A stretch of 44,023 nucleotides of DNA, taken from Terriglobia bacterium (GTDB lineage: Bacteria > Acidobacteriota > Terriglobia > JAIQFV01). The notes beneath the pieces were generated by a model, which saw only the letters and a program-made list of their open reading frames with translations, did not search any database and was not told the DNA's origin. A program made the translations under genes and the position numbers. Where the stretch lies: positions 1-44,023 of the forward strand of contig JAQUPQ010000033.1 in NCBI GenBank assembly GCA_028716525.1, written 5' to 3'. Positions 1 to 44,023 of this stretch are shown here, one piece after another. Position 1 is the stretch's first letter; every line of letters starts with the position of its first letter.

Positions 1-470
1 TCGGACGCAATTTTGCTGGCCGCATAGGGCGATTGTCCCTGCAGAGGATGTTTTTCATCAATGGGAACATACAACGCGGTCCCGTAAACTTCGCTGGTGG
101 AAGTAATGACCACTTTGGATGTTTTTTCCTCCCGGGCTGCCGTCAGAATGTTCAAAGTTCCCACAGCGTTGGTTGTAAACACTTCGCGGGGATGATAGTA
201 GGAGTAGGGAATGGAAATGAGTGCGCCCAGGTGAAACACGTACGCATGTCCCGCCACGGCTTTCCGGACGCTTTCGTATTCGTCCAGATCGCCATGCACA
301 ATGCTTAATCGCTCCGGATTCTGGCGGCACAAGAATCCCTGGCTGGCCTGCGAGTTGTAGCGCACGAAGGCGGTCACTTGGGCGCCCAATTCCAGCAAAC
401 GCTCCGTCAGATGGCTTCCGATGAATCCACCGGCGCCCGTCACCAAGACTTTCACCCCACTCCAGTTCAT
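1..470 (-). CDS. LegB-like NAD-dependent sugar-nucleotide 4,6-dehydratase (SDR), 3' part outside window
   Basis: The first 156 residues are present; the rest lies beyond the left edge. The N-terminus has a Rossmann dinucleotide motif (GAGGFIGSH, about residues 12-20), then an HGDL acidic loop, FHLGA, and an STSEVYG segment followed by YAASK, which supplies the Tyr and Lys of the extended-SDR active site. The stretches around 'IPYSYHP' and 'VPIDEKHPLQGQSPYAASK' resemble the dehydratases that start legionaminic-acid-type sugar synthesis (LegB) more than plain RmlB or GalE. It is the last visible gene of the glycan operon, 22 nt after the ATP-grasp gene, so it probably makes an activated sugar for that glycan. 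The substrate cannot be fixed from a partial sequence; a generic UDP-sugar epimerase is the alternative. Confidence 0.82.
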   Translation of the reverse strand, partial: MNWSGVKVLVTGAGGFIGSHLTERLLELGAQVTAFVRYNSQASQGFLCRQNPERLSIVHGDLDEYESVRKAVAGHAYVFHLGALISIPYSYYHPREVFTTNAVGTLNILTAAREEKTSKVVITSTSEVYGTALYVPIDEKHPLQGQSPYAASKIAS

Positions 471-492
471 AGTCCCTGCCTCTGTGCGATTC

Positions 493-1512
493 TCAAGCGC
501 GATCAGGTTCGAAGGCCTTCCATCGGCTCCCATGTTTTTCCAGAAAAATGTCGGCCCAAAAGCGGGTCAACATAACGTTCGGCCGAAATCGAAGTTCCGA
601 TGGGACAAAACGTTCCCCTCTCAAGAAGTTCTTGACGGCCAGATACGGAAAGTTCACGCCGGCGGCCACCGAGAGAATCGTGGTTCCTGCGAAACGCGGA
701 TTCACCTCGATCAAGGTGGGTCCGCCCCGATCCAGTTTGATTTGGACGTTGGCAACTCCCTCCAATCCCAAAGCCTCGCAGATGTTTATCGCAAATTTTG
801 AAACTTTGGGAAGTCGGACCGTCTTACCGATGACGGAAATCCCCGATTCGGTACGCAGGCGTTCACGTGGAACCGCCAGCACGGGGATCCCATCTTGCAT
901 CAACACATCGGTAGAGTACTCCATGCCGCCGATATATTCTTGCATAATTGTACTGTGAACGGGGTTCAGCGTCTTGAGAACCTTCATATCTCGAACCACA
1001 TGAAAGCCCGCGGAGCCGCGCCCCCAGCGCGGCTTCAGGGAGATCGGGAATCCCATTCGCCTCGCAAACGCGCCCACGGAATCCTTTCCCTGAACCAGAC
1101 CGGTGCGGGGGCATCGTATTCCTTCAGCCTGACAAAATTGGTAGGTCTTCCATTTATCCACGGTAACGGCAATCGCCGCAGGATTGGAAACCATCACCCG
1201 GATTCCCTGTTCTTCAAACTCATGGCGGCGCTCCGCCAGGGGCAGAAGTTCTTCCGAAACCGTGGGAATAACCAAATCAATCTTTTCGCGCCGGCTGATC
1301 CGCAATATCCGGTTGACATATTCCTGCGGGTCCTTTCCGACGGGCGGTATCACAAAAAAACGGTCCACCACATAATTTCCTGCAGCCCAGGGCTGCACTT
1401 CGACGATCGAACACTGAAACGCCTCTCCCGAGTATCGCAAGCCTTTGAGAATTCCAAAGGTGGCGGGTCCCGCTCCACTAATTAATATGCGCGTGCGCAT
1501 CTTCATAATCAT
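493..1512 (-). CDS. ATP-grasp family ligase (carbamoyl-phosphate-synthase-like)
   Basis: A 339-residue soluble protein. An N-terminal pre-ATP-grasp Rossmann-like fold (ISGAGPATFGILKGL) is followed by the ATP-grasp core. Visible motifs are LKPRWGRGSAGFH (nucleotide-binding Lys and Gly-rich loop), MQEYIGGMEYSTDV, and the metal-binding LIEVNPRFAG near the C-terminus. The family joins a carboxylate to an amine or other nucleophile through an acyl-phosphate. Inside a glycan operon, next to a deacetylase that can free amino groups, attachment of an amino acid or carboxylate to a sugar is plausible, but this is inference. The gene lies 12 nt after the deacetylase gene. Start choice is uncertain: in-frame ATGs at 1512, 1503 and 1497 are all possible. 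Confidence 0.85.
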   Translation of the reverse strand: MIMKMRTRILISGAGPATFGILKGLRYSGEAFQCSIVEVQPWAAGNYVVDRFFVIPPVGKDPQEYVNRILRISRREKIDLVIPTVSEELLPLAERRHEFEEQGIRVMVSNPAAIAVTVDKWKTYQFCQAEGIRCPRTGLVQGKDSVGAFARRMGFPISLKPRWGRGSAGFHVVRDMKVLKTLNPVHSTIMQEYIGGMEYSTDVLMQDGIPVLAVPRERLRTESGISVIGKTVRLPKVSKFAINICEALGLEGVANVQIKLDRGGPTLIEVNPRFAGTTILSVAAGVNFPYLAVKNFLRGERFVPSELRFRPNVMLTRFWADIFLEKHGSRWKAFEPDRA

Positions 1513-1524
1513 TCACCCGGAAAA

Positions 1525-2313
1525 TCACTTTCTCCCGAGAACTTCTCGAAGGGTGACCACTTCCATGCCCTGTCGAAGGCATTCGTCCAACACAATTTTG
1601 AAATTCTCTTTGACCAGTTTGGGATCAAAATGATCCTCCGCGTTCACCTGGAACGGCAGCGTGATAAATTCCCAGGGATGGATATAAAAACTCACGGCTG
1701 CCCGTTCCTGCAAAAGGGCTCGGGCGATCGCCTGAATTTCGTCCGGCCTTTTTTGTCGCAACATCCAGCCCCCAAAGCGGACATGCATGTGCCGCTCCGG
1801 ATCCAAATAACGTGTGTTTGAAAACAGATGAATGCCTGCCGACCGGGCGGTTCTCTCGTAGCTTTGGCAGCCGTTGGCAAATTCCAACAGAGAGATATCA
1901 TACAAAAAACCCAGCTCCTTGAGACGCGGCAGAAGGCTCCCATTTAAACGAAAATATGGGAACCTGAATCCCACGACGGGATGGCCGGTTTGCGATTGCA
2001 GCACCTCGGTCGCCTGTTTTACATCCTCGGCCAATTCCTGCTCCGGGACCTTGGAGCAGTCCCGGTGATAATAGGTATGGCACGCCACTTCATGTCCCCG
2101 CCGGTCAATTTCAGAGACTAAGGAAGGAAATAGCTCGGCTGTCTCTCCCAGCGTGAAGAAGGTCGCCCGAAAGTGATATGAATCCAAGAGGTCGAACAAG
2201 ATCGGCAAACCCTCCTCAATACCTTTGTAGGTGAAGGGTCTCTGTACTTCCTCAGGCAAAGGAGGGCGGTCCGGCTCAATATCGACTGTTAAGTTAAATT
2301 TCTTCCCGTTCAT
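1525..2313 (-). CDS. Polysaccharide deacetylase (NodB/CE4) family protein
   Basis: A 262-residue protein with the NodB homology fold. The first motif is the variant LTVDIEPDR (Asp about residue 11). The metal-binding His pair is in HEVACHTYYH (H79 and H83), followed by FRFPYFR and a C-terminal SFYIHPWEF segment. Such enzymes remove N- or O-acetyl groups from GlcNAc-type sugars using one divalent metal. The sequence resembles the group often seen in exopolysaccharide loci (DUF3473-like C-terminus), but an N-terminal signal peptide is absent, so action on a cytoplasmic or lipid-linked intermediate is likely. I chose the ATG at 2313, which overlaps the PHP gene stop by 4 nt (ATGA) and has GGAAG upstream. 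An ATG at 2325 is also in frame. Confidence 0.88.
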   Translation of the reverse strand: MNGKKFNLTVDIEPDRPPLPEEVQRPFTYKGIEEGLPILFDLLDSYHFRATFFTLGETAELFPSLVSEIDRRGHEVACHTYYHRDCSKVPEQELAEDVKQATEVLQSQTGHPVVGFRFPYFRLNGSLLPRLKELGFLYDISLLEFANGCQSYERTARSAGIHLFSNTRYLDPERHMHVRFGGWMLRQKRPDEIQAIARALLQERAAVSFYIHPWEFITLPFQVNAEDHFDPKLVKENFKIVLDECLRQGMEVVTLREVLGRK

Positions 2314-3002
2314 ATCATCTTCCACTCGACGGGCGCCAGGGCGCCGTCCGAGACTCCCAGGGAGGCTAGTATCTCAAGAAGGCCATTGACCTCACCGACA
2401 TCATCCCTCTCGTGCGCATCGCTTCCCACCGAGAACAAGCAGCCTTCATCAAGGCAAATCTTCAAGAATTCCCGTGTCGGGACTGCGTACTTGCGGTTGA
2501 CCTCGATGGCCACCGCATGCCTGGCAGCCGCCCGCGCAATACTACGTTGTTGCGTTTCACTGATCGTCCAGCCCTCCAATTCCTTGGGAACGTGCAGAGG
2601 ATGCCCAAGAATATCCACCCAGGGATTTTCACAAGCGCCGATCAGAGCCCGGCAGTAGGCCTCACCCGCATCCCGACCTTCCGGGCGCTCCGGAAGCCGA
2701 TGCACCGAGGCCACGATCAAATCAAAACGTTGTGCTGCATCCTTCCCGAGATTGATATCTCCCCTCTCATTCAATATTCGGACTTCCGCGCCGCACCACA
2801 CCTTGACCCTAGACTCGGCGGCGGCTCGCCGCACCTCAGAACAATACTTTTCCACAAAATCGGAATCGGAGCGCACATGTTCAGTCAAAGCCAACGAGTG
2901 AAGCTGCTTTTCATTGGCCCGTTGAATACACTCCGCGACGCTGGCGTGGCCATCCGTGTAGTTGGCGTGAAGGTGCCAATCGAAAAGAGGCAAAGTGTTC
3001 AT
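2310..3002 (-). CDS. PHP-domain metallo-phosphoesterase
   Basis: A 230-residue single-domain PHP protein. The expected trinuclear-metal ligands are visible in order: H10 and H12 (DWHLH), D17, H42 (LTEH), E73 (GAEV), H101 (SVH), H134 (LGHPLH), and D195 with H197 (GSDAH). The PHP family includes histidinol phosphatase and protein-tyrosine or sugar phosphatases. The full ligand set argues for an active phosphoesterase. Its place inside a glycan operon, translationally coupled on both sides (4-nt overlaps with the upstream GT4 and downstream deacetylase), suggests it dephosphorylates a glycan precursor or regulates assembly rather than acting in histidine synthesis. The specific substrate is unknown. 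Confidence 0.88.
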   Translation of the reverse strand: MNTLPLFDWHLHANYTDGHASVAECIQRANEKQLHSLALTEHVRSDSDFVEKYCSEVRRAAAESRVKVWCGAEVRILNERGDINLGKDAAQRFDLIVASVHRLPERPEGRDAGEAYCRALIGACENPWVDILGHPLHVPKELEGWTISETQQRSIARAAARHAVAIEVNRKYAVPTREFLKICLDEGCLFSVGSDAHERDDVGEVNGLLEILASLGVSDGALAPVEWKMI

Positions 3003-4384
3003 CGAGTAGCGCCCTTTCGCTGCACGACTGCTCGGGTCAATTGGCCGTATATCGACTCGTGTTCCGACAAAAATTCTTCGTAGGATTGTGGCAATCGGGC
3101 GCGCTCCCGGACATGCTCGAAAAGACTCTCATCGGCATCAATCTCACGGAGCACCCGCGCGCAATCGGCGGCGTCGCCGGGTTTGAATAGGAATCCATTC
3201 TCCTGGTGCCGTACAAACTGCACCATGCCGCCCAGATTGGAACACAAGGACGGCGTATGACGCGCGAAGGCCTCAAACAGCACCAGTGGACCGGTCTCCA
3301 ATGTCAACGAGGGAATCACGAGCAGATCGATCCCGGCAAACACTTCATCCAGCTTCCCCTCGTCAAACCGTCCATGAAGATGGATGTTGGCGGCGCCGTT
3401 CATATGCCTCAACAATCGGGCGCGATAGTCTTTATCGGATTGGTCGTCGCCCCACAAGTGCAGACTGGCACGCTCCCCCAATCCCGACAGGCGAAAACCG
3501 TCGACCAATGTTTCAATTCCCTTGTAACGGACCATGGCCCCAATAAACCCGACCCGTAGTTGTCCTTGGCGGGGCGATTTTTGAAAAGCGGAAGGATTAA
3601 CGGCGGCCACAGTAGGAATGATCGTTCGAATTCGATTCCCATCAAATCCATGTTCCACATAGAACTGTTTTTCCAAATCATTCAGGGTCAGAAACACCTC
3701 CACGGATTTCCGCAATTCCCGAAGCAACTCTTGGCGTTCTTCCAACCCCTGCGTGCAGCCCGCAAACCGCGCCGGAACCCACTGACGCGAGACGTTTCCA
3801 CGGTCCATCAACGCCAGGATCCAAGCCAGTGGGCGGGGTGAAAGATGCCGTCCCAACGGAATCCGCTTTAAGGTCCCTCCTAATCCCACAAAGCAGGTCA
3901 GGCAATCTTCCACCTGAACCTGTTCCGCCCCCGGACAAATCTGTCCGGCCACATTGAATAGAGATCCAATGGGACACAAAAACCAATACTCCGTCAGAGT
4001 CATGGCCAAGGGAATGCCCAGGCGTCGGGGCGCCGTCAGGGCCGCCGATGTAATTCGAAAGCAATTCATCACATGGACGCAATCGGGTCTTTCCCGTTCC
4101 AGCCAGTGCTCCAAGTATTCTTCGATCTTGGGGTTCGCCGTCAACCGTTTGAAAGGTGCGTTTTGAGCGGACCATCGATAGGAAATTCGATGGACGGACA
4201 CATCATCGAAAACGTCGTCACAACCCCGGATCTCGGAATCCTCGCCCGACTCCGTGGATTCCACGCATGCCACGCGCACGGTATGGCCACGGTCCTGCAT
4301 CCCTTTCGCCAGCAGATGGGTCAAGGACTCCGTCCCACCTTTGAAATGGGGTAAATAACGGCTGCACATATAAACAATTTTCAT
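2999..4384 (-). CDS. Glycosyltransferase family 4 with four-cysteine insert
   Basis: A 461-residue GT-B enzyme. The N-terminal domain starts MKIVYMCSRYLPHFKGGTE, with the Gly-rich acceptor loop. The C-terminal half carries VGFIGAMVRYKGIETL and the E-x7-E donor-sugar motif (ETGPLVLFE). Between them is an insert with C137-x12-C150-x10-C161-x2-C164, spaced exactly as in the adjacent GT4, suggesting a structural metal site and common ancestry of the pair. It overlaps both neighbours by 4 nt. It probably adds a sugar from a nucleotide donor to a lipid-linked oligosaccharide at the inner face of the membrane. Sugar specificity cannot be read from the sequence. Confidence 0.9.
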   Translation of the reverse strand: MKIVYMCSRYLPHFKGGTESLTHLLAKGMQDRGHTVRVACVESTESGEDSEIRGCDDVFDDVSVHRISYRWSAQNAPFKRLTANPKIEEYLEHWLERERPDCVHVMNCFRITSAALTAPRRLGIPLAMTLTEYWFLCPIGSLFNVAGQICPGAEQVQVEDCLTCFVGLGGTLKRIPLGRHLSPRPLAWILALMDRGNVSRQWVPARFAGCTQGLEERQELLRELRKSVEVFLTLNDLEKQFYVEHGFDGNRIRTIIPTVAAVNPSAFQKSPRQGQLRVGFIGAMVRYKGIETLVDGFRLSGLGERASLHLWGDDQSDKDYRARLLRHMNGAANIHLHGRFDEGKLDEVFAGIDLLVIPSLTLETGPLVLFEAFARHTPSLCSNLGGMVQFVRHQENGFLFKPGDAADCARVLREIDADESLFEHVRERARLPQSYEEFLSEHESIYGQLTRAVVQRKGATR

Positions 4385-5778
4385 GCTGCACGCGCCCGGG
4401 TGGATTCGTGGTAGAGCGCTTCGAGTTCGTCTGCCATTGCGCCGATCGTTTTGACCGGCCGGATATTGGCGCGCAGTCGTCCCAATTCATCCGGATCCTC
4501 ACAGATTCTATCCAGCAAGGCCGCGAGTTCTCGATCATCACCGCGCTCGAACAAATAACCATCAATCCCGTGCCGGACCAACTCCCGAATGGGGCCGAGG
4601 TTGCTGGCCAATACCGGAGTTCGAGTGGCTTGAGCTTCCAAAATAACCAACGGTCCGGTTTCATAAAACATGGAAGGAACCACCAGCACGTCCATTTCGT
4701 TGTAGATTCGCTTTAAATCGGTCGGCCAATAGGATCCTTTCATATGAATTCGTTTATTGCCGCCGCACAAAGCTTCAAGCTCCTGGAGATAGAGGGGATG
4801 AGAAACATTATCCCCATAAATAAAAACTTCGGCCCGGTCGCGATGTTTCATGCGTTGATAGGCTTTGACGAGCACATCGACGCCTTTGTGGCTGACCACC
4901 GCGCCGGTGAATCCGATGCGGAACGGACCGGAATACGGTGTTCTCACAAAATCATGCGACCAGCTCACATCCAGGGTCTGCACAACGCAGCGTGTCCGCT
5001 CCGGCGGAAAACCTTGGTCGATATAAAACTGGCGCGACCAATGATTGTTGGTTGTGAACAAATCGATACACGGGAGAACGGAGTCGAAAAACTTGACGCG
5101 ATCTTCAAAAATCTCTGCGGCGTCGCTATAAATGGATGGCAATACGCTCCGCACGAGCGGAGTCTTCCCCAGCACCTTCAATCCCGCGGCCACTTGATCG
5201 GCATTCAAAAACCGGCGGAACACGCTGTTCTTGTATGTACGTGTCTCATCTACAAAACATCCCAGACACTTCACACCGCCGACAGCTCGTGCGCCGGCGC
5301 AAATGTCACCGTTATAGCGAAGCAGTGTGCCTAGTGGGCAGAAGAACGTGTAGTCGGCCAGGGTCAGAATGGAGGGAACCCCCAGTCGTCGAATGCCCTG
5401 AAAAATGCTGGCGGTCAGTCGTGAGAAATGGGTGATGTGGAAAAGGTCGGGCTTCTGAGCCTCATACAATTTAAAGAGATGCTCGCCCACCTGGGGAATG
5501 TCGTAGAAAGTTCTGAAATACCGGGGCATGTGATAGCGGTTAAAGCTCAGCCGCACCACCGGAATATCGTCGTAGATTGTGCGTTCCGTGCGAATGCGGT
5601 CGTCGTCGCCTGATTCGATCGATTCCGCGCAAATCACCTCCACCTCGTGCCCGCGCGCCTGCATTTCCTTGGCGATGCTGTGCGTTAAAACTTGCACTCC
5701 CCCCGCCACGGTGGGGAGGTAGCTCAGGCTGACATAAACAACCCTCAATCTCTTGCCCTTTCTAAAGGTCCGCCCCAT
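4381..5778 (-). CDS. Glycosyltransferase family 4 with four-cysteine insert (paralogue of the next gene)
   Basis: A 465-residue GT-B glycosyltransferase. The N-terminus has VVYVSLSYLPTVAGGVQ, the C-terminal domain has IGFTGAVVSHKGVDVL, and the E-x7-E motif is ETGPLVILE. The cysteine insert is C147-x12-C160-x10-C171-x2-C174, and ERT/RIR and ESIESGDDD segments parallel those of the gene at 2999-4384. The two are therefore likely an old tandem duplication that has diverged to add successive sugars. It begins 24 nt after the methyltransferase stop and overlaps the next gene by 4 nt. Acceptor and donor are unknown. Confidence 0.9.
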   Translation of the reverse strand: MGRTFRKGKRLRVVYVSLSYLPTVAGGVQVLTHSIAKEMQARGHEVEVICAESIESGDDDRIRTERTIYDDIPVVRLSFNRYHMPRYFRTFYDIPQVGEHLFKLYEAQKPDLFHITHFSRLTASIFQGIRRLGVPSILTLADYTFFCPLGTLLRYNGDICAGARAVGGVKCLGCFVDETRTYKNSVFRRFLNADQVAAGLKVLGKTPLVRSVLPSIYSDAAEIFEDRVKFFDSVLPCIDLFTTNNHWSRQFYIDQGFPPERTRCVVQTLDVSWSHDFVRTPYSGPFRIGFTGAVVSHKGVDVLVKAYQRMKHRDRAEVFIYGDNVSHPLYLQELEALCGGNKRIHMKGSYWPTDLKRIYNEMDVLVVPSMFYETGPLVILEAQATRTPVLASNLGPIRELVRHGIDGYLFERGDDRELAALLDRICEDPDELGRLRANIRPVKTIGAMADELEALYHESTRARAA

Positions 5779-5802
5779 CTCCCCTGACTATGGAACATAC
5801 TC

Positions 5803-6486
5803 TCAATGAGGCGGGGTCGTTTTCTCACTTCCGTGAGCCCGCATGTTGTGCACTCCGCTGACGAGCCATTGAGGAAGCATCTTTCGAACCATGCGCTTGA
5901 TATTGAACCAGTCGCTCGATACGTAACCCACGGATTTGTCCAAAGGTTGTTTCGAAATCAACGCAATAAAGCACTGGGATCGATCCCGTACAATGGTGTG
6001 ATACGGCGCAAAATCCTTGGGGCTCCATAAGCTCAGATGGCGCATCTGCTTGTTGCCCTGAGTTTCGTAAAAATCCTCTTCATCAACGAAGACGCTGGGA
6101 GTTGAAACAATGACCCATTTTGAAATGTCCAGGGCCTTTTGGATTAACTTCATGCCGTCTTCTTTGGTGAAATGTTCAATGATGTCGGCAAAAATCACCA
6201 GGTCAAAGGTTCCCAAAGTCCCAATCAATTGGCGCGCATCCCCAAGGACCACCTGGTTATAGGCGTAACCCCAAACGGGGTTGCGATACTTATCCCAGAC
6301 CTCGATACCGACGATCTCGGATTGCCATTCGGAGGGCGAGAAGCGATGGGGCTGCACCTCCAGGTACTCGCGGCAAAGGAATCCGTACTTGCCATGCCCT
6401 ACGCCGACGTCGAGAATGCGGCGAGGTTGCAGATCGATGATGAACGATAGCATGGGATCGATGTTATCGAATGCGCTGACTGGCAT
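5803..6486 (-). CDS. Class I SAM-dependent methyltransferase
   Basis: A 227-residue protein with SAM motif I (ILDVGVGHGKYG, about residues 24-35), an acidic ribose-binding segment (IVGIEVWDKY), motif II-like LGDAR, and DLVIFADIIEHF typical of Methyltransf_11/23 proteins. The C-terminal third is not obviously part of the core fold. A GGAGTGGCGGC ribosome-binding site precedes the ATG. Position between a flippase and two glycosyltransferases suggests methylation of a sugar, either as decoration or as a chain-length cap. The methylated atom cannot be deduced. Confidence 0.85.
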   Translation of the reverse strand: MPVSAFDNIDPMLSFIIDLQPRRILDVGVGHGKYGFLCREYLEVQPHRFSPSEWQSEIVGIEVWDKYRNPVWGYAYNQVVLGDARQLIGTLGTFDLVIFADIIEHFTKEDGMKLIQKALDISKWVIVSTPSVFVDEEDFYETQGNKQMRHLSLWSPKDFAPYHTIVRDRSQCFIALISKQPLDKSVGYVSSDWFNIKRMVRKMLPQWLVSGVHNMRAHGSEKTTPPH

Positions 6487-6566
6487 GCCGCCACTCCTTT
6501 TTCAAACACTCTGAAGACCCACGGTTCCGCCTCCGGTACCGGATGAACGTTGCATTTCAGCCTTCC

Positions 6567-7892
6567 TTACCGACGCACCAAGCCGGTAAGAAAGCTCAAG
6601 CCGTCGAGCACCAGTCGGAACTCTTCTTTTCGCGGCAACCGAAAGGCCGCATACAGCGGCACTTTGCTCAACTTGGAGGCCTGATAAACCGTGAGCACAC
6701 TGGACAGGGTATATGACACAGTGGAGGCGATGGCCGCCCCGTTCACTCCTATGCGCGGAATCAGCCACAGATCCAGACCCACCGTGGCAATCAACGAAAT
6801 CCCGGACACGGCCGTATTTATCTGAGGTTTACCAATCCCCGTCAAATAGCAGGCTTGCACATTAGTGTAACAAAATATTGTCGCGCCCGGCAGCAGTAAT
6901 AGCAGCGGGGTCACCGAGCCTTGAAATTTCGCCCCGTACACTAAGGGAATAGCCCAGGGAGCCACCACCGCCAAAGCTATCGACACGACGAGCGTCGCAA
7001 AAAAAGCCAGTGACGAAGAACGGAACACCACGTCGCCCAGGGTTGTGGCCGATCCCGAAGCCGCCACTTTAGGCATCAGAATCGTTCCGATCGGCCGTGA
7101 GATCATCCAAAGCAACTCCGCAAAGCTTCCGGAAAGCGTGTAAATCCCCACCGCACCCACTCCCAGGTAAAAATTGACGATAAAACTGTCCAAACGAAAA
7201 TTGAGGAATTGGATGACGGCTCCCAGGTGGGCCGGGACTGAGAATTTCAAAATCGTTTTGATTTCCTTCCAGGTGAAAAAAGGGGTCATCAAGGCGGAGA
7301 AGAAATTTCGCCGGAACAGCAACATCACAAAGATGGAAACCACATTCCCCATCAGATAGAGAAAAACCACCCAATTGACCGTCAACGAACTGCGAAAATA
7401 TTGAATCCCGATCGTTGTGACCACGGCAAACTGTGCCACAATGGGCACCAGGTTGTAGACGAGCATTCGTCCTTCACCCAACAAAAGGACATTGAAATAC
7501 AGCTGAAAGAAGGCAGCGGGCAGGAATATCAGAACGGTCATCACGCTGGGGGTCATTGCAAATTTACCAAGCAAGACTTCCGCCATGCCCACATGTTCCA
7601 TCAATAAAAACAATAACAGACCAGCCACGCCGAGGATCCACGATGCCCAGAAGGAATTTTTCAGCATCTGGTCGCTGGAGAACTTTCCGCTGCTGACGAA
7701 ATAAGACACGGCGGACGAAAAGCCCAAATCCATCATAAAAACCAGAAAAGTCCCCACCAGCAACGCCAGATTGTATTCTCCTCGTCCGACCGGCCCGAGG
7801 GCTCGAGCAATGAAAACCCCGGCCGCCATTCCGATGAAAAGGCGGACGACATTGGAGACGAAGGTGATGACGGTGCTTTGGAATAATCTCAT
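6567..7892 (-). CDS. Wzx-like oligosaccharide flippase (polysaccharide biosynthesis protein, MOP superfamily)
   Basis: A 441-residue very hydrophobic protein with about 12-14 predicted membrane helices. It begins FQSTVITFVSNVVRLFIGMAAGVFIARALGPVGRGEYNLAL, a start typical of the MATE/MVF/PST superfamily (quoted here as a long N-terminal helix pair only to identify the fold; key residues are the ARALGP turn and GRGEYN). Members move undecaprenyl-linked oligosaccharides across the inner membrane for Wzy-type polymerisation. It is the only flippase in the cluster. No Wzy polymerase is visible in the window, so either it lies to the left or the product is a single oligosaccharide unit. Confidence 0.88.
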   Translation of the reverse strand: MRLFQSTVITFVSNVVRLFIGMAAGVFIARALGPVGRGEYNLALLVGTFLVFMMDLGFSSAVSYFVSSGKFSSDQMLKNSFWASWILGVAGLLLFLLMEHVGMAEVLLGKFAMTPSVMTVLIFLPAAFFQLYFNVLLLGEGRMLVYNLVPIVAQFAVVTTIGIQYFRSSLTVNWVVFLYLMGNVVSIFVMLLFRRNFFSALMTPFFTWKEIKTILKFSVPAHLGAVIQFLNFRLDSFIVNFYLGVGAVGIYTLSGSFAELLWMISRPIGTILMPKVAASGSATTLGDVVFRSSSLAFFATLVVSIALAVVAPWAIPLVYGAKFQGSVTPLLLLLPGATIFCYTNVQACYLTGIGKPQINTAVSGISLIATVGLDLWLIPRIGVNGAAIASTVSYTLSSVLTVYQASKLSKVPLYAAFRLPRKEEFRLVLDGLSFLTGLVRR

Positions 7893-7950
7893 GATTCGTT
7901 GGGATTCCGGGATCGAGGCGATTGTCCCGCGATCCGGAAAACCCCGTCAC

Positions 7951-9084
7951 TCAATCCAGCAGACGCAGAATTAGATCTTCCACACGACGGACATGTTCCT
8001 GGACGCCGTAACGTCGGAGCAAGGGCGCGCGGGCCGAAATCAAGCCACTGAATCCTTCACGATCGATCCTTTCAATCGTCTCAGGCAATTCATTCCAGGA
8101 ATTTTGAATCACGTGCAAACCGGGCATGTTCTCCCGCTCCATTTGCCCGGCCACGCCCACGCGTCGAGTCACGACGGGAACGCTGGCAGAAAGAGCTTCC
8201 AGGAGCGTCAAACCAAATGTTTCATACGGCGAAGTGTTTACGAAAACATCACAGGACTCAAACCAAGGCAATAAGTCCAATTGCGGACCCGCGAACCGGA
8301 GGCGTCCCGCCACGCCAAGTTTTTGAGCCTCTCTCTGCAAACGTTCCAGATAACGCTCGTTTCGAGGGACTCCATTCGTACCCCCTACAAAAGTGACCCG
8401 CGCGCCCGGACAACGCTTCTTCACCTCCGGCAACTGGGCGATCAGTTCATGTTGCCCCTTTCCCTCCATCAAGTGGGAGACACAGAGAAGGCGAAGTTCA
8501 TCGCCACATGAGGCCGGACTGCGCGCCGGCGCAATGGCCGAGTGAAATCGTTCGAGATCAAGGCCGTTCTCCACACACGCAACTTTTTCCGAAAATTCCC
8601 GAAATTCGTGGGAGATCTCCTCAGAAACCACGAGGATAAGCTGGGCGGACCGGCCTGCCTGCCGGACCCACCGTCGGTACAGAAAACCAGGAAACGAAGC
8701 CGGACCTTCATGCACATGAATCACACAAGGCCGTTGGATTTGGCGCGCGGCCTCATAGGCCCAGGAAGCAAACAAGGTGTTTCCATACAACACATCTGCC
8801 TCCACACGCCGCCCCAGTTCGGCCAAATGCTGCGTCTCTCGGCGATGATGAACGATGTGCCCCAGGAGGCGTCCCGGACGCCGGCCTAAATTCGTCATTT
8901 TCACATATTCAATGGCGACATCGGAGCGCGTAATCAACCTCTCCAGAGCACTGGCTTCGGGAACAGCCACAAAGACGCGGAAAGCATCTCCATCCAGACC
9001 GTTGATCATATCGGCCAGCCCGCGCGACACGCCGTTGAGGTATACCGTGGGATGAATAAACAGTATTTTGATTGGTGGTTTCAA
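7951..9084 (-). CDS. Glycosyltransferase family 4
   Basis: A 377-residue GT-B enzyme. The N-terminal domain has ILFIHPTVYLNGVSRGLADM and an HVHEGP segment. The C-terminal domain has LLCVSHLMEGKGQHELI, FAGPQLDLLPWFESCDVFV and the E-x7-E motif in YETFGLTLLEAL, which is the usual nucleotide-sugar-binding signature. Unlike the two GT4s downstream it lacks the four-cysteine insert. It starts 40 nt after the GT2 gene and precedes the flippase by 58 nt, so it probably acts early in building the lipid-linked oligosaccharide. Confidence 0.9.
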   Translation of the reverse strand: MKPPIKILFIHPTVYLNGVSRGLADMINGLDGDAFRVFVAVPEASALERLITRSDVAIEYVKMTNLGRRPGRLLGHIVHHRRETQHLAELGRRVEADVLYGNTLFASWAYEAARQIQRPCVIHVHEGPASFPGFLYRRWVRQAGRSAQLILVVSEEISHEFREFSEKVACVENGLDLERFHSAIAPARSPASCGDELRLLCVSHLMEGKGQHELIAQLPEVKKRCPGARVTFVGGTNGVPRNERYLERLQREAQKLGVAGRLRFAGPQLDLLPWFESCDVFVNTSPYETFGLTLLEALSASVPVVTRRVGVAGQMERENMPGLHVIQNSWNELPETIERIDREGFSGLISARAPLLRRYGVQEHVRRVEDLILRLLD

Positions 9085-9124
9085 AGGATCCGGTCAAATC
9101 GAGATTAGAATCCCGCGCGTGAAC

Positions 9125-10135
9125 TTACGATTGCGGCGGCGCAGATGTCAGGCGGTCCAACTTTTGATGGCCTGCCGGCTGCAGGCCAACCAGACGCAGC
9201 GGCTCCTGCGTTCTCGCTTCCTCCGTGCTGACGTGATGGGATAGGACGCAAACCAATACTGCAAAATCAACGGCCAACCGTTGGCGGTTTCCTCCGAGCC
9301 AGCGGATCAGATCCAACGTGACGATGCGCAAAATACAATTCACACTCAAAGCCACACGGTAAAAGATCCTTCCCGCCGCTGTTCCATACTTTGTGAAATA
9401 CCGTATCTCAGACCGAACAGCTTCCAGACGACGGCGGAGCTCCACCTGCTTAAGTCCTTGACCGTGATAATGAATCAAGTCGACTGACGTCAGACAGGCT
9501 AATACGTACCCGGCGCCGGCAATCCGCTCCGACCAATCGGCATCCTCACAATAGGCCCAAAAACCCTCATCCAGCCCCCCGACACGTTCCAACACCTCGC
9601 GCTTGACCATCATGGCGGCCCCGGAGAGCCCTTGGGTGGCATAAAGGCCCTCGTAGGCGAGGGGCTCCAGCAGAAATAACTGCGGCGCTCTAAAGAAGGG
9701 GATGTAATAAAGACGCAGGGTCTGAAAAAGGCTTTGACGTCGACGGGCGCAATAATGCTGCACGCGGCCATCGGGATAGATCAAGCGAGGCCCCACCGCG
9801 CCCAATCGCACATCAGAAAACAAGGCCTCATAAAGTTCCTTAAATATGTTTTTTCGAAGCTCCGTGTCGCTGTTCAAAATGATCACGGCTCGCCCATGGG
9901 CCTGAAGCATCCCAATGTTATTGCCCTTGGAAAACCCCCAATTGAAGGAGTTGGCGATCGTCTTCACCTGGGGAAACTGCTTCCGGACAGCCTCCAGTGA
10001 TCCGTCCTTTGAGCAGTTATCAACCACGATGACCTCGAACGTCAGGTCTTTCGTTTGTTCGAAGATGGACTTCAAACAAGCGAGCAGCAATTCCCGCACA
10101 TTGAAGCTCAGGATGATGATGGAAAGGTCGACCAT
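9125..10135 (-). CDS. Glycosyltransferase family 2 (WbbL/rhamnosyltransferase-like)
   Basis: A 336-residue GT-A enzyme and the first gene of the glycan operon. It opens with SIIILSFNVRELLLACL, then VIVVDNCSKDGS, the ILNSDTEL metal-binding DxD-type segment, GLSGAAMMVKREVLERVGG and WAYCEDADWSER, all in WbbL-like order. The C-terminus is about 100 residues longer than the catalytic core and has a hydrophobic stretch that could bind the membrane. Enzymes of this group often transfer rhamnose or a related deoxysugar to a polyprenyl-linked GlcNAc, but donor identity is inferred from family only. Confidence 0.9.
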   Translation of the reverse strand: MVDLSIIILSFNVRELLLACLKSIFEQTKDLTFEVIVVDNCSKDGSLEAVRKQFPQVKTIANSFNWGFSKGNNIGMLQAHGRAVIILNSDTELRKNIFKELYEALFSDVRLGAVGPRLIYPDGRVQHYCARRRQSLFQTLRLYYIPFFRAPQLFLLEPLAYEGLYATQGLSGAAMMVKREVLERVGGLDEGFWAYCEDADWSERIAGAGYVLACLTSVDLIHYHGQGLKQVELRRRLEAVRSEIRYFTKYGTAAGRIFYRVALSVNCILRIVTLDLIRWLGGNRQRLAVDFAVLVCVLSHHVSTEEARTQEPLRLVGLQPAGHQKLDRLTSAPPQS

Positions 10136-10246
10136 TCGGTTGGCGTTCGGCGTTTATATCCCCGGATCCTGCGGCAACCTCCCTGATCGGGCATAGAACC
10201 GCGAACCTGTTCTGTTGAGTGTGTTTCGAATTCCAAATTCGCGGAA

Positions 10247-10255
10247 ATCATAGCA
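10247..10255 (-). promoter_or_regulatory. Candidate extended -10 promoter for the glycan operon
   Basis: On the minus strand TGCTATGAT is an extended -10 element (TG, one base, TATGAT), which would start transcription near 10240 and give a leader of about 105 nt before the GT2 ATG at 10135. A weak -35 (TTCACT) pairs better with the overlapping TATGCT, spacer 16. The same TGCTATRAT core precedes the sigma-factor gene at 26656. Confidence 0.45.
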
Positions 10256-10329
10256 TAGTCGCTGGGCGCTCACAGTGAAAAGATGCCATCCGATTGCTGG
10301 GGTTCAGCGCCCGCCGTCGTCCACCGGAG

Positions 10330-10359
10330 TTGATTCACTTTTCTTGATTGTGCTATAAA
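10330..10359 (+). promoter_or_regulatory. sigma70-like promoter upstream of greA
   Basis: TTGATT at 10330-10335 and TATAAA at 10354-10359, separated by 18 nt, give a good housekeeping promoter. Predicted start is near 10366, leaving an 80-nt leader to greA. Confidence 0.6.
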
Positions 10360-10419
10360 ACTCTTTGCGGCGTTGGAAGTTATCGCGGGCGTCCGGTCGT
10401 TTCCCGGGCGGAGCCTCAT

Positions 10420-10434
10420 GATCCCGTCGGGATC
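10420..10434 (+). promoter_or_regulatory. Short hairpin just before greA start
   Basis: GATCCC-GTC-GGGATC forms a 6-bp stem with a 3-nt loop ending 11 nt before the ATG. No good Shine-Dalgarno lies between it and the start, so initiation may be weak, leaderless-like or controlled. Functional role is a guess. Confidence 0.35.
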
Positions 10435-10445
10435 CCAAAACTCTC

Positions 10446-10913
10446 ATGCCTAATTCTGTCGTAAAACAACTTGAAATAGAGATCAAGGAAATGGAGTACG
10501 AGCTCCATAATGTTCTGCCGAAGGAGTTGGAGCGAGCTCGTCAGCTGGGTGATTTGCGCGAAAACGCCGAATACCAAGCCGCCAAGGAGCGCAAAGACTA
10601 CTTGATGGTGCGGCTGGGACAGATGAAGAAGCGCCTCGCCGACGCCTCCATGTTTAATGTGGACCGGATTCCACGAGGTCAAATTGGCTTCGGTACGACC
10701 GTGACCTTGAAAGACCTGCAACGCCGCGCGGAGATTGTGTATACTCTCGTGTCGGCGGAAGAATCGGATGTCAGTCAAGGAAAGATTTCCATCAGTTCGC
10801 CGATCGGGCGCAGTTTGATGGGAAAAAACGTCGGGGATACGGTGGAAGTGAAAACACCGGCGGGCACACGGGAATTCGAAGTATTGAAGATGGTGACAAT
10901 TCATGATTCCTAG
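10446..10913 (+). CDS. greA: Transcription elongation factor GreA
   Basis: 155 residues, normal GreA length. The N-terminal coiled coil carries the family signature around LRENAEYQAAKERKDYL (acidic tip residues inserted into the RNA polymerase secondary channel). The C-terminal FKBP-like domain includes ISSPIGRSLMGKNVGDTVEV. GreA stimulates RNA polymerase to cleave backtracked transcripts. It is first in a rightward group with the CDP-alcohol phosphatidyltransferase 42 nt downstream and an EamA transporter after it. The start has no strong Shine-Dalgarno, and a small hairpin sits just upstream. Confidence 0.96.
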   Translation: MPNSVVKQLEIEIKEMEYELHNVLPKELERARQLGDLRENAEYQAAKERKDYLMVRLGQMKKRLADASMFNVDRIPRGQIGFGTTVTLKDLQRRAEIVYTLVSAEESDVSQGKISISSPIGRSLMGKNVGDTVEVKTPAGTREFEVLKMVTIHDS

Positions 10914-10955
10914 GGACCCTGCCCGACCCTCTCCCGGCTGCAACACATTCATTCT

Positions 10956-11549
10956 ATGATCACCCAAAAAATCGGCGACGGATGTCAGTGGATTATCAAC
11001 CGCATTGTGTGGTTTCTCTCCTGGCTGCGCATCAATCCCAATCTTCTTACTTTGGTCGGCTTGGCCATCAATTTCTATGCCGCTTACCTTTTCGCCGATG
11101 ACCGTTTCCTTGCTGCCGGAGGGGTGGTCATCTTCGCGGGCCTGTTTGACATGTTGGATGGCCAAGTAGCCCGCTTGACCAACCGCGTATCGGACTTCGG
11201 AGCTTTTTTAGATTCGGTCATCGACCGCTATTCCGATGTGGTGTTGTTCATCGGCCTGCTCATCTACTATGCGCGCATGCGGCGCTTCTTCTATGTGGTC
11301 CTGGTGGCCATCGTCATGGCCGCCTCCGTGATGGTCAGCTATACACGGGCGCGTGCCGAATCGCTGATCCCTTTGTGCAAGGTCGGCTTTTTGGAACGAC
11401 CCGAGCGCATTGTGCTGATCATCATCGGAGCCTTGTTTAATCGCATGGCTCCCGTCTTGTGGGTGATTGCCGTGCTATCCAACGTGACCGTGTTTCATCG
11501 CTGCATCTTTACCTGGCGGGAAACCCTGAAACATACCAAACCTGCTTAA
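10956..11549 (+). CDS. CDP-alcohol phosphatidyltransferase (possibly inositol-phosphate type)
   Basis: A 197-residue integral membrane enzyme with the complete CDP-alcohol signature: D-x2-D-G-x2-A-R followed by G and two Asp residues, seen as DMLDGQVAR then DFGAFLDSVIDRYSD. Members displace CMP from a CDP-diacylglycerol or similar donor with an alcohol. The downstream VSYTRARAE and FLERPER segments resemble phosphatidyl- or archaetidyl-inositol-phosphate synthases more than PgsA or Pss, so a phosphoinositide precursor is a reasonable guess. About six membrane helices are expected. Substrate assignment is inference. Confidence 0.88.
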   Translation: MITQKIGDGCQWIINRIVWFLSWLRINPNLLTLVGLAINFYAAYLFADDRFLAAGGVVIFAGLFDMLDGQVARLTNRVSDFGAFLDSVIDRYSDVVLFIGLLIYYARMRRFFYVVLVAIVMAASVMVSYTRARAESLIPLCKVGFLERPERIVLIIIGALFNRMAPVLWVIAVLSNVTVFHRCIFTWRETLKHTKPA

Positions 11550-11621
11550 GAATGGAACTCCCGGCCCTTGTCCCTCGAGGACACCGGATGGCGTGATTAA
11601 TTCGTTCTTCCCAATTTCATC

Positions 11622-12503
11622 ATGAGCAAACGCACCCAGGCCGAACTGGCCTTGCTCGGCGTGACTTTCATCTGGGGAACCAGCTTCACCGTGGTGAAGG
11701 ACGCGCTCCATTACATAAGCGCCTGGGATTTCCTGGCTTTCCGATTCTGTTTGGCCACTCTCGTTCTCCTTCTTCTTTTTTGGAAAGACGTGCGGGCGAG
11801 TACCCGTCCCGATCTGTTGGCCGGCATTTGGATTGGCGCCATCCTGTGGCTTTCCTTTACTTTGCAAGTAAAAGGGCTCGAATTGACCACGCCTTCCAAA
11901 TCGGCTTTCGTAACGGGTTTTTCCGTTATCCTGGTGCCCGTTCTGGAGGCGGCCTTCCGCCGCCGGAGCCCTTCGAGAACTAATCTCACTTGCGCTGCGG
12001 TTGCCTTCTTTGGATTGTACCTGCTTAGCGGAAGCAGTCATCTGCTGCCTCTGGACTGGGGGGTCTTCTTAACCTTTCTTTGCGCTATTGGATTCGCCCT
12101 TCATATTCTGGCCGTTGGCCATTTCACCTCGCGGGCGAACACAAAAGTGCTGGTGGTGGCGCAGATTGCGACAACCGCCTTTCTAGCCACAACCATTTCA
12201 GTGGGGAAATCCTCGTTGAGTCTGGATCATCCCCGGCGGGTTTATCTGGCGGTTGTCTATACGGCGGTTCTCGCCACAGCGTTGGCTTTTTTTACGCAAA
12301 ATTGGGCCCAAAAACACACCTTGCCCACCCGCACCGCACTGATTCTCAGCATGGAGCCGGTGTTTGCCGCTCTCGTCACTTACTTTACAATTCATGAGCC
12401 TTGGACGCTTCGCATCTTTATCGGATGCTTGCTGATTTTTGCAAGCATCATTGTGTCGGAGCTTAAAATCGAGAAAAAGATTTCTTTGGAACCCTTGGGC
12501 TGA
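11622..12503 (+). CDS. EamA/DMT-superfamily transporter
   Basis: 293 residues with about ten hydrophobic helices in two EamA repeats. The first opens LLGVTFIWGTSFTVVKDAL, and the second ends with the conserved ALILSMEPVFAAL segment followed by a final helix and a short charged tail. Drug/metabolite transporters of this type usually export amino acids or small metabolites. Substrate is not predictable. It is 72 nt downstream of the phosphatidyltransferase on the same strand, with no terminator seen between. Confidence 0.9.
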   Translation: MSKRTQAELALLGVTFIWGTSFTVVKDALHYISAWDFLAFRFCLATLVLLLLFWKDVRASTRPDLLAGIWIGAILWLSFTLQVKGLELTTPSKSAFVTGFSVILVPVLEAAFRRRSPSRTNLTCAAVAFFGLYLLSGSSHLLPLDWGVFLTFLCAIGFALHILAVGHFTSRANTKVLVVAQIATTAFLATTISVGKSSLSLDHPRRVYLAVVYTAVLATALAFFTQNWAQKHTLPTRTALILSMEPVFAALVTYFTIHEPWTLRIFIGCLLIFASIIVSELKIEKKISLEPLG

Positions 12504-12724
12504 TGGCATTAGAATGTGGACTCGTTAAGCCATTGGGGCGCGGTCTTGATGGTCAATTCTGCCGGCAAGAGATCCGCCCGCGGCGCTCGAAATGGCGTGA
12601 CTGGGGAAACCGGTAGCAACCCGAATCGGTTGGGCCGTTTGAACTGCTGCAAAGAAGAATCCTTGCTCAATCAAACGAGGGCGAGGAATTTGGATCTACC
12701 TGAAGGCGTCTTGAAGGAGCTGCA

Positions 12725-14263
12725 ATGGAACCGTTCGTTCAACGAATCAAGAATCATCTGAGCCAAAAAGCATTTCTTTCGTGGCTGATTGTATTTTCGA
12801 CCTTAGCCATGGGAATCCTGATCGGCACGCTGATTACGGTCAGTGTTCGGGCCGATAAAAAGGCGACCGACGCCAGCCCTTTAACGATTCCGGCGCCCAA
12901 ACAGCTGTCTTCACAATTCAGCCAAGTCGCCAAGACGGTGGAGCCCTCCGTTGTCAACATAACGGCCGATATCAAAATCAAACCTCGTACGATGCATCAG
13001 CGCGGCAATGGCGATCCCAATCAGGGGGAACCCTTTGATTTTTTCCACTTCATGATGCCGGATCAGTCGCCCGAGGGATTCGTGGAGCCGGTGTCAGGCT
13101 CCGGATTTATTGTCGATAAGAAGGGTTACATCATCACGAATCAACACGTCGTGAATGACGCCGAGCGCATCACCGTAAAGTTGGCCAATGGGGATGTCTA
13201 TCGGAGTGTAAAGCTCATTGGAACGGATTCGGAAACCGATCTGGCGGTTTTAAAGATCGAACCCAAGACGGACTTGCCGATCGCTCGTTTTGGAAATTCG
13301 GAAAGCGCCAACGTGGGCGATTGGGTTCTGGCGGTGGGGAGCCCCTTCGGGCTGGACCAGACTTTGACGGCGGGGATCATCAGCGCCAAAAATCGCGACC
13401 AGATTGACAGCGGCCAATTCAAACGCTTCATTCAAACCGATGCCGTGATCAATCCGGGCAACAGCGGCGGCCCACTCATCAATATGGATGCCGAGGTCAT
13501 TGGGATTAACACGTCCATCGCCACGAATACCGGCGTGTGGCAGGGCTATGGTTTCGCGCTGCCCTCCAATACCGCCATCAACGTGTATAACCAGATCATC
13601 GAACACGGCCGCGTGGAACGCGGATCCATCGGGATCTCTCATCAGGGGAAGCCGCAAACACCGGTGGTCTTGAGATCTTTCGGAGTGACGGACGGAAAAG
13701 GAGTGGTCATCGAGAATGTCGAGAAAGGCGGCCCCGCGGATAAGGCCGGCTTGCGTCGCGGAGATGTGATCCGGACGATCGATCAAAAGCCCATCACCAA
13801 CTGGGATGACCTCGTGCAGGTGGTCGCCGATACTCCGGTCAATAAGACGGTACCGGTTCAGTTCTTCCGCGAGGGCTCCAAACAGACCGCGCAAGTGACT
13901 ATTCGAGACCGCTGTGAGGTGTTTCCGGATCGATGCGGGGAAGTAAATTCAGGAGTTTCCAACGAAAAGGACAACGGCCAGTCCAAACTCGGAATGAGCA
14001 TTCAAAATATTTCGGCGCAAATCGCTCAACAAATGAAACTGAAGGACACCGACGGTGTCTTGGTAACCAAGATTGAACCCGGCACTGTGGCCGACGAAGT
14101 CGGACTTCAGAGGATGGATGTTATTCTGGAAATCAACCGGGAAGCCGTCCACAACATCAGCGATTACCGCAAAATTGAGGCCAAATTGAAGCCCGGTGAC
14201 GACGTGATGTTCTTGTACTCAAGGCAGGGGGCCAACACCTACGTGGGCACTACCTTGCAGTGA
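12725..14263 (+). CDS. HtrA/DegP-family periplasmic serine protease with two PDZ domains
   Basis: 512 residues. An N-terminal signal or membrane anchor (about residues 18-42) leads to a trypsin-like domain with catalytic H141 (NQHVV), D172 (SETDLAV) and S247 (NPGNSGGPL). PDZ1 spans about 300-395 and PDZ2 about 415-512 (LGMSIQNIS, then [10 protein letters not shown]). It is thus a Do-type envelope quality-control protease/chaperone. A longer linker than usual with a Cys pair ([12 protein letters not shown]) separates the PDZ domains and could form a disulfide. AAGGAG precedes the ATG at good spacing, and a rho-independent terminator follows. The name degP, degQ or mucD cannot be chosen from sequence alone. 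Confidence 0.94.
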
Positions 14264-14302
14264 GACACCGGGTGCAAAAAGTTCTGCCTGAGGTGGCCGT
14301 CC

Positions 14303-14340
14303 AACCTGGAAGGGCATATCAGCCCTTTCAGGTTTTTTAT
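14303..14340 (+). terminator. Rho-independent terminator after the htrA-like gene
   Basis: AACCTGGAAGGGC pairs with GCCCTTTCAGGTT (13 bp with one G-U) around a 6-nt loop, followed by a run of six T. It lies 40 nt past the htrA-like stop codon. Confidence 0.9.
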
Positions 14341-14413
14341 TTCTTAGCCCTCAACGGTCATCTCACGACGCCAGATCCGCCGAGTTCTCCCGCGCGGCAA
14401 GAACCCTTTTGTC

Positions 14414-14442
14414 TTGTCAGGACATTCCAAAATCGTTATATT
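14414..14442 (+). promoter_or_regulatory. sigma70-like promoter of the glycine-zipper protein gene
   Basis: TTGTCA at 14414-14419 and TATATT at 14437-14442 with an ideal 17-nt spacer. Transcription would begin near 14449, giving an 85-nt leader to the ATG at 14534. It lies just after the preceding terminator, so this gene is its own unit. Confidence 0.7.
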
Positions 14443-14533
14443 CATTTCCAACGAGGCTGAATACAACGGAACCACAATCAACGGCATCGAAGCGACAAGG
14501 TACGACCAGGGACGATTTCAATGGAGGACAGTC

Positions 14534-15205
14534 ATGGCAAGAAGAAGCTTGTGGGTGATGGTTTGTGTGCTCTTGGCTCTCGGCCTTTCGCTGTCAATGG
14601 CGATGGCCCAACCGCGCAATGAGGACTCCGGAAACACGGTGACGGTTCAAGAAGGAACCACCTTGCGCGTCTCGTTGGACTCTACATTGTCAACCCGCTC
14701 CGCGCGACCCGGCGACCAGTTCACCGCCACACTACGCGAACCGATTTATGTCAATGGGAAAGAGGCCATTCCTTATGGCACTCATATTGATGGACGAGTT
14801 TCGCAGGTGGAGCGACCGGGACGCGTTCATGGAGTCGGAAAATTGGACATCGCTTTTGAACGCATTTCGCTGCCCAATGGCTACAGTGAGACTATCGTGG
14901 CTTCCACAGTAGGGACCGAGGGAACACCGGGGAGCAAGGTAGGAAAGGAAGGGACAATTTCCGGACCTTCCTCGCGAAAACGCGACGTTGAAGAAACCGC
15001 TGCGGGTGGCGGCATCGGCGCCGGAATAGGCGCCATCGCAGGCGGAGCCAAGGGAACAGCCATCGGGGCCGGTGTCGGGGTCATTATCGGCTTGGCCGAT
15101 TCCATGCGTCGGCGCGGGAAAGACTTGGAATTGGCTGCGGGAACCAATCTGGTCATCCGATTGGATCGACCCTTGAATCTTCAGGTCGGCGGCGGAAATC
15201 GTTAA
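14534..15205 (+). CDS. Exported glycine-zipper (YMGG-like) protein of unknown function
   Basis: 223 residues from the ATG at 14534, which has GGAGG 6-7 nt upstream; an upstream in-frame start would begin inside the promoter and is rejected. A Sec signal peptide (RRSLWVMVCVLLALGLSL, cut near AMAQP, residue 26) leads to a beta-rich region about 35-125 with 'TLRVSLDSTLSTR' and 'IPYGTHIDGRV', which recurs in envelope proteins of soil bacteria. A glycine zipper follows at about 156-190 (GGGIGAGIGAIAGG, then AIGAGVGVIIG), which could insert in or pack against a membrane. No enzymatic motif is visible. Probably outer-membrane or periplasmic. Confidence 0.85.
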   Translation: MARRSLWVMVCVLLALGLSLSMAMAQPRNEDSGNTVTVQEGTTLRVSLDSTLSTRSARPGDQFTATLREPIYVNGKEAIPYGTHIDGRVSQVERPGRVHGVGKLDIAFERISLPNGYSETIVASTVGTEGTPGSKVGKEGTISGPSSRKRDVEETAAGGGIGAGIGAIAGGAKGTAIGAGVGVIIGLADSMRRRGKDLELAAGTNLVIRLDRPLNLQVGGGNR

Positions 15206-15229
15206 TTCAAATTCGATTCACCAGGGCCT

Positions 15230-15259
15230 GCGCGCGCTTATTTGGCAAGAAGCGCGCGC
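15230..15259 (+). terminator. Perfect 10-bp hairpin after the glycine-zipper gene
   Basis: GCGCGCGCTT and AAGCGCGCGC flank a 10-nt loop, 25 nt after the stop codon. The T-tract is short (TTTG), so termination may be partial; the stem is very stable. Confidence 0.6.
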
Positions 15260-15407
15260 TTTGCCGTCCTCACCCATTCGCTTTCCGAGATCCCGGGGCG
15301 ACCGAAGACTCGCTTAAGAGCCTGAACGAAGCCGCTCCCTTCGTGGTATTCAGCTCGAATCAACTCCACACGGGTCTGTGAGTGCTACAAACCTCGGAGG
15401 AACAGAT

Positions 15408-15842
15408 TTGAATCGGCGACCGCTAGTCGCATGGGTAGTTTGTCTGCTGGTTTCAGCGTCGCTTTTCTTAACGCTGGTTCTCGAAGCTCAAAGTCCGTCA
15501 CACCATTCAAAAAAGACACCCTCTTCCCACAAGACTGGAACCGCGAAGAAATCTGCACGGCCCTCCACCAAATCCAAGAGTACGAAATCCAGTCGAAAGA
15601 GCAAGACTCGGAGGAGAAAGTCACCCCCTCGACCGCGGGGACAATTGAAGCCTGACGCTGGTCGGACGCGGCAAATTCAAGAAAAGTTAATTGAGGCCGG
15701 GGCACTCAACGGAGAACCGGACGGCGTTTGGGACGACAAGCGGATGGCCGACTCCATCAGAAAATTTCAGCAGATGAAAGGGATTAACGCTACGGGCAAG
15801 TTGGACGTGAAAACGCTGAAGGCTTTGGGGCTTGACTCCTAA
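15408..15842 (+). CDS. Exported basic protein with peptidoglycan-binding domain (PG_binding_1)
   Basis: 144 residues from a TTG start at 15408 that has a perfect GGAGGA six nt upstream; a GTG at 15378 is in frame but poorly placed. A signal peptide (NRRPLVAWVVCLLVSASLF, cut near LEAQS) is followed by about 45 residues almost wholly of Lys, Ser, Arg, Thr and Pro, then a three-helix peptidoglycan-binding domain at about 88-144 (IQEKLIEAGALNGEPDGVWD, MADSIRKFQQ, LDVKTLKALG). It likely anchors to the cell wall through the C-terminus while the positive linker contacts anionic polymers. Its 3' end overlaps the convergent M28 gene by 3 nt. Confidence 0.85.
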   Translation: MNRRPLVAWVVCLLVSASLFLTLVLEAQSPSHHSKKTPSSHKTGTAKKSARPSTKSKSTKSSRKSKTRRRKSPPRPRGQLKPDAGRTRQIQEKLIEAGALNGEPDGVWDDKRMADSIRKFQQMKGINATGKLDVKTLKALGLDS

Positions 15843-16795
15843 TGACCGGGATTGCGTTTTAGCCGGGCTTCGATGCGCGGCAGGGCTCGCAACAGCGTAT
15901 TTCCGACGACTCCCAGGCTGCGGGCGCTGCATTTGTCGAGGGTATCTTGTCCGCTGTGCCAGTAGGCATTCGAAAATCCATAATCAAAATCGATCAAATC
16001 GACCGCCGGTATGCCGGCTCGCAGAAAGGGAAAGTGATCGTCGCCGCCGATATCAAAACTTCGGGGCACAAATTCCTTTTGGTAGCCTAGTTCCGCCGCC
16101 GAGTTCCAAATGATGTCGTTCAACCAGGGCGTGGAATTCCCTTCCTTCAAAATATCCAAGTCCCGGTCGCCGATCATGTCGACCAGGATCATCGCGCGAA
16201 CTTTCTCGATCAGATGTTGCCGCCGGAGCTCTTCGACCATGTGGCGGCTCCCGTAGACACTGTCGTTGTCGCTCCATTCTCCCACAGCTTCCTCGCCGTC
16301 AAAAAAAACACACCACATCGTAAAAAGATTCTTCCGCTGCTTCAGAGCATGGGCCATTTCGAGCACAAATGCGGCACTCGATCCCCCATCATTGGCGCCC
16401 ACAAATCGAAAGGAGTCGAAAAGCTTGGTGTCGTAGTGCCCGGCGATGATCAGGATCTCCGGCGACTCGCCGGGTATCTTGGCGATGATGTTGTTCATGG
16501 AAATTTTGCCGCGGGGAGTGATGGCCACAAAACGATCTTGCTCGGCCGAAATTCCGTATCCATGGAGCGTTCCCAGAATAAATTGCTGCGTGGCGTAATT
16601 GGCTTGAGATCCGGATGGGCGGGGACCCAAGTCCGTTATCTTCTTCAAATACCCAAAGGCTTGATTCTCCTCAAAGCCCTCCGGTGTGACGGCGTGAGAA
16701 TGCCCGGGAGCTCCCGCGCCAAATCCGCCATTGGACCCGATACTGCCGGCCCAAAGCAGAGCGCATGTCGCCAGAATGACAAATCGCCACTTCAT
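15839..16795 (-). CDS. M28-family, glutaminyl-peptide cyclotransferase-like metalloenzyme
   Basis: 318 residues with a signal peptide (WRFVILATCALLWAG). The catalytic region fits glutaminyl cyclases better than aminopeptidases: AGHYDTK (H120), GANDGGSS (D136), DGEEA (E168/E169) followed by W, D and YGSRH, then DMIGD, DDHFPFLRAGIP and YWH (H280). Glutaminyl cyclases use one zinc held by Asp, Glu and His and form N-terminal pyroglutamate on exported proteins. The start at 16795 overlaps the tatC stop by 4 nt (ATGA), so it is translationally coupled to the Tat genes; an upstream in-frame start lies inside tatC. An ordinary M28 aminopeptidase is the alternative. Confidence 0.88.
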   Translation of the reverse strand: MKWRFVILATCALLWAGSIGSNGGFGAGAPGHSHAVTPEGFEENQAFGYLKKITDLGPRPSGSQANYATQQFILGTLHGYGISAEQDRFVAITPRGKISMNNIIAKIPGESPEILIIAGHYDTKLFDSFRFVGANDGGSSAAFVLEMAHALKQRKNLFTMWCVFFDGEEAVGEWSDNDSVYGSRHMVEELRRQHLIEKVRAMILVDMIGDRDLDILKEGNSTPWLNDIIWNSAAELGYQKEFVPRSFDIGGDDHFPFLRAGIPAVDLIDFDYGFSNAYWHSGQDTLDKCSARSLGVVGNTLLRALPRIEARLKRNPGH

Positions 16796-17556
16796 GCCTT
16801 CTCCCCGGCGCGATCTCGGCGACGACCAAAAATCCAAGCAATCGGGATTCCGATCAAATACAGAAGCAGCATGGGCGCCATGAATAAAAGCATGGTCGGT
16901 ATATCCGTGGTGGGCGTAATGATGGCGGCAATGATGGCAATGATCAGAATTGCATATTGAAAATTTTTCCACAGGAACCGCGGCGTGATCAGACCGAAGA
17001 TGGAAAGCACCATGATCAAAATCGGCAACTCAAAAATGACGCCCAAACCGATCAGCACCATGCTGGCCAGATCAAAATACTCGCTGATGGTGACCTGAGG
17101 TTTAAAATTGGGGGCGTAATTTATCAAAAATTTCAGCGTGTAGGGAAACGCCAGATAATAGCCAAACAACCCGCCGGCAACGAACAGAATTGAGGAGAAG
17201 AGAACAAAGGGGATCGCAAATCGCTTTTCATGTTTATACAGACCCGGAGAAACAAACAGCCACAGTTGCCATAAGATCCAGGGGGCGGCCAGAAAAATGC
17301 CGCCGATAAAACCCAGTTTCATCGACAGCGTGAAGGGCTCGGTGGGATTGAGGTAGATGAGCTTCTCGCCATTAAGGGCGTCGGTAATGGGTTTGGCCAG
17401 GGCGTTGTAAATGGGCTCCCAATAGGTCCAACACACAAAGAAGCCGACGGCATAACCCACCAACGCCCAGAGGATGCGACGGCGGAGTTCCTCCAAATGG
17501 TCAAAAAACGACATTCGGCCTTCAGAAGTTTCGTTCGGGTCTTGTGCGTCGGTCAT
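16792..17556 (-). CDS. tatC: Sec-independent protein translocase subunit TatC
   Basis: 254 residues with six membrane helices. The cytoplasmic N-terminus has the signature MSFFDHLEELRRRILWAL, the part that recognises twin-arginine signal peptides, and the conserved PFTLSMKLGFIGG and FELPILIMVLS segments are present. TatC with TatA exports folded proteins across the inner membrane. The start overlaps the tatA stop by 4 nt and the stop overlaps the M28 gene start by 4 nt. The C-terminal tail is short and Arg-rich (FGRRRDRAGEKA). Confidence 0.97.
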   Translation of the reverse strand: MTDAQDPNETSEGRMSFFDHLEELRRRILWALVGYAVGFFVCWTYWEPIYNALAKPITDALNGEKLIYLNPTEPFTLSMKLGFIGGIFLAAPWILWQLWLFVSPGLYKHEKRFAIPFVLFSSILFVAGGLFGYYLAFPYTLKFLINYAPNFKPQVTISEYFDLASMVLIGLGVIFELPILIMVLSIFGLITPRFLWKNFQYAILIIAIIAAIITPTTDIPTMLLFMAPMLLLYLIGIPIAWIFGRRRDRAGEKA

Positions 17557-17834
17557 CCGTGATCCGGAGTGCTCTTATCGGTTGGAGTGGGATTCTCTTT
17601 CTTGGTCTCGATGATCCCATCCAGCATCTTCGCGGGTTCACCGAGTGCGTCTTTGGCAGTGTTTTGGACAGAGTTGATTTCTTCTTGCAGCGAATCTCGC
17701 AGATCGTTGGTAGCCCGTTTGAACTCGGAAAGACCCTTGCCCAGGGACTTCCCCAGTTCCGGCAGTTTTTTCGGTCCTAGAATCAAAAGAGCCAGGACGA
17801 AGATAAAGATCAGCTCGGGCATGCCCAGGTTCAT
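17553..17834 (-). CDS. tatA: Twin-arginine translocase subunit TatA/TatB
   Basis: 93 residues from the ATG at 17834. One membrane helix (MPELIFIFVLALLILGP) is followed by the hinge KKLPELGKSLGKGLSEFKR and an acidic amphipathic tail, as in TatA and TatB. With only one such gene visible it may serve both roles, as in minimal TatAC systems. A TTG in frame at 17876 is preceded by AAAGGAG but the spacing is too short. A 9-bp hairpin in the leader (17847-17872) lies between the promoter and the ATG. Confidence 0.93.
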   Translation of the reverse strand: MNLGMPELIFIFVLALLILGPKKLPELGKSLGKGLSEFKRATNDLRDSLQEEINSVQNTAKDALGEPAKMLDGIIETKKENPTPTDKSTPDHG

Positions 17835-17891
17835 AATTTTACACGTTCCGCGGTTCCGCCTCCGCAGAACCGTCAAACTCCTTTCTCAGCG

Positions 17892-17920
17892 ATGATATTT
17901 CATGCCTGAGGCGAAGTCAA
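17892..17920 (-). promoter_or_regulatory. sigma70-like promoter of the tat operon
   Basis: Minus-strand TTGACT (17915-17920) and TATCAT (17892-17897) with a 17-nt spacer. Start near 17884, about 50 nt before the tatA ATG. One of the best promoter matches in the window. Confidence 0.72.
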
Positions 17921-17942
17921 GAAACCCCGGGTCACCGCTTAT

Positions 17943-19196
17943 TCAATGAATCGTCCTGCTTTTCTTCTGCATGAAATCCATCAGGAGGTATTGTCCCAAG
18001 GTGAAGGGTGTCGTGAAGTAAGCCTTCCCCCGGCACATCTCCGTTACCTTCTTGACGAAGTTCACCAGGTCATAATCCCGCGCCAGCATAAAGGTGTTGA
18101 TCATGATCCCCGACTTCTTGCATTTTGCAACTTCCTTGAAGGTTTCAGTCAACACCAACGGATCCAGCCCGAAGGCGTTCTTGTAAATCCGCCCATCGGG
18201 TTGCGTCAGAGCCGAAGGCTTGCCGTCGGTAATCATGACAATTTGCTTCATGTCTTTGCGCTGACGATTCAGAACACGTTGGGCCAGGCGCAGGCCCTCG
18301 CGGGTATTGGTGTAGTACGGTCCCACCTTGACGCGAGCCAGCTGCGACAGCGGCACCTCTTCGGCGGAATCATGAAACAAAATCAGGTGCAGGGAATCGC
18401 CGGGATACTGACTTCGGATTAAATGGGAGAGAGCCAATGCCACTTTCTTGGCCGGGGTAAAACGGTCCTCACCGTAAAGGATCATGGAGTGGGAGCAATC
18501 GAGCATCAACACGGTGGCGCAGGAACTTTGATAGTCGGTTTGATGGACAAACAAGTCCTGATATTCCAAATCTATCGGGACTTGCAATCCATTGCGGGCG
18601 ACCGCATTCAGCAACGTTGCCGAAATGTCGAGGTTCAGGGTATCGCCGAATTCGTAGGGCTTGGAGGCGCCGGAGGTTTCAATACCGGTCGCCAGGTCGC
18701 GGGTGTCATGACGGCCAAATGAAGATTTTCCCAGAGAACCCAGCAGCCCCTGCAGCGTTTTAAATCCCAAAAAATCGATTGCCTTATCCGTAATTTCAAA
18801 TTGCGCGCGACCCGCTTCCGGACCCGACATCCTGCCCGGTTCCAAGTTCGGATCATGCCGCTCCGCAGGTCCGGGATGGACTGATAGATACCCTTCTTCC
18901 TCCATACGCTCAATCAGCCGGTCAATCATCTGCTTCAGCTGCGAATCCTGATAGGCTTCAGCATCTTCCAACATCTGGCGCAGTGTGTCTTCGGAAAAAA
19001 GATGACTGTCCATGAGGGCCTGAAGTATTGCGTTATGAAGGTCCTCCAAAAACTGCTCGTCTCCCATTTCATAGAACCCATAGGCATCGCGAAAGCCGCT
19101 TTGCAGCAAAAAGTCGCTGAGCTTCTCGAGCAGTTCCTCAAGGCTCAAATCGTCCATCTCGCCCGGTAGGTATTTGCCGTAGCGAATCGTAGCCAT
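17943..19196 (-). CDS. VWA-domain protein, partner of the MoxR-like ATPase
   Basis: 417 residues. The N-terminal half (about 1-215) is mostly helical and acidic with no named domain. The C-terminal half is a von Willebrand factor A domain with a complete MIDAS: DCSHS (D233, S235, S237) and a later ITDGKPSA. It starts 26 nt after the AAA+ gene. MoxR-VWA pairs are thought to act as metal-insertion or protein-maturation chaperones; in the ChlI/ChlD relation this would be the ChlD-like half without its own ATPase. Cytoplasmic, since no signal peptide is seen. The client is unknown. Confidence 0.88.
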   Translation of the reverse strand: MATIRYGKYLPGEMDDLSLEELLEKLSDFLLQSGFRDAYGFYEMGDEQFLEDLHNAILQALMDSHLFSEDTLRQMLEDAEAYQDSQLKQMIDRLIERMEEEGYLSVHPGPAERHDPNLEPGRMSGPEAGRAQFEITDKAIDFLGFKTLQGLLGSLGKSSFGRHDTRDLATGIETSGASKPYEFGDTLNLDISATLLNAVARNGLQVPIDLEYQDLFVHQTDYQSSCATVLMLDCSHSMILYGEDRFTPAKKVALALSHLIRSQYPGDSLHLILFHDSAEEVPLSQLARVKVGPYYTNTREGLRLAQRVLNRQRKDMKQIVMITDGKPSALTQPDGRIYKNAFGLDPLVLTETFKEVAKCKKSGIMINTFMLARDYDLVNFVKKVTEMCRGKAYFTTPFTLGQYLLMDFMQKKSRTIH

Positions 19197-19222
19197 TCTT
19201 TCAGCCTTTCACACCCGGGGTC

Positions 19223-20698
19223 TCACTGATAGGGGTTATGTCCTCGCGGAGCTTCGTCCCGAAGAACCTCGGTGCGTTTCCGCTCTGCCCCAAAGAATCC
19301 TTTTTCCTCACTGCGGCTGATTTTCCGGTTGGCGTACAATCCTTCCAACAGGAACTCGGCCGCCGACACCGCTACCTCGGGTTCTACTTTTCCCCGGCCG
19401 GTTAATTCTGAAGTTCTTTCCAATAAGCCCTGGATGGTCCGCAACTGTTTCATGGCTTCCCCCGCAGGTTGCATATCGGAAATCTTCAAGGACCCGCCCA
19501 ATTCGAACCAGTCCACAATCTGTTGAAGCTGAGAGGTGTGGAAATACTTCGAAAACACCCGGGCGACCCCGGCCCGAATCAATTCTCTAGCGACGGTGTC
19601 GGCGCCTTTCAATTCTCCTTCGTATTCCAATTCCAATTTGCCGGTTAAGGCCGGCACGGCCGCATAAACATCCCCAATGCGGGGGACGATTTTCTTTTCA
19701 TGATTCAAAATGGCCCGGCGCTCGGAGTTCGATACCACATTCTCAAGCGCGGTGATGGGCAGTCGTTGGCTCACCCCGGACCGTTTGTCGACGCGTTTAT
19801 CCTCGCGGGCCTCGAAGGCAATGGCCTCGACGACTTCCGCAATGTAGGTGGGAATGTGCAGTCGATCAGCCGGGTATCGCTGGATCCAGGCCTCTTGTTT
19901 GGTGATCTCCAATCCCGTCTCAATTTCTCGAGGATAGTGCGTTCGAATCTCACTTCCGATGCGGTCTTTAAGTGGAGTGATAATCTTTCCCCGGGCGGTG
20001 TAATCTTCCGGATTGGCCGTAAACACCAGCACAACATCCAAGTTGAGACGCACGGGATAACCCTTAATTTGAACATCGCCTTCCTGAAGAATATTCAGGA
20101 GGCCGACTTGAATCTTGCCCGCAAGGTCGGGCAATTCGTTGAGGGCAAAGATGCCGCGGTTGGCCCGGGGCAGCAAGCCGTAATGCATGGTCAGCACATC
20201 CGAGAGCTGCAGACCGGCCTTGGCGGCCCGAATGGGATCCACATCTCCGATGATGTCGGCAATCGTTACATCGGGTGTGGCCAACTTCTCCACGTACCTT
20301 TGATCGCGCTGCAGGTAGGTGACGGGCGTGCGGTCACCCAATTCCTCGATCTTAAGAAAACACGAACGACACAACGGGCGGAACGGATTGTCATGAATCT
20401 CGCAGCCCGCCACGACCGGTAGCTCCTCATCCAAGAGCGAGGTGAGCGCCCTCAAAATGCGGCTCTTGGCCTGTCCACGAAGGCCCAGCAAAATCATATT
20501 GTGTTTGGAGAGTATGGCATTGATGATCTGGGGAACCACCGAATCATCATAGCCGATGATGCCCGGGAACAAGGGCCGCCCCGCCTCCAGCTGCCGCAAC
20601 AGGTTTTCACGCATTTCAGCCTTTACGCTCCGGCCCGATTCGCACACCTTGGCAAAAGAAGACTGCTTTAGTTCTCCCAACGTCTCAGGATTCTTCAT
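19223..20698 (-). CDS. MoxR/magnesium-chelatase-like AAA+ ATPase with variant Walker motifs
   Basis: 491 residues from the ATG at 20698. Walker A is GLRGQAKS (72-79), with Ala where Gly is usual before the Lys. The Walker B position reads IFALNELPDL (N187-E188), Asn replacing the usual Asp. Sensor 1 is near FTANPED (N229). Between Walker A and B is an insert C99-x2-H102-x7-C110-x2-C113 that may bind zinc. The C-terminal third contains the lid and a helical region. A minus-strand TATAAT at 20735-20740 supports this start over an in-frame ATG at 20842. Together with the VWA gene it forms an operon. Confidence 0.87.
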   Translation of the reverse strand: MKNPETLGELKQSSFAKVCESGRSVKAEMRENLLRQLEAGRPLFPGIIGYDDSVVPQIINAILSKHNMILLGLRGQAKSRILRALTSLLDEELPVVAGCEIHDNPFRPLCRSCFLKIEELGDRTPVTYLQRDQRYVEKLATPDVTIADIIGDVDPIRAAKAGLQLSDVLTMHYGLLPRANRGIFALNELPDLAGKIQVGLLNILQEGDVQIKGYPVRLNLDVVLVFTANPEDYTARGKIITPLKDRIGSEIRTHYPREIETGLEITKQEAWIQRYPADRLHIPTYIAEVVEAIAFEAREDKRVDKRSGVSQRLPITALENVVSNSERRAILNHEKKIVPRIGDVYAAVPALTGKLELEYEGELKGADTVARELIRAGVARVFSKYFHTSQLQQIVDWFELGGSLKISDMQPAGEAMKQLRTIQGLLERTSELTGRGKVEPEVAVSAAEFLLEGLYANRKISRSEEKGFFGAERKRTEVLRDEAPRGHNPYQ

Positions 20699-20734
20699 GA
20701 TCCCACGCTCACACAGTTTTGATTTTGATAAGGA

Positions 20735-20740
20735 ATTATA
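20735..20740 (-). promoter_or_regulatory. Consensus -10 element before the MoxR-like gene
   Basis: A perfect TATAAT on the minus strand, start near 20728, leaving a 30-nt leader to the ATG at 20698. No convincing -35 is present; the position it would occupy abuts the 9-bp repeat array. Confidence 0.45.
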
Positions 20741-20763
20741 GACCAACGGGGAGAGACAAACCA

Positions 20764-20940
20764 GTCTGTTCAGACCCTCCGGTCTTTCTCGTCTATCCGG
20801 TCTTTCCAGTCTCTTCAGTCTGTCCAGCCCGTTCAATCTCATTTGCCTTAGGGGTGATATACATCCCTTTTGAGTATCCCATCTGTATGAATGGTAGTTT
20901 TGACCGGACAGACTGAAAAGACAGAACAGACTGAATAGAC
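20764..20940. repeat. Two-arm inverted array of a degenerate 9-bp repeat
   Basis: The left arm (20764-20835) is eight consecutive 9-mers in fixed register, consensus GTCTKTYCR (for example GTCTGTTCA, GTCTATCCG, GTCTTTCCA, GTCTGTCCA). The right arm (20905-20940) is four copies of the same unit on the opposite strand, ending inside the mutT stop codon. About 70 nt of unrelated sequence separates the arms. TTCAGTCTGTCC at 20814-20825 is matched exactly by its complement at 20907-20918, so the RNA could fold into a long imperfect stem. It lies between mutT and the promoter of the AAA+/VWA operon. Confidence 0.88.
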
Positions 20941-21347
20941 TATAGCGCCTCGTCCGTCAGCCGTTTGAGGATCGGGCGATTCGCTTCGGGGAAATGGAAA
21001 TGCGACAATTCGGCAGGAGAAACCCATTCACAGGCAGCGCAATGGAGCGGGGACGGCTTCCCTTCTTCCAAAGTGCATATATAAGAAACCAACTCAATCC
21101 TTCGATCCTCGTACTCATGCTCCACGCGCGCAAAAAATCGATCGACACGTACACCAATACCCACTTCTTCACGACATTCCCGCACCACCGCCTGCTCGGG
21201 CGACTCGCCTTCATGCACCTTCCCTCCGGGAAACTCCCACAAACCTCCCAAATGGGAATCGGGGCGACGCTGGGCGATTAGAATCTTGCCGTTGCGTTCC
21301 ACAATGGCTATGGCGATGCGATAAATTGTTTTCGATGCAGTCGACAT
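20940..21347 (-). CDS. MutT-like Nudix hydrolase (8-oxo-dGTP diphosphatase family)
   Basis: 135 residues from the ATG at 21347 (an in-frame start at 21374 adds nine residues). The full Nudix box is present: G-x5-E-x7-R-E-x2-E-E-x-G, seen as GGKVHEGE then RECREEVGI. The preceding IAQRRPDSHLGGLWEFPGG is close to MutT, which removes oxidised GTP from the nucleotide pool. The C-terminal CEWVSPAELSHFHFPEANR also fits. It follows the M49-like gene by 37 nt from this start and is directly followed by the 9-bp repeat array. Confidence 0.92.
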   Translation of the reverse strand: MSTASKTIYRIAIAIVERNGKILIAQRRPDSHLGGLWEFPGGKVHEGESPEQAVVRECREEVGIGVRVDRFFARVEHEYEDRRIELVSYICTLEEGKPSPLHCAACEWVSPAELSHFHFPEANRPILKRLTDEAL

Positions 21348-21384
21348 TTTCTCATGCACCGGACCCAGCACCAAGGGGCCAATA

Positions 21385-22968
21385 TTAATTCAGAAGGAAC
21401 ACAGGCTCAAACTCGATGGGAACGTGGTTGCAACGGTCCAGCGCCTGCTTCAACTCCGCAGGCATTGTTCCAAACTGAACCAACAGCTCCTCTGCCTTGG
21501 CGACATTCCCCTCCGCTTCAACGCTCATAAAAACACTCGCCAACTTTTGGATGGCCCCGCGGATGACCGAGAAATTGACCGCAAAACGTTGGGACGAGGA
21601 GTCGTATTGAATCGCGCCCTCATTGCGCAAAAACGCGAATTCAATCAAGCTGGCGCGCCCATGAGCCTCATCCGCTCCGAAACGGATGGTCCGCAGCAGG
21701 CCCCCCAAATAGGAAGCATAATGTTCGCGTTCACGCTGCGGGCTGATGACTCCCTGATCAATGAAATAATTCAAACTGTGAAGACCCACCACATCGGCCT
21801 TTCCTTCCTCAATTCCCGTATAGTGCGGTCCCAGGGCTTTATTGATGGGAATCTTTTCGGACGTCGTCAGGGTGTAGTTCGGTCCGAGCGCGTGCGACAG
21901 CTCATGCATCACCACAAAATTGAAGAAGCCCTCATCGGTGACCAGGGCGGCCTGATCAGCCACCAGCAGTTCCCGGGCCAGCGGTTTGATCACCTTGTTG
22001 ACGCGGGCAGCCAGGAAATTCTTGTGAAAAATCTTCTTGGATCCCTTCGACTCTCTCACCTGGGGATCGTTCGGCAGAACGAATGCAACTGCCTGGTAAC
22101 CGGCGCGGATGTCGCCGCCCCGATAAATGTCATCCACCACACTCATCGGCGAAGTCAGCGTCCGGTCCAGTTGTTTCCAACCCTCCGGGATGGGCAGGTT
22201 CTTCTCCAAATCCAGTAGGCGGGCCACATAGACGCGCAGGGCTTCGCTGGCGGCAACGTCCCGGACCATGACCACGCCCTCATACGTGGCCTTCAAGCTC
22301 ATAAGGCGGTCTTCGTAAACTTCGTAAGGCCCGATCACCAGATCGAACGTTGGATCATCCAGATCGATCCAATGGCAATCGCTTTCGAAAAAGTTGTCGT
22401 TCAATAGCGCTTCGGCGCGGCTCAACAGATATCTCTTCAGTGAATCCGTATCCGCATATTTGGCCGCCGACCGCAAGGCTTTGGCTGCCGGCTCCAGCCA
22501 TTGCTGGTATTCCCGACAATAAGGGACGGCCAAGAGTTTTCCTTCTTCCCGTTTGACGACGGTGTAGGCGTTTTCCAACTGCCCGCGTTCTTCCGGGTGC
22601 TGCTGAACGTACTCCACAAATTGTTCGCGCGTCAGATCCTCGGGATACATTCCGGCTCCCAAGGGCTTGGAACGTTCTCCCAGAAAGGGATGAAATTCAT
22701 CCAATCGATCGTAGGGACCATAATGAATGCGGACGTACCGCAACATATCGCGATCATGGGGGCTTCGAGAGGCCTGCAACTGATTGCGCCATTGCAGCGC
22801 GTCGTGAGAGGACTGCCGCCAGAAAATTTCATCCATCCAGCGCGCCGCTTCAATCATCTTTCTGAGAACTCTTTCCTGGTCCTCAGTCAACGTAGCGGGG
22901 TCAAAACACATTTCCGCCGGTTCGAATTGTTGCAATTTCTTCTGAATGTCAGACACTAATGACGTCAT
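21385..22968 (-). CDS. M49 (dipeptidyl-peptidase III-like) zinc metallopeptidase
   Basis: 527 residues without signal peptide. The zinc motif is HELSH (H355, E356, H359) followed by ALGP; a second glutamate is in EEGKAD (387-392), equivalent to the EExxAE/D motif of dipeptidyl peptidase III. Classical M49 enzymes have HExxGH, one residue longer, so this belongs to the short-motif bacterial subgroup. The IGPYEVYEDRLMSLKATYE segment upstream is typical of that subgroup. Expected role is cytoplasmic oligopeptide breakdown, though substrate and even peptidase activity are unproven for this branch. Probably co-transcribed with mutT. Confidence 0.86.
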   Translation of the reverse strand: MTSLVSDIQKKLQQFEPAEMCFDPATLTEDQERVLRKMIEAARWMDEIFWRQSSHDALQWRNQLQASRSPHDRDMLRYVRIHYGPYDRLDEFHPFLGERSKPLGAGMYPEDLTREQFVEYVQQHPEERGQLENAYTVVKREEGKLLAVPYCREYQQWLEPAAKALRSAAKYADTDSLKRYLLSRAEALLNDNFFESDCHWIDLDDPTFDLVIGPYEVYEDRLMSLKATYEGVVMVRDVAASEALRVYVARLLDLEKNLPIPEGWKQLDRTLTSPMSVVDDIYRGGDIRAGYQAVAFVLPNDPQVRESKGSKKIFHKNFLAARVNKVIKPLARELLVADQAALVTDEGFFNFVVMHELSHALGPNYTLTTSEKIPINKALGPHYTGIEEGKADVVGLHSLNYFIDQGVISPQREREHYASYLGGLLRTIRFGADEAHGRASLIEFAFLRNEGAIQYDSSSQRFAVNFSVIRGAIQKLASVFMSVEAEGNVAKAEELLVQFGTMPAELKQALDRCNHVPIEFEPVFLLN

Positions 22969-23154
22969 GGATTTTATTCCGTCTTTCTATAGGATGTTGC
23001 AACGAGGTCCAAAGGAAAAAATACTGCAGGCCAGGCTCAGGGGAGCAGACGCTTGAATCACAAGGACTGTCACAGAAAATGGCCTCACACGACAGACACC
23101 CGGCACGATTCTTTTCAAGCAGACAGCCGTTCCCCGCCCACCGACGGATGAGGC

Positions 23155-23451
23155 TCAAGACTTGAACAACCGGTCCCAGGCCTTTCGAGCTTCGTCGGCT
23201 CCGGCGGCCGCCGATTTCTTTCCCAATTCGATGCTTTCCGCCGCTTCGAAATAGTCACAGTAGTTGGCCCGGTCTTTATATCGAACCCATTCGGCCATAG
23301 GCTCAGAACACTCATTTTCTGCTGTAGGATCAAAGAACCGACAATTCCGGCACACATGTAAATCGGCTTCACAGTTCGGACATTCATCCTTTTTGCCGAT
23401 TCCACCATTCGAACCCAACTCCAGTCGAGAACCACAATGCCAGCAATTCAT
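23155..23451 (-). CDS. Small protein with two zinc-ribbon-like cysteine clusters
   Basis: 98 residues with eight cysteines in two sets: C3-x2-C6 with C24-x2-C27 (WHCG, CPNC), and C34-x2-C37 with C48 and C65. The last 30 residues are Ala/Lys-rich and helical, without cysteine. Such small double-ribbon proteins commonly bind nucleic acid or another protein, but I recognise no named family. It has its own promoter candidate upstream and is 186 nt before the M49-like gene on the same strand. Function unknown. Confidence 0.75.
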   Translation of the reverse strand: MNCWHCGSRLELGSNGGIGKKDECPNCEADLHVCRNCRFFDPTAENECSEPMAEWVRYKDRANYCDYFEAAESIELGKKSAAAGADEARKAWDRLFKS

Positions 23452-23499
23452 GGCGTCCTCACGTCCCCGCGTTGGAAACGCATGCGCGTGGCAGCCCTT

Positions 23500-23529
23500 A
23501 CGTTAGCAAAGTAAAAATTGCCCTGTCAA
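23500..23529 (-). promoter_or_regulatory. Candidate promoter of the zinc-ribbon gene
   Basis: A perfect -35 TTGACA on the minus strand (23524-23529), 18-nt spacer, and a poor -10 TAACGT (23500-23505). Start would be near 23493, 42 nt before the ATG. Confidence 0.4.
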
Positions 23530-23595
23530 GCGAGCCTCCGCGATGCAAGCAGAACTCCAATTCTTTCACAGGCTTCCCCGTAGGAAAGAGTGCGT

Positions 23596-23601
23596 TATAA
23601 T
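23596..23601 (+). promoter_or_regulatory. Consensus -10 element before the SmpA/BamE-like gene
   Basis: TATAAT on the plus strand, start near 23608. A weak TTCCCC lies 16 nt upstream. GGGGAAAG (23619-23626) is the ribosome-binding site of the gene at 23633. Confidence 0.5.
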
Positions 23602-23632
23602 AAGCGCGGTCGTCCCGTATCCGGGGAAAGTG

Positions 23633-24430
23633 ATGATTGACAGATCAAGATTTAAAGGCTGTTGGGTCGCGATGCTTTGCAGCATGGCGGGTGGTCTGTG
23701 CCTCGGGCCGTCTTTGGGAACGCTGCGGGCGGATGCCAAATCGCAGCCATTGACGGACGAGAATCGAATCGCCATCATCCGAGGCGTGTCGAGTGAATTC
23801 GCGCGCGCTCGGGTTTCCCTGCCACGCGGAAAAACGCCGCTGTTGCTGGATCAGTTCGGAAACTACGATGAGTCCAGCTTGAAATCGCTTCTGATGAAGT
23901 ATGGTCCCGCGGTGGACGCCGGACAGCAGCTTCAGATCACTCGCATCGAGTTTCGAAATCGAGAAATTTTATTCGAAATCAACGGGGGCGGAAAAAAGAA
24001 AGGGCGCTGGACTGACCACCTCCAACTCAGCGTGGGTGGCGTCGGTGGGCCGGCCAGCCGCACCGATCCCCAAGCAGCCGCCACGGGATCCTCTGTCCTG
24101 TTGCGATTTGAAGGAGATGTGCCCAATCTGACGGCCGATCAGGTGAAACAACTTCTGGGACAGGTGCTGAATTTCAATCCCCAATCGGCCGCTCGCGCTT
24201 ATGCCGATACGTTGCCTCCCGAGTTCAAGGAGGCGCTGGAAAAGCACGAAGCCCGCGTCGGAATGAATCGCGACATGGTGATTGCGGCCTTGGGACGCCC
24301 CAGCCGGAAAATCCGCGAGAAGAACGCCGCCGGCATTGATCAGGAGCAATGGATCTATGGAGAACCTCCGGCTAAAGTCACCTTTGTGGTGTTCGAAGAG
24401 GACCGCGTTGTCTCCATCAAAGAATATTGA
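23633..24430 (+). CDS. Exported protein with SmpA/BamE-like C-terminal domain
   Basis: 265 residues from the ATG at 23633, which follows GGGGAAAG; an in-frame start at 23543 lies upstream of the TATAAT and is rejected. The N-terminus (FKGCWVAMLCSMAGGLCLG) looks like a signal peptide, without a clear lipobox. The middle (about 45-165) is unassigned and has a Gly/Lys-rich patch. The C-terminal 60 residues (VGMNRDMVIAALGRPSRKI, EQWIYGE, VTFVVFEEDRVVSIKE) match the SmpA/BamE fold, used in outer-membrane assembly factors and many periplasmic proteins. The gene is followed 57 nt later by an SH3-domain gene that may be co-transcribed. Confidence 0.8.
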   Translation: MIDRSRFKGCWVAMLCSMAGGLCLGPSLGTLRADAKSQPLTDENRIAIIRGVSSEFARARVSLPRGKTPLLLDQFGNYDESSLKSLLMKYGPAVDAGQQLQITRIEFRNREILFEINGGGKKKGRWTDHLQLSVGGVGGPASRTDPQAAATGSSVLLRFEGDVPNLTADQVKQLLGQVLNFNPQSAARAYADTLPPEFKEALEKHEARVGMNRDMVIAALGRPSRKIREKNAAGIDQEQWIYGEPPAKVTFVVFEEDRVVSIKEY

Positions 24431-24487
24431 ACCCGCTGATTTTCAATTTCACATCCCATCAAACTGGAACCGGGGAATCAGGACGCA

Positions 24488-25585
24488 TTGAATAACTTCA
24501 TCACACATTTCTCAAAACGCCTCCAACGAATGCCCGGCCGGATGCCGCAGGCTTCAGCCCTGCTGCCTGCCCGTGGCATTCGACTTCTGACAAGTTTCAT
24601 TTTGACCGCCGTCTTGATTTTTTCCGCGGCAGCCGTGCTTTTCACCGAGGCCTGTCACCGGGCCTCGTCCTCGCAGGAAAAGGCAAGAATCACCGCGGCG
24701 CAAGTGTCCGTGAAAAAGACCCGGGCGGCGCTTTCGGCTGTGGTTGCCGAGCTTCACCAGGGCGATGATGTGGAGGTTTTAGCGCATGAAGCACGATGGT
24801 TGCGCATCCGGACTTCAAAGGGGCAGGAGGGTTGGATCGAGGAAACTGCAGCTCAGAATCAATCCATCCTCGACGCTGAAAAGAAACTCATGTCCGAGTC
24901 GAAAGGCGAAAGTGTTCAGGCCCTTGGATCCTTGCAATCGGTAGCCAATCTGCATGTCACCCCGGGCCGCGATACTCCCGTTTACACTCGACTTCAGAAA
25001 GATGAAAAACTGGAAATCTTCGACCGCACACTGACAGACCGGCCCGGGACTTCCAAGACCTCAAACAGCACCGAAACCCCTTCCGAAAGCGGGCCCAAAA
25101 AAGACCCGTGGCTCAAGGTGCGCTCCTCGAACGGGAGTGTCGGCTGGGTGTACTCTCCCAGCGTTGATTTTGACGTTCCCGCGGCCATTGCCACGTATGC
25201 GGAATCCCGACGAATTGTTGCCTGGCAGGTCCTGAATCAAGTGGAAGGCGATAACGGAGCAAAAGTGAATCAGTACGTGGTGGCGGATGTAGAGCCCGGA
25301 ATCGCCCCCGAGTACGATTTCGACCGAATTCGTGTCTTCACCTGGAACAAGAGGAGAAACCGCTACGAAACCGCCTACCGGGAAAATCGCATTCGGGGCG
25401 TTTATCCCATCCGGGTTTTTGCTTACGAAAACAAGCCGGCGTTTGAGGTTAAATTATTGGCGGAGGGAGATCAAAACGCCCGGCCTACGGTCGAACGATA
25501 TTTCATGAACGGCGTGCTGGTCCGTCCCATCGGCTGGACTCCGCCCGCCGCCAAGGCAAGGTCGACTCGACATCGAAAACGGTGA
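24488..25585 (+). CDS. Exported protein with two bacterial SH3-like domains
   Basis: 365 residues from a TTG at 24488 with AGGA upstream; ATG codons at 24530 and 24542 are alternatives. A hydrophobic segment at about 33-52 (LLTSFILTAVLIFSAAAVLF) is a signal peptide or anchor, and a Cys near 56 is only a poor lipobox. SH3b domain 1 is at about 72-118 (VSVKKTRAALSAVVAEL ... WLRIRTSKGQEGWI) and domain 2 at about 155-235, ending WLKVRSSNGSVGWVYS. The last 130 residues form a separate beta-rich region. SH3b proteins usually bind cell wall or other envelope proteins. It converges on the sigma-factor gene with 23 nt between stops. Confidence 0.83.
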   Translation: MNNFITHFSKRLQRMPGRMPQASALLPARGIRLLTSFILTAVLIFSAAAVLFTEACHRASSSQEKARITAAQVSVKKTRAALSAVVAELHQGDDVEVLAHEARWLRIRTSKGQEGWIEETAAQNQSILDAEKKLMSESKGESVQALGSLQSVANLHVTPGRDTPVYTRLQKDEKLEIFDRTLTDRPGTSKTSNSTETPSESGPKKDPWLKVRSSNGSVGWVYSPSVDFDVPAAIATYAESRRIVAWQVLNQVEGDNGAKVNQYVVADVEPGIAPEYDFDRIRVFTWNKRRNRYETAYRENRIRGVYPIRVFAYENKPAFEVKLLAEGDQNARPTVERYFMNGVLVRPIGWTPPAAKARSTRHRKR

Positions 25586-25608
25586 GATCTGGAGGTCCCG
25601 GCGATCCG

Positions 25609-26607
25609 TCATCGTTGTTTTCGAATGAACTCAAAGTCTTTTACGTCGCCCCATTCCTGCTTTAGAAAATCTTTCAAGCGCCGGATGATTTTGGATTCCA
25701 ACTGCCGGACGGCCTCCCGGGTCACACCGAATTGATTGGCAATTTCCTGCAATGTCTTGGGCTCTTCGGCCACCAGCCGTTCCTGAAACACCACCAGTTG
25801 CCGGGGGTTCAGGGTATGTGAAAACTCCTCCAGCTTTCGTTTTACCTTTCCCTCATATTCCTTTTGGGCCAGCGCTTCGTCGATGGGCGCTGAAGAAGAG
25901 GGCAACTGATCCGCAAATGACTCCGGCGTCTCGGCATTCATCGGCGCGTCCAACGATAAATCGCCGCCGCGACGCACCGCCTCGATGTCAATGACGTCCG
26001 ATTCCTTCATTCCAAAATGCTCCGCCAACAGCTTGGGGCTGTGGTCATTCAATTCCTGCTGTAACTTTTCCTGTTCACGTCGCAAGTTGAAGAACAATTT
26101 GCGCCGGTCGTTGGTGGTTCCAAACTTCACCAGACTCCAGTTGTCGAGGATATATTTCAAGATATAGGCTTTGATCCAGAAGGTAGCGTACGAGGAGAAC
26201 TTCGTGGCCCGGTAAGGATCGAACTTCCGAAGCGCCTGCATTAATCCGATATTTCCGGCCTGGATCAAGTCCAGCACTTCTCTGAAGGTGCGTTGATACT
26301 CGAACACAATTTTGACCACCAAGCGCAGATTGCTGGTGATCAAACTTCGGGCGGCCTCCATGTCTTTGAATTTCTGATATCGGATGGCCATTTGGCGCTG
26401 CTCTTCTGCTGGAAGGATGGGATATTTTCGAATCTCGTTGAGGTATTGTGTGAGGGGATCATAACGAACAACCGATCCCGAGGAATCCGGCGTGTTTCCG
26501 GTCGAATGATCCATGGGATCATCTTCCGGGCCGTCTCGGAGGTTTGCCTTATCTTCCGTCCGTTCGTCCAGGTCCATATTCGCCGGCTCAAGAATCAATT
26601 TCCGCAC
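25609..26607 (-). CDS. rpoH: RpoH-like sigma-70-family RNA polymerase sigma factor
   Basis: 332 residues from a GTG at 26607; an ATG at 26577 is equally possible. Region 2 is complete (LRLVVKIVFEYQ, DLIQAGNIGLMQALRKFDP, KFSSYATFWIKAYILKYI), followed by an RpoH-box-like segment TTNDRRKLFFNLRRE. Region 4 ends with the helix-turn-helix LQEIANQFGVTREAVRQLES. Regions 2 and 4 without region 1.1 point to the sigma-32 or heat-shock group, as found in Deltaproteobacteria and relatives. The N-terminal 45 residues are acidic and unassigned. It lies just after the ribosomal operon terminator with its own promoter. Symbol given by family likeness. Confidence 0.85.
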   Translation of the reverse strand: MRKLILEPANMDLDERTEDKANLRDGPEDDPMDHSTGNTPDSSGSVVRYDPLTQYLNEIRKYPILPAEEQRQMAIRYQKFKDMEAARSLITSNLRLVVKIVFEYQRTFREVLDLIQAGNIGLMQALRKFDPYRATKFSSYATFWIKAYILKYILDNWSLVKFGTTNDRRKLFFNLRREQEKLQQELNDHSPKLLAEHFGMKESDVIDIEAVRRGGDLSLDAPMNAETPESFADQLPSSSAPIDEALAQKEYEGKVKRKLEEFSHTLNPRQLVVFQERLVAEEPKTLQEIANQFGVTREAVRQLESKIIRRLKDFLKQEWGDVKDFEFIRKQR

Positions 26608-26655
26608 CCCTTTTCACGTCCACGGGATTTTGCCGGAAACGGATTCGTGATTTCG

Positions 26656-26664
26656 ATTATAGCA
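26656..26664 (-). promoter_or_regulatory. Extended -10 promoter of the sigma-factor gene
   Basis: Minus-strand TGCTATAAT: perfect TATAAT (26656-26661) with the extended TG. Start near 26649, a leader of about 40-70 nt depending on the start codon. No -35 is needed for this class. Confidence 0.6.
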
Positions 26665-26720
26665 TAGCGCTTAGGGCTGCCCCTGCGGGCCCCGAAGCCG
26701 ATCCGAACAGTCCGGGCCCC

Positions 26721-26779
26721 CGAAATAAAAAGCCTCGAACCTCACGGTCACTCGAATTGCATCGTGAGATTCAAGGCTT
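26721..26779 (-). terminator. Rho-independent terminator closing the ribosomal superoperon
   Basis: Minus strand: a 16-bp stem (arms at 26764-26779 and 26730-26745, two G-U pairs) around an 18-nt loop, followed by TTTTTATTT. It lies 25 nt after the rplQ stop. Confidence 0.92.
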
Positions 26780-26804
26780 GTTCTTTGAACAACCCGATTC
26801 GATT

Positions 26805-27263
26805 TTAAGCCTTCGCTTCGGCGCCCTCAGCCGCTTCCTCAGTCTTTTTCTTCTTCTTGCTCTTTTCGGCCTCGGCTTTGGCGCGCTGGGCCTTCTTGAC
26901 AGACAATTCGCTGCCGAGCAATTCCAGAACTGCGGTTTCGGCGCCGTCTCCCTGACGCCAACCCGTCTTGATAATCCGGGTGTACCCGCCCTGGCGGTCT
27001 CCAAAGCGCGGTCCCACCGTCGAAAAAAGTTTCTGGACGGCTTCGGCTTGAAGCAGATAAGCCGCTGCTTGTCGGCGGGCGTGCAAGGTATCCTGCTTGG
27101 CGAGTGTCACCATCCGTTCCACCCAGGGCCGAACGGCCTTGGCTTTGGGCAGGGTGGTCTGAACCCTCTCATTCAGAATGACCGAAGTGGTCAGGTTTCG
27201 CAACAGAGCCCGGCGATGCGAGGTGTTGCGTCCCAACTTGAATCCTGCATTGCGATGTCGCAT
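26805..27263 (-). CDS. rplQ: 50S ribosomal protein L17 with charged C-terminal tail
   Basis: 152 residues from the ATG at 27263 (GGGGAG upstream; an in-frame ATG at 27326 is rejected because homologues start MRHRxxGxKLGR). The L17 core RNAFKLGRNTSHR-like start, HARRQAAAYL and GGYTRIIKTGWRQGD are present, up to about residue 122. The last 30 residues are a Lys/Ala/Glu-rich tail not found in minimal L17. L17 sits near the polypeptide exit site of the large subunit. Last gene of the alpha operon, followed by a strong terminator. Confidence 0.96.
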   Translation of the reverse strand: MRHRNAGFKLGRNTSHRRALLRNLTTSVILNERVQTTLPKAKAVRPWVERMVTLAKQDTLHARRQAAAYLLQAEAVQKLFSTVGPRFGDRQGGYTRIIKTGWRQGDGAETAVLELLGSELSVKKAQRAKAEAEKSKKKKKTEEAAEGAEAKA

Positions 27264-27337
27264 GAGTTCTTCTACTCCCCACAAATTCTGAATTCGAGGC
27301 CTGCTGAAGCCTCGCGGCCGCTTCATCCCTCCCGGGA

Positions 27338-28324
27338 TCAGCCTTCCGGCTGGATGGGTGTGCCGTTTTCATCGAATTTCATTCCCAGGCTCAACCCCAT
27401 GGTGGCCAGGATTTCCTTGATCTCGTTCAGGGACTTTCTTCCGAAGTTCTTGGTCTTCAGCATCTCCGATTCGGTCTTTTGAACGAGATCGCGGATGGTC
27501 TTGATGTTGGCATTCTTCAAGCAATTGTTGGATCGCACCGAAAGTTCAAGCTCCTCGACCGAGCGGTCCAAATACTCATTCGTCTTGGCCTCTTTTTTGG
27601 GAGCCTCTTCTTCAACCTCTTCCTCGATTTCTTCAAAGTTGATGAAGATGGTCATATGATCCTTCAAGAGCTTGGCCGCCAACCCGATGGCATCCTGAGG
27701 TTTGACGCACCCATTGGTCCATACTTCCAGCGTCAATTTATCGTAATCCGTCATTTGTCCCAGGCGCGCCGGATCCACCGTATAGTTCACCTTGCGCACC
27801 GGGGAATGCACCGAATCCACCGGAATGTATCCGATCGGCAAATCCTCGTCGAAGTTCTTTTCCGCCGAGACATATCCACGTCCCTGCTTGATACGCATTT
27901 CCATGGAGAGTTTGCCGCCTTCGCTGATGGTGGCCAGGTAGACGTCTTTATCGAGTATTTCAACATCCGCATCTTCCACAATATCGGCAGCCGTCACCAC
28001 GCCGGAACGATTCACGTCGATGTACACCGTTTTGGGCTGGTCGGTATGGAGCTTGAACGGAATTTGCTTGAGATTCAGGATGATGTCGGTGGCATCTTCC
28101 ACGATTCCGGGAATGGATGAGAATTCATGGAGCACACCTTCGATCTTGACGGCCGTCACGGCAGCTCCCTCGATAGAAGACAACAATACGCGCCGAAGCG
28201 CGTTCCCGATGGTGGTCCCAAAGCCCCGCTCAAACGGTTGTGCATAGAACTGGCCGTAGGTGTCCGTCAAGGTGTCGATATTCGTCGCCAGCCGTTTTGG
28301 TTTTTGAAAGCCCTTCCAAAGCAT
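27338..28324 (-). CDS. rpoA: DNA-directed RNA polymerase alpha subunit
   Basis: 328 residues from the ATG at 28324, which has GAGGAG upstream; a longer in-frame start at 28465 overlaps rpsD and is rejected. The N-terminal dimerisation domain has [19 protein letters not shown] and [16 protein letters not shown] Glu-rich linker ([15 protein letters not shown]) connects to the C-terminal domain ([34 protein letters not shown]), which contacts UP elements and activators. A small stem (GTGGCG/CGCCAC, 28347-28367) precedes the ribosome-binding site. Confidence 0.98.
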
Positions 28325-28442
28325 CGTCTCTTTTCTCCTCGAAAGTGGCGGGACATTCACGCCACCCTGCATTAAATTCTCTCGTGCTCCCGGGGCGTTG
28401 CGTCCACGCGCCGTATGCGCGCCACGACGTCCCGCGTGCCCG

Positions 28443-29075
28443 TTATTTCGAATACAACTCCACAATCAGCTTCTCTTGAATGTTCGGATCCAATTGATCT
28501 CTCCGCGGAAGAGCCAGGACCTTCCCGCTGAGGGCTTCGCGGTTCAACTCCAACCACTGGGGCACGCCGCCTCGCCCGCTGATGGTCTCGACGGAATATT
28601 GAATCAGCGGATTCTTACGCGATTTATCGCGAATGGTGATTTCATCGCCCGGACGTGTGGAATAGGACGGAATATTGACCTTCTTCTGATTGACGAGAAT
28701 GTGGCCGTGCCGGACAATCTGCCGGGCCTGATTACGCGACGTCGCAAAACCTAAGTGATACACAACGTTGTCCAGCCGCCGTTCCAAAGCCACCAAGAGA
28801 TTGTCGCCCGTAATCCCCTTGCCACGCTCCGCCCGGAGAAAGTAATTGTGAAACTGATTTTCCAGCAAGCCGTAGATGCGCTTCACTTTCTGTTTCTCGC
28901 GAAGCTGCAATCCATACCCCAGCGTCTTGGAGCCACGTCGTTGCCCATGTTGTCCCGGGGCATACTTGCGGCGCTCCACGGCGCATTTGTCGGTGAAACA
29001 ACGTTCACCCTTCAAAAAGAGTTTCACACCTTCGCGGCGACACAGTCGGCAAACTGAACCTCGATATCGAGCCAA
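28443..29075 (-). CDS. rpsD: 30S ribosomal protein S4, zinc-binding form, TTG start
   Basis: 210 residues. The N-terminus holds four cysteines, C9-x2-C12 with C26-x4-C31, as in zinc-type S4. The S4 RNA-binding domain ([23 protein letters not shown]) follows. The start codon is TTG at 29075, seven nt after AAGGAG, giving the expected MARYRG N-terminus. S4 is a primary 16S rRNA-binding protein and in many bacteria a translational regulator of the alpha operon. Confidence 0.97.
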
Positions 29076-29148
29076 TGTCTTTCTCCTTCAATATTAAATG
29101 AACGGCCAGACCGCCCGAGCCGAGGACATGCACCCGGGGCCTGCCCTT

Positions 29149-29556
29149 TTAAACCCGACGTCGTTTGGGTGGGCGACACCCATTATGCGGAATCGGCGTG
29201 ACGTCGCGAATGGCCTTGATCTCCAACCCCGCAGTCTGCAAAGCCCGGATGGCGGACTCCCGGCCCGATCCCGGCCCTTTGACCCGAACTTCCACTTGCT
29301 TCATACCTTGTTCGCGTGCCGCATTGGCGGCTTTCAGGGCGGCCTGTTGCGCCGCAAACGGAGTCCCTTTGCGGGAACCCTTGAATCCCATGGATCCGGC
29401 GCTCGACCAGCTCACCACATTGCCCTGCTGATCCGTGATGCCGATCAGCGTGTTGTTGAAGGTCGCCTGAATATGAGCTACGCCCAGCGGCACATTCTTC
29501 TTTTCTTTTTTCCGAAAACTCTTGCGCTTCCCTTTTTTCTCTTTTTCTTCAGCCAT
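29149..29556 (-). CDS. rpsK: 30S ribosomal protein S11
   Basis: 135 residues. The core runs from [18 protein letters not shown] through [17 protein letters not shown] to the C-terminal [13 protein letters not shown] signature. The first 20 residues are an unusually Lys/Glu-rich extension. S11 lies in the platform of the small subunit near the mRNA exit. GGAACC precedes the ATG. A 94-nt gap to rpsM holds no recognised element. Confidence 0.97.
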
Positions 29557-29650
29557 GAGGTTCCTTTAAGTGGTCTAAGATCGGATTACCGTTTTCCTTC
29601 ACCCCTGCCGATCGATCTGACAAACCCCCGTCGAATCGGCGCGACCACGA

Positions 29651-30037
29651 TTACGTCTTGGCCGCGGACTTCTTTTTGATGGCCACCGTCATGCGTCTCG
29701 GACCCTTGCGAGTCCGGGCATTGGTGTGAGTGCGTTGACCTCGCACCGGCAACCCCCGGCGATGACGAGCCCCGCGGTAGGAGCCGATTTCGATCAGGCG
29801 TTTGATATTCATCTGAATATCTTTTCGAAGATCGCCCTCCACGCTGCCCTCTTCATCGATCACGGTCCTGATCTTCGCGGCCTGTTCTTCCGTCAGCTGC
29901 TCCACTTTTGTGGCGGGATCCACGCCTGATTTGGCCAAAATCCGCACCGAGCGGGCGCGCCCGATGCCGTAGATATAAGTCAAGGCGATTTCAACCCGCT
30001 TCTGCCGCGGTAAGTCTACTCCTGCAATGCGCGCCAT
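29651..30037 (-). CDS. rpsM: 30S ribosomal protein S13
   Basis: 128 residues. [27 protein letters not shown] is the standard start (long quote avoided: key residues are GVDLPRQKR and YIYGIG), and the C-terminus has [23 protein letters not shown]13 contacts the P-site tRNA and the large subunit bridge. A strong AAGGAG precedes the ATG. Upstream is the 7-bp repeat array that separates it from rpmJ. Confidence 0.97.
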
Positions 30038-30054
30038 TTTACATTCTCCTTAAA

Positions 30055-30172
30055 GCAGGTGCCGGGTTTCCGATATCAGGTCAACCGAGCTTGTTCTACT
30101 CGAAGGTGCCATGAAGATTTCCTGAAATCCCTCGTCTTCCTTCCTGACACCCGGCACCTGATACCTGACACC
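30055..30172. repeat. Two-arm inverted array of a degenerate 7-bp repeat between rpmJ and rpsM
   Basis: The left arm (30055-30082) is four exact-register 7-mers: GCAGGTG, CCGGGTT, TCCGATA, TCAGGTC. The right arm (30141-30168), on the opposite strand, reads TCAGGTA, TCAGGTG, CCGGGTG, TCAGGAA. CAGGTGCCGGG (30056-30066) is matched exactly by its complement at 30150-30160. The array begins 3-7 nt after the rpmJ stop codon in transcript direction and fills most of the gap to rpsM. Confidence 0.88.
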
Positions 30173-30175
30173 AAC

Positions 30176-30289
30176 TTATCCCTGCCGTTGCTTGTGCTTG
30201 GGATTCACGCAAATCACCCGTACCACCCCGCGGCGGTGAATGATTTTGCATTTATCACAAATCTTTTTTACAGACGCTCGAACCTTCAT
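30176..30289 (-). CDS. rpmJ: 50S ribosomal protein L36, zinc-binding form
   Basis: 37 residues, the normal length, starting [15 protein letters not shown] at 30289. The zinc ligands are C11, C14, C27 and H32 ([12 protein letters not shown]), so this is the zinc-containing form. A longer in-frame start at 30361 adds 24 residues unrelated to L36 and is rejected. It lies between infA and rpsM, as in most alpha operons. Confidence 0.96.
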
Positions 30290-30374
30290 GACCACCCGCC
30301 TACGAGTCACCCGCTCCGGAATCCACCCCGTGACTCCAATGATGTTGTATGCATCTCTCAACGCCGCGCCGTCT

Positions 30375-30593
30375 TTATTTGTACCGGTACACGATACGAC
30401 CGCGGGTCAAATCATAAGGAGAAAGTTCAACAGAAACCTTGTCGCCGGGAAGGATCCGAATGAAATTCTTTCGCATCCGCCCCGAAATATGCGCCAGCAC
30501 CTGATGCTTGTTGTCGAGTTCGACCCGAAACATGGCATTCGGGAGCGTTTCCAGAACCGTCGCCATCACTTCAATGGCATCTTCCTTGGGCAT
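30375..30593 (-). CDS. infA: Translation initiation factor IF-1
   Basis: 72 residues, normal length: an S1-like OB fold with [34 protein letters not shown] and [18 protein letters not shown]-1 binds the A site of the small subunit during initiation. GAGGAG precedes the ATG closely. It follows map by 64 nt. Confidence 0.97.
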
Positions 30594-30657
30594 ATCTCCT
30601 CAATCGATTATTCAACAACGCTTGACTACGAAACTCTTTTCCTCTTCTTACCGCTTT

Positions 30658-31407
30658 TCAAGGCCGCGACAACACCCAGGGCCCATTGTGGGTCACAGCC
30701 ACCGTATGCTCAAAGTGCGCCGAATTCCTGCCGTCCACCGTGACCGCCGTCCATTGATCCTCCAAAATCTTCACCTGGAAGGTGCCTTCATTAATCATGG
30801 GCTCCAAGGCCAGGACCATCCCTTCCTTCAAGATCGGCCCATGTCCGGGCGTCCCATAATTCGGGATCTGAGGATCTTCATGAAGCGCCGTTCCAATCCC
30901 GTGCCCGCAAAACTCGCGCACCACTGAAAATCCGCTGGCCTCGGCATGCTGTTGCACCGCCGATCCAATATCGGATATGCGATGACCCGGCCGCACCTGC
31001 GCAATTCCCAACTCCAGCGACTCCTCAGTGACCTGCAGCAATTTCTTCAACGAACCGTTCACCGTGCCCACCGGCACCGTGATGGCGGCGTCCCCAAAAT
31101 AACCTTCCACGATGACCCCGTAATCCAAACCGATGATGTCGCCCTCTTTCAGCACGCGCCGTTCCGACGGGATGCCGTGTACTACTTCCTGATTAATGGA
31201 CGTGCACAGCGACTTCGGATAGCCCCGATACCCTTTGAAGGCCGGGCGGGCGCCGCTTTCGCGCGTCTTCCTCTCGGCGATGGCATCCAGCTCACTTGTG
31301 GACATCCCGGGTTTCACGGCCTGCCGCAAATCTTCGAGAATATCGTGGACAATCATGGATGCCCGACGCATTTTCTCGATCTCGGATTGTGACTTGCACA
31401 CGATCAT
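30658..31407 (-). CDS. map: Type I methionine aminopeptidase
   Basis: 249 residues. The dimetal site is visible: LDYG and FGDAA (two Asp), GHGIG (His), LEPMI (Glu) and FEHTVAVT (Glu). The substrate-side His is in VVHGIP. No N-terminal zinc-finger extension, so type Ia. It removes the initiator Met from nascent proteins. The start overlaps the adk stop by 4 nt (ATGA), the usual coupling in spc operons. Confidence 0.98.
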   Translation of the reverse strand: MIVCKSQSEIEKMRRASMIVHDILEDLRQAVKPGMSTSELDAIAERKTRESGARPAFKGYRGYPKSLCTSINQEVVHGIPSERRVLKEGDIIGLDYGVIVEGYFGDAAITVPVGTVNGSLKKLLQVTEESLELGIAQVRPGHRISDIGSAVQQHAEASGFSVVREFCGHGIGTALHEDPQIPNYGTPGHGPILKEGMVLALEPMINEGTFQVKILEDQWTAVTVDGRNSAHFEHTVAVTHNGPWVLSRP

Positions 31408-32132
31408 GCGTTTGTCGATTGTTCCTTCGTCTTCTCCAAAATTCCCATCAACCGGCAGCTGATGTCTTCAATCGGTGCATTGCCATCCAGCTCCTCCAGA
31501 AGTCCCTGCGACTTGTAATAATCGACCAAGGGAGCCGTCTGCAAATCATACTGATGCAAGCGTTCTCGAACCGTCCCTTCGTTGTCATCCGGTCGGGCCG
31601 CCAATTCGCCGCCGCATCGGTCGCACAGGCCGTCTTTCTGAGAGGGCGAAAAGTATACATTATAAATGCAACCGCATTGACGGCAGGTCCTTCGACCGGA
31701 AATGCGTTTCACCACCAAATCCTGCGAGACCATCAGATTCACGACGATCGGATCAGGTCTCTTCTGCTCTTTCAAAATCTCCGACAGCGTCTTGGCCTGA
31801 GGGGCGGTCCGTGGATACCCATCCAGGACAAATCCATGCTCGCAATCCGCCCGAGCCGTCCGCTCCCGGACCAGCCCGTTGACGATTTCATCGCTCACCA
31901 GGGCGCCCGACTTCATAATGCGTTCGGCAGCCCGCCCCAGTTCCGTGCGATCTTTCACGGCTTCCCGCAACATGTCGCCCGTGGAGATTTGCGGAATCCC
32001 GTACCGCCGGACAATCTCCTTGGCCTGTGTTCCTTTGCCCGATCCGGGCGCCCCCAACAGGATCACCACCAACTCGCGCGCGCCTGTTGGCTTCAAAGAA
32101 ATCTGCTCCTGCCCTGTTGCGGCCAACTTCAT
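31404..32132 (-). CDS. adk: Adenylate kinase with four-cysteine lid
   Basis: 242 residues. A 20-residue N-terminal extension precedes the P-loop LLGAPGSGKGTQA. Then come ISTGDMLR, GFVLDGYPRT and the LID domain with C-x2-C and C-x2-C (CRQC, CDRC), a structural zinc site typical of many Gram-positive and thermophilic enzymes. It converts AMP and ATP to two ADP. The ATG immediately follows the secY stop with no gap. Whether the N-terminal extension is translated depends on an unverified start; no better internal start has a ribosome-binding site. Confidence 0.97.
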   Translation of the reverse strand: MKLAATGQEQISLKPTGARELVVILLGAPGSGKGTQAKEIVRRYGIPQISTGDMLREAVKDRTELGRAAERIMKSGALVSDEIVNGLVRERTARADCEHGFVLDGYPRTAPQAKTLSEILKEQKRPDPIVVNLMVSQDLVVKRISGRRTCRQCGCIYNVYFSPSQKDGLCDRCGGELAARPDDNEGTVRERLHQYDLQTAPLVDYYKSQGLLEELDGNAPIEDISCRLMGILEKTKEQSTNA

Positions 32133-33515
32133 TCAGCGACGACCTCGAATGCGTGTTCCTGCGCCTTTAAGGAACCCGTCGTAGTGCCTCATGATCAATT
32201 GCGATTCGACTTGTTGGACCGTATCCATGGCAACTCCCACGACAATCAACAACGAAGTCCCGCCAAAATAGAAATTGACATTCAATCCCCGTAAAATCAA
32301 TTCCGGCGTGTGAGCGTCGAACCACGCCCCCACCAAAGGAAGGTGATTCAAATGGATTCCGGAGATCATGAACTCCGGAATCACGGCCACGATGGCCAGA
32401 TAGATGGCGCCCACAAACGTAATGCGCGTGAGAATGGTGTCAATGTAATCGGCGGTGTTTTTGCCCGGCCGGATGCCGGGAACAAATCCGCCGTATTTCC
32501 GCATGTTGTCGGCCACTTCGGTGGGATTGAAAATAATCGACACGTAAAAGAACGTGAAGACGATGATGGCCACAACGTACAAAAGGGTGTACAACGGTTC
32601 ACCCCAGCGCAAGGCTTCTCCGATCCCTTTCAAGAACCTGTTCTCACGCGAGAACAAGGCGAAGGTCGAAGGAAAACTCAAGATGGAAGAGGCGAAGATG
32701 ACCGGAATCACACCCCCGGAATTCACGCGCAGCGGCAGGTGGGTGGATTGCCCGCCCATCATGCGACGCCCGATGACGCGTTTGGCATACTGAACCGGGA
32801 TCCGTCGCTGGCCCCGCTCCATGAACACGATCGCGACCACCACGCCCAACATGACCACCAATAAGATCAGAACGAACGGCACGGGCCATCCCTGCTGCAT
32901 TTTCTGCCAGATTTCCAAAATGGCCCGCGGCAAGCCGGCGACAATGCCGGCAAAAATGATGAGCGACATGCCATTGCCGATGCCCCGGTCGGAGATCTGT
33001 TCACCCAGCCACATGATAAAGACGGACCCCGCCGTCAGGGTGAGCGCCGTCATCAGGATGAAGCTGTATCCCGGATTCAGGACCAGGCCCACGCCACTGG
33101 CGGTCTGCTTTTGCAATGTCAGCGCAATTCCCATGGCCTGAAACAACGAGAGACCCACGGTCAAATATCGCGTGTATTGGGTGATCTTACGACGACCCAG
33201 CTCCCCTTCTTTGGAGAGGCGTTCCAAATACGGCCAGACGGTGGTCAGCAGTTGGAGAATGATCGAAGCGGTGATGTAAGGCTGCACACCCAAGGCGAAA
33301 ACCGTCAATCGACGGAAACTGCCGCCCGAAAACAAATCCAAGAACCCCAGAATGGTCCCCTGGTTGTTCTCAAAAAACTGTTCCAGCAAATCGCCGTTGA
33401 TTCCCGGTGTGGGGATATGCGCACCCAGGCGGTACACGGCCAACAACGCCAGGGTAAAAAGCACCCGGTTGCGCAAATCGGGAATCTTAAAAATATTCCT
33501 CAACGATTCAATCAC
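32133..33515 (-). CDS. secY: Preprotein translocase subunit SecY
   Basis: 460 residues with ten membrane helices. It starts with GTG, eight nt after AGGAGA. Signature segments are GAHIPTPGI, ALGVQPYITASIILQLL, the FVPGIRPGKNTADYI loop and the cytoplasmic basic loop (PVQYAKRVIGRRMM). SecY is the central pore for Sec export and membrane insertion. It stands between rplO and adk, as in most bacteria. The extra length over the E. coli protein is in loops. Confidence 0.98.
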   Translation of the reverse strand: MIESLRNIFKIPDLRNRVLFTLALLAVYRLGAHIPTPGINGDLLEQFFENNQGTILGFLDLFSGGSFRRLTVFALGVQPYITASIILQLLTTVWPYLERLSKEGELGRRKITQYTRYLTVGLSLFQAMGIALTLQKQTASGVGLVLNPGYSFILMTALTLTAGSVFIMWLGEQISDRGIGNGMSLIIFAGIVAGLPRAILEIWQKMQQGWPVPFVLILLVVMLGVVVAIVFMERGQRRIPVQYAKRVIGRRMMGGQSTHLPLRVNSGGVIPVIFASSILSFPSTFALFSRENRFLKGIGEALRWGEPLYTLLYVVAIIVFTFFYVSIIFNPTEVADNMRKYGGFVPGIRPGKNTADYIDTILTRITFVGAIYLAIVAVIPEFMISGIHLNHLPLVGAWFDAHTPELILRGLNVNFYFGGTSLLIVVGVAMDTVQQVESQLIMRHYDGFLKGAGTRIRGRR

Positions 33516-33551
33516 AGATCATTCTCCTCGATCCGTACGTATACCGCCCGC

Positions 33552-34022
33552 CTAGCGGCGCACCGGCTTGGCGGTCTTCGATGGAATAACCTCGGCCGTA
33601 CCGCCGGCAGCGGCAATTTTGGTCTTCGCCGACTCACTGAACAAATGAGCGGCTACCGTGATTTTTTTCTTTAATTCCCCGTCGCCCAAAACCTTCAATC
33701 CGTCCTTCAAATCCTTCACCACACCTTGTTCAACGAGCAATTCCGGCGTGATGCGGTCCCCGTCGTTAAAACGGTCCAGCGATCCCACGTTGATAATCGC
33801 CAGCTCGCGGCGGAACACGTTGGTAAATCCTCGCTTGGGCAAACGGCGGTGCAGGGGCATCTGTCCGCCTTCAAAACCCCGCCGCGATCGGTATCCGGAG
33901 CGGGACTTCTGCCCTTTTTCGCCGCGTCCGGCGGTTCGACCCATGCCGGTCCCCATGCCTCTTCCGCGGCGCTTGTCGTGTTGCTTCGAACCTTCGGGTG
34001 GTCGCAGTGAACTTAAATCCAT
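33552..34022 (-). CDS. rplO: 50S ribosomal protein L15
   Basis: 156 residues. The basic N-terminus has [21 protein letters not shown] and [21 protein letters not shown], and the C-terminus the [12 protein letters not shown]-like and KIAAAGG segments. L15 bridges several domains of 23S rRNA. AAGGAG precedes the ATG. Confidence 0.97.
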
Positions 34023-34083
34023 CTCAATCTCCTTCCAAAAGCCTCACCGTCAGTTGACCGGGTTCAATGTTCCCGAATCCCAA

Positions 34084-34518
34084 CTAACTCACAATCTCGA
34101 CGAGATGCGGTATTTTTCGCACCATTCCCCGGATCATGGGTGTGTCGGGCCGCACAATAATCTCATTCAATCGATGAAATCCCAATCCACGAATCACCAG
34201 TTTCTGCTTTTCCGGGAGTCCGATGCCGCTTCGAAACCAGCGGAGGCGCAACTGCAAACCCTTGACCCGCGCGGGTTGCGCCGGCTTCGCAGGCGCCGTC
34301 GCCTTCACCACCACCGGAGTATCCGGTGTCGCAGCCGCCACCGGCTCAATCTTCTTTGAAACCGGTTTCTCCTGCGCTGGAGTTTCCACAAGCTTCTTTA
34401 CAGGTCTAGAAGCCGCTTGCTTGATCTTTTTCGGCGTCAATTTCTTCGGTTTGGCTTCCAGCTTCTTGACCGGCGCTTTGACTTTCTTCTTTACGTCTCG
34501 TGTTTTCTTTTTTTCCAT
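34084..34518 (-). CDS. rpmD: 50S ribosomal protein L30 with long basic N-terminal extension
   Basis: 144 residues. The L30 fold occupies about residues 84-144 (KGLQLRLRWFRSGIGLPEK, GLGFHRLNE, GMVRKIPHL) and matches the normal 60-residue protein. Residues 1-83 are low-complexity Lys, Ala, Pro and Val, histone-H1-like (for example KKVKAPVKKLEAKPKK). The extension is in frame with no internal start better than the ATG at 34518, though the ribosome-binding site there is modest. L30 lies on the surface of the large subunit, so the extension would probably be exposed or reach into rRNA. Confidence 0.9.
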   Translation of the reverse strand: MEKKKTRDVKKKVKAPVKKLEAKPKKLTPKKIKQAASRPVKKLVETPAQEKPVSKKIEPVAAATPDTPVVVKATAPAKPAQPARVKGLQLRLRWFRSGIGLPEKQKLVIRGLGFHRLNEIIVRPDTPMIRGMVRKIPHLVEIVS

Positions 34519-34574
34519 GATGACCGTCTCAAAGTTTCTGAGGATTCAGCTCAGACCTTTCTCTTCGTCTACGT

Positions 34575-35075
34575 TTACAACTCTTCGGGCGTCTTTCCCC
34601 GCAATTCCGCCACGGTGGCTGCATCCCGCAGGCGCATCAATCCGTTCATCGTGGCCTTAACCACGTTATGAGGATTGGTCGTACCCAGAGATTTTGTCAG
34701 GATATTCTGAATACCCGCCTTCTGAATAACGGCTCGGACTGCACCGCCGGCAATCACTCCCGTGCCCTCGGGTGCGGGCTTGAGCAACACCCGTCCCGCG
34801 CCATAGCGACCTATGATCTGGTGCGGAATCGTTGTTCCGCGGAGCTGTACTTTCTGAATGCTCTTCTTGGCCGCTTCAATGCCCTTCTTGATCGCGGCAG
34901 GAACTTCTTTCGCCTTTCCCGAACCATAACCGACATGTCCGGCTTCATCTCCAACCACGACCAGAGCCGAGAAGCTGAGGTTCTTGCCGCCCTTCACAAC
35001 CTTCGTCACGCGGTTAATGGACACCACTTCATCCTTAAGGGTCAGCGTGTTCGGATCAATTCGCTGTGTGACCAA
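34575..35075 (-). CDS. rpsE: 30S ribosomal protein S5
   Basis: 166 residues from a TTG at 35075, which has a perfect AGGAGG five nt upstream and gives the length of typical S5. An in-frame ATG at 35111 has no ribosome-binding site and would add 12 unrelated residues. The core shows [34 protein letters not shown] and [21 protein letters not shown]5 helps form the mRNA entry site and influences accuracy. Confidence 0.96.
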
Positions 35076-35126
35076 AATCTCCTCCTGACTTCCTCCGTTC
35101 GGCAGATTCATGCCGAACGTTGTTGA

Positions 35127-35495
35127 TCAAAATTTAAGTCCCGCGGCTCGAGCCGACTCTGCCAAGGTCTTGATGCGACCGTGATAAATGAAACCGCCGC
35201 GGTCAAAGACCACCAGCTGAAGACCCTTCGCGACAGCGCGTTTCGCCAAGAGTTCACCCACCAGCTTAGCAGCGCCGACGTTGCCGCCCTGCTTCAATTT
35301 TCCGCCAATTTCTTTATCCTTGCTGGAGGCCGCCACGAGTGTTTGCCCGGCATCATCATCGATGACTTGAGCGTAAATATGATGCAGGGACCTGAACACC
35401 GCCAAGCGCGGACGGGAAGCCGTTCCATGGATCTTCTCCCGGATCCGCTCGTGAATTCGCTTTCGAATTTCCAGTCGATTGACTTGATGGTTCAT
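35127..35495 (-). CDS. rplR: 50S ribosomal protein L18
   Basis: 122 residues with [33 protein letters not shown] and the C-terminal [20 protein letters not shown] signature. L18 binds 5S rRNA in the central protuberance. It follows rplF by 4 nt. Confidence 0.97.
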
Positions 35496-35499
35496 GATG

Positions 35500-36039
35500 T
35501 TACTTCACCCCTGTCTTTCCGACTTTCTTCTTGAGGCGCTCGCCGACGTACCGAATGCCCTTGTTCTTATACGGATCAGGCGGGCGCAGACCGCGAATAT
35601 CGGCTGCCACCTGACCGACCAGTTGTTTGTCGCACCCCGAAACCGTGAGGCGCGTTTGTTTTTCCACGGCAATCGAAATGCCGACGGGAAGAGGAAAATC
35701 GATGGGATGGGAGTATCCCAGATTAAAAAGCACCGTCTTGCCTTTGGAATCCGCCTTGTACCCGATTCCGACAATCTCCAGTTCCTTGGAAAACCCCTTG
35801 GTCACTCCCTCGATGGAGTTGGCCACCAGTTTGCGCATCAACCCATGCAACGCCGCTTGTTGGCGGGTGTCCTGGCTCCGTTGGGCCTTGAGATATTCTT
35901 CTTCCCTGACGAAATGAATGCCGGGCGCCAGTGGGGTCGAAAGCTTCCCTTTGGGTCCCTGTACTTCGACCACGCTTTCGGTGATCTGCACCTTAACATC
36001 CTTCGGAACTAAAATCGGTTTTCTGCCAATGCGCGACAT
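35500..36039 (-). CDS. rplF: 50S ribosomal protein L6
   Basis: 179 residues with two repeated L6 folds. MSRIGRKPI starts it, and the C-terminal signature is [15 protein letters not shown]6 lies near the sarcin-ricin loop and factor-binding site. GGAGTG precedes the ATG. Confidence 0.97.
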
Positions 36040-36116
36040 GACTCACTCCATCCAATCCCTCACAGAATCGACATCAATCTTTCCTGTCCGGCGGCCCTCC
36101 ATGGCACTCGCCGGTG

Positions 36117-36515
36117 TTACCACACGTTACAAAGAATTTCTCCTCCCACGCCGATGCGGCGGGCTTCCTTGCCGGTCATGACACCGCGAGAGGTCGTCAG
36201 AATGTTGATTCCCAGTCCGCCCAGGACCTTGGGAATCCTCCGCTTTTCCGCATACACGCGGCATCCCGGCCGGCTGACGCGTTCCACGTGAATGATCACA
36301 CTGTCCTTCGAGGGGGCGTAGCGCAAATACACGCGCAGCATCGGCTTCCCCTCCTCTTCAATCACCTTGAAGTTGGCGATGAAGCCTTCTTCGCGAAGGA
36401 TACGCGCAATTTCGACCTTCAATTTCGACGCCGGGATATCCACCTTGGAGTGCTTCGCACGGAAACCATTGCGGATGCGCGTCAGCATGTCTGCAACTGA
36501 ATCACTTGTCACCAT
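36117..36515 (-). CDS. rpsH: 30S ribosomal protein S8
   Basis: 132 residues with DMLTRIRNGFRAKHSKVDIP near the N-terminus and the C-terminal signature ILTTSRGVMTGKEARR followed by GGEILCNVW. S8 binds the central domain of 16S rRNA and in E. coli represses the spc operon through a site before rplE; no such site was checked by folding here. Confidence 0.97.
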   Translation of the reverse strand: MVTSDSVADMLTRIRNGFRAKHSKVDIPASKLKVEIARILREEGFIANFKVIEEEGKPMLRVYLRYAPSKDSVIIHVERVSRPGCRVYAEKRRIPKVLGGLGINILTTSRGVMTGKEARRIGVGGEILCNVW

Positions 36516-36665
36516 ATCGTCTCTTACCCCGTATCTCGATCCGATCTTTCTCAGACCGCATCGATCGACTTTCCACCATCCACTTCGGCGAGATTGCGTC
36601 CCCCCGGGGGGCCGGATACTTTTGGATTTCTTCCGGAACAGCTTCGAAGCTGCGCCCGAAGTCGC

Positions 36666-36854
36666 CTACCAGCTGGCCTTGATCACTCCCGGAATCTCTC
36701 CCTGCAATGCCAATTGGCGAAAACAAATGCGGCACAATTCAAACATACGCAGGTACCCGCGCGGCCGGCCACACCGGCGGCAGCGGTTGCGATGCCGAAT
36801 CTTAAATTTCAGTTTCTTCTGAAACGTCTTCGCCATGTGTGAAGTTCGCGCCAT
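36666..36854 (-). CDS. rpsN: 30S ribosomal protein S14, type Z (zinc-binding)
   Basis: 62 residues, the short zinc form. Zinc ligands are in CRRCGR and ELCRICF, and the C-terminus is [11 protein letters not shown], almost invariant. S14 sits in the head of the small subunit. AAGGAG precedes the ATG. A 150-nt gap to rpsH follows, holding two short perfect palindromes. Confidence 0.97.
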
Positions 36855-36863
36855 AACACTCCT

Positions 36864-37409
36864 TTAGTTCTGTCGAAACGGAAAACCCAACGACTTCAGC
36901 AACGCCCGCGCCTCTTGATCGGTGACCGCGCTGGTCACCACGGTAATGTTCATGCCCCGGATTTTGTCGACCTTGGCGTAATCAATTTCCGGAAAGACCA
37001 GCTGATCGCGCAATCCCAAGGTGTAATTGCCGCGGCCATCGAAGGACTTGGTCGATAGCCCCTTGAAGTCACGGACGCGTGGCAGGGCGATGTTGCACAG
37101 CCGGTCAAAAAACTCATACATCCGCTCTCCCCGCAAGGTCACCGAGACCCCGATGGGCATGCCGGCACGGAGTTTGAACGAAGCAATGGACTTCTTTGCC
37201 CGGGTGATCACCGGCTTCTGACCGGTAATGGCGGCCACTTCGGCCGTAGCCACATCCAGGATCTTGGCGTTGGAAATGGCCTCGCCCACACCCATGTTCA
37301 CCACAATCTTCCTGACCTGAGGCACCGCCATGGGATTCTTGTAGGAGAATTCCTTGACCAGGGCCGGCACGACTTGTTTTCGATAAACTTCTTTTAACCT
37401 GGCTGTCAT
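36864..37409 (-). CDS. rplE: 50S ribosomal protein L5
   Basis: 181 residues. The conserved [36 protein letters not shown] and [18 protein letters not shown] segments are present. L5 binds 5S rRNA and contacts the P-site tRNA. AAGGAG precedes the ATG. Confidence 0.98.
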
Positions 37410-37491
37410 TCCTGGACTCCTTGCGCCGTTCCTCCACGGTCATTTGCGTGGCGGCGTAAATTCGTTCGTTTCTCCTCGCGGCCTTAAGCGA

Positions 37492-37818
37492 TCAGTGCTC
37501 CAAGGTGGCCGCGCATTTCTTGCACACCCGGACCTTCGAACCGTCCTGCAACAGTTGATGTCCCACCCGGGTGGCTTGATTGCAGCTCGGACAAATCAAC
37601 AACACATTGGAAACATGGATCGCCATCTCGCGTTCCACAATTCCGCCCTTGATGTTTTTGCCCGGATTAGGGCGGGTGTGCCGCTTGATAAACATCACGT
37701 TTTCAACGACCAGTCGGGATTCCTGCGGAAGCACCTTCAAGACCTTGCCGGTCTTTCCTTTGTCCCGCCCCGTGATCACTTTCACCGTGTCATTTCTTCG
37801 AATCGATGGTACTGGCAT
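37492..37818 (-). CDS. rplX: 50S ribosomal protein L24 with paired CxxC motifs
   Basis: 108 residues. A KOW motif (IRRNDTVKVITGRDKGKTGKV) and RHTRPNPGKNIKGGIVE identify L24. The C-terminus has CPSC and CKKC about 20 residues apart, likely a zinc finger kept from the ancestral form. L24 starts large-subunit assembly near the exit tunnel. Confidence 0.97.
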   Translation of the reverse strand: MPVPSIRRNDTVKVITGRDKGKTGKVLKVLPQESRLVVENVMFIKRHTRPNPGKNIKGGIVEREMAIHVSNVLLICPSCNQATRVGHQLLQDGSKVRVCKKCAATLEH

Positions 37819-37843
37819 AATGACAATCCTCGATGTTTCTCCT

Positions 37844-38212
37844 TCAGATGACTTCGGGCGCCAGGGAAATGATCTTCATAAACTTCTTTTCGCGAAGCTC
37901 GCGGGCGACCGGCCCGAACACGCGCGTTCCCACCGGCTCATTGACTTCATTGATGAGCACGGCGGCGTTGTCGTCAAATCGAATATAGGTCCCGTCCTTG
38001 CGCCGCTGCTCCTTGCGCATGCGCACAATGACGGCCTTCACCACCTTGCCCTTCTTGACTTGCCCGTCGGGACTGGCTTCCTTCACGGCGGCGGTGATGA
38101 TGTCGCCCAGGCCGGCTCTCAGGCCGACATGACCGCCCACGGGCAAGATGCACGAGATCTTTCGCGCGCCGGAGTTATCGGCCACATCCAACATGGTTCG
38201 CATCATAATCAT
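37844..38212 (-). CDS. rplN: 50S ribosomal protein L14
   Basis: 122 residues from the ATG at 38212 (GGGAGC upstream; an in-frame start at 38230 adds six residues). [16 protein letters not shown] and [17 protein letters not shown] are standard. L14 forms part of inter-subunit bridges. Confidence 0.97.
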
Positions 38213-38260
38213 AAGCGCAGCTCCCTGCATCCCGCCGACCGCCGTCGTCGGGAAAAAAGT

Positions 38261-38581
38261 CTACTCGACGGCGCGAGTGATAATTCGTTTCAATCGCCAC
38301 CGCTTGCGTTTGCTGAGCGGTCGTGTTTCTTCAATTTCCACGCGGTCTCCGACCCGCGCTTCATTCTTCTCATCGTGGGCCAGGAAGCGGGACGTCCGCC
38401 GCACAATCCTTCGGTACAAGGGATGTGAAAACGAACGATCAACGTCGACGGCGACGGTCTTCTTCATCCGGGCACTGGTCACGACGCCGGTCTGCTTGTT
38501 TCGACGGCGGACTTGCGTTGTGGCCGCCTTGGCGGGCTCCGCATTCGCCGGTGAAGTGGTTTCCAAATTCTCGCTGCTCAT
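38261..38581 (-). CDS. rpsQ: 30S ribosomal protein S17 with N-terminal extension
   Basis: 106 residues; the S17 core starts about residue 30 (QTGVVTSARMKKTVAVDVDR) and includes HPLYRRIVRR and DRVEIEETRPLSKRKRW. The first 25-30 residues are polar, Ala/Thr/Glu-rich and absent from minimal S17. The start overlaps the rpmC stop by 4 nt. Confidence 0.95.
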   Translation of the reverse strand: MSSENLETTSPANAEPAKAATTQVRRRNKQTGVVTSARMKKTVAVDVDRSFSHPLYRRIVRRTSRFLAHDEKNEARVGDRVEIEETRPLSKRKRWRLKRIITRAVE

Positions 38582-38787
38582 TTTGTTGCTCCCACCTTTT
38601 GGTTGTCCCGCTCGCGTCGAATCGTCTTGATACGGGCAATGTCTTTGCGCAATTCCCGGATCTTCTTCAAACTCTCGGTCTGCCCCATCGCCAATTGAAA
38701 CCTCAGCCGAAACAACTGATCGGACAGATCCTTGTCCGTATTCAACAGCTCCTCGTCACCCATTTCTCGAATCTTGTCGGTCTTCAT
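38578..38787 (-). CDS. rpmC: 50S ribosomal protein L29
   Basis: 69 residues, two-helix L29: LFRLRFQLAMGQTES and RELRKDIARIKTIRRER. I chose the ATG at 38787 (MKTDKIREMGDEEL). A GTG at 38799 overlaps the rplP stop as GTGA and could be the coupled start, adding four residues. L29 lies at the tunnel exit. Confidence 0.94.
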   Translation of the reverse strand: MKTDKIREMGDEELLNTDKDLSDQLFRLRFQLAMGQTESLKKIRELRKDIARIKTIRRERDNQKVGATK

Positions 38788-38795
38788 AAGGCTCG

Positions 38796-39218
38796 TCACT
38801 CTCCGGCAGCGCCGCCGCGTGAAATGAACCGGGTCTTCAACCCGAATTTATGAGCTGCCAATGTCAATGCTTCCATCGCTTCCGCCTTGGAAATGCCTTC
38901 CATTTCATAAAGAACTTTCCCCGGACGGACCACCGCCACCCAGCCCTCGGGTGCGCCCTTCCCTTTTCCCATGCGGGTTTCGGCGGGTTTCTTGGTGATC
39001 GGCTTGTCCGGAAATACTCGAATCCAGACTTTTCCCCCGCGCTTAATAAATCGAGTGATGGCCACCCGGGCGGCTTCGATCTGGCGATCCGTTATCCAGC
39101 CGGGCTCCAACACTTTCAGCCCGTAATCACCGTAGCTCAACTCCGACCCGCGCCAGGCTTTCCCGCGCATGCGTCCACGTTGCTGCTTTCGATATTTCAC
39201 TTTTTTTGGCATTAACAT
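38796..39218 (-). CDS. rplP: 50S ribosomal protein L16
   Basis: 140 residues: [19 protein letters not shown] start, [20 protein letters not shown] and [20 protein letters not shown]16 helps organise the A-site tRNA binding region of the large subunit. Confidence 0.98.
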
Positions 39219-39261
39219 GCTTCACATCTCGCTGTTTAAAAATTCGATCCCCGGATTCTCT

Positions 39262-40011
39262 TTAAGTCCGGCCTTCCGCCGGCGCTTCCGCCGGTGTTTC
39301 CGCAGGTGCTGCTTCCACCACAGGTGTTGGGGTCGGAGCCGGCGCTGCTGCAGGTTTGGCCGGGACGGATGCGGAGGCCTTCTTAGTTTCAAAAATCTCC
39401 CCCCGATAGATCCACACCTTCACACCGATCTGCCCGTAGGTGGTCTTGGCTTCCGCAAACCCGTAATCGATATCGGCCCGCAGGGTATGCAGAGGCAACT
39501 GACCTTGCAGATACCATTCGGAGCGGGCGATTTCTGCTCCGTTGAGGCGACCGGAGCAGCGCACCTTAATGCCTTTGGCGCCGAAACGCTGCGCCGAGTC
39601 AACGGCTTTTCGCATGGCCCGTCGAAAGGCCACTCGTTTCTCCAACTGCATGGCAATCGCTTCCGCGACCAGCTGCGCATCCAGCTCCGGTTTGTTGACC
39701 TCCTGGATACCCAAATACACATCCCGCCCCGTGGCTTTCACGATCTCCTGCTTCAGCCGATCGATGTCGGCGCCCTTGCGCCCGATGATGATGCCCGGAC
39801 GCGACGCATGGATGGTGATTCGAAGCTTGTTGGCGGCGCGTTCGATTTCCACACTCGAGACGCCGGCATGACCCAGCTTCTCTTTCAGCATCTTCTTCAG
39901 CTTCAAATCCTCATGAAGCAAAACGCCGAAGTCCCGACGAGAGAACCAGCGCGAACGCCAGCCTTTGGTATATCCCAACCGAAATCCATAAGGATGTGTC
40001 TTTTGACCCAC
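39262..40011 (-). CDS. rpsC: 30S ribosomal protein S3 with Ala/Pro-rich C-terminal tail
   Basis: 249 residues from a GTG at 40011 with GGAGG six nt upstream, giving the expected (M)[12 protein letters not shown]; an in-frame ATG at 40059 adds 16 unrelated residues. The KH domain ([18 protein letters not shown]) and C-terminal domain ([20 protein letters not shown]) are intact. The last 40 residues (about 210-249) are Ala, Pro, Glu and Val. S3 lines the mRNA entry channel. Confidence 0.97.
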
Positions 40012-40068
40012 GATTTTCCTCCGTGCCGCACCGGACATCCGCACCGTTCCCGATGTCAAGTTCGACAG

Positions 40069-40428
40069 TTATTCCTCGATCTCCGCTTGTTGGTTCCGAT
40101 CGGCAATCTCCACGGTGATATGCGCCAGACGCCTCTGATAGCGATAGGCGCGCCCCATGGGAGCCGGTCGAATACGTTTCAACCTCGGGCCCTCATTGAC
40201 GTACGTCTTCTTGACGTACAATTCATCGACGTCCACAGACTCTTCCCTCTGCTGGGCGTTGGCGATCGCGGATCTCAGGACCTTTTCGACATGCTTGGCG
40301 CCGCGCTTTTTCGTGAAGCGTAGAATGTCAATCGCCCGCCCCACCTGCTTGCCGCGAATCAGATCCACCACGAGCCGCACTTTCTGCGGCGAAATTCTCA
40401 CGAATCGAACTGTGGCTTTGGCTTCCAT
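40069..40428 (-). CDS. rplV: 50S ribosomal protein L22
   Basis: 119 residues: VRISPQKVRLVVDLIRGKQV, VLRSAIANAQ and the tunnel-reaching hairpin segment KRIRPAPMGRAYR. The hairpin is of normal length, so macrolide-site geometry looks ordinary. Confidence 0.98.
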   Translation of the reverse strand: MEAKATVRFVRISPQKVRLVVDLIRGKQVGRAIDILRFTKKRGAKHVEKVLRSAIANAQQREESVDVDELYVKKTYVNEGPRLKRIRPAPMGRAYRYQRRLAHITVEIADRNQQAEIEE

Positions 40429-40486
40429 AATAATTTCCTGTTATCCCTTACTCTGGCGTTCTTTCGCCCGCGTTCATACTCCCGGC

Positions 40487-40876
40487 TTATGTCGACGGAG
40501 TCTTTGGCGCTGCCGGCGTTCCCGGACTGGCCGGTGCTGCGCCCGGTGCCCCGGCTCCACCCGCAGGAGCTCCCGGCACACCCGCCGGAGCCATACCCGC
40601 CGCGCGTTCGGCCAGAATCTTGGAACTATGTCCTTTGAAAATTCGCGTCGGTGAAAATTCACCGAGACGATGTCCCACCATGTTTTCCGTGATGTATACC
40701 GGGATAAATTTTTTCCCGTTATGCACGGCGATCGTGTGTCCGACCATTTCAGGCAAAATCTGCGACCGTCGCGACCACGTCTTAATGACCTTCTTGTCCA
40801 TGGTCTGATTCATCGCCTCAATCTTTTTCATGAGGTGATGATCGACGAACGGACCCTTTTTTATTGAACGACCCAT
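40487..40876 (-). CDS. rpsS: 30S ribosomal protein S19 with Ala/Pro/Gly-rich C-terminal tail
   Basis: 129 residues. The first 93 are a normal S19 ([50 protein letters not shown]). Residues 94-129 form a tail made almost only of Ala, Pro and Gly ending PKTPST. S19 lies at the top of the small-subunit head, so the tail could reach the inter-subunit or A-site finger area. Confidence 0.96.
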
Positions 40877-40895
40877 ATTAACCTCGAGTAGATTC

Positions 40896-41717
40896 TTACT
40901 TCCGCCGCTTCACGATCCATCGATCGGTGCGCTTGCTGTTGCGTGTTTTAAAGCCGCGTGTGGGTTGGCCCCAAGGGGTCACCGGGTGGCGGCCTCCCGA
41001 AGTCTTCCCCTCGCCGCCGCCGTGGGGATGGTCCACCGGGTTCATGGCGACGCCGCGATTGGTGGGTCGACGTCCCATCCAACGCGTACGCCCGGCCTTT
41101 CCCAAGGCGACGTTTTCATGATCCAAATTCCCGACTTGACCGATAGTGGCATAGCAGTTCACATCCACGATGCGAATTTCTCCCGAGGACAAACGCATCT
41201 GGGCATACTGCTCATCGCGCGCCACCACTTGGGCGGCGCCCCCGGCGCTGCGCACGAGTTGCCCCCCTTTGCCCGGTCGTAACTCCACATTGTGCACGGT
41301 CGTTCCAACCGGAATGTTGCGTAACGGAAGAGCGTTGCCCACAAGGATATCTGCTTGCGGTCCCGAAACCACTGTCTGACCCACCACCAAACCGCTGGGG
41401 TGAATGATGTAGCGACGTTCGCCGTCCACGTAGTTCAACAGGCAAATGCGCGCTGAGCGGTTCGGATCGTATTCAATCGTCGCCACCTTGGCAGGGATTC
41501 CCACCTTGTCGCGTTTGAAATCAATCAGACGATAATGCCGCTTATGACCGCCACCGCGGCGCCAAATGGTCAAATGGCCGTAGTTATCCCGACCGCTGAT
41601 TCTTTTCTTGGGTTCGGTCAAACTCTTCACCGGCCGGTCGGTCGTCAATTCCCTGTTGTCAACGACCGTATGAAATCGACGTGTCGAAGTATAGGGTTTA
41701 AATGTTTTTAGTCCCAT
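40896..41717 (-). CDS. rplB: 50S ribosomal protein L2
   Basis: 273 residues: an OB and SH3-like domain with [20 protein letters not shown], and the C-terminal [15 protein letters not shown] loop whose His is needed for peptidyl transfer. GGTAGGATC precedes the ATG. The 130-nt gap before it, back to rplW, holds the degenerate repeat array. Confidence 0.98.
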
Positions 41718-41741
41718 GATCCTACCAAACCTTCCTCATTG

Positions 41742-41847
41742 TGGAATGCCGATTTCGGACTGCGGAATGGAAGCTTCGGATTTAATATTGCGATTTTCGC
41801 ATTCAGCAATCAACAATCCGCAATCGGCCTTCCGCATTCCGCGATTC
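41742..41847. repeat. Two-arm inverted array of degenerate 7-8-bp repeats between rplW and rplB
   Basis: Both arms carry variants of GGAATGC and GATTGCG. The left arm runs 41743-41785; the right arm, on the opposite strand, runs 41792-41847. A 16-nt segment at 41744-41759 matches the complement of 41817-41832 at 14 of 16 positions. In transcript direction the right arm starts directly after the rplW stop codon (TAG). The left arm ends a few nt before the rplB ribosome-binding site. No ORF fits. Confidence 0.85.
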
Positions 41848-42141
41848 CTAAACATTCTCACCATATTCCGGCATCTTTTCGCCTTCCTGCAATTTCACGT
41901 AGGCTTTCTTCCAGTCCGGCTTGTAGCCGCTGGTGAAGCCCCGGCGCCGTTCCTTGCCCTGAAACAACGACGTGCGTACGGACTCCACTTTCACCTTGAA
42001 GATCTGCTCGACCGCCCTTTTGATTTCCACCTTATTGGCGTGCTGATCCACTTCGAAACACAGGGTTCGCTCGGCTTCCTTCTTGGAAAGCCCTTTTTCG
42101 GTAATGATCGGCCGGCGGATCACTTGGTATCGATTTTTCAT
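41848..42141 (-). CDS. rplW: 50S ribosomal protein L23
   Basis: 97 residues: YQVIRRPIITEKGLSKKEAE, VEIKRAVEQIFKVKVESVRT. L23 is at the tunnel exit and docks trigger factor and SRP. The start overlaps the rplD stop by 4 nt (ATGA). The stop codon is followed at once by the repeat array. Confidence 0.97.
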   Translation of the reverse strand: MKNRYQVIRRPIITEKGLSKKEAERTLCFEVDQHANKVEIKRAVEQIFKVKVESVRTSLFQGKERRRGFTSGYKPDWKKAYVKLQEGEKMPEYGENV

Positions 42142-42782
42142 GCCGTTTTCGCTCCTTCCGAGCCCAGACGATTCTGGAGATCCGTAATCGCCTGTTTGGA
42201 GAAGAAAACCTGGTCGTGTTTCAACACTTCATAGGTATGCACCTGGCTGCTGGGGCAAAACTTCACTTCCTTGAGATTTCGCGTGGCCCGGACCAGATTG
42301 GTGTTCTGGGGGTCGTCCACAATGAGGACATTTTTCTTCAAATCAAAGTTGTTGAGCAACGTCACCAGCTTCTTGGTCTTCCAGTCTTCCAATTTAAACT
42401 CATCGATCACAGTCAATTTGTGATCATTGATCTTGGCCCGCAGTGCCGACTTCAAGGCGCCGCGAATTTTTTGCTTGGGCATGGTGTAGCTATAATCGCG
42501 CGGCTGGGGTCCATGGGCCGTACCGCCATGACGCCACAAGGGGTTTCGACTGCTGCCCACGCGGGCTCGGCCGGTTCCCTTCTGCCTCCAGGGTTTCTTG
42601 CCCCCGCCGCGCACGGCTCCGCGGTTCTTCGTGGCATGCGTCCCGGCGCGTTTGGAGGCCAGAAAATACTGCACCACTTCCCATATCAAGCCTTCGTTGA
42701 CGTCGCCTGTAAAAACCTCATCCGACAAAGGAAGCTTGCCCACCACTTGATTCTGTAAGTTTTTGACTTCGACGATTGGCAT
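42138..42782 (-). CDS. rplD: 50S ribosomal protein L4
   Basis: 214 residues from the ATG at 42782 (GAGG five nt upstream; an in-frame ATG at 42815 overlaps rplC and is rejected). KRAGTHATKNRGAVRGGGKKP and WRQKGTGRARVGSSRNPLWRHGG form the tunnel-constricting loop. In E. coli L4 also represses the S10 operon; no leader was analysed here because it lies upstream of rpsJ near the edge. Confidence 0.97.
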   Translation of the reverse strand: MPIVEVKNLQNQVVGKLPLSDEVFTGDVNEGLIWEVVQYFLASKRAGTHATKNRGAVRGGGKKPWRQKGTGRARVGSSRNPLWRHGGTAHGPQPRDYSYTMPKQKIRGALKSALRAKINDHKLTVIDEFKLEDWKTKKLVTLLNNFDLKKNVLIVDDPQNTNLVRATRNLKEVKFCPSSQVHTYEVLKHDQVFFSKQAITDLQNRLGSEGAKTA

Positions 42783-42799
42783 ACCGACCTCAGAATTCT

Positions 42800-43438
42800 T
42801 TAACGCCGTTTGCATCGGCGGATCATCACGACGGTCCCGGGGTGTCCCGGAACTGCGCCCCTCACGAGCAGCAAATGATTCTCAACGTCCACCTGGACAA
42901 CTTGCAGATTTCGCGCCGTCACTCGCTCGGTTCCCATGTGTCCGGCAGCCTTCATGCCTTTCAACACACGCGACGGGAAGGCGGAGGCGCCGATGGACCC
43001 GGGAGCCCGGTGGAACATCGAACCATGTGTGGCCGCGCCGCCTCGAAAATGATGTCGTTTCACGAAGCCGGCAAAGCCGCGCCCTCGACTTGTTCCCACC
43101 ACATCCACCAAATCCGCCGGTTTGAACAGATCGACCAGGATCTTGTCGCCCACCTTCAACTCTTCGGATTTTCCTTCGAGCCGCACCTCTCGCAGCAAAC
43201 GCGTGGGCGCTACATCCCCGTGCTTCTTGAAATGTCCCATCATGGGTTTGGTTACTTTCTTGGGACTCACAAATTCCACCAAGCCCAGTTGCACGGCATC
43301 GTATCCATCCTTCGCCACAGTCTTTCTCTGCACGACGACACACGGACCCGCTTTAATGACAGTGACCGGAACAACCACTCCGTCTTCCTTGAAGATCTGT
43401 GTCATCCCTATTTTTTTTCCAATGATTCCGTTCACCAT
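42800..43438 (-). CDS. rplC: 50S ribosomal protein L3
   Basis: 212 residues: [37 protein letters not shown] and the [17 protein letters not shown] loop that reaches the peptidyl-transferase centre. It lies 78 nt after rpsJ. Confidence 0.98.
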
Positions 43439-43516
43439 TTCTCACCCTCAAAGCGAAACATGATCTTGAATCACAACATTAAAATGCCCGCCGCGCCGCC
43501 GATTTCGAGCACCCGC

Positions 43517-43849
43517 TCATTTCAAATGTTCGTGCCCAAACGCCTTAATTTCGACGTCCACGCCGGCCGGCAGATCCAGCCGCATCAGGGCATCCACGGT
43601 CGCCTGAGTCGGATCGAGTATGTCGAGCAACCGTTTGTGCGTACGAACCTCGAACTGTTCGCGCGACTTTTTGTCGGTATGCGGAGAGCGCAGTACGGTG
43701 ACCCGTTGCATCCGCGTCGGCAGCGGAATCGGCCCCGCGACGCGAGCTCCTGTTCGCTTGGCCGTTTCCACAATTTCCTGCGTCGACCGATCCAACGACC
43801 GGTGGTCGTAAGCTTTCAATCGAATTCGAATTTTTTCATTTGCCAGCAT
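43517..43849 (-). CDS. rpsJ: 30S ribosomal protein S10
   Basis: 110 residues: [37 protein letters not shown] and [12 protein letters not shown]. First gene of the S10 operon. S10 also serves as NusE in antitermination. GAGGATAATCC precedes the ATG. A 47-nt gap separates it from the tuf stop. Confidence 0.98.
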
Positions 43850-43896
43850 GGATTATCCTCGACCCTTGTCTGTTCGATTTATCCCCGGCATCCCTT

Positions 43897-44023
43897 TTAC
43901 TGCAAAATCTCGGTGACGCTGCCGGCGCCCACCGTCCGTCCGCCTTCTCGAATCGCAAACCGCAATCCCTTTTCCATGGCTATCGGCGTGATCAACTCGA
44001 TCTCCAAACTCACGTTGTCTCCC
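43897..44023 (-). CDS. tuf: Elongation factor Tu, C-terminal fragment (5' part outside window)
   Basis: The last 41 codons plus stop on the minus strand give an EF-Tu domain 3 end: [19 protein letters not shown] then [22 protein letters not shown]-Tu delivers aminoacyl-tRNA to the ribosome. Position just before rpsJ shows that the str operon runs into the S10 operon, as in many bacteria. Confidence 0.96.

Follow-up and report, generated by a model that had tools for sequence, protein, structure and literature searches.

A degenerate convergent heptanucleotide array between rplW and rplB in a Terriglobia genome

Heptanucleotides are the commonest of the longer simple repeats of prokaryotes, and a polymerase footprint together with slippage has been proposed for the preference for a step of seven (Mrazek and co-workers 2007, cited in PMC4679880 and PMC4692102); the preference of bacteria for this step is thus noted in print, and its reason, the polymerase footprint, is only a guess. 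Among the described systems, Rehm et al. reported the GGGAATC (GGGANTN) repeats of Xanthomonas and the GGGGA(T/C)T heptamer repeats of Nostoc PCC 7120, in which two nearby sites converge (70 cases in one genome, 75 in another; Rehm et al. 2015, PMC4692102). In the tRNA-Leu(UAA) intron of Nostoc, the P6b stem contains heptads of two kinds, Class I (TDNGATT) and Class II (NNTGAGT) (Kaasalainen et al. 2015, PMC4476775). Marine Beggiatoaceae carry TAACTGA direct repeats (MacGregor 2015, PMC4679880), and the tandem heptanucleotide elements of Geobacter metallireducens have been proposed to be regulatory (PMC2700814). In open-licence papers we found no description of such arrays in Acidobacteriota, and no case in which a single gap of an essential operon is filled again and again by unrelated heptad words.

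The stretch of DNA analysed here (the window, 44,023 nucleotides) is one contig of a 4.2-Mb draft genome of a Terriglobia bacterium (104 contigs; the focal genome, G000). Fifteen consecutive degenerate heptads (8 + 7) fill positions 41743-41847, between rplW and rplB, in two opposed arms (Table 1). In mRNA sense, the first base of the 5' arm lies directly after the rplW stop codon, and the last heptad is followed by 5 nt, the putative ribosome-binding region GAGGAAGG, a further 12 nt and the rplB start. The earlier note on this DNA had described a 130-nt gap occupied by opposed repeat arms, reaching from the rplW stop to just short of the ribosome-binding site and leaving both genes intact, and our analysis agrees with it in each of these respects.

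Table 1. Coordinates of the focal gap, its neighbours and further convergent heptad arrays of the focal genome (positions in the window unless a locus is named)
Feature	Position	Strand	Basis
rplW-rplB intergenic gap, 130 nt	41718..41847	-	sequence, gene calls, shuffles
5' arm (mRNA sense): 8 heptads, GGAWTKC type	41792..41847	-	period, shuffles
3' arm (mRNA sense): 7 heptads, opposite orientation (GMAWTCC type)	41743..41791	-	
GAGGAAGG, likely rplB ribosome-binding region, outside the array	41730..41737	-	reading of sequence
rplW (L23), intact, Ribosomal_L23	41848..42141	-	
rplB (L2), intact, Ribosomal_L2	40896..41717	-	
5S-23S and 23S-tRNA-Ala spacers, convergent GGAWTKC-type arrays	L067 (G000:C3) 7254-7340 and 10380-10482		
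Second convergent heptad pair in the window, GGTGTCA / TGACACC type	gap 30038..30175	-	period scan; second arm by eye

The focal array is another case of the known degenerate convergent heptad pairs, of the kind of Xanthomonas and of the Nostoc intron. The arrays studied here have in common with the Xanthomonas GGGAATC repeats the 7-nt step, the mostly intergenic position, the convergent pairs and a length that varies between related species, and perhaps also the degeneracy at set positions (PMC4692102). The units described by Rehm et al. are G-quadruplex candidates (GGG or GGGG), whereas the focal units carry GG tracts only and lack the tracts of at least three G in each unit that mark the narrow-sense Xanthomonas GGGAATC type and the G-quadruplex; in the wide sense of two nearby arrays in convergent orientation, both the focal gap and the GGAWTKC class belong here. 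Unlike the Xanthomonas and Nostoc repeats as that paper describes them, the arrays here are found in operons of ribosomal proteins and of rRNA, and many different, unrelated words are in use among relatives (PMC4692102). As in the Nostoc intron, degenerate heptads are part of a stem-loop, one and the same site takes two unrelated words and whole motifs are inserted, but the Nostoc heptads belong to a group I intron within a tRNA gene and are not presented in that account as a genome-wide class (PMC4476775). The TAACTGA heptads of Beggiatoaceae are also intergenic and also found near ribosomal-protein genes, but they are described as exact direct repeats beside start codons with a single inverted case (PMC4679880). 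The Geobacter metallireducens elements consist of four or five tandem heptads which are dispersed and in part intergenic, as here, except that one element class is reported to lie also inside genes (PMC2700814). The Mrazek survey shares the preference for a step of seven, although it covers simple sequence repeats, and convergent degenerate pairs go unmentioned in the two accounts that cite it (PMC4679880, PMC4692102). The focal copy alone carries small weight, being a decayed array without sign of selection on its fold. The gap is of wider use as one fixed, alignable site between conserved genes which has been refilled with unrelated words, so that step size, polarity, loop and rate become comparable across strains.

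The strong signal of the focal gap is its 7-nt period. The array matches itself at 0.49-0.55 at lags 7, 14, 21 and 28, against 0.11-0.34 at the remaining lags from 2 to 29. The matches summed over lags 7, 14 and 21 number 173, compared with 86.5 +/- 8.4 in dinucleotide shuffles, about 10 standard deviations up, and none of 20,000 shuffles reaches this sum. The inverted match taken alone is mildly unusual: the 14-of-16 match reported earlier does exist and is the best ungapped 16-nt inverted match of the gap, and 2 of 150 shuffles equal it. The longer inverted arms are 72-77% complementary across 30-32 nt. Variability among unit positions showed a weak excess (mean variance 1.06 versus 0.92 in the null), with tested windows that overran the array ends. 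The motif GGATTTCGGA, allowing one mismatch, had no excess in the window; units as degenerate as these escape it.

The same gap was surveyed at 110 loci (30 from a genome search and 80 from genome contigs); the named relatives found with the rplW alignment belong to Acidobacteriota, mostly Terriglobia. Two of the loci, L105 and L122, duplicate the records L031 and L027 and were removed from the lag, word and fold tests. The gap had been said to measure normally a few tens of bases, which is right for the median (45 nt) and not for every relative (90th percentile 121), so the 130 nt of the focal gap are long but not exceptional. At least 40 nt were present in 61 of the 110 gaps, and 17 of these reached p 0.002 for period 7; with the duplicates removed, period-7 arrays were found in 16-17 of 59 such gaps, the range reflecting differing random seeds. 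Lags 4-6, 8-10 and 12 were significant in none of the 59 gaps and lag 11 in one. About ten unrelated heptad words occur in these gaps, most of them as opposed pairs, including AGCTGAG, TTAGTGG, TCGTTGG, CGGTAGC, GCTGAAT, CGGAATG and ATCTAAA. Beyond the records of Acidobacteriaceae and Terriglobia, heptad gaps were found in three records titled Acidobacteria (L128, L131 and L141) and in one titled Deltaproteobacteria (L156). The neighbouring rplB-rpsS gap had period-7 arrays in 10 of 46 cases. In total, heptad gaps were seen in 27 of 105 rplW-rplB and rplB-rpsS gaps versus 0 of 35 rplC-rplD and 0 of 32 rpsS-rplV gaps; these zeros may in part be due to misplaced start codons, and coding sequence is plainly included in one rplB-rpsS entry (L094).

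The gap is a variable slot among relatives. G001, of the same family as the focal genome, has a single GGAWTKC arm directly after the rplW stop; its congener G002 has no array in the rplW-rplB gap, and other lineages carry unrelated words there. Arrays gain or lose heptads between congeners. In an orthologous array of G001 and G002, the alignment gave a difference of 28 nt in one arm and of 13 nt in the other, the flanks were about 87% identical and the loops were unrelated; the 13 nt, a product of automatic alignment, are not 14 and so lie off the 7-nt step. Besides the rplW gap, G001 and G002 were compared at three array places: at two the array persisted, and at one (L235) it was reshaped rather than kept. 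The 23S-tRNA-Ala spacer array has kept its place in G000, G001 and G002, the three genomes of the family, with changed loops.

The recurrence of the unit family elsewhere in the genome, which the earlier note had proposed to look for, was found. A three-unit GGAWTKC pattern (at most 3 mismatches) had 17 matches at eight places of the focal genome; five of these matches lie in the focal gap. The reversed control pattern had none. Opposed GGAWTKC-type arms are present in the 5S-23S and 23S-tRNA-Ala spacers of the rRNA operon. A word-independent scan for period 7, covering 396 kb plus the window (360 kb picked irrespective of matches and 36 kb for holding them), called 17 arms, 16 of which are non-coding, and the heptad words that co-occur in this genome include GGAWTKC, AGCTNTC, AAATTCC and GGTCTTK. 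The one arm called mostly coding is a near-exact, single-arm GGTCTTK array (L057 17854-17904, G000:C1). The second pair of the window has its arms at about 30143-30172 and 30056-30082, in what is, by reading of the ORFs, the rpmJ-rpsM gap; a 12-nt exact inverted match was seen there by eye.

Among 151 genomes of the class, 33 contained the GGAWTKC family, one of them with as many as 466 matches, and the reversed control was non-zero in 3 of the 151. One of these is G077, whose 42 matches of the control pattern, reversed and not complemented, probably belong to a family of heptads with a mirrored word. Of 100 arms in four genomes, 98 were non-coding according to a home-made simple codon-usage gene finder, although only 15-17% of the sequence is non-coding. 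The earlier note had read the precise placement as either selection against any other placement or a targeted mechanism. The first part stands insofar as arrays are tolerated only in non-coding DNA; a discrete targeted insertion is not supported, the slot being variable in relatives, and flush ends are to be expected where a short non-coding gap is filled up.

Among neighbouring arms of the same unit there were 23 inverted cases and 8 direct ones, five of the latter within one tandem array; this stricter arm scan left the two focal arms unpaired because the second is too worn. GGAWTKC pairs were convergent in 28 cases and divergent in 4, or 25 to 1 without overlapping arms, as counted at 63 loci (60 among the matches listed, L067, L068 and the window). 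The overlapping arms, three convergent and three divergent, were in some cases caused by the palindromic word GGAATTC. Over all units, the T-rich arm came first in 51 of 58 inverted pairs, which are not independent and about half of which are GGAWTKC. A fold-back copy that keeps the unit order was considered for the arms and not seen; the arms share the word and not the order: a common order of variants was detected at p 0.05 in 2 of 23 inverted pairs (median p 0.87).

We consider it fairly probable that the focal array is an old and decayed member of a genome-wide class of degenerate convergent heptad arrays, that it grew locally and that it is tolerated because its gap is non-coding. Such arrays would grow and shrink in place through slippage by 7 nt, which we infer rather than observe directly, and template switching between the arms by way of a DNA hairpin would hold one word in both of them. 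Since the arms could pair as a DNA hairpin in any 7-nt register, such switching would keep the word and scramble the order of its variants. The rplW-rplB gap would be among the few places of the operon where heptad DNA does little harm, and the focal array is presumably co-transcribed with the operon and able to fold; the focal copy can be explained without assigning any function to the fold. Slippage and exchange between arms do not explain why the step is seven, nor why there is one polarity. The convergent polarity is not predicted by slippage alone and points to shared ancestry, dispersal or use of the RNA; together with the loops of G033 it may leave room for a dispersal of copies.

In a rival explanation that we regard as unlikely, a transposase (e.g. 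Y1/RAYT) would have dispersed a REPIN- or MITE-like hairpin, each convergent pair being one such copy, later blurred by mutation. The fixed polarity of the GGAWTKC pairs and the hundreds of matches in some genomes would fit such an element, as would the loops of G033 (about 27 nt), whose ends are in common (TTTRGGG...CCCYAAA) and whose middles are not, a semi-conservation to be expected of copies of one element. Y1_Tnp proteins are present in 121 of the 151 genomes, with 10 matches in the focal genome, but none was detected in G033 (132 GGAWTKC matches, genome 88% complete) and only one in G004 (78 matches); no clear link of the arrays to a Y1/RAYT transposase as their mover emerges. REP and REPIN palindromes are tagged at their ends by GTAG or CGTC. 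The many near-identical, dispersed palindrome copies that characterize REPs and REPINs were not found for the focal gap, of which the focal genome has no second copy at E 0.001. The differences between orthologous copies, in the loops and by heptads in the arms, also argue against a mobile element, and so do the many unrelated words with only the period in common. As it occurs only once in the genome, the gap sequence also speaks against an assembly artefact. An artefact could be suspected in a draft of 104 contigs, but both flanking genes are intact and normally ordered and arrays occupy the same gap in other assemblies, so that it has a negligible probability.

A functional RNA hairpin of the S10 operon, with heptads as one way of building it, appears improbable for this gap; its role would be to draw the rplW stop and the rplB ribosome-binding site together, or to control mRNA stability or the yield of L2. 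Such a hairpin would suit the ends of the array, at the stop codon and just before the ribosome-binding region, and the operons of G053, where pairs often begin 2-6 nt after a stop and finish 2-12 nt before a start. As a group, heptad gaps also fold more strongly than the others (median z -3.77, n 17, vs -0.70, n 33; p 0.002), but the share of the gap enclosed by the widest helix is alike in the two groups (p 0.77). Selection for an RNA fold is not seen at the focal copy. Its RNA folds no better than shuffles (z -0.79 and -0.47), and 252 of 300 random reorderings of its own heptads fold as low or lower, so the array looks worn and not maintained; as DNA it folds somewhat better than shuffles (z -2.08). 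The absence of the array in G002 and of any Rfam match (E up to 1, positions 37000-44023) also count against a functional RNA. An ordinary intergenic leader, terminator or promoter in which repeats arose by chance is very improbable. In its favour, gaps of this kind typically measure some tens of bases and are internal to an operon, but chance is already refuted by the period, no promoter- or terminator-like site was found in the focal gap, and its sequence is not conserved in the relatives compared, contrary to the conserved leader named in the earlier note as the case against its own reading.

Broader than the local growth and decay that we favour is the thought that a general DNA process, stepping exactly seven bases in several phyla, seeds convergent pairs of fixed polarity. 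The word would vary with the lineage and the gap, the process would return to the same slots of essential operons, and the arms would be kept alike by exchange while the order of variants drifts. We regard this as speculative and rather doubtful.

Some further arrangements were observed in the class. In the ribosomal-protein clusters of G053 (L083) and G046 (L085), many gaps are filled by arrays of several different words, and the heptad pairs often reach from a stop codon to the next start codon. In G001, L070 2054-2528 (G001:C8) consists of tandem units of about 139 nt, each built of AAATTCC heptads, i.e., a repeat of repeats.
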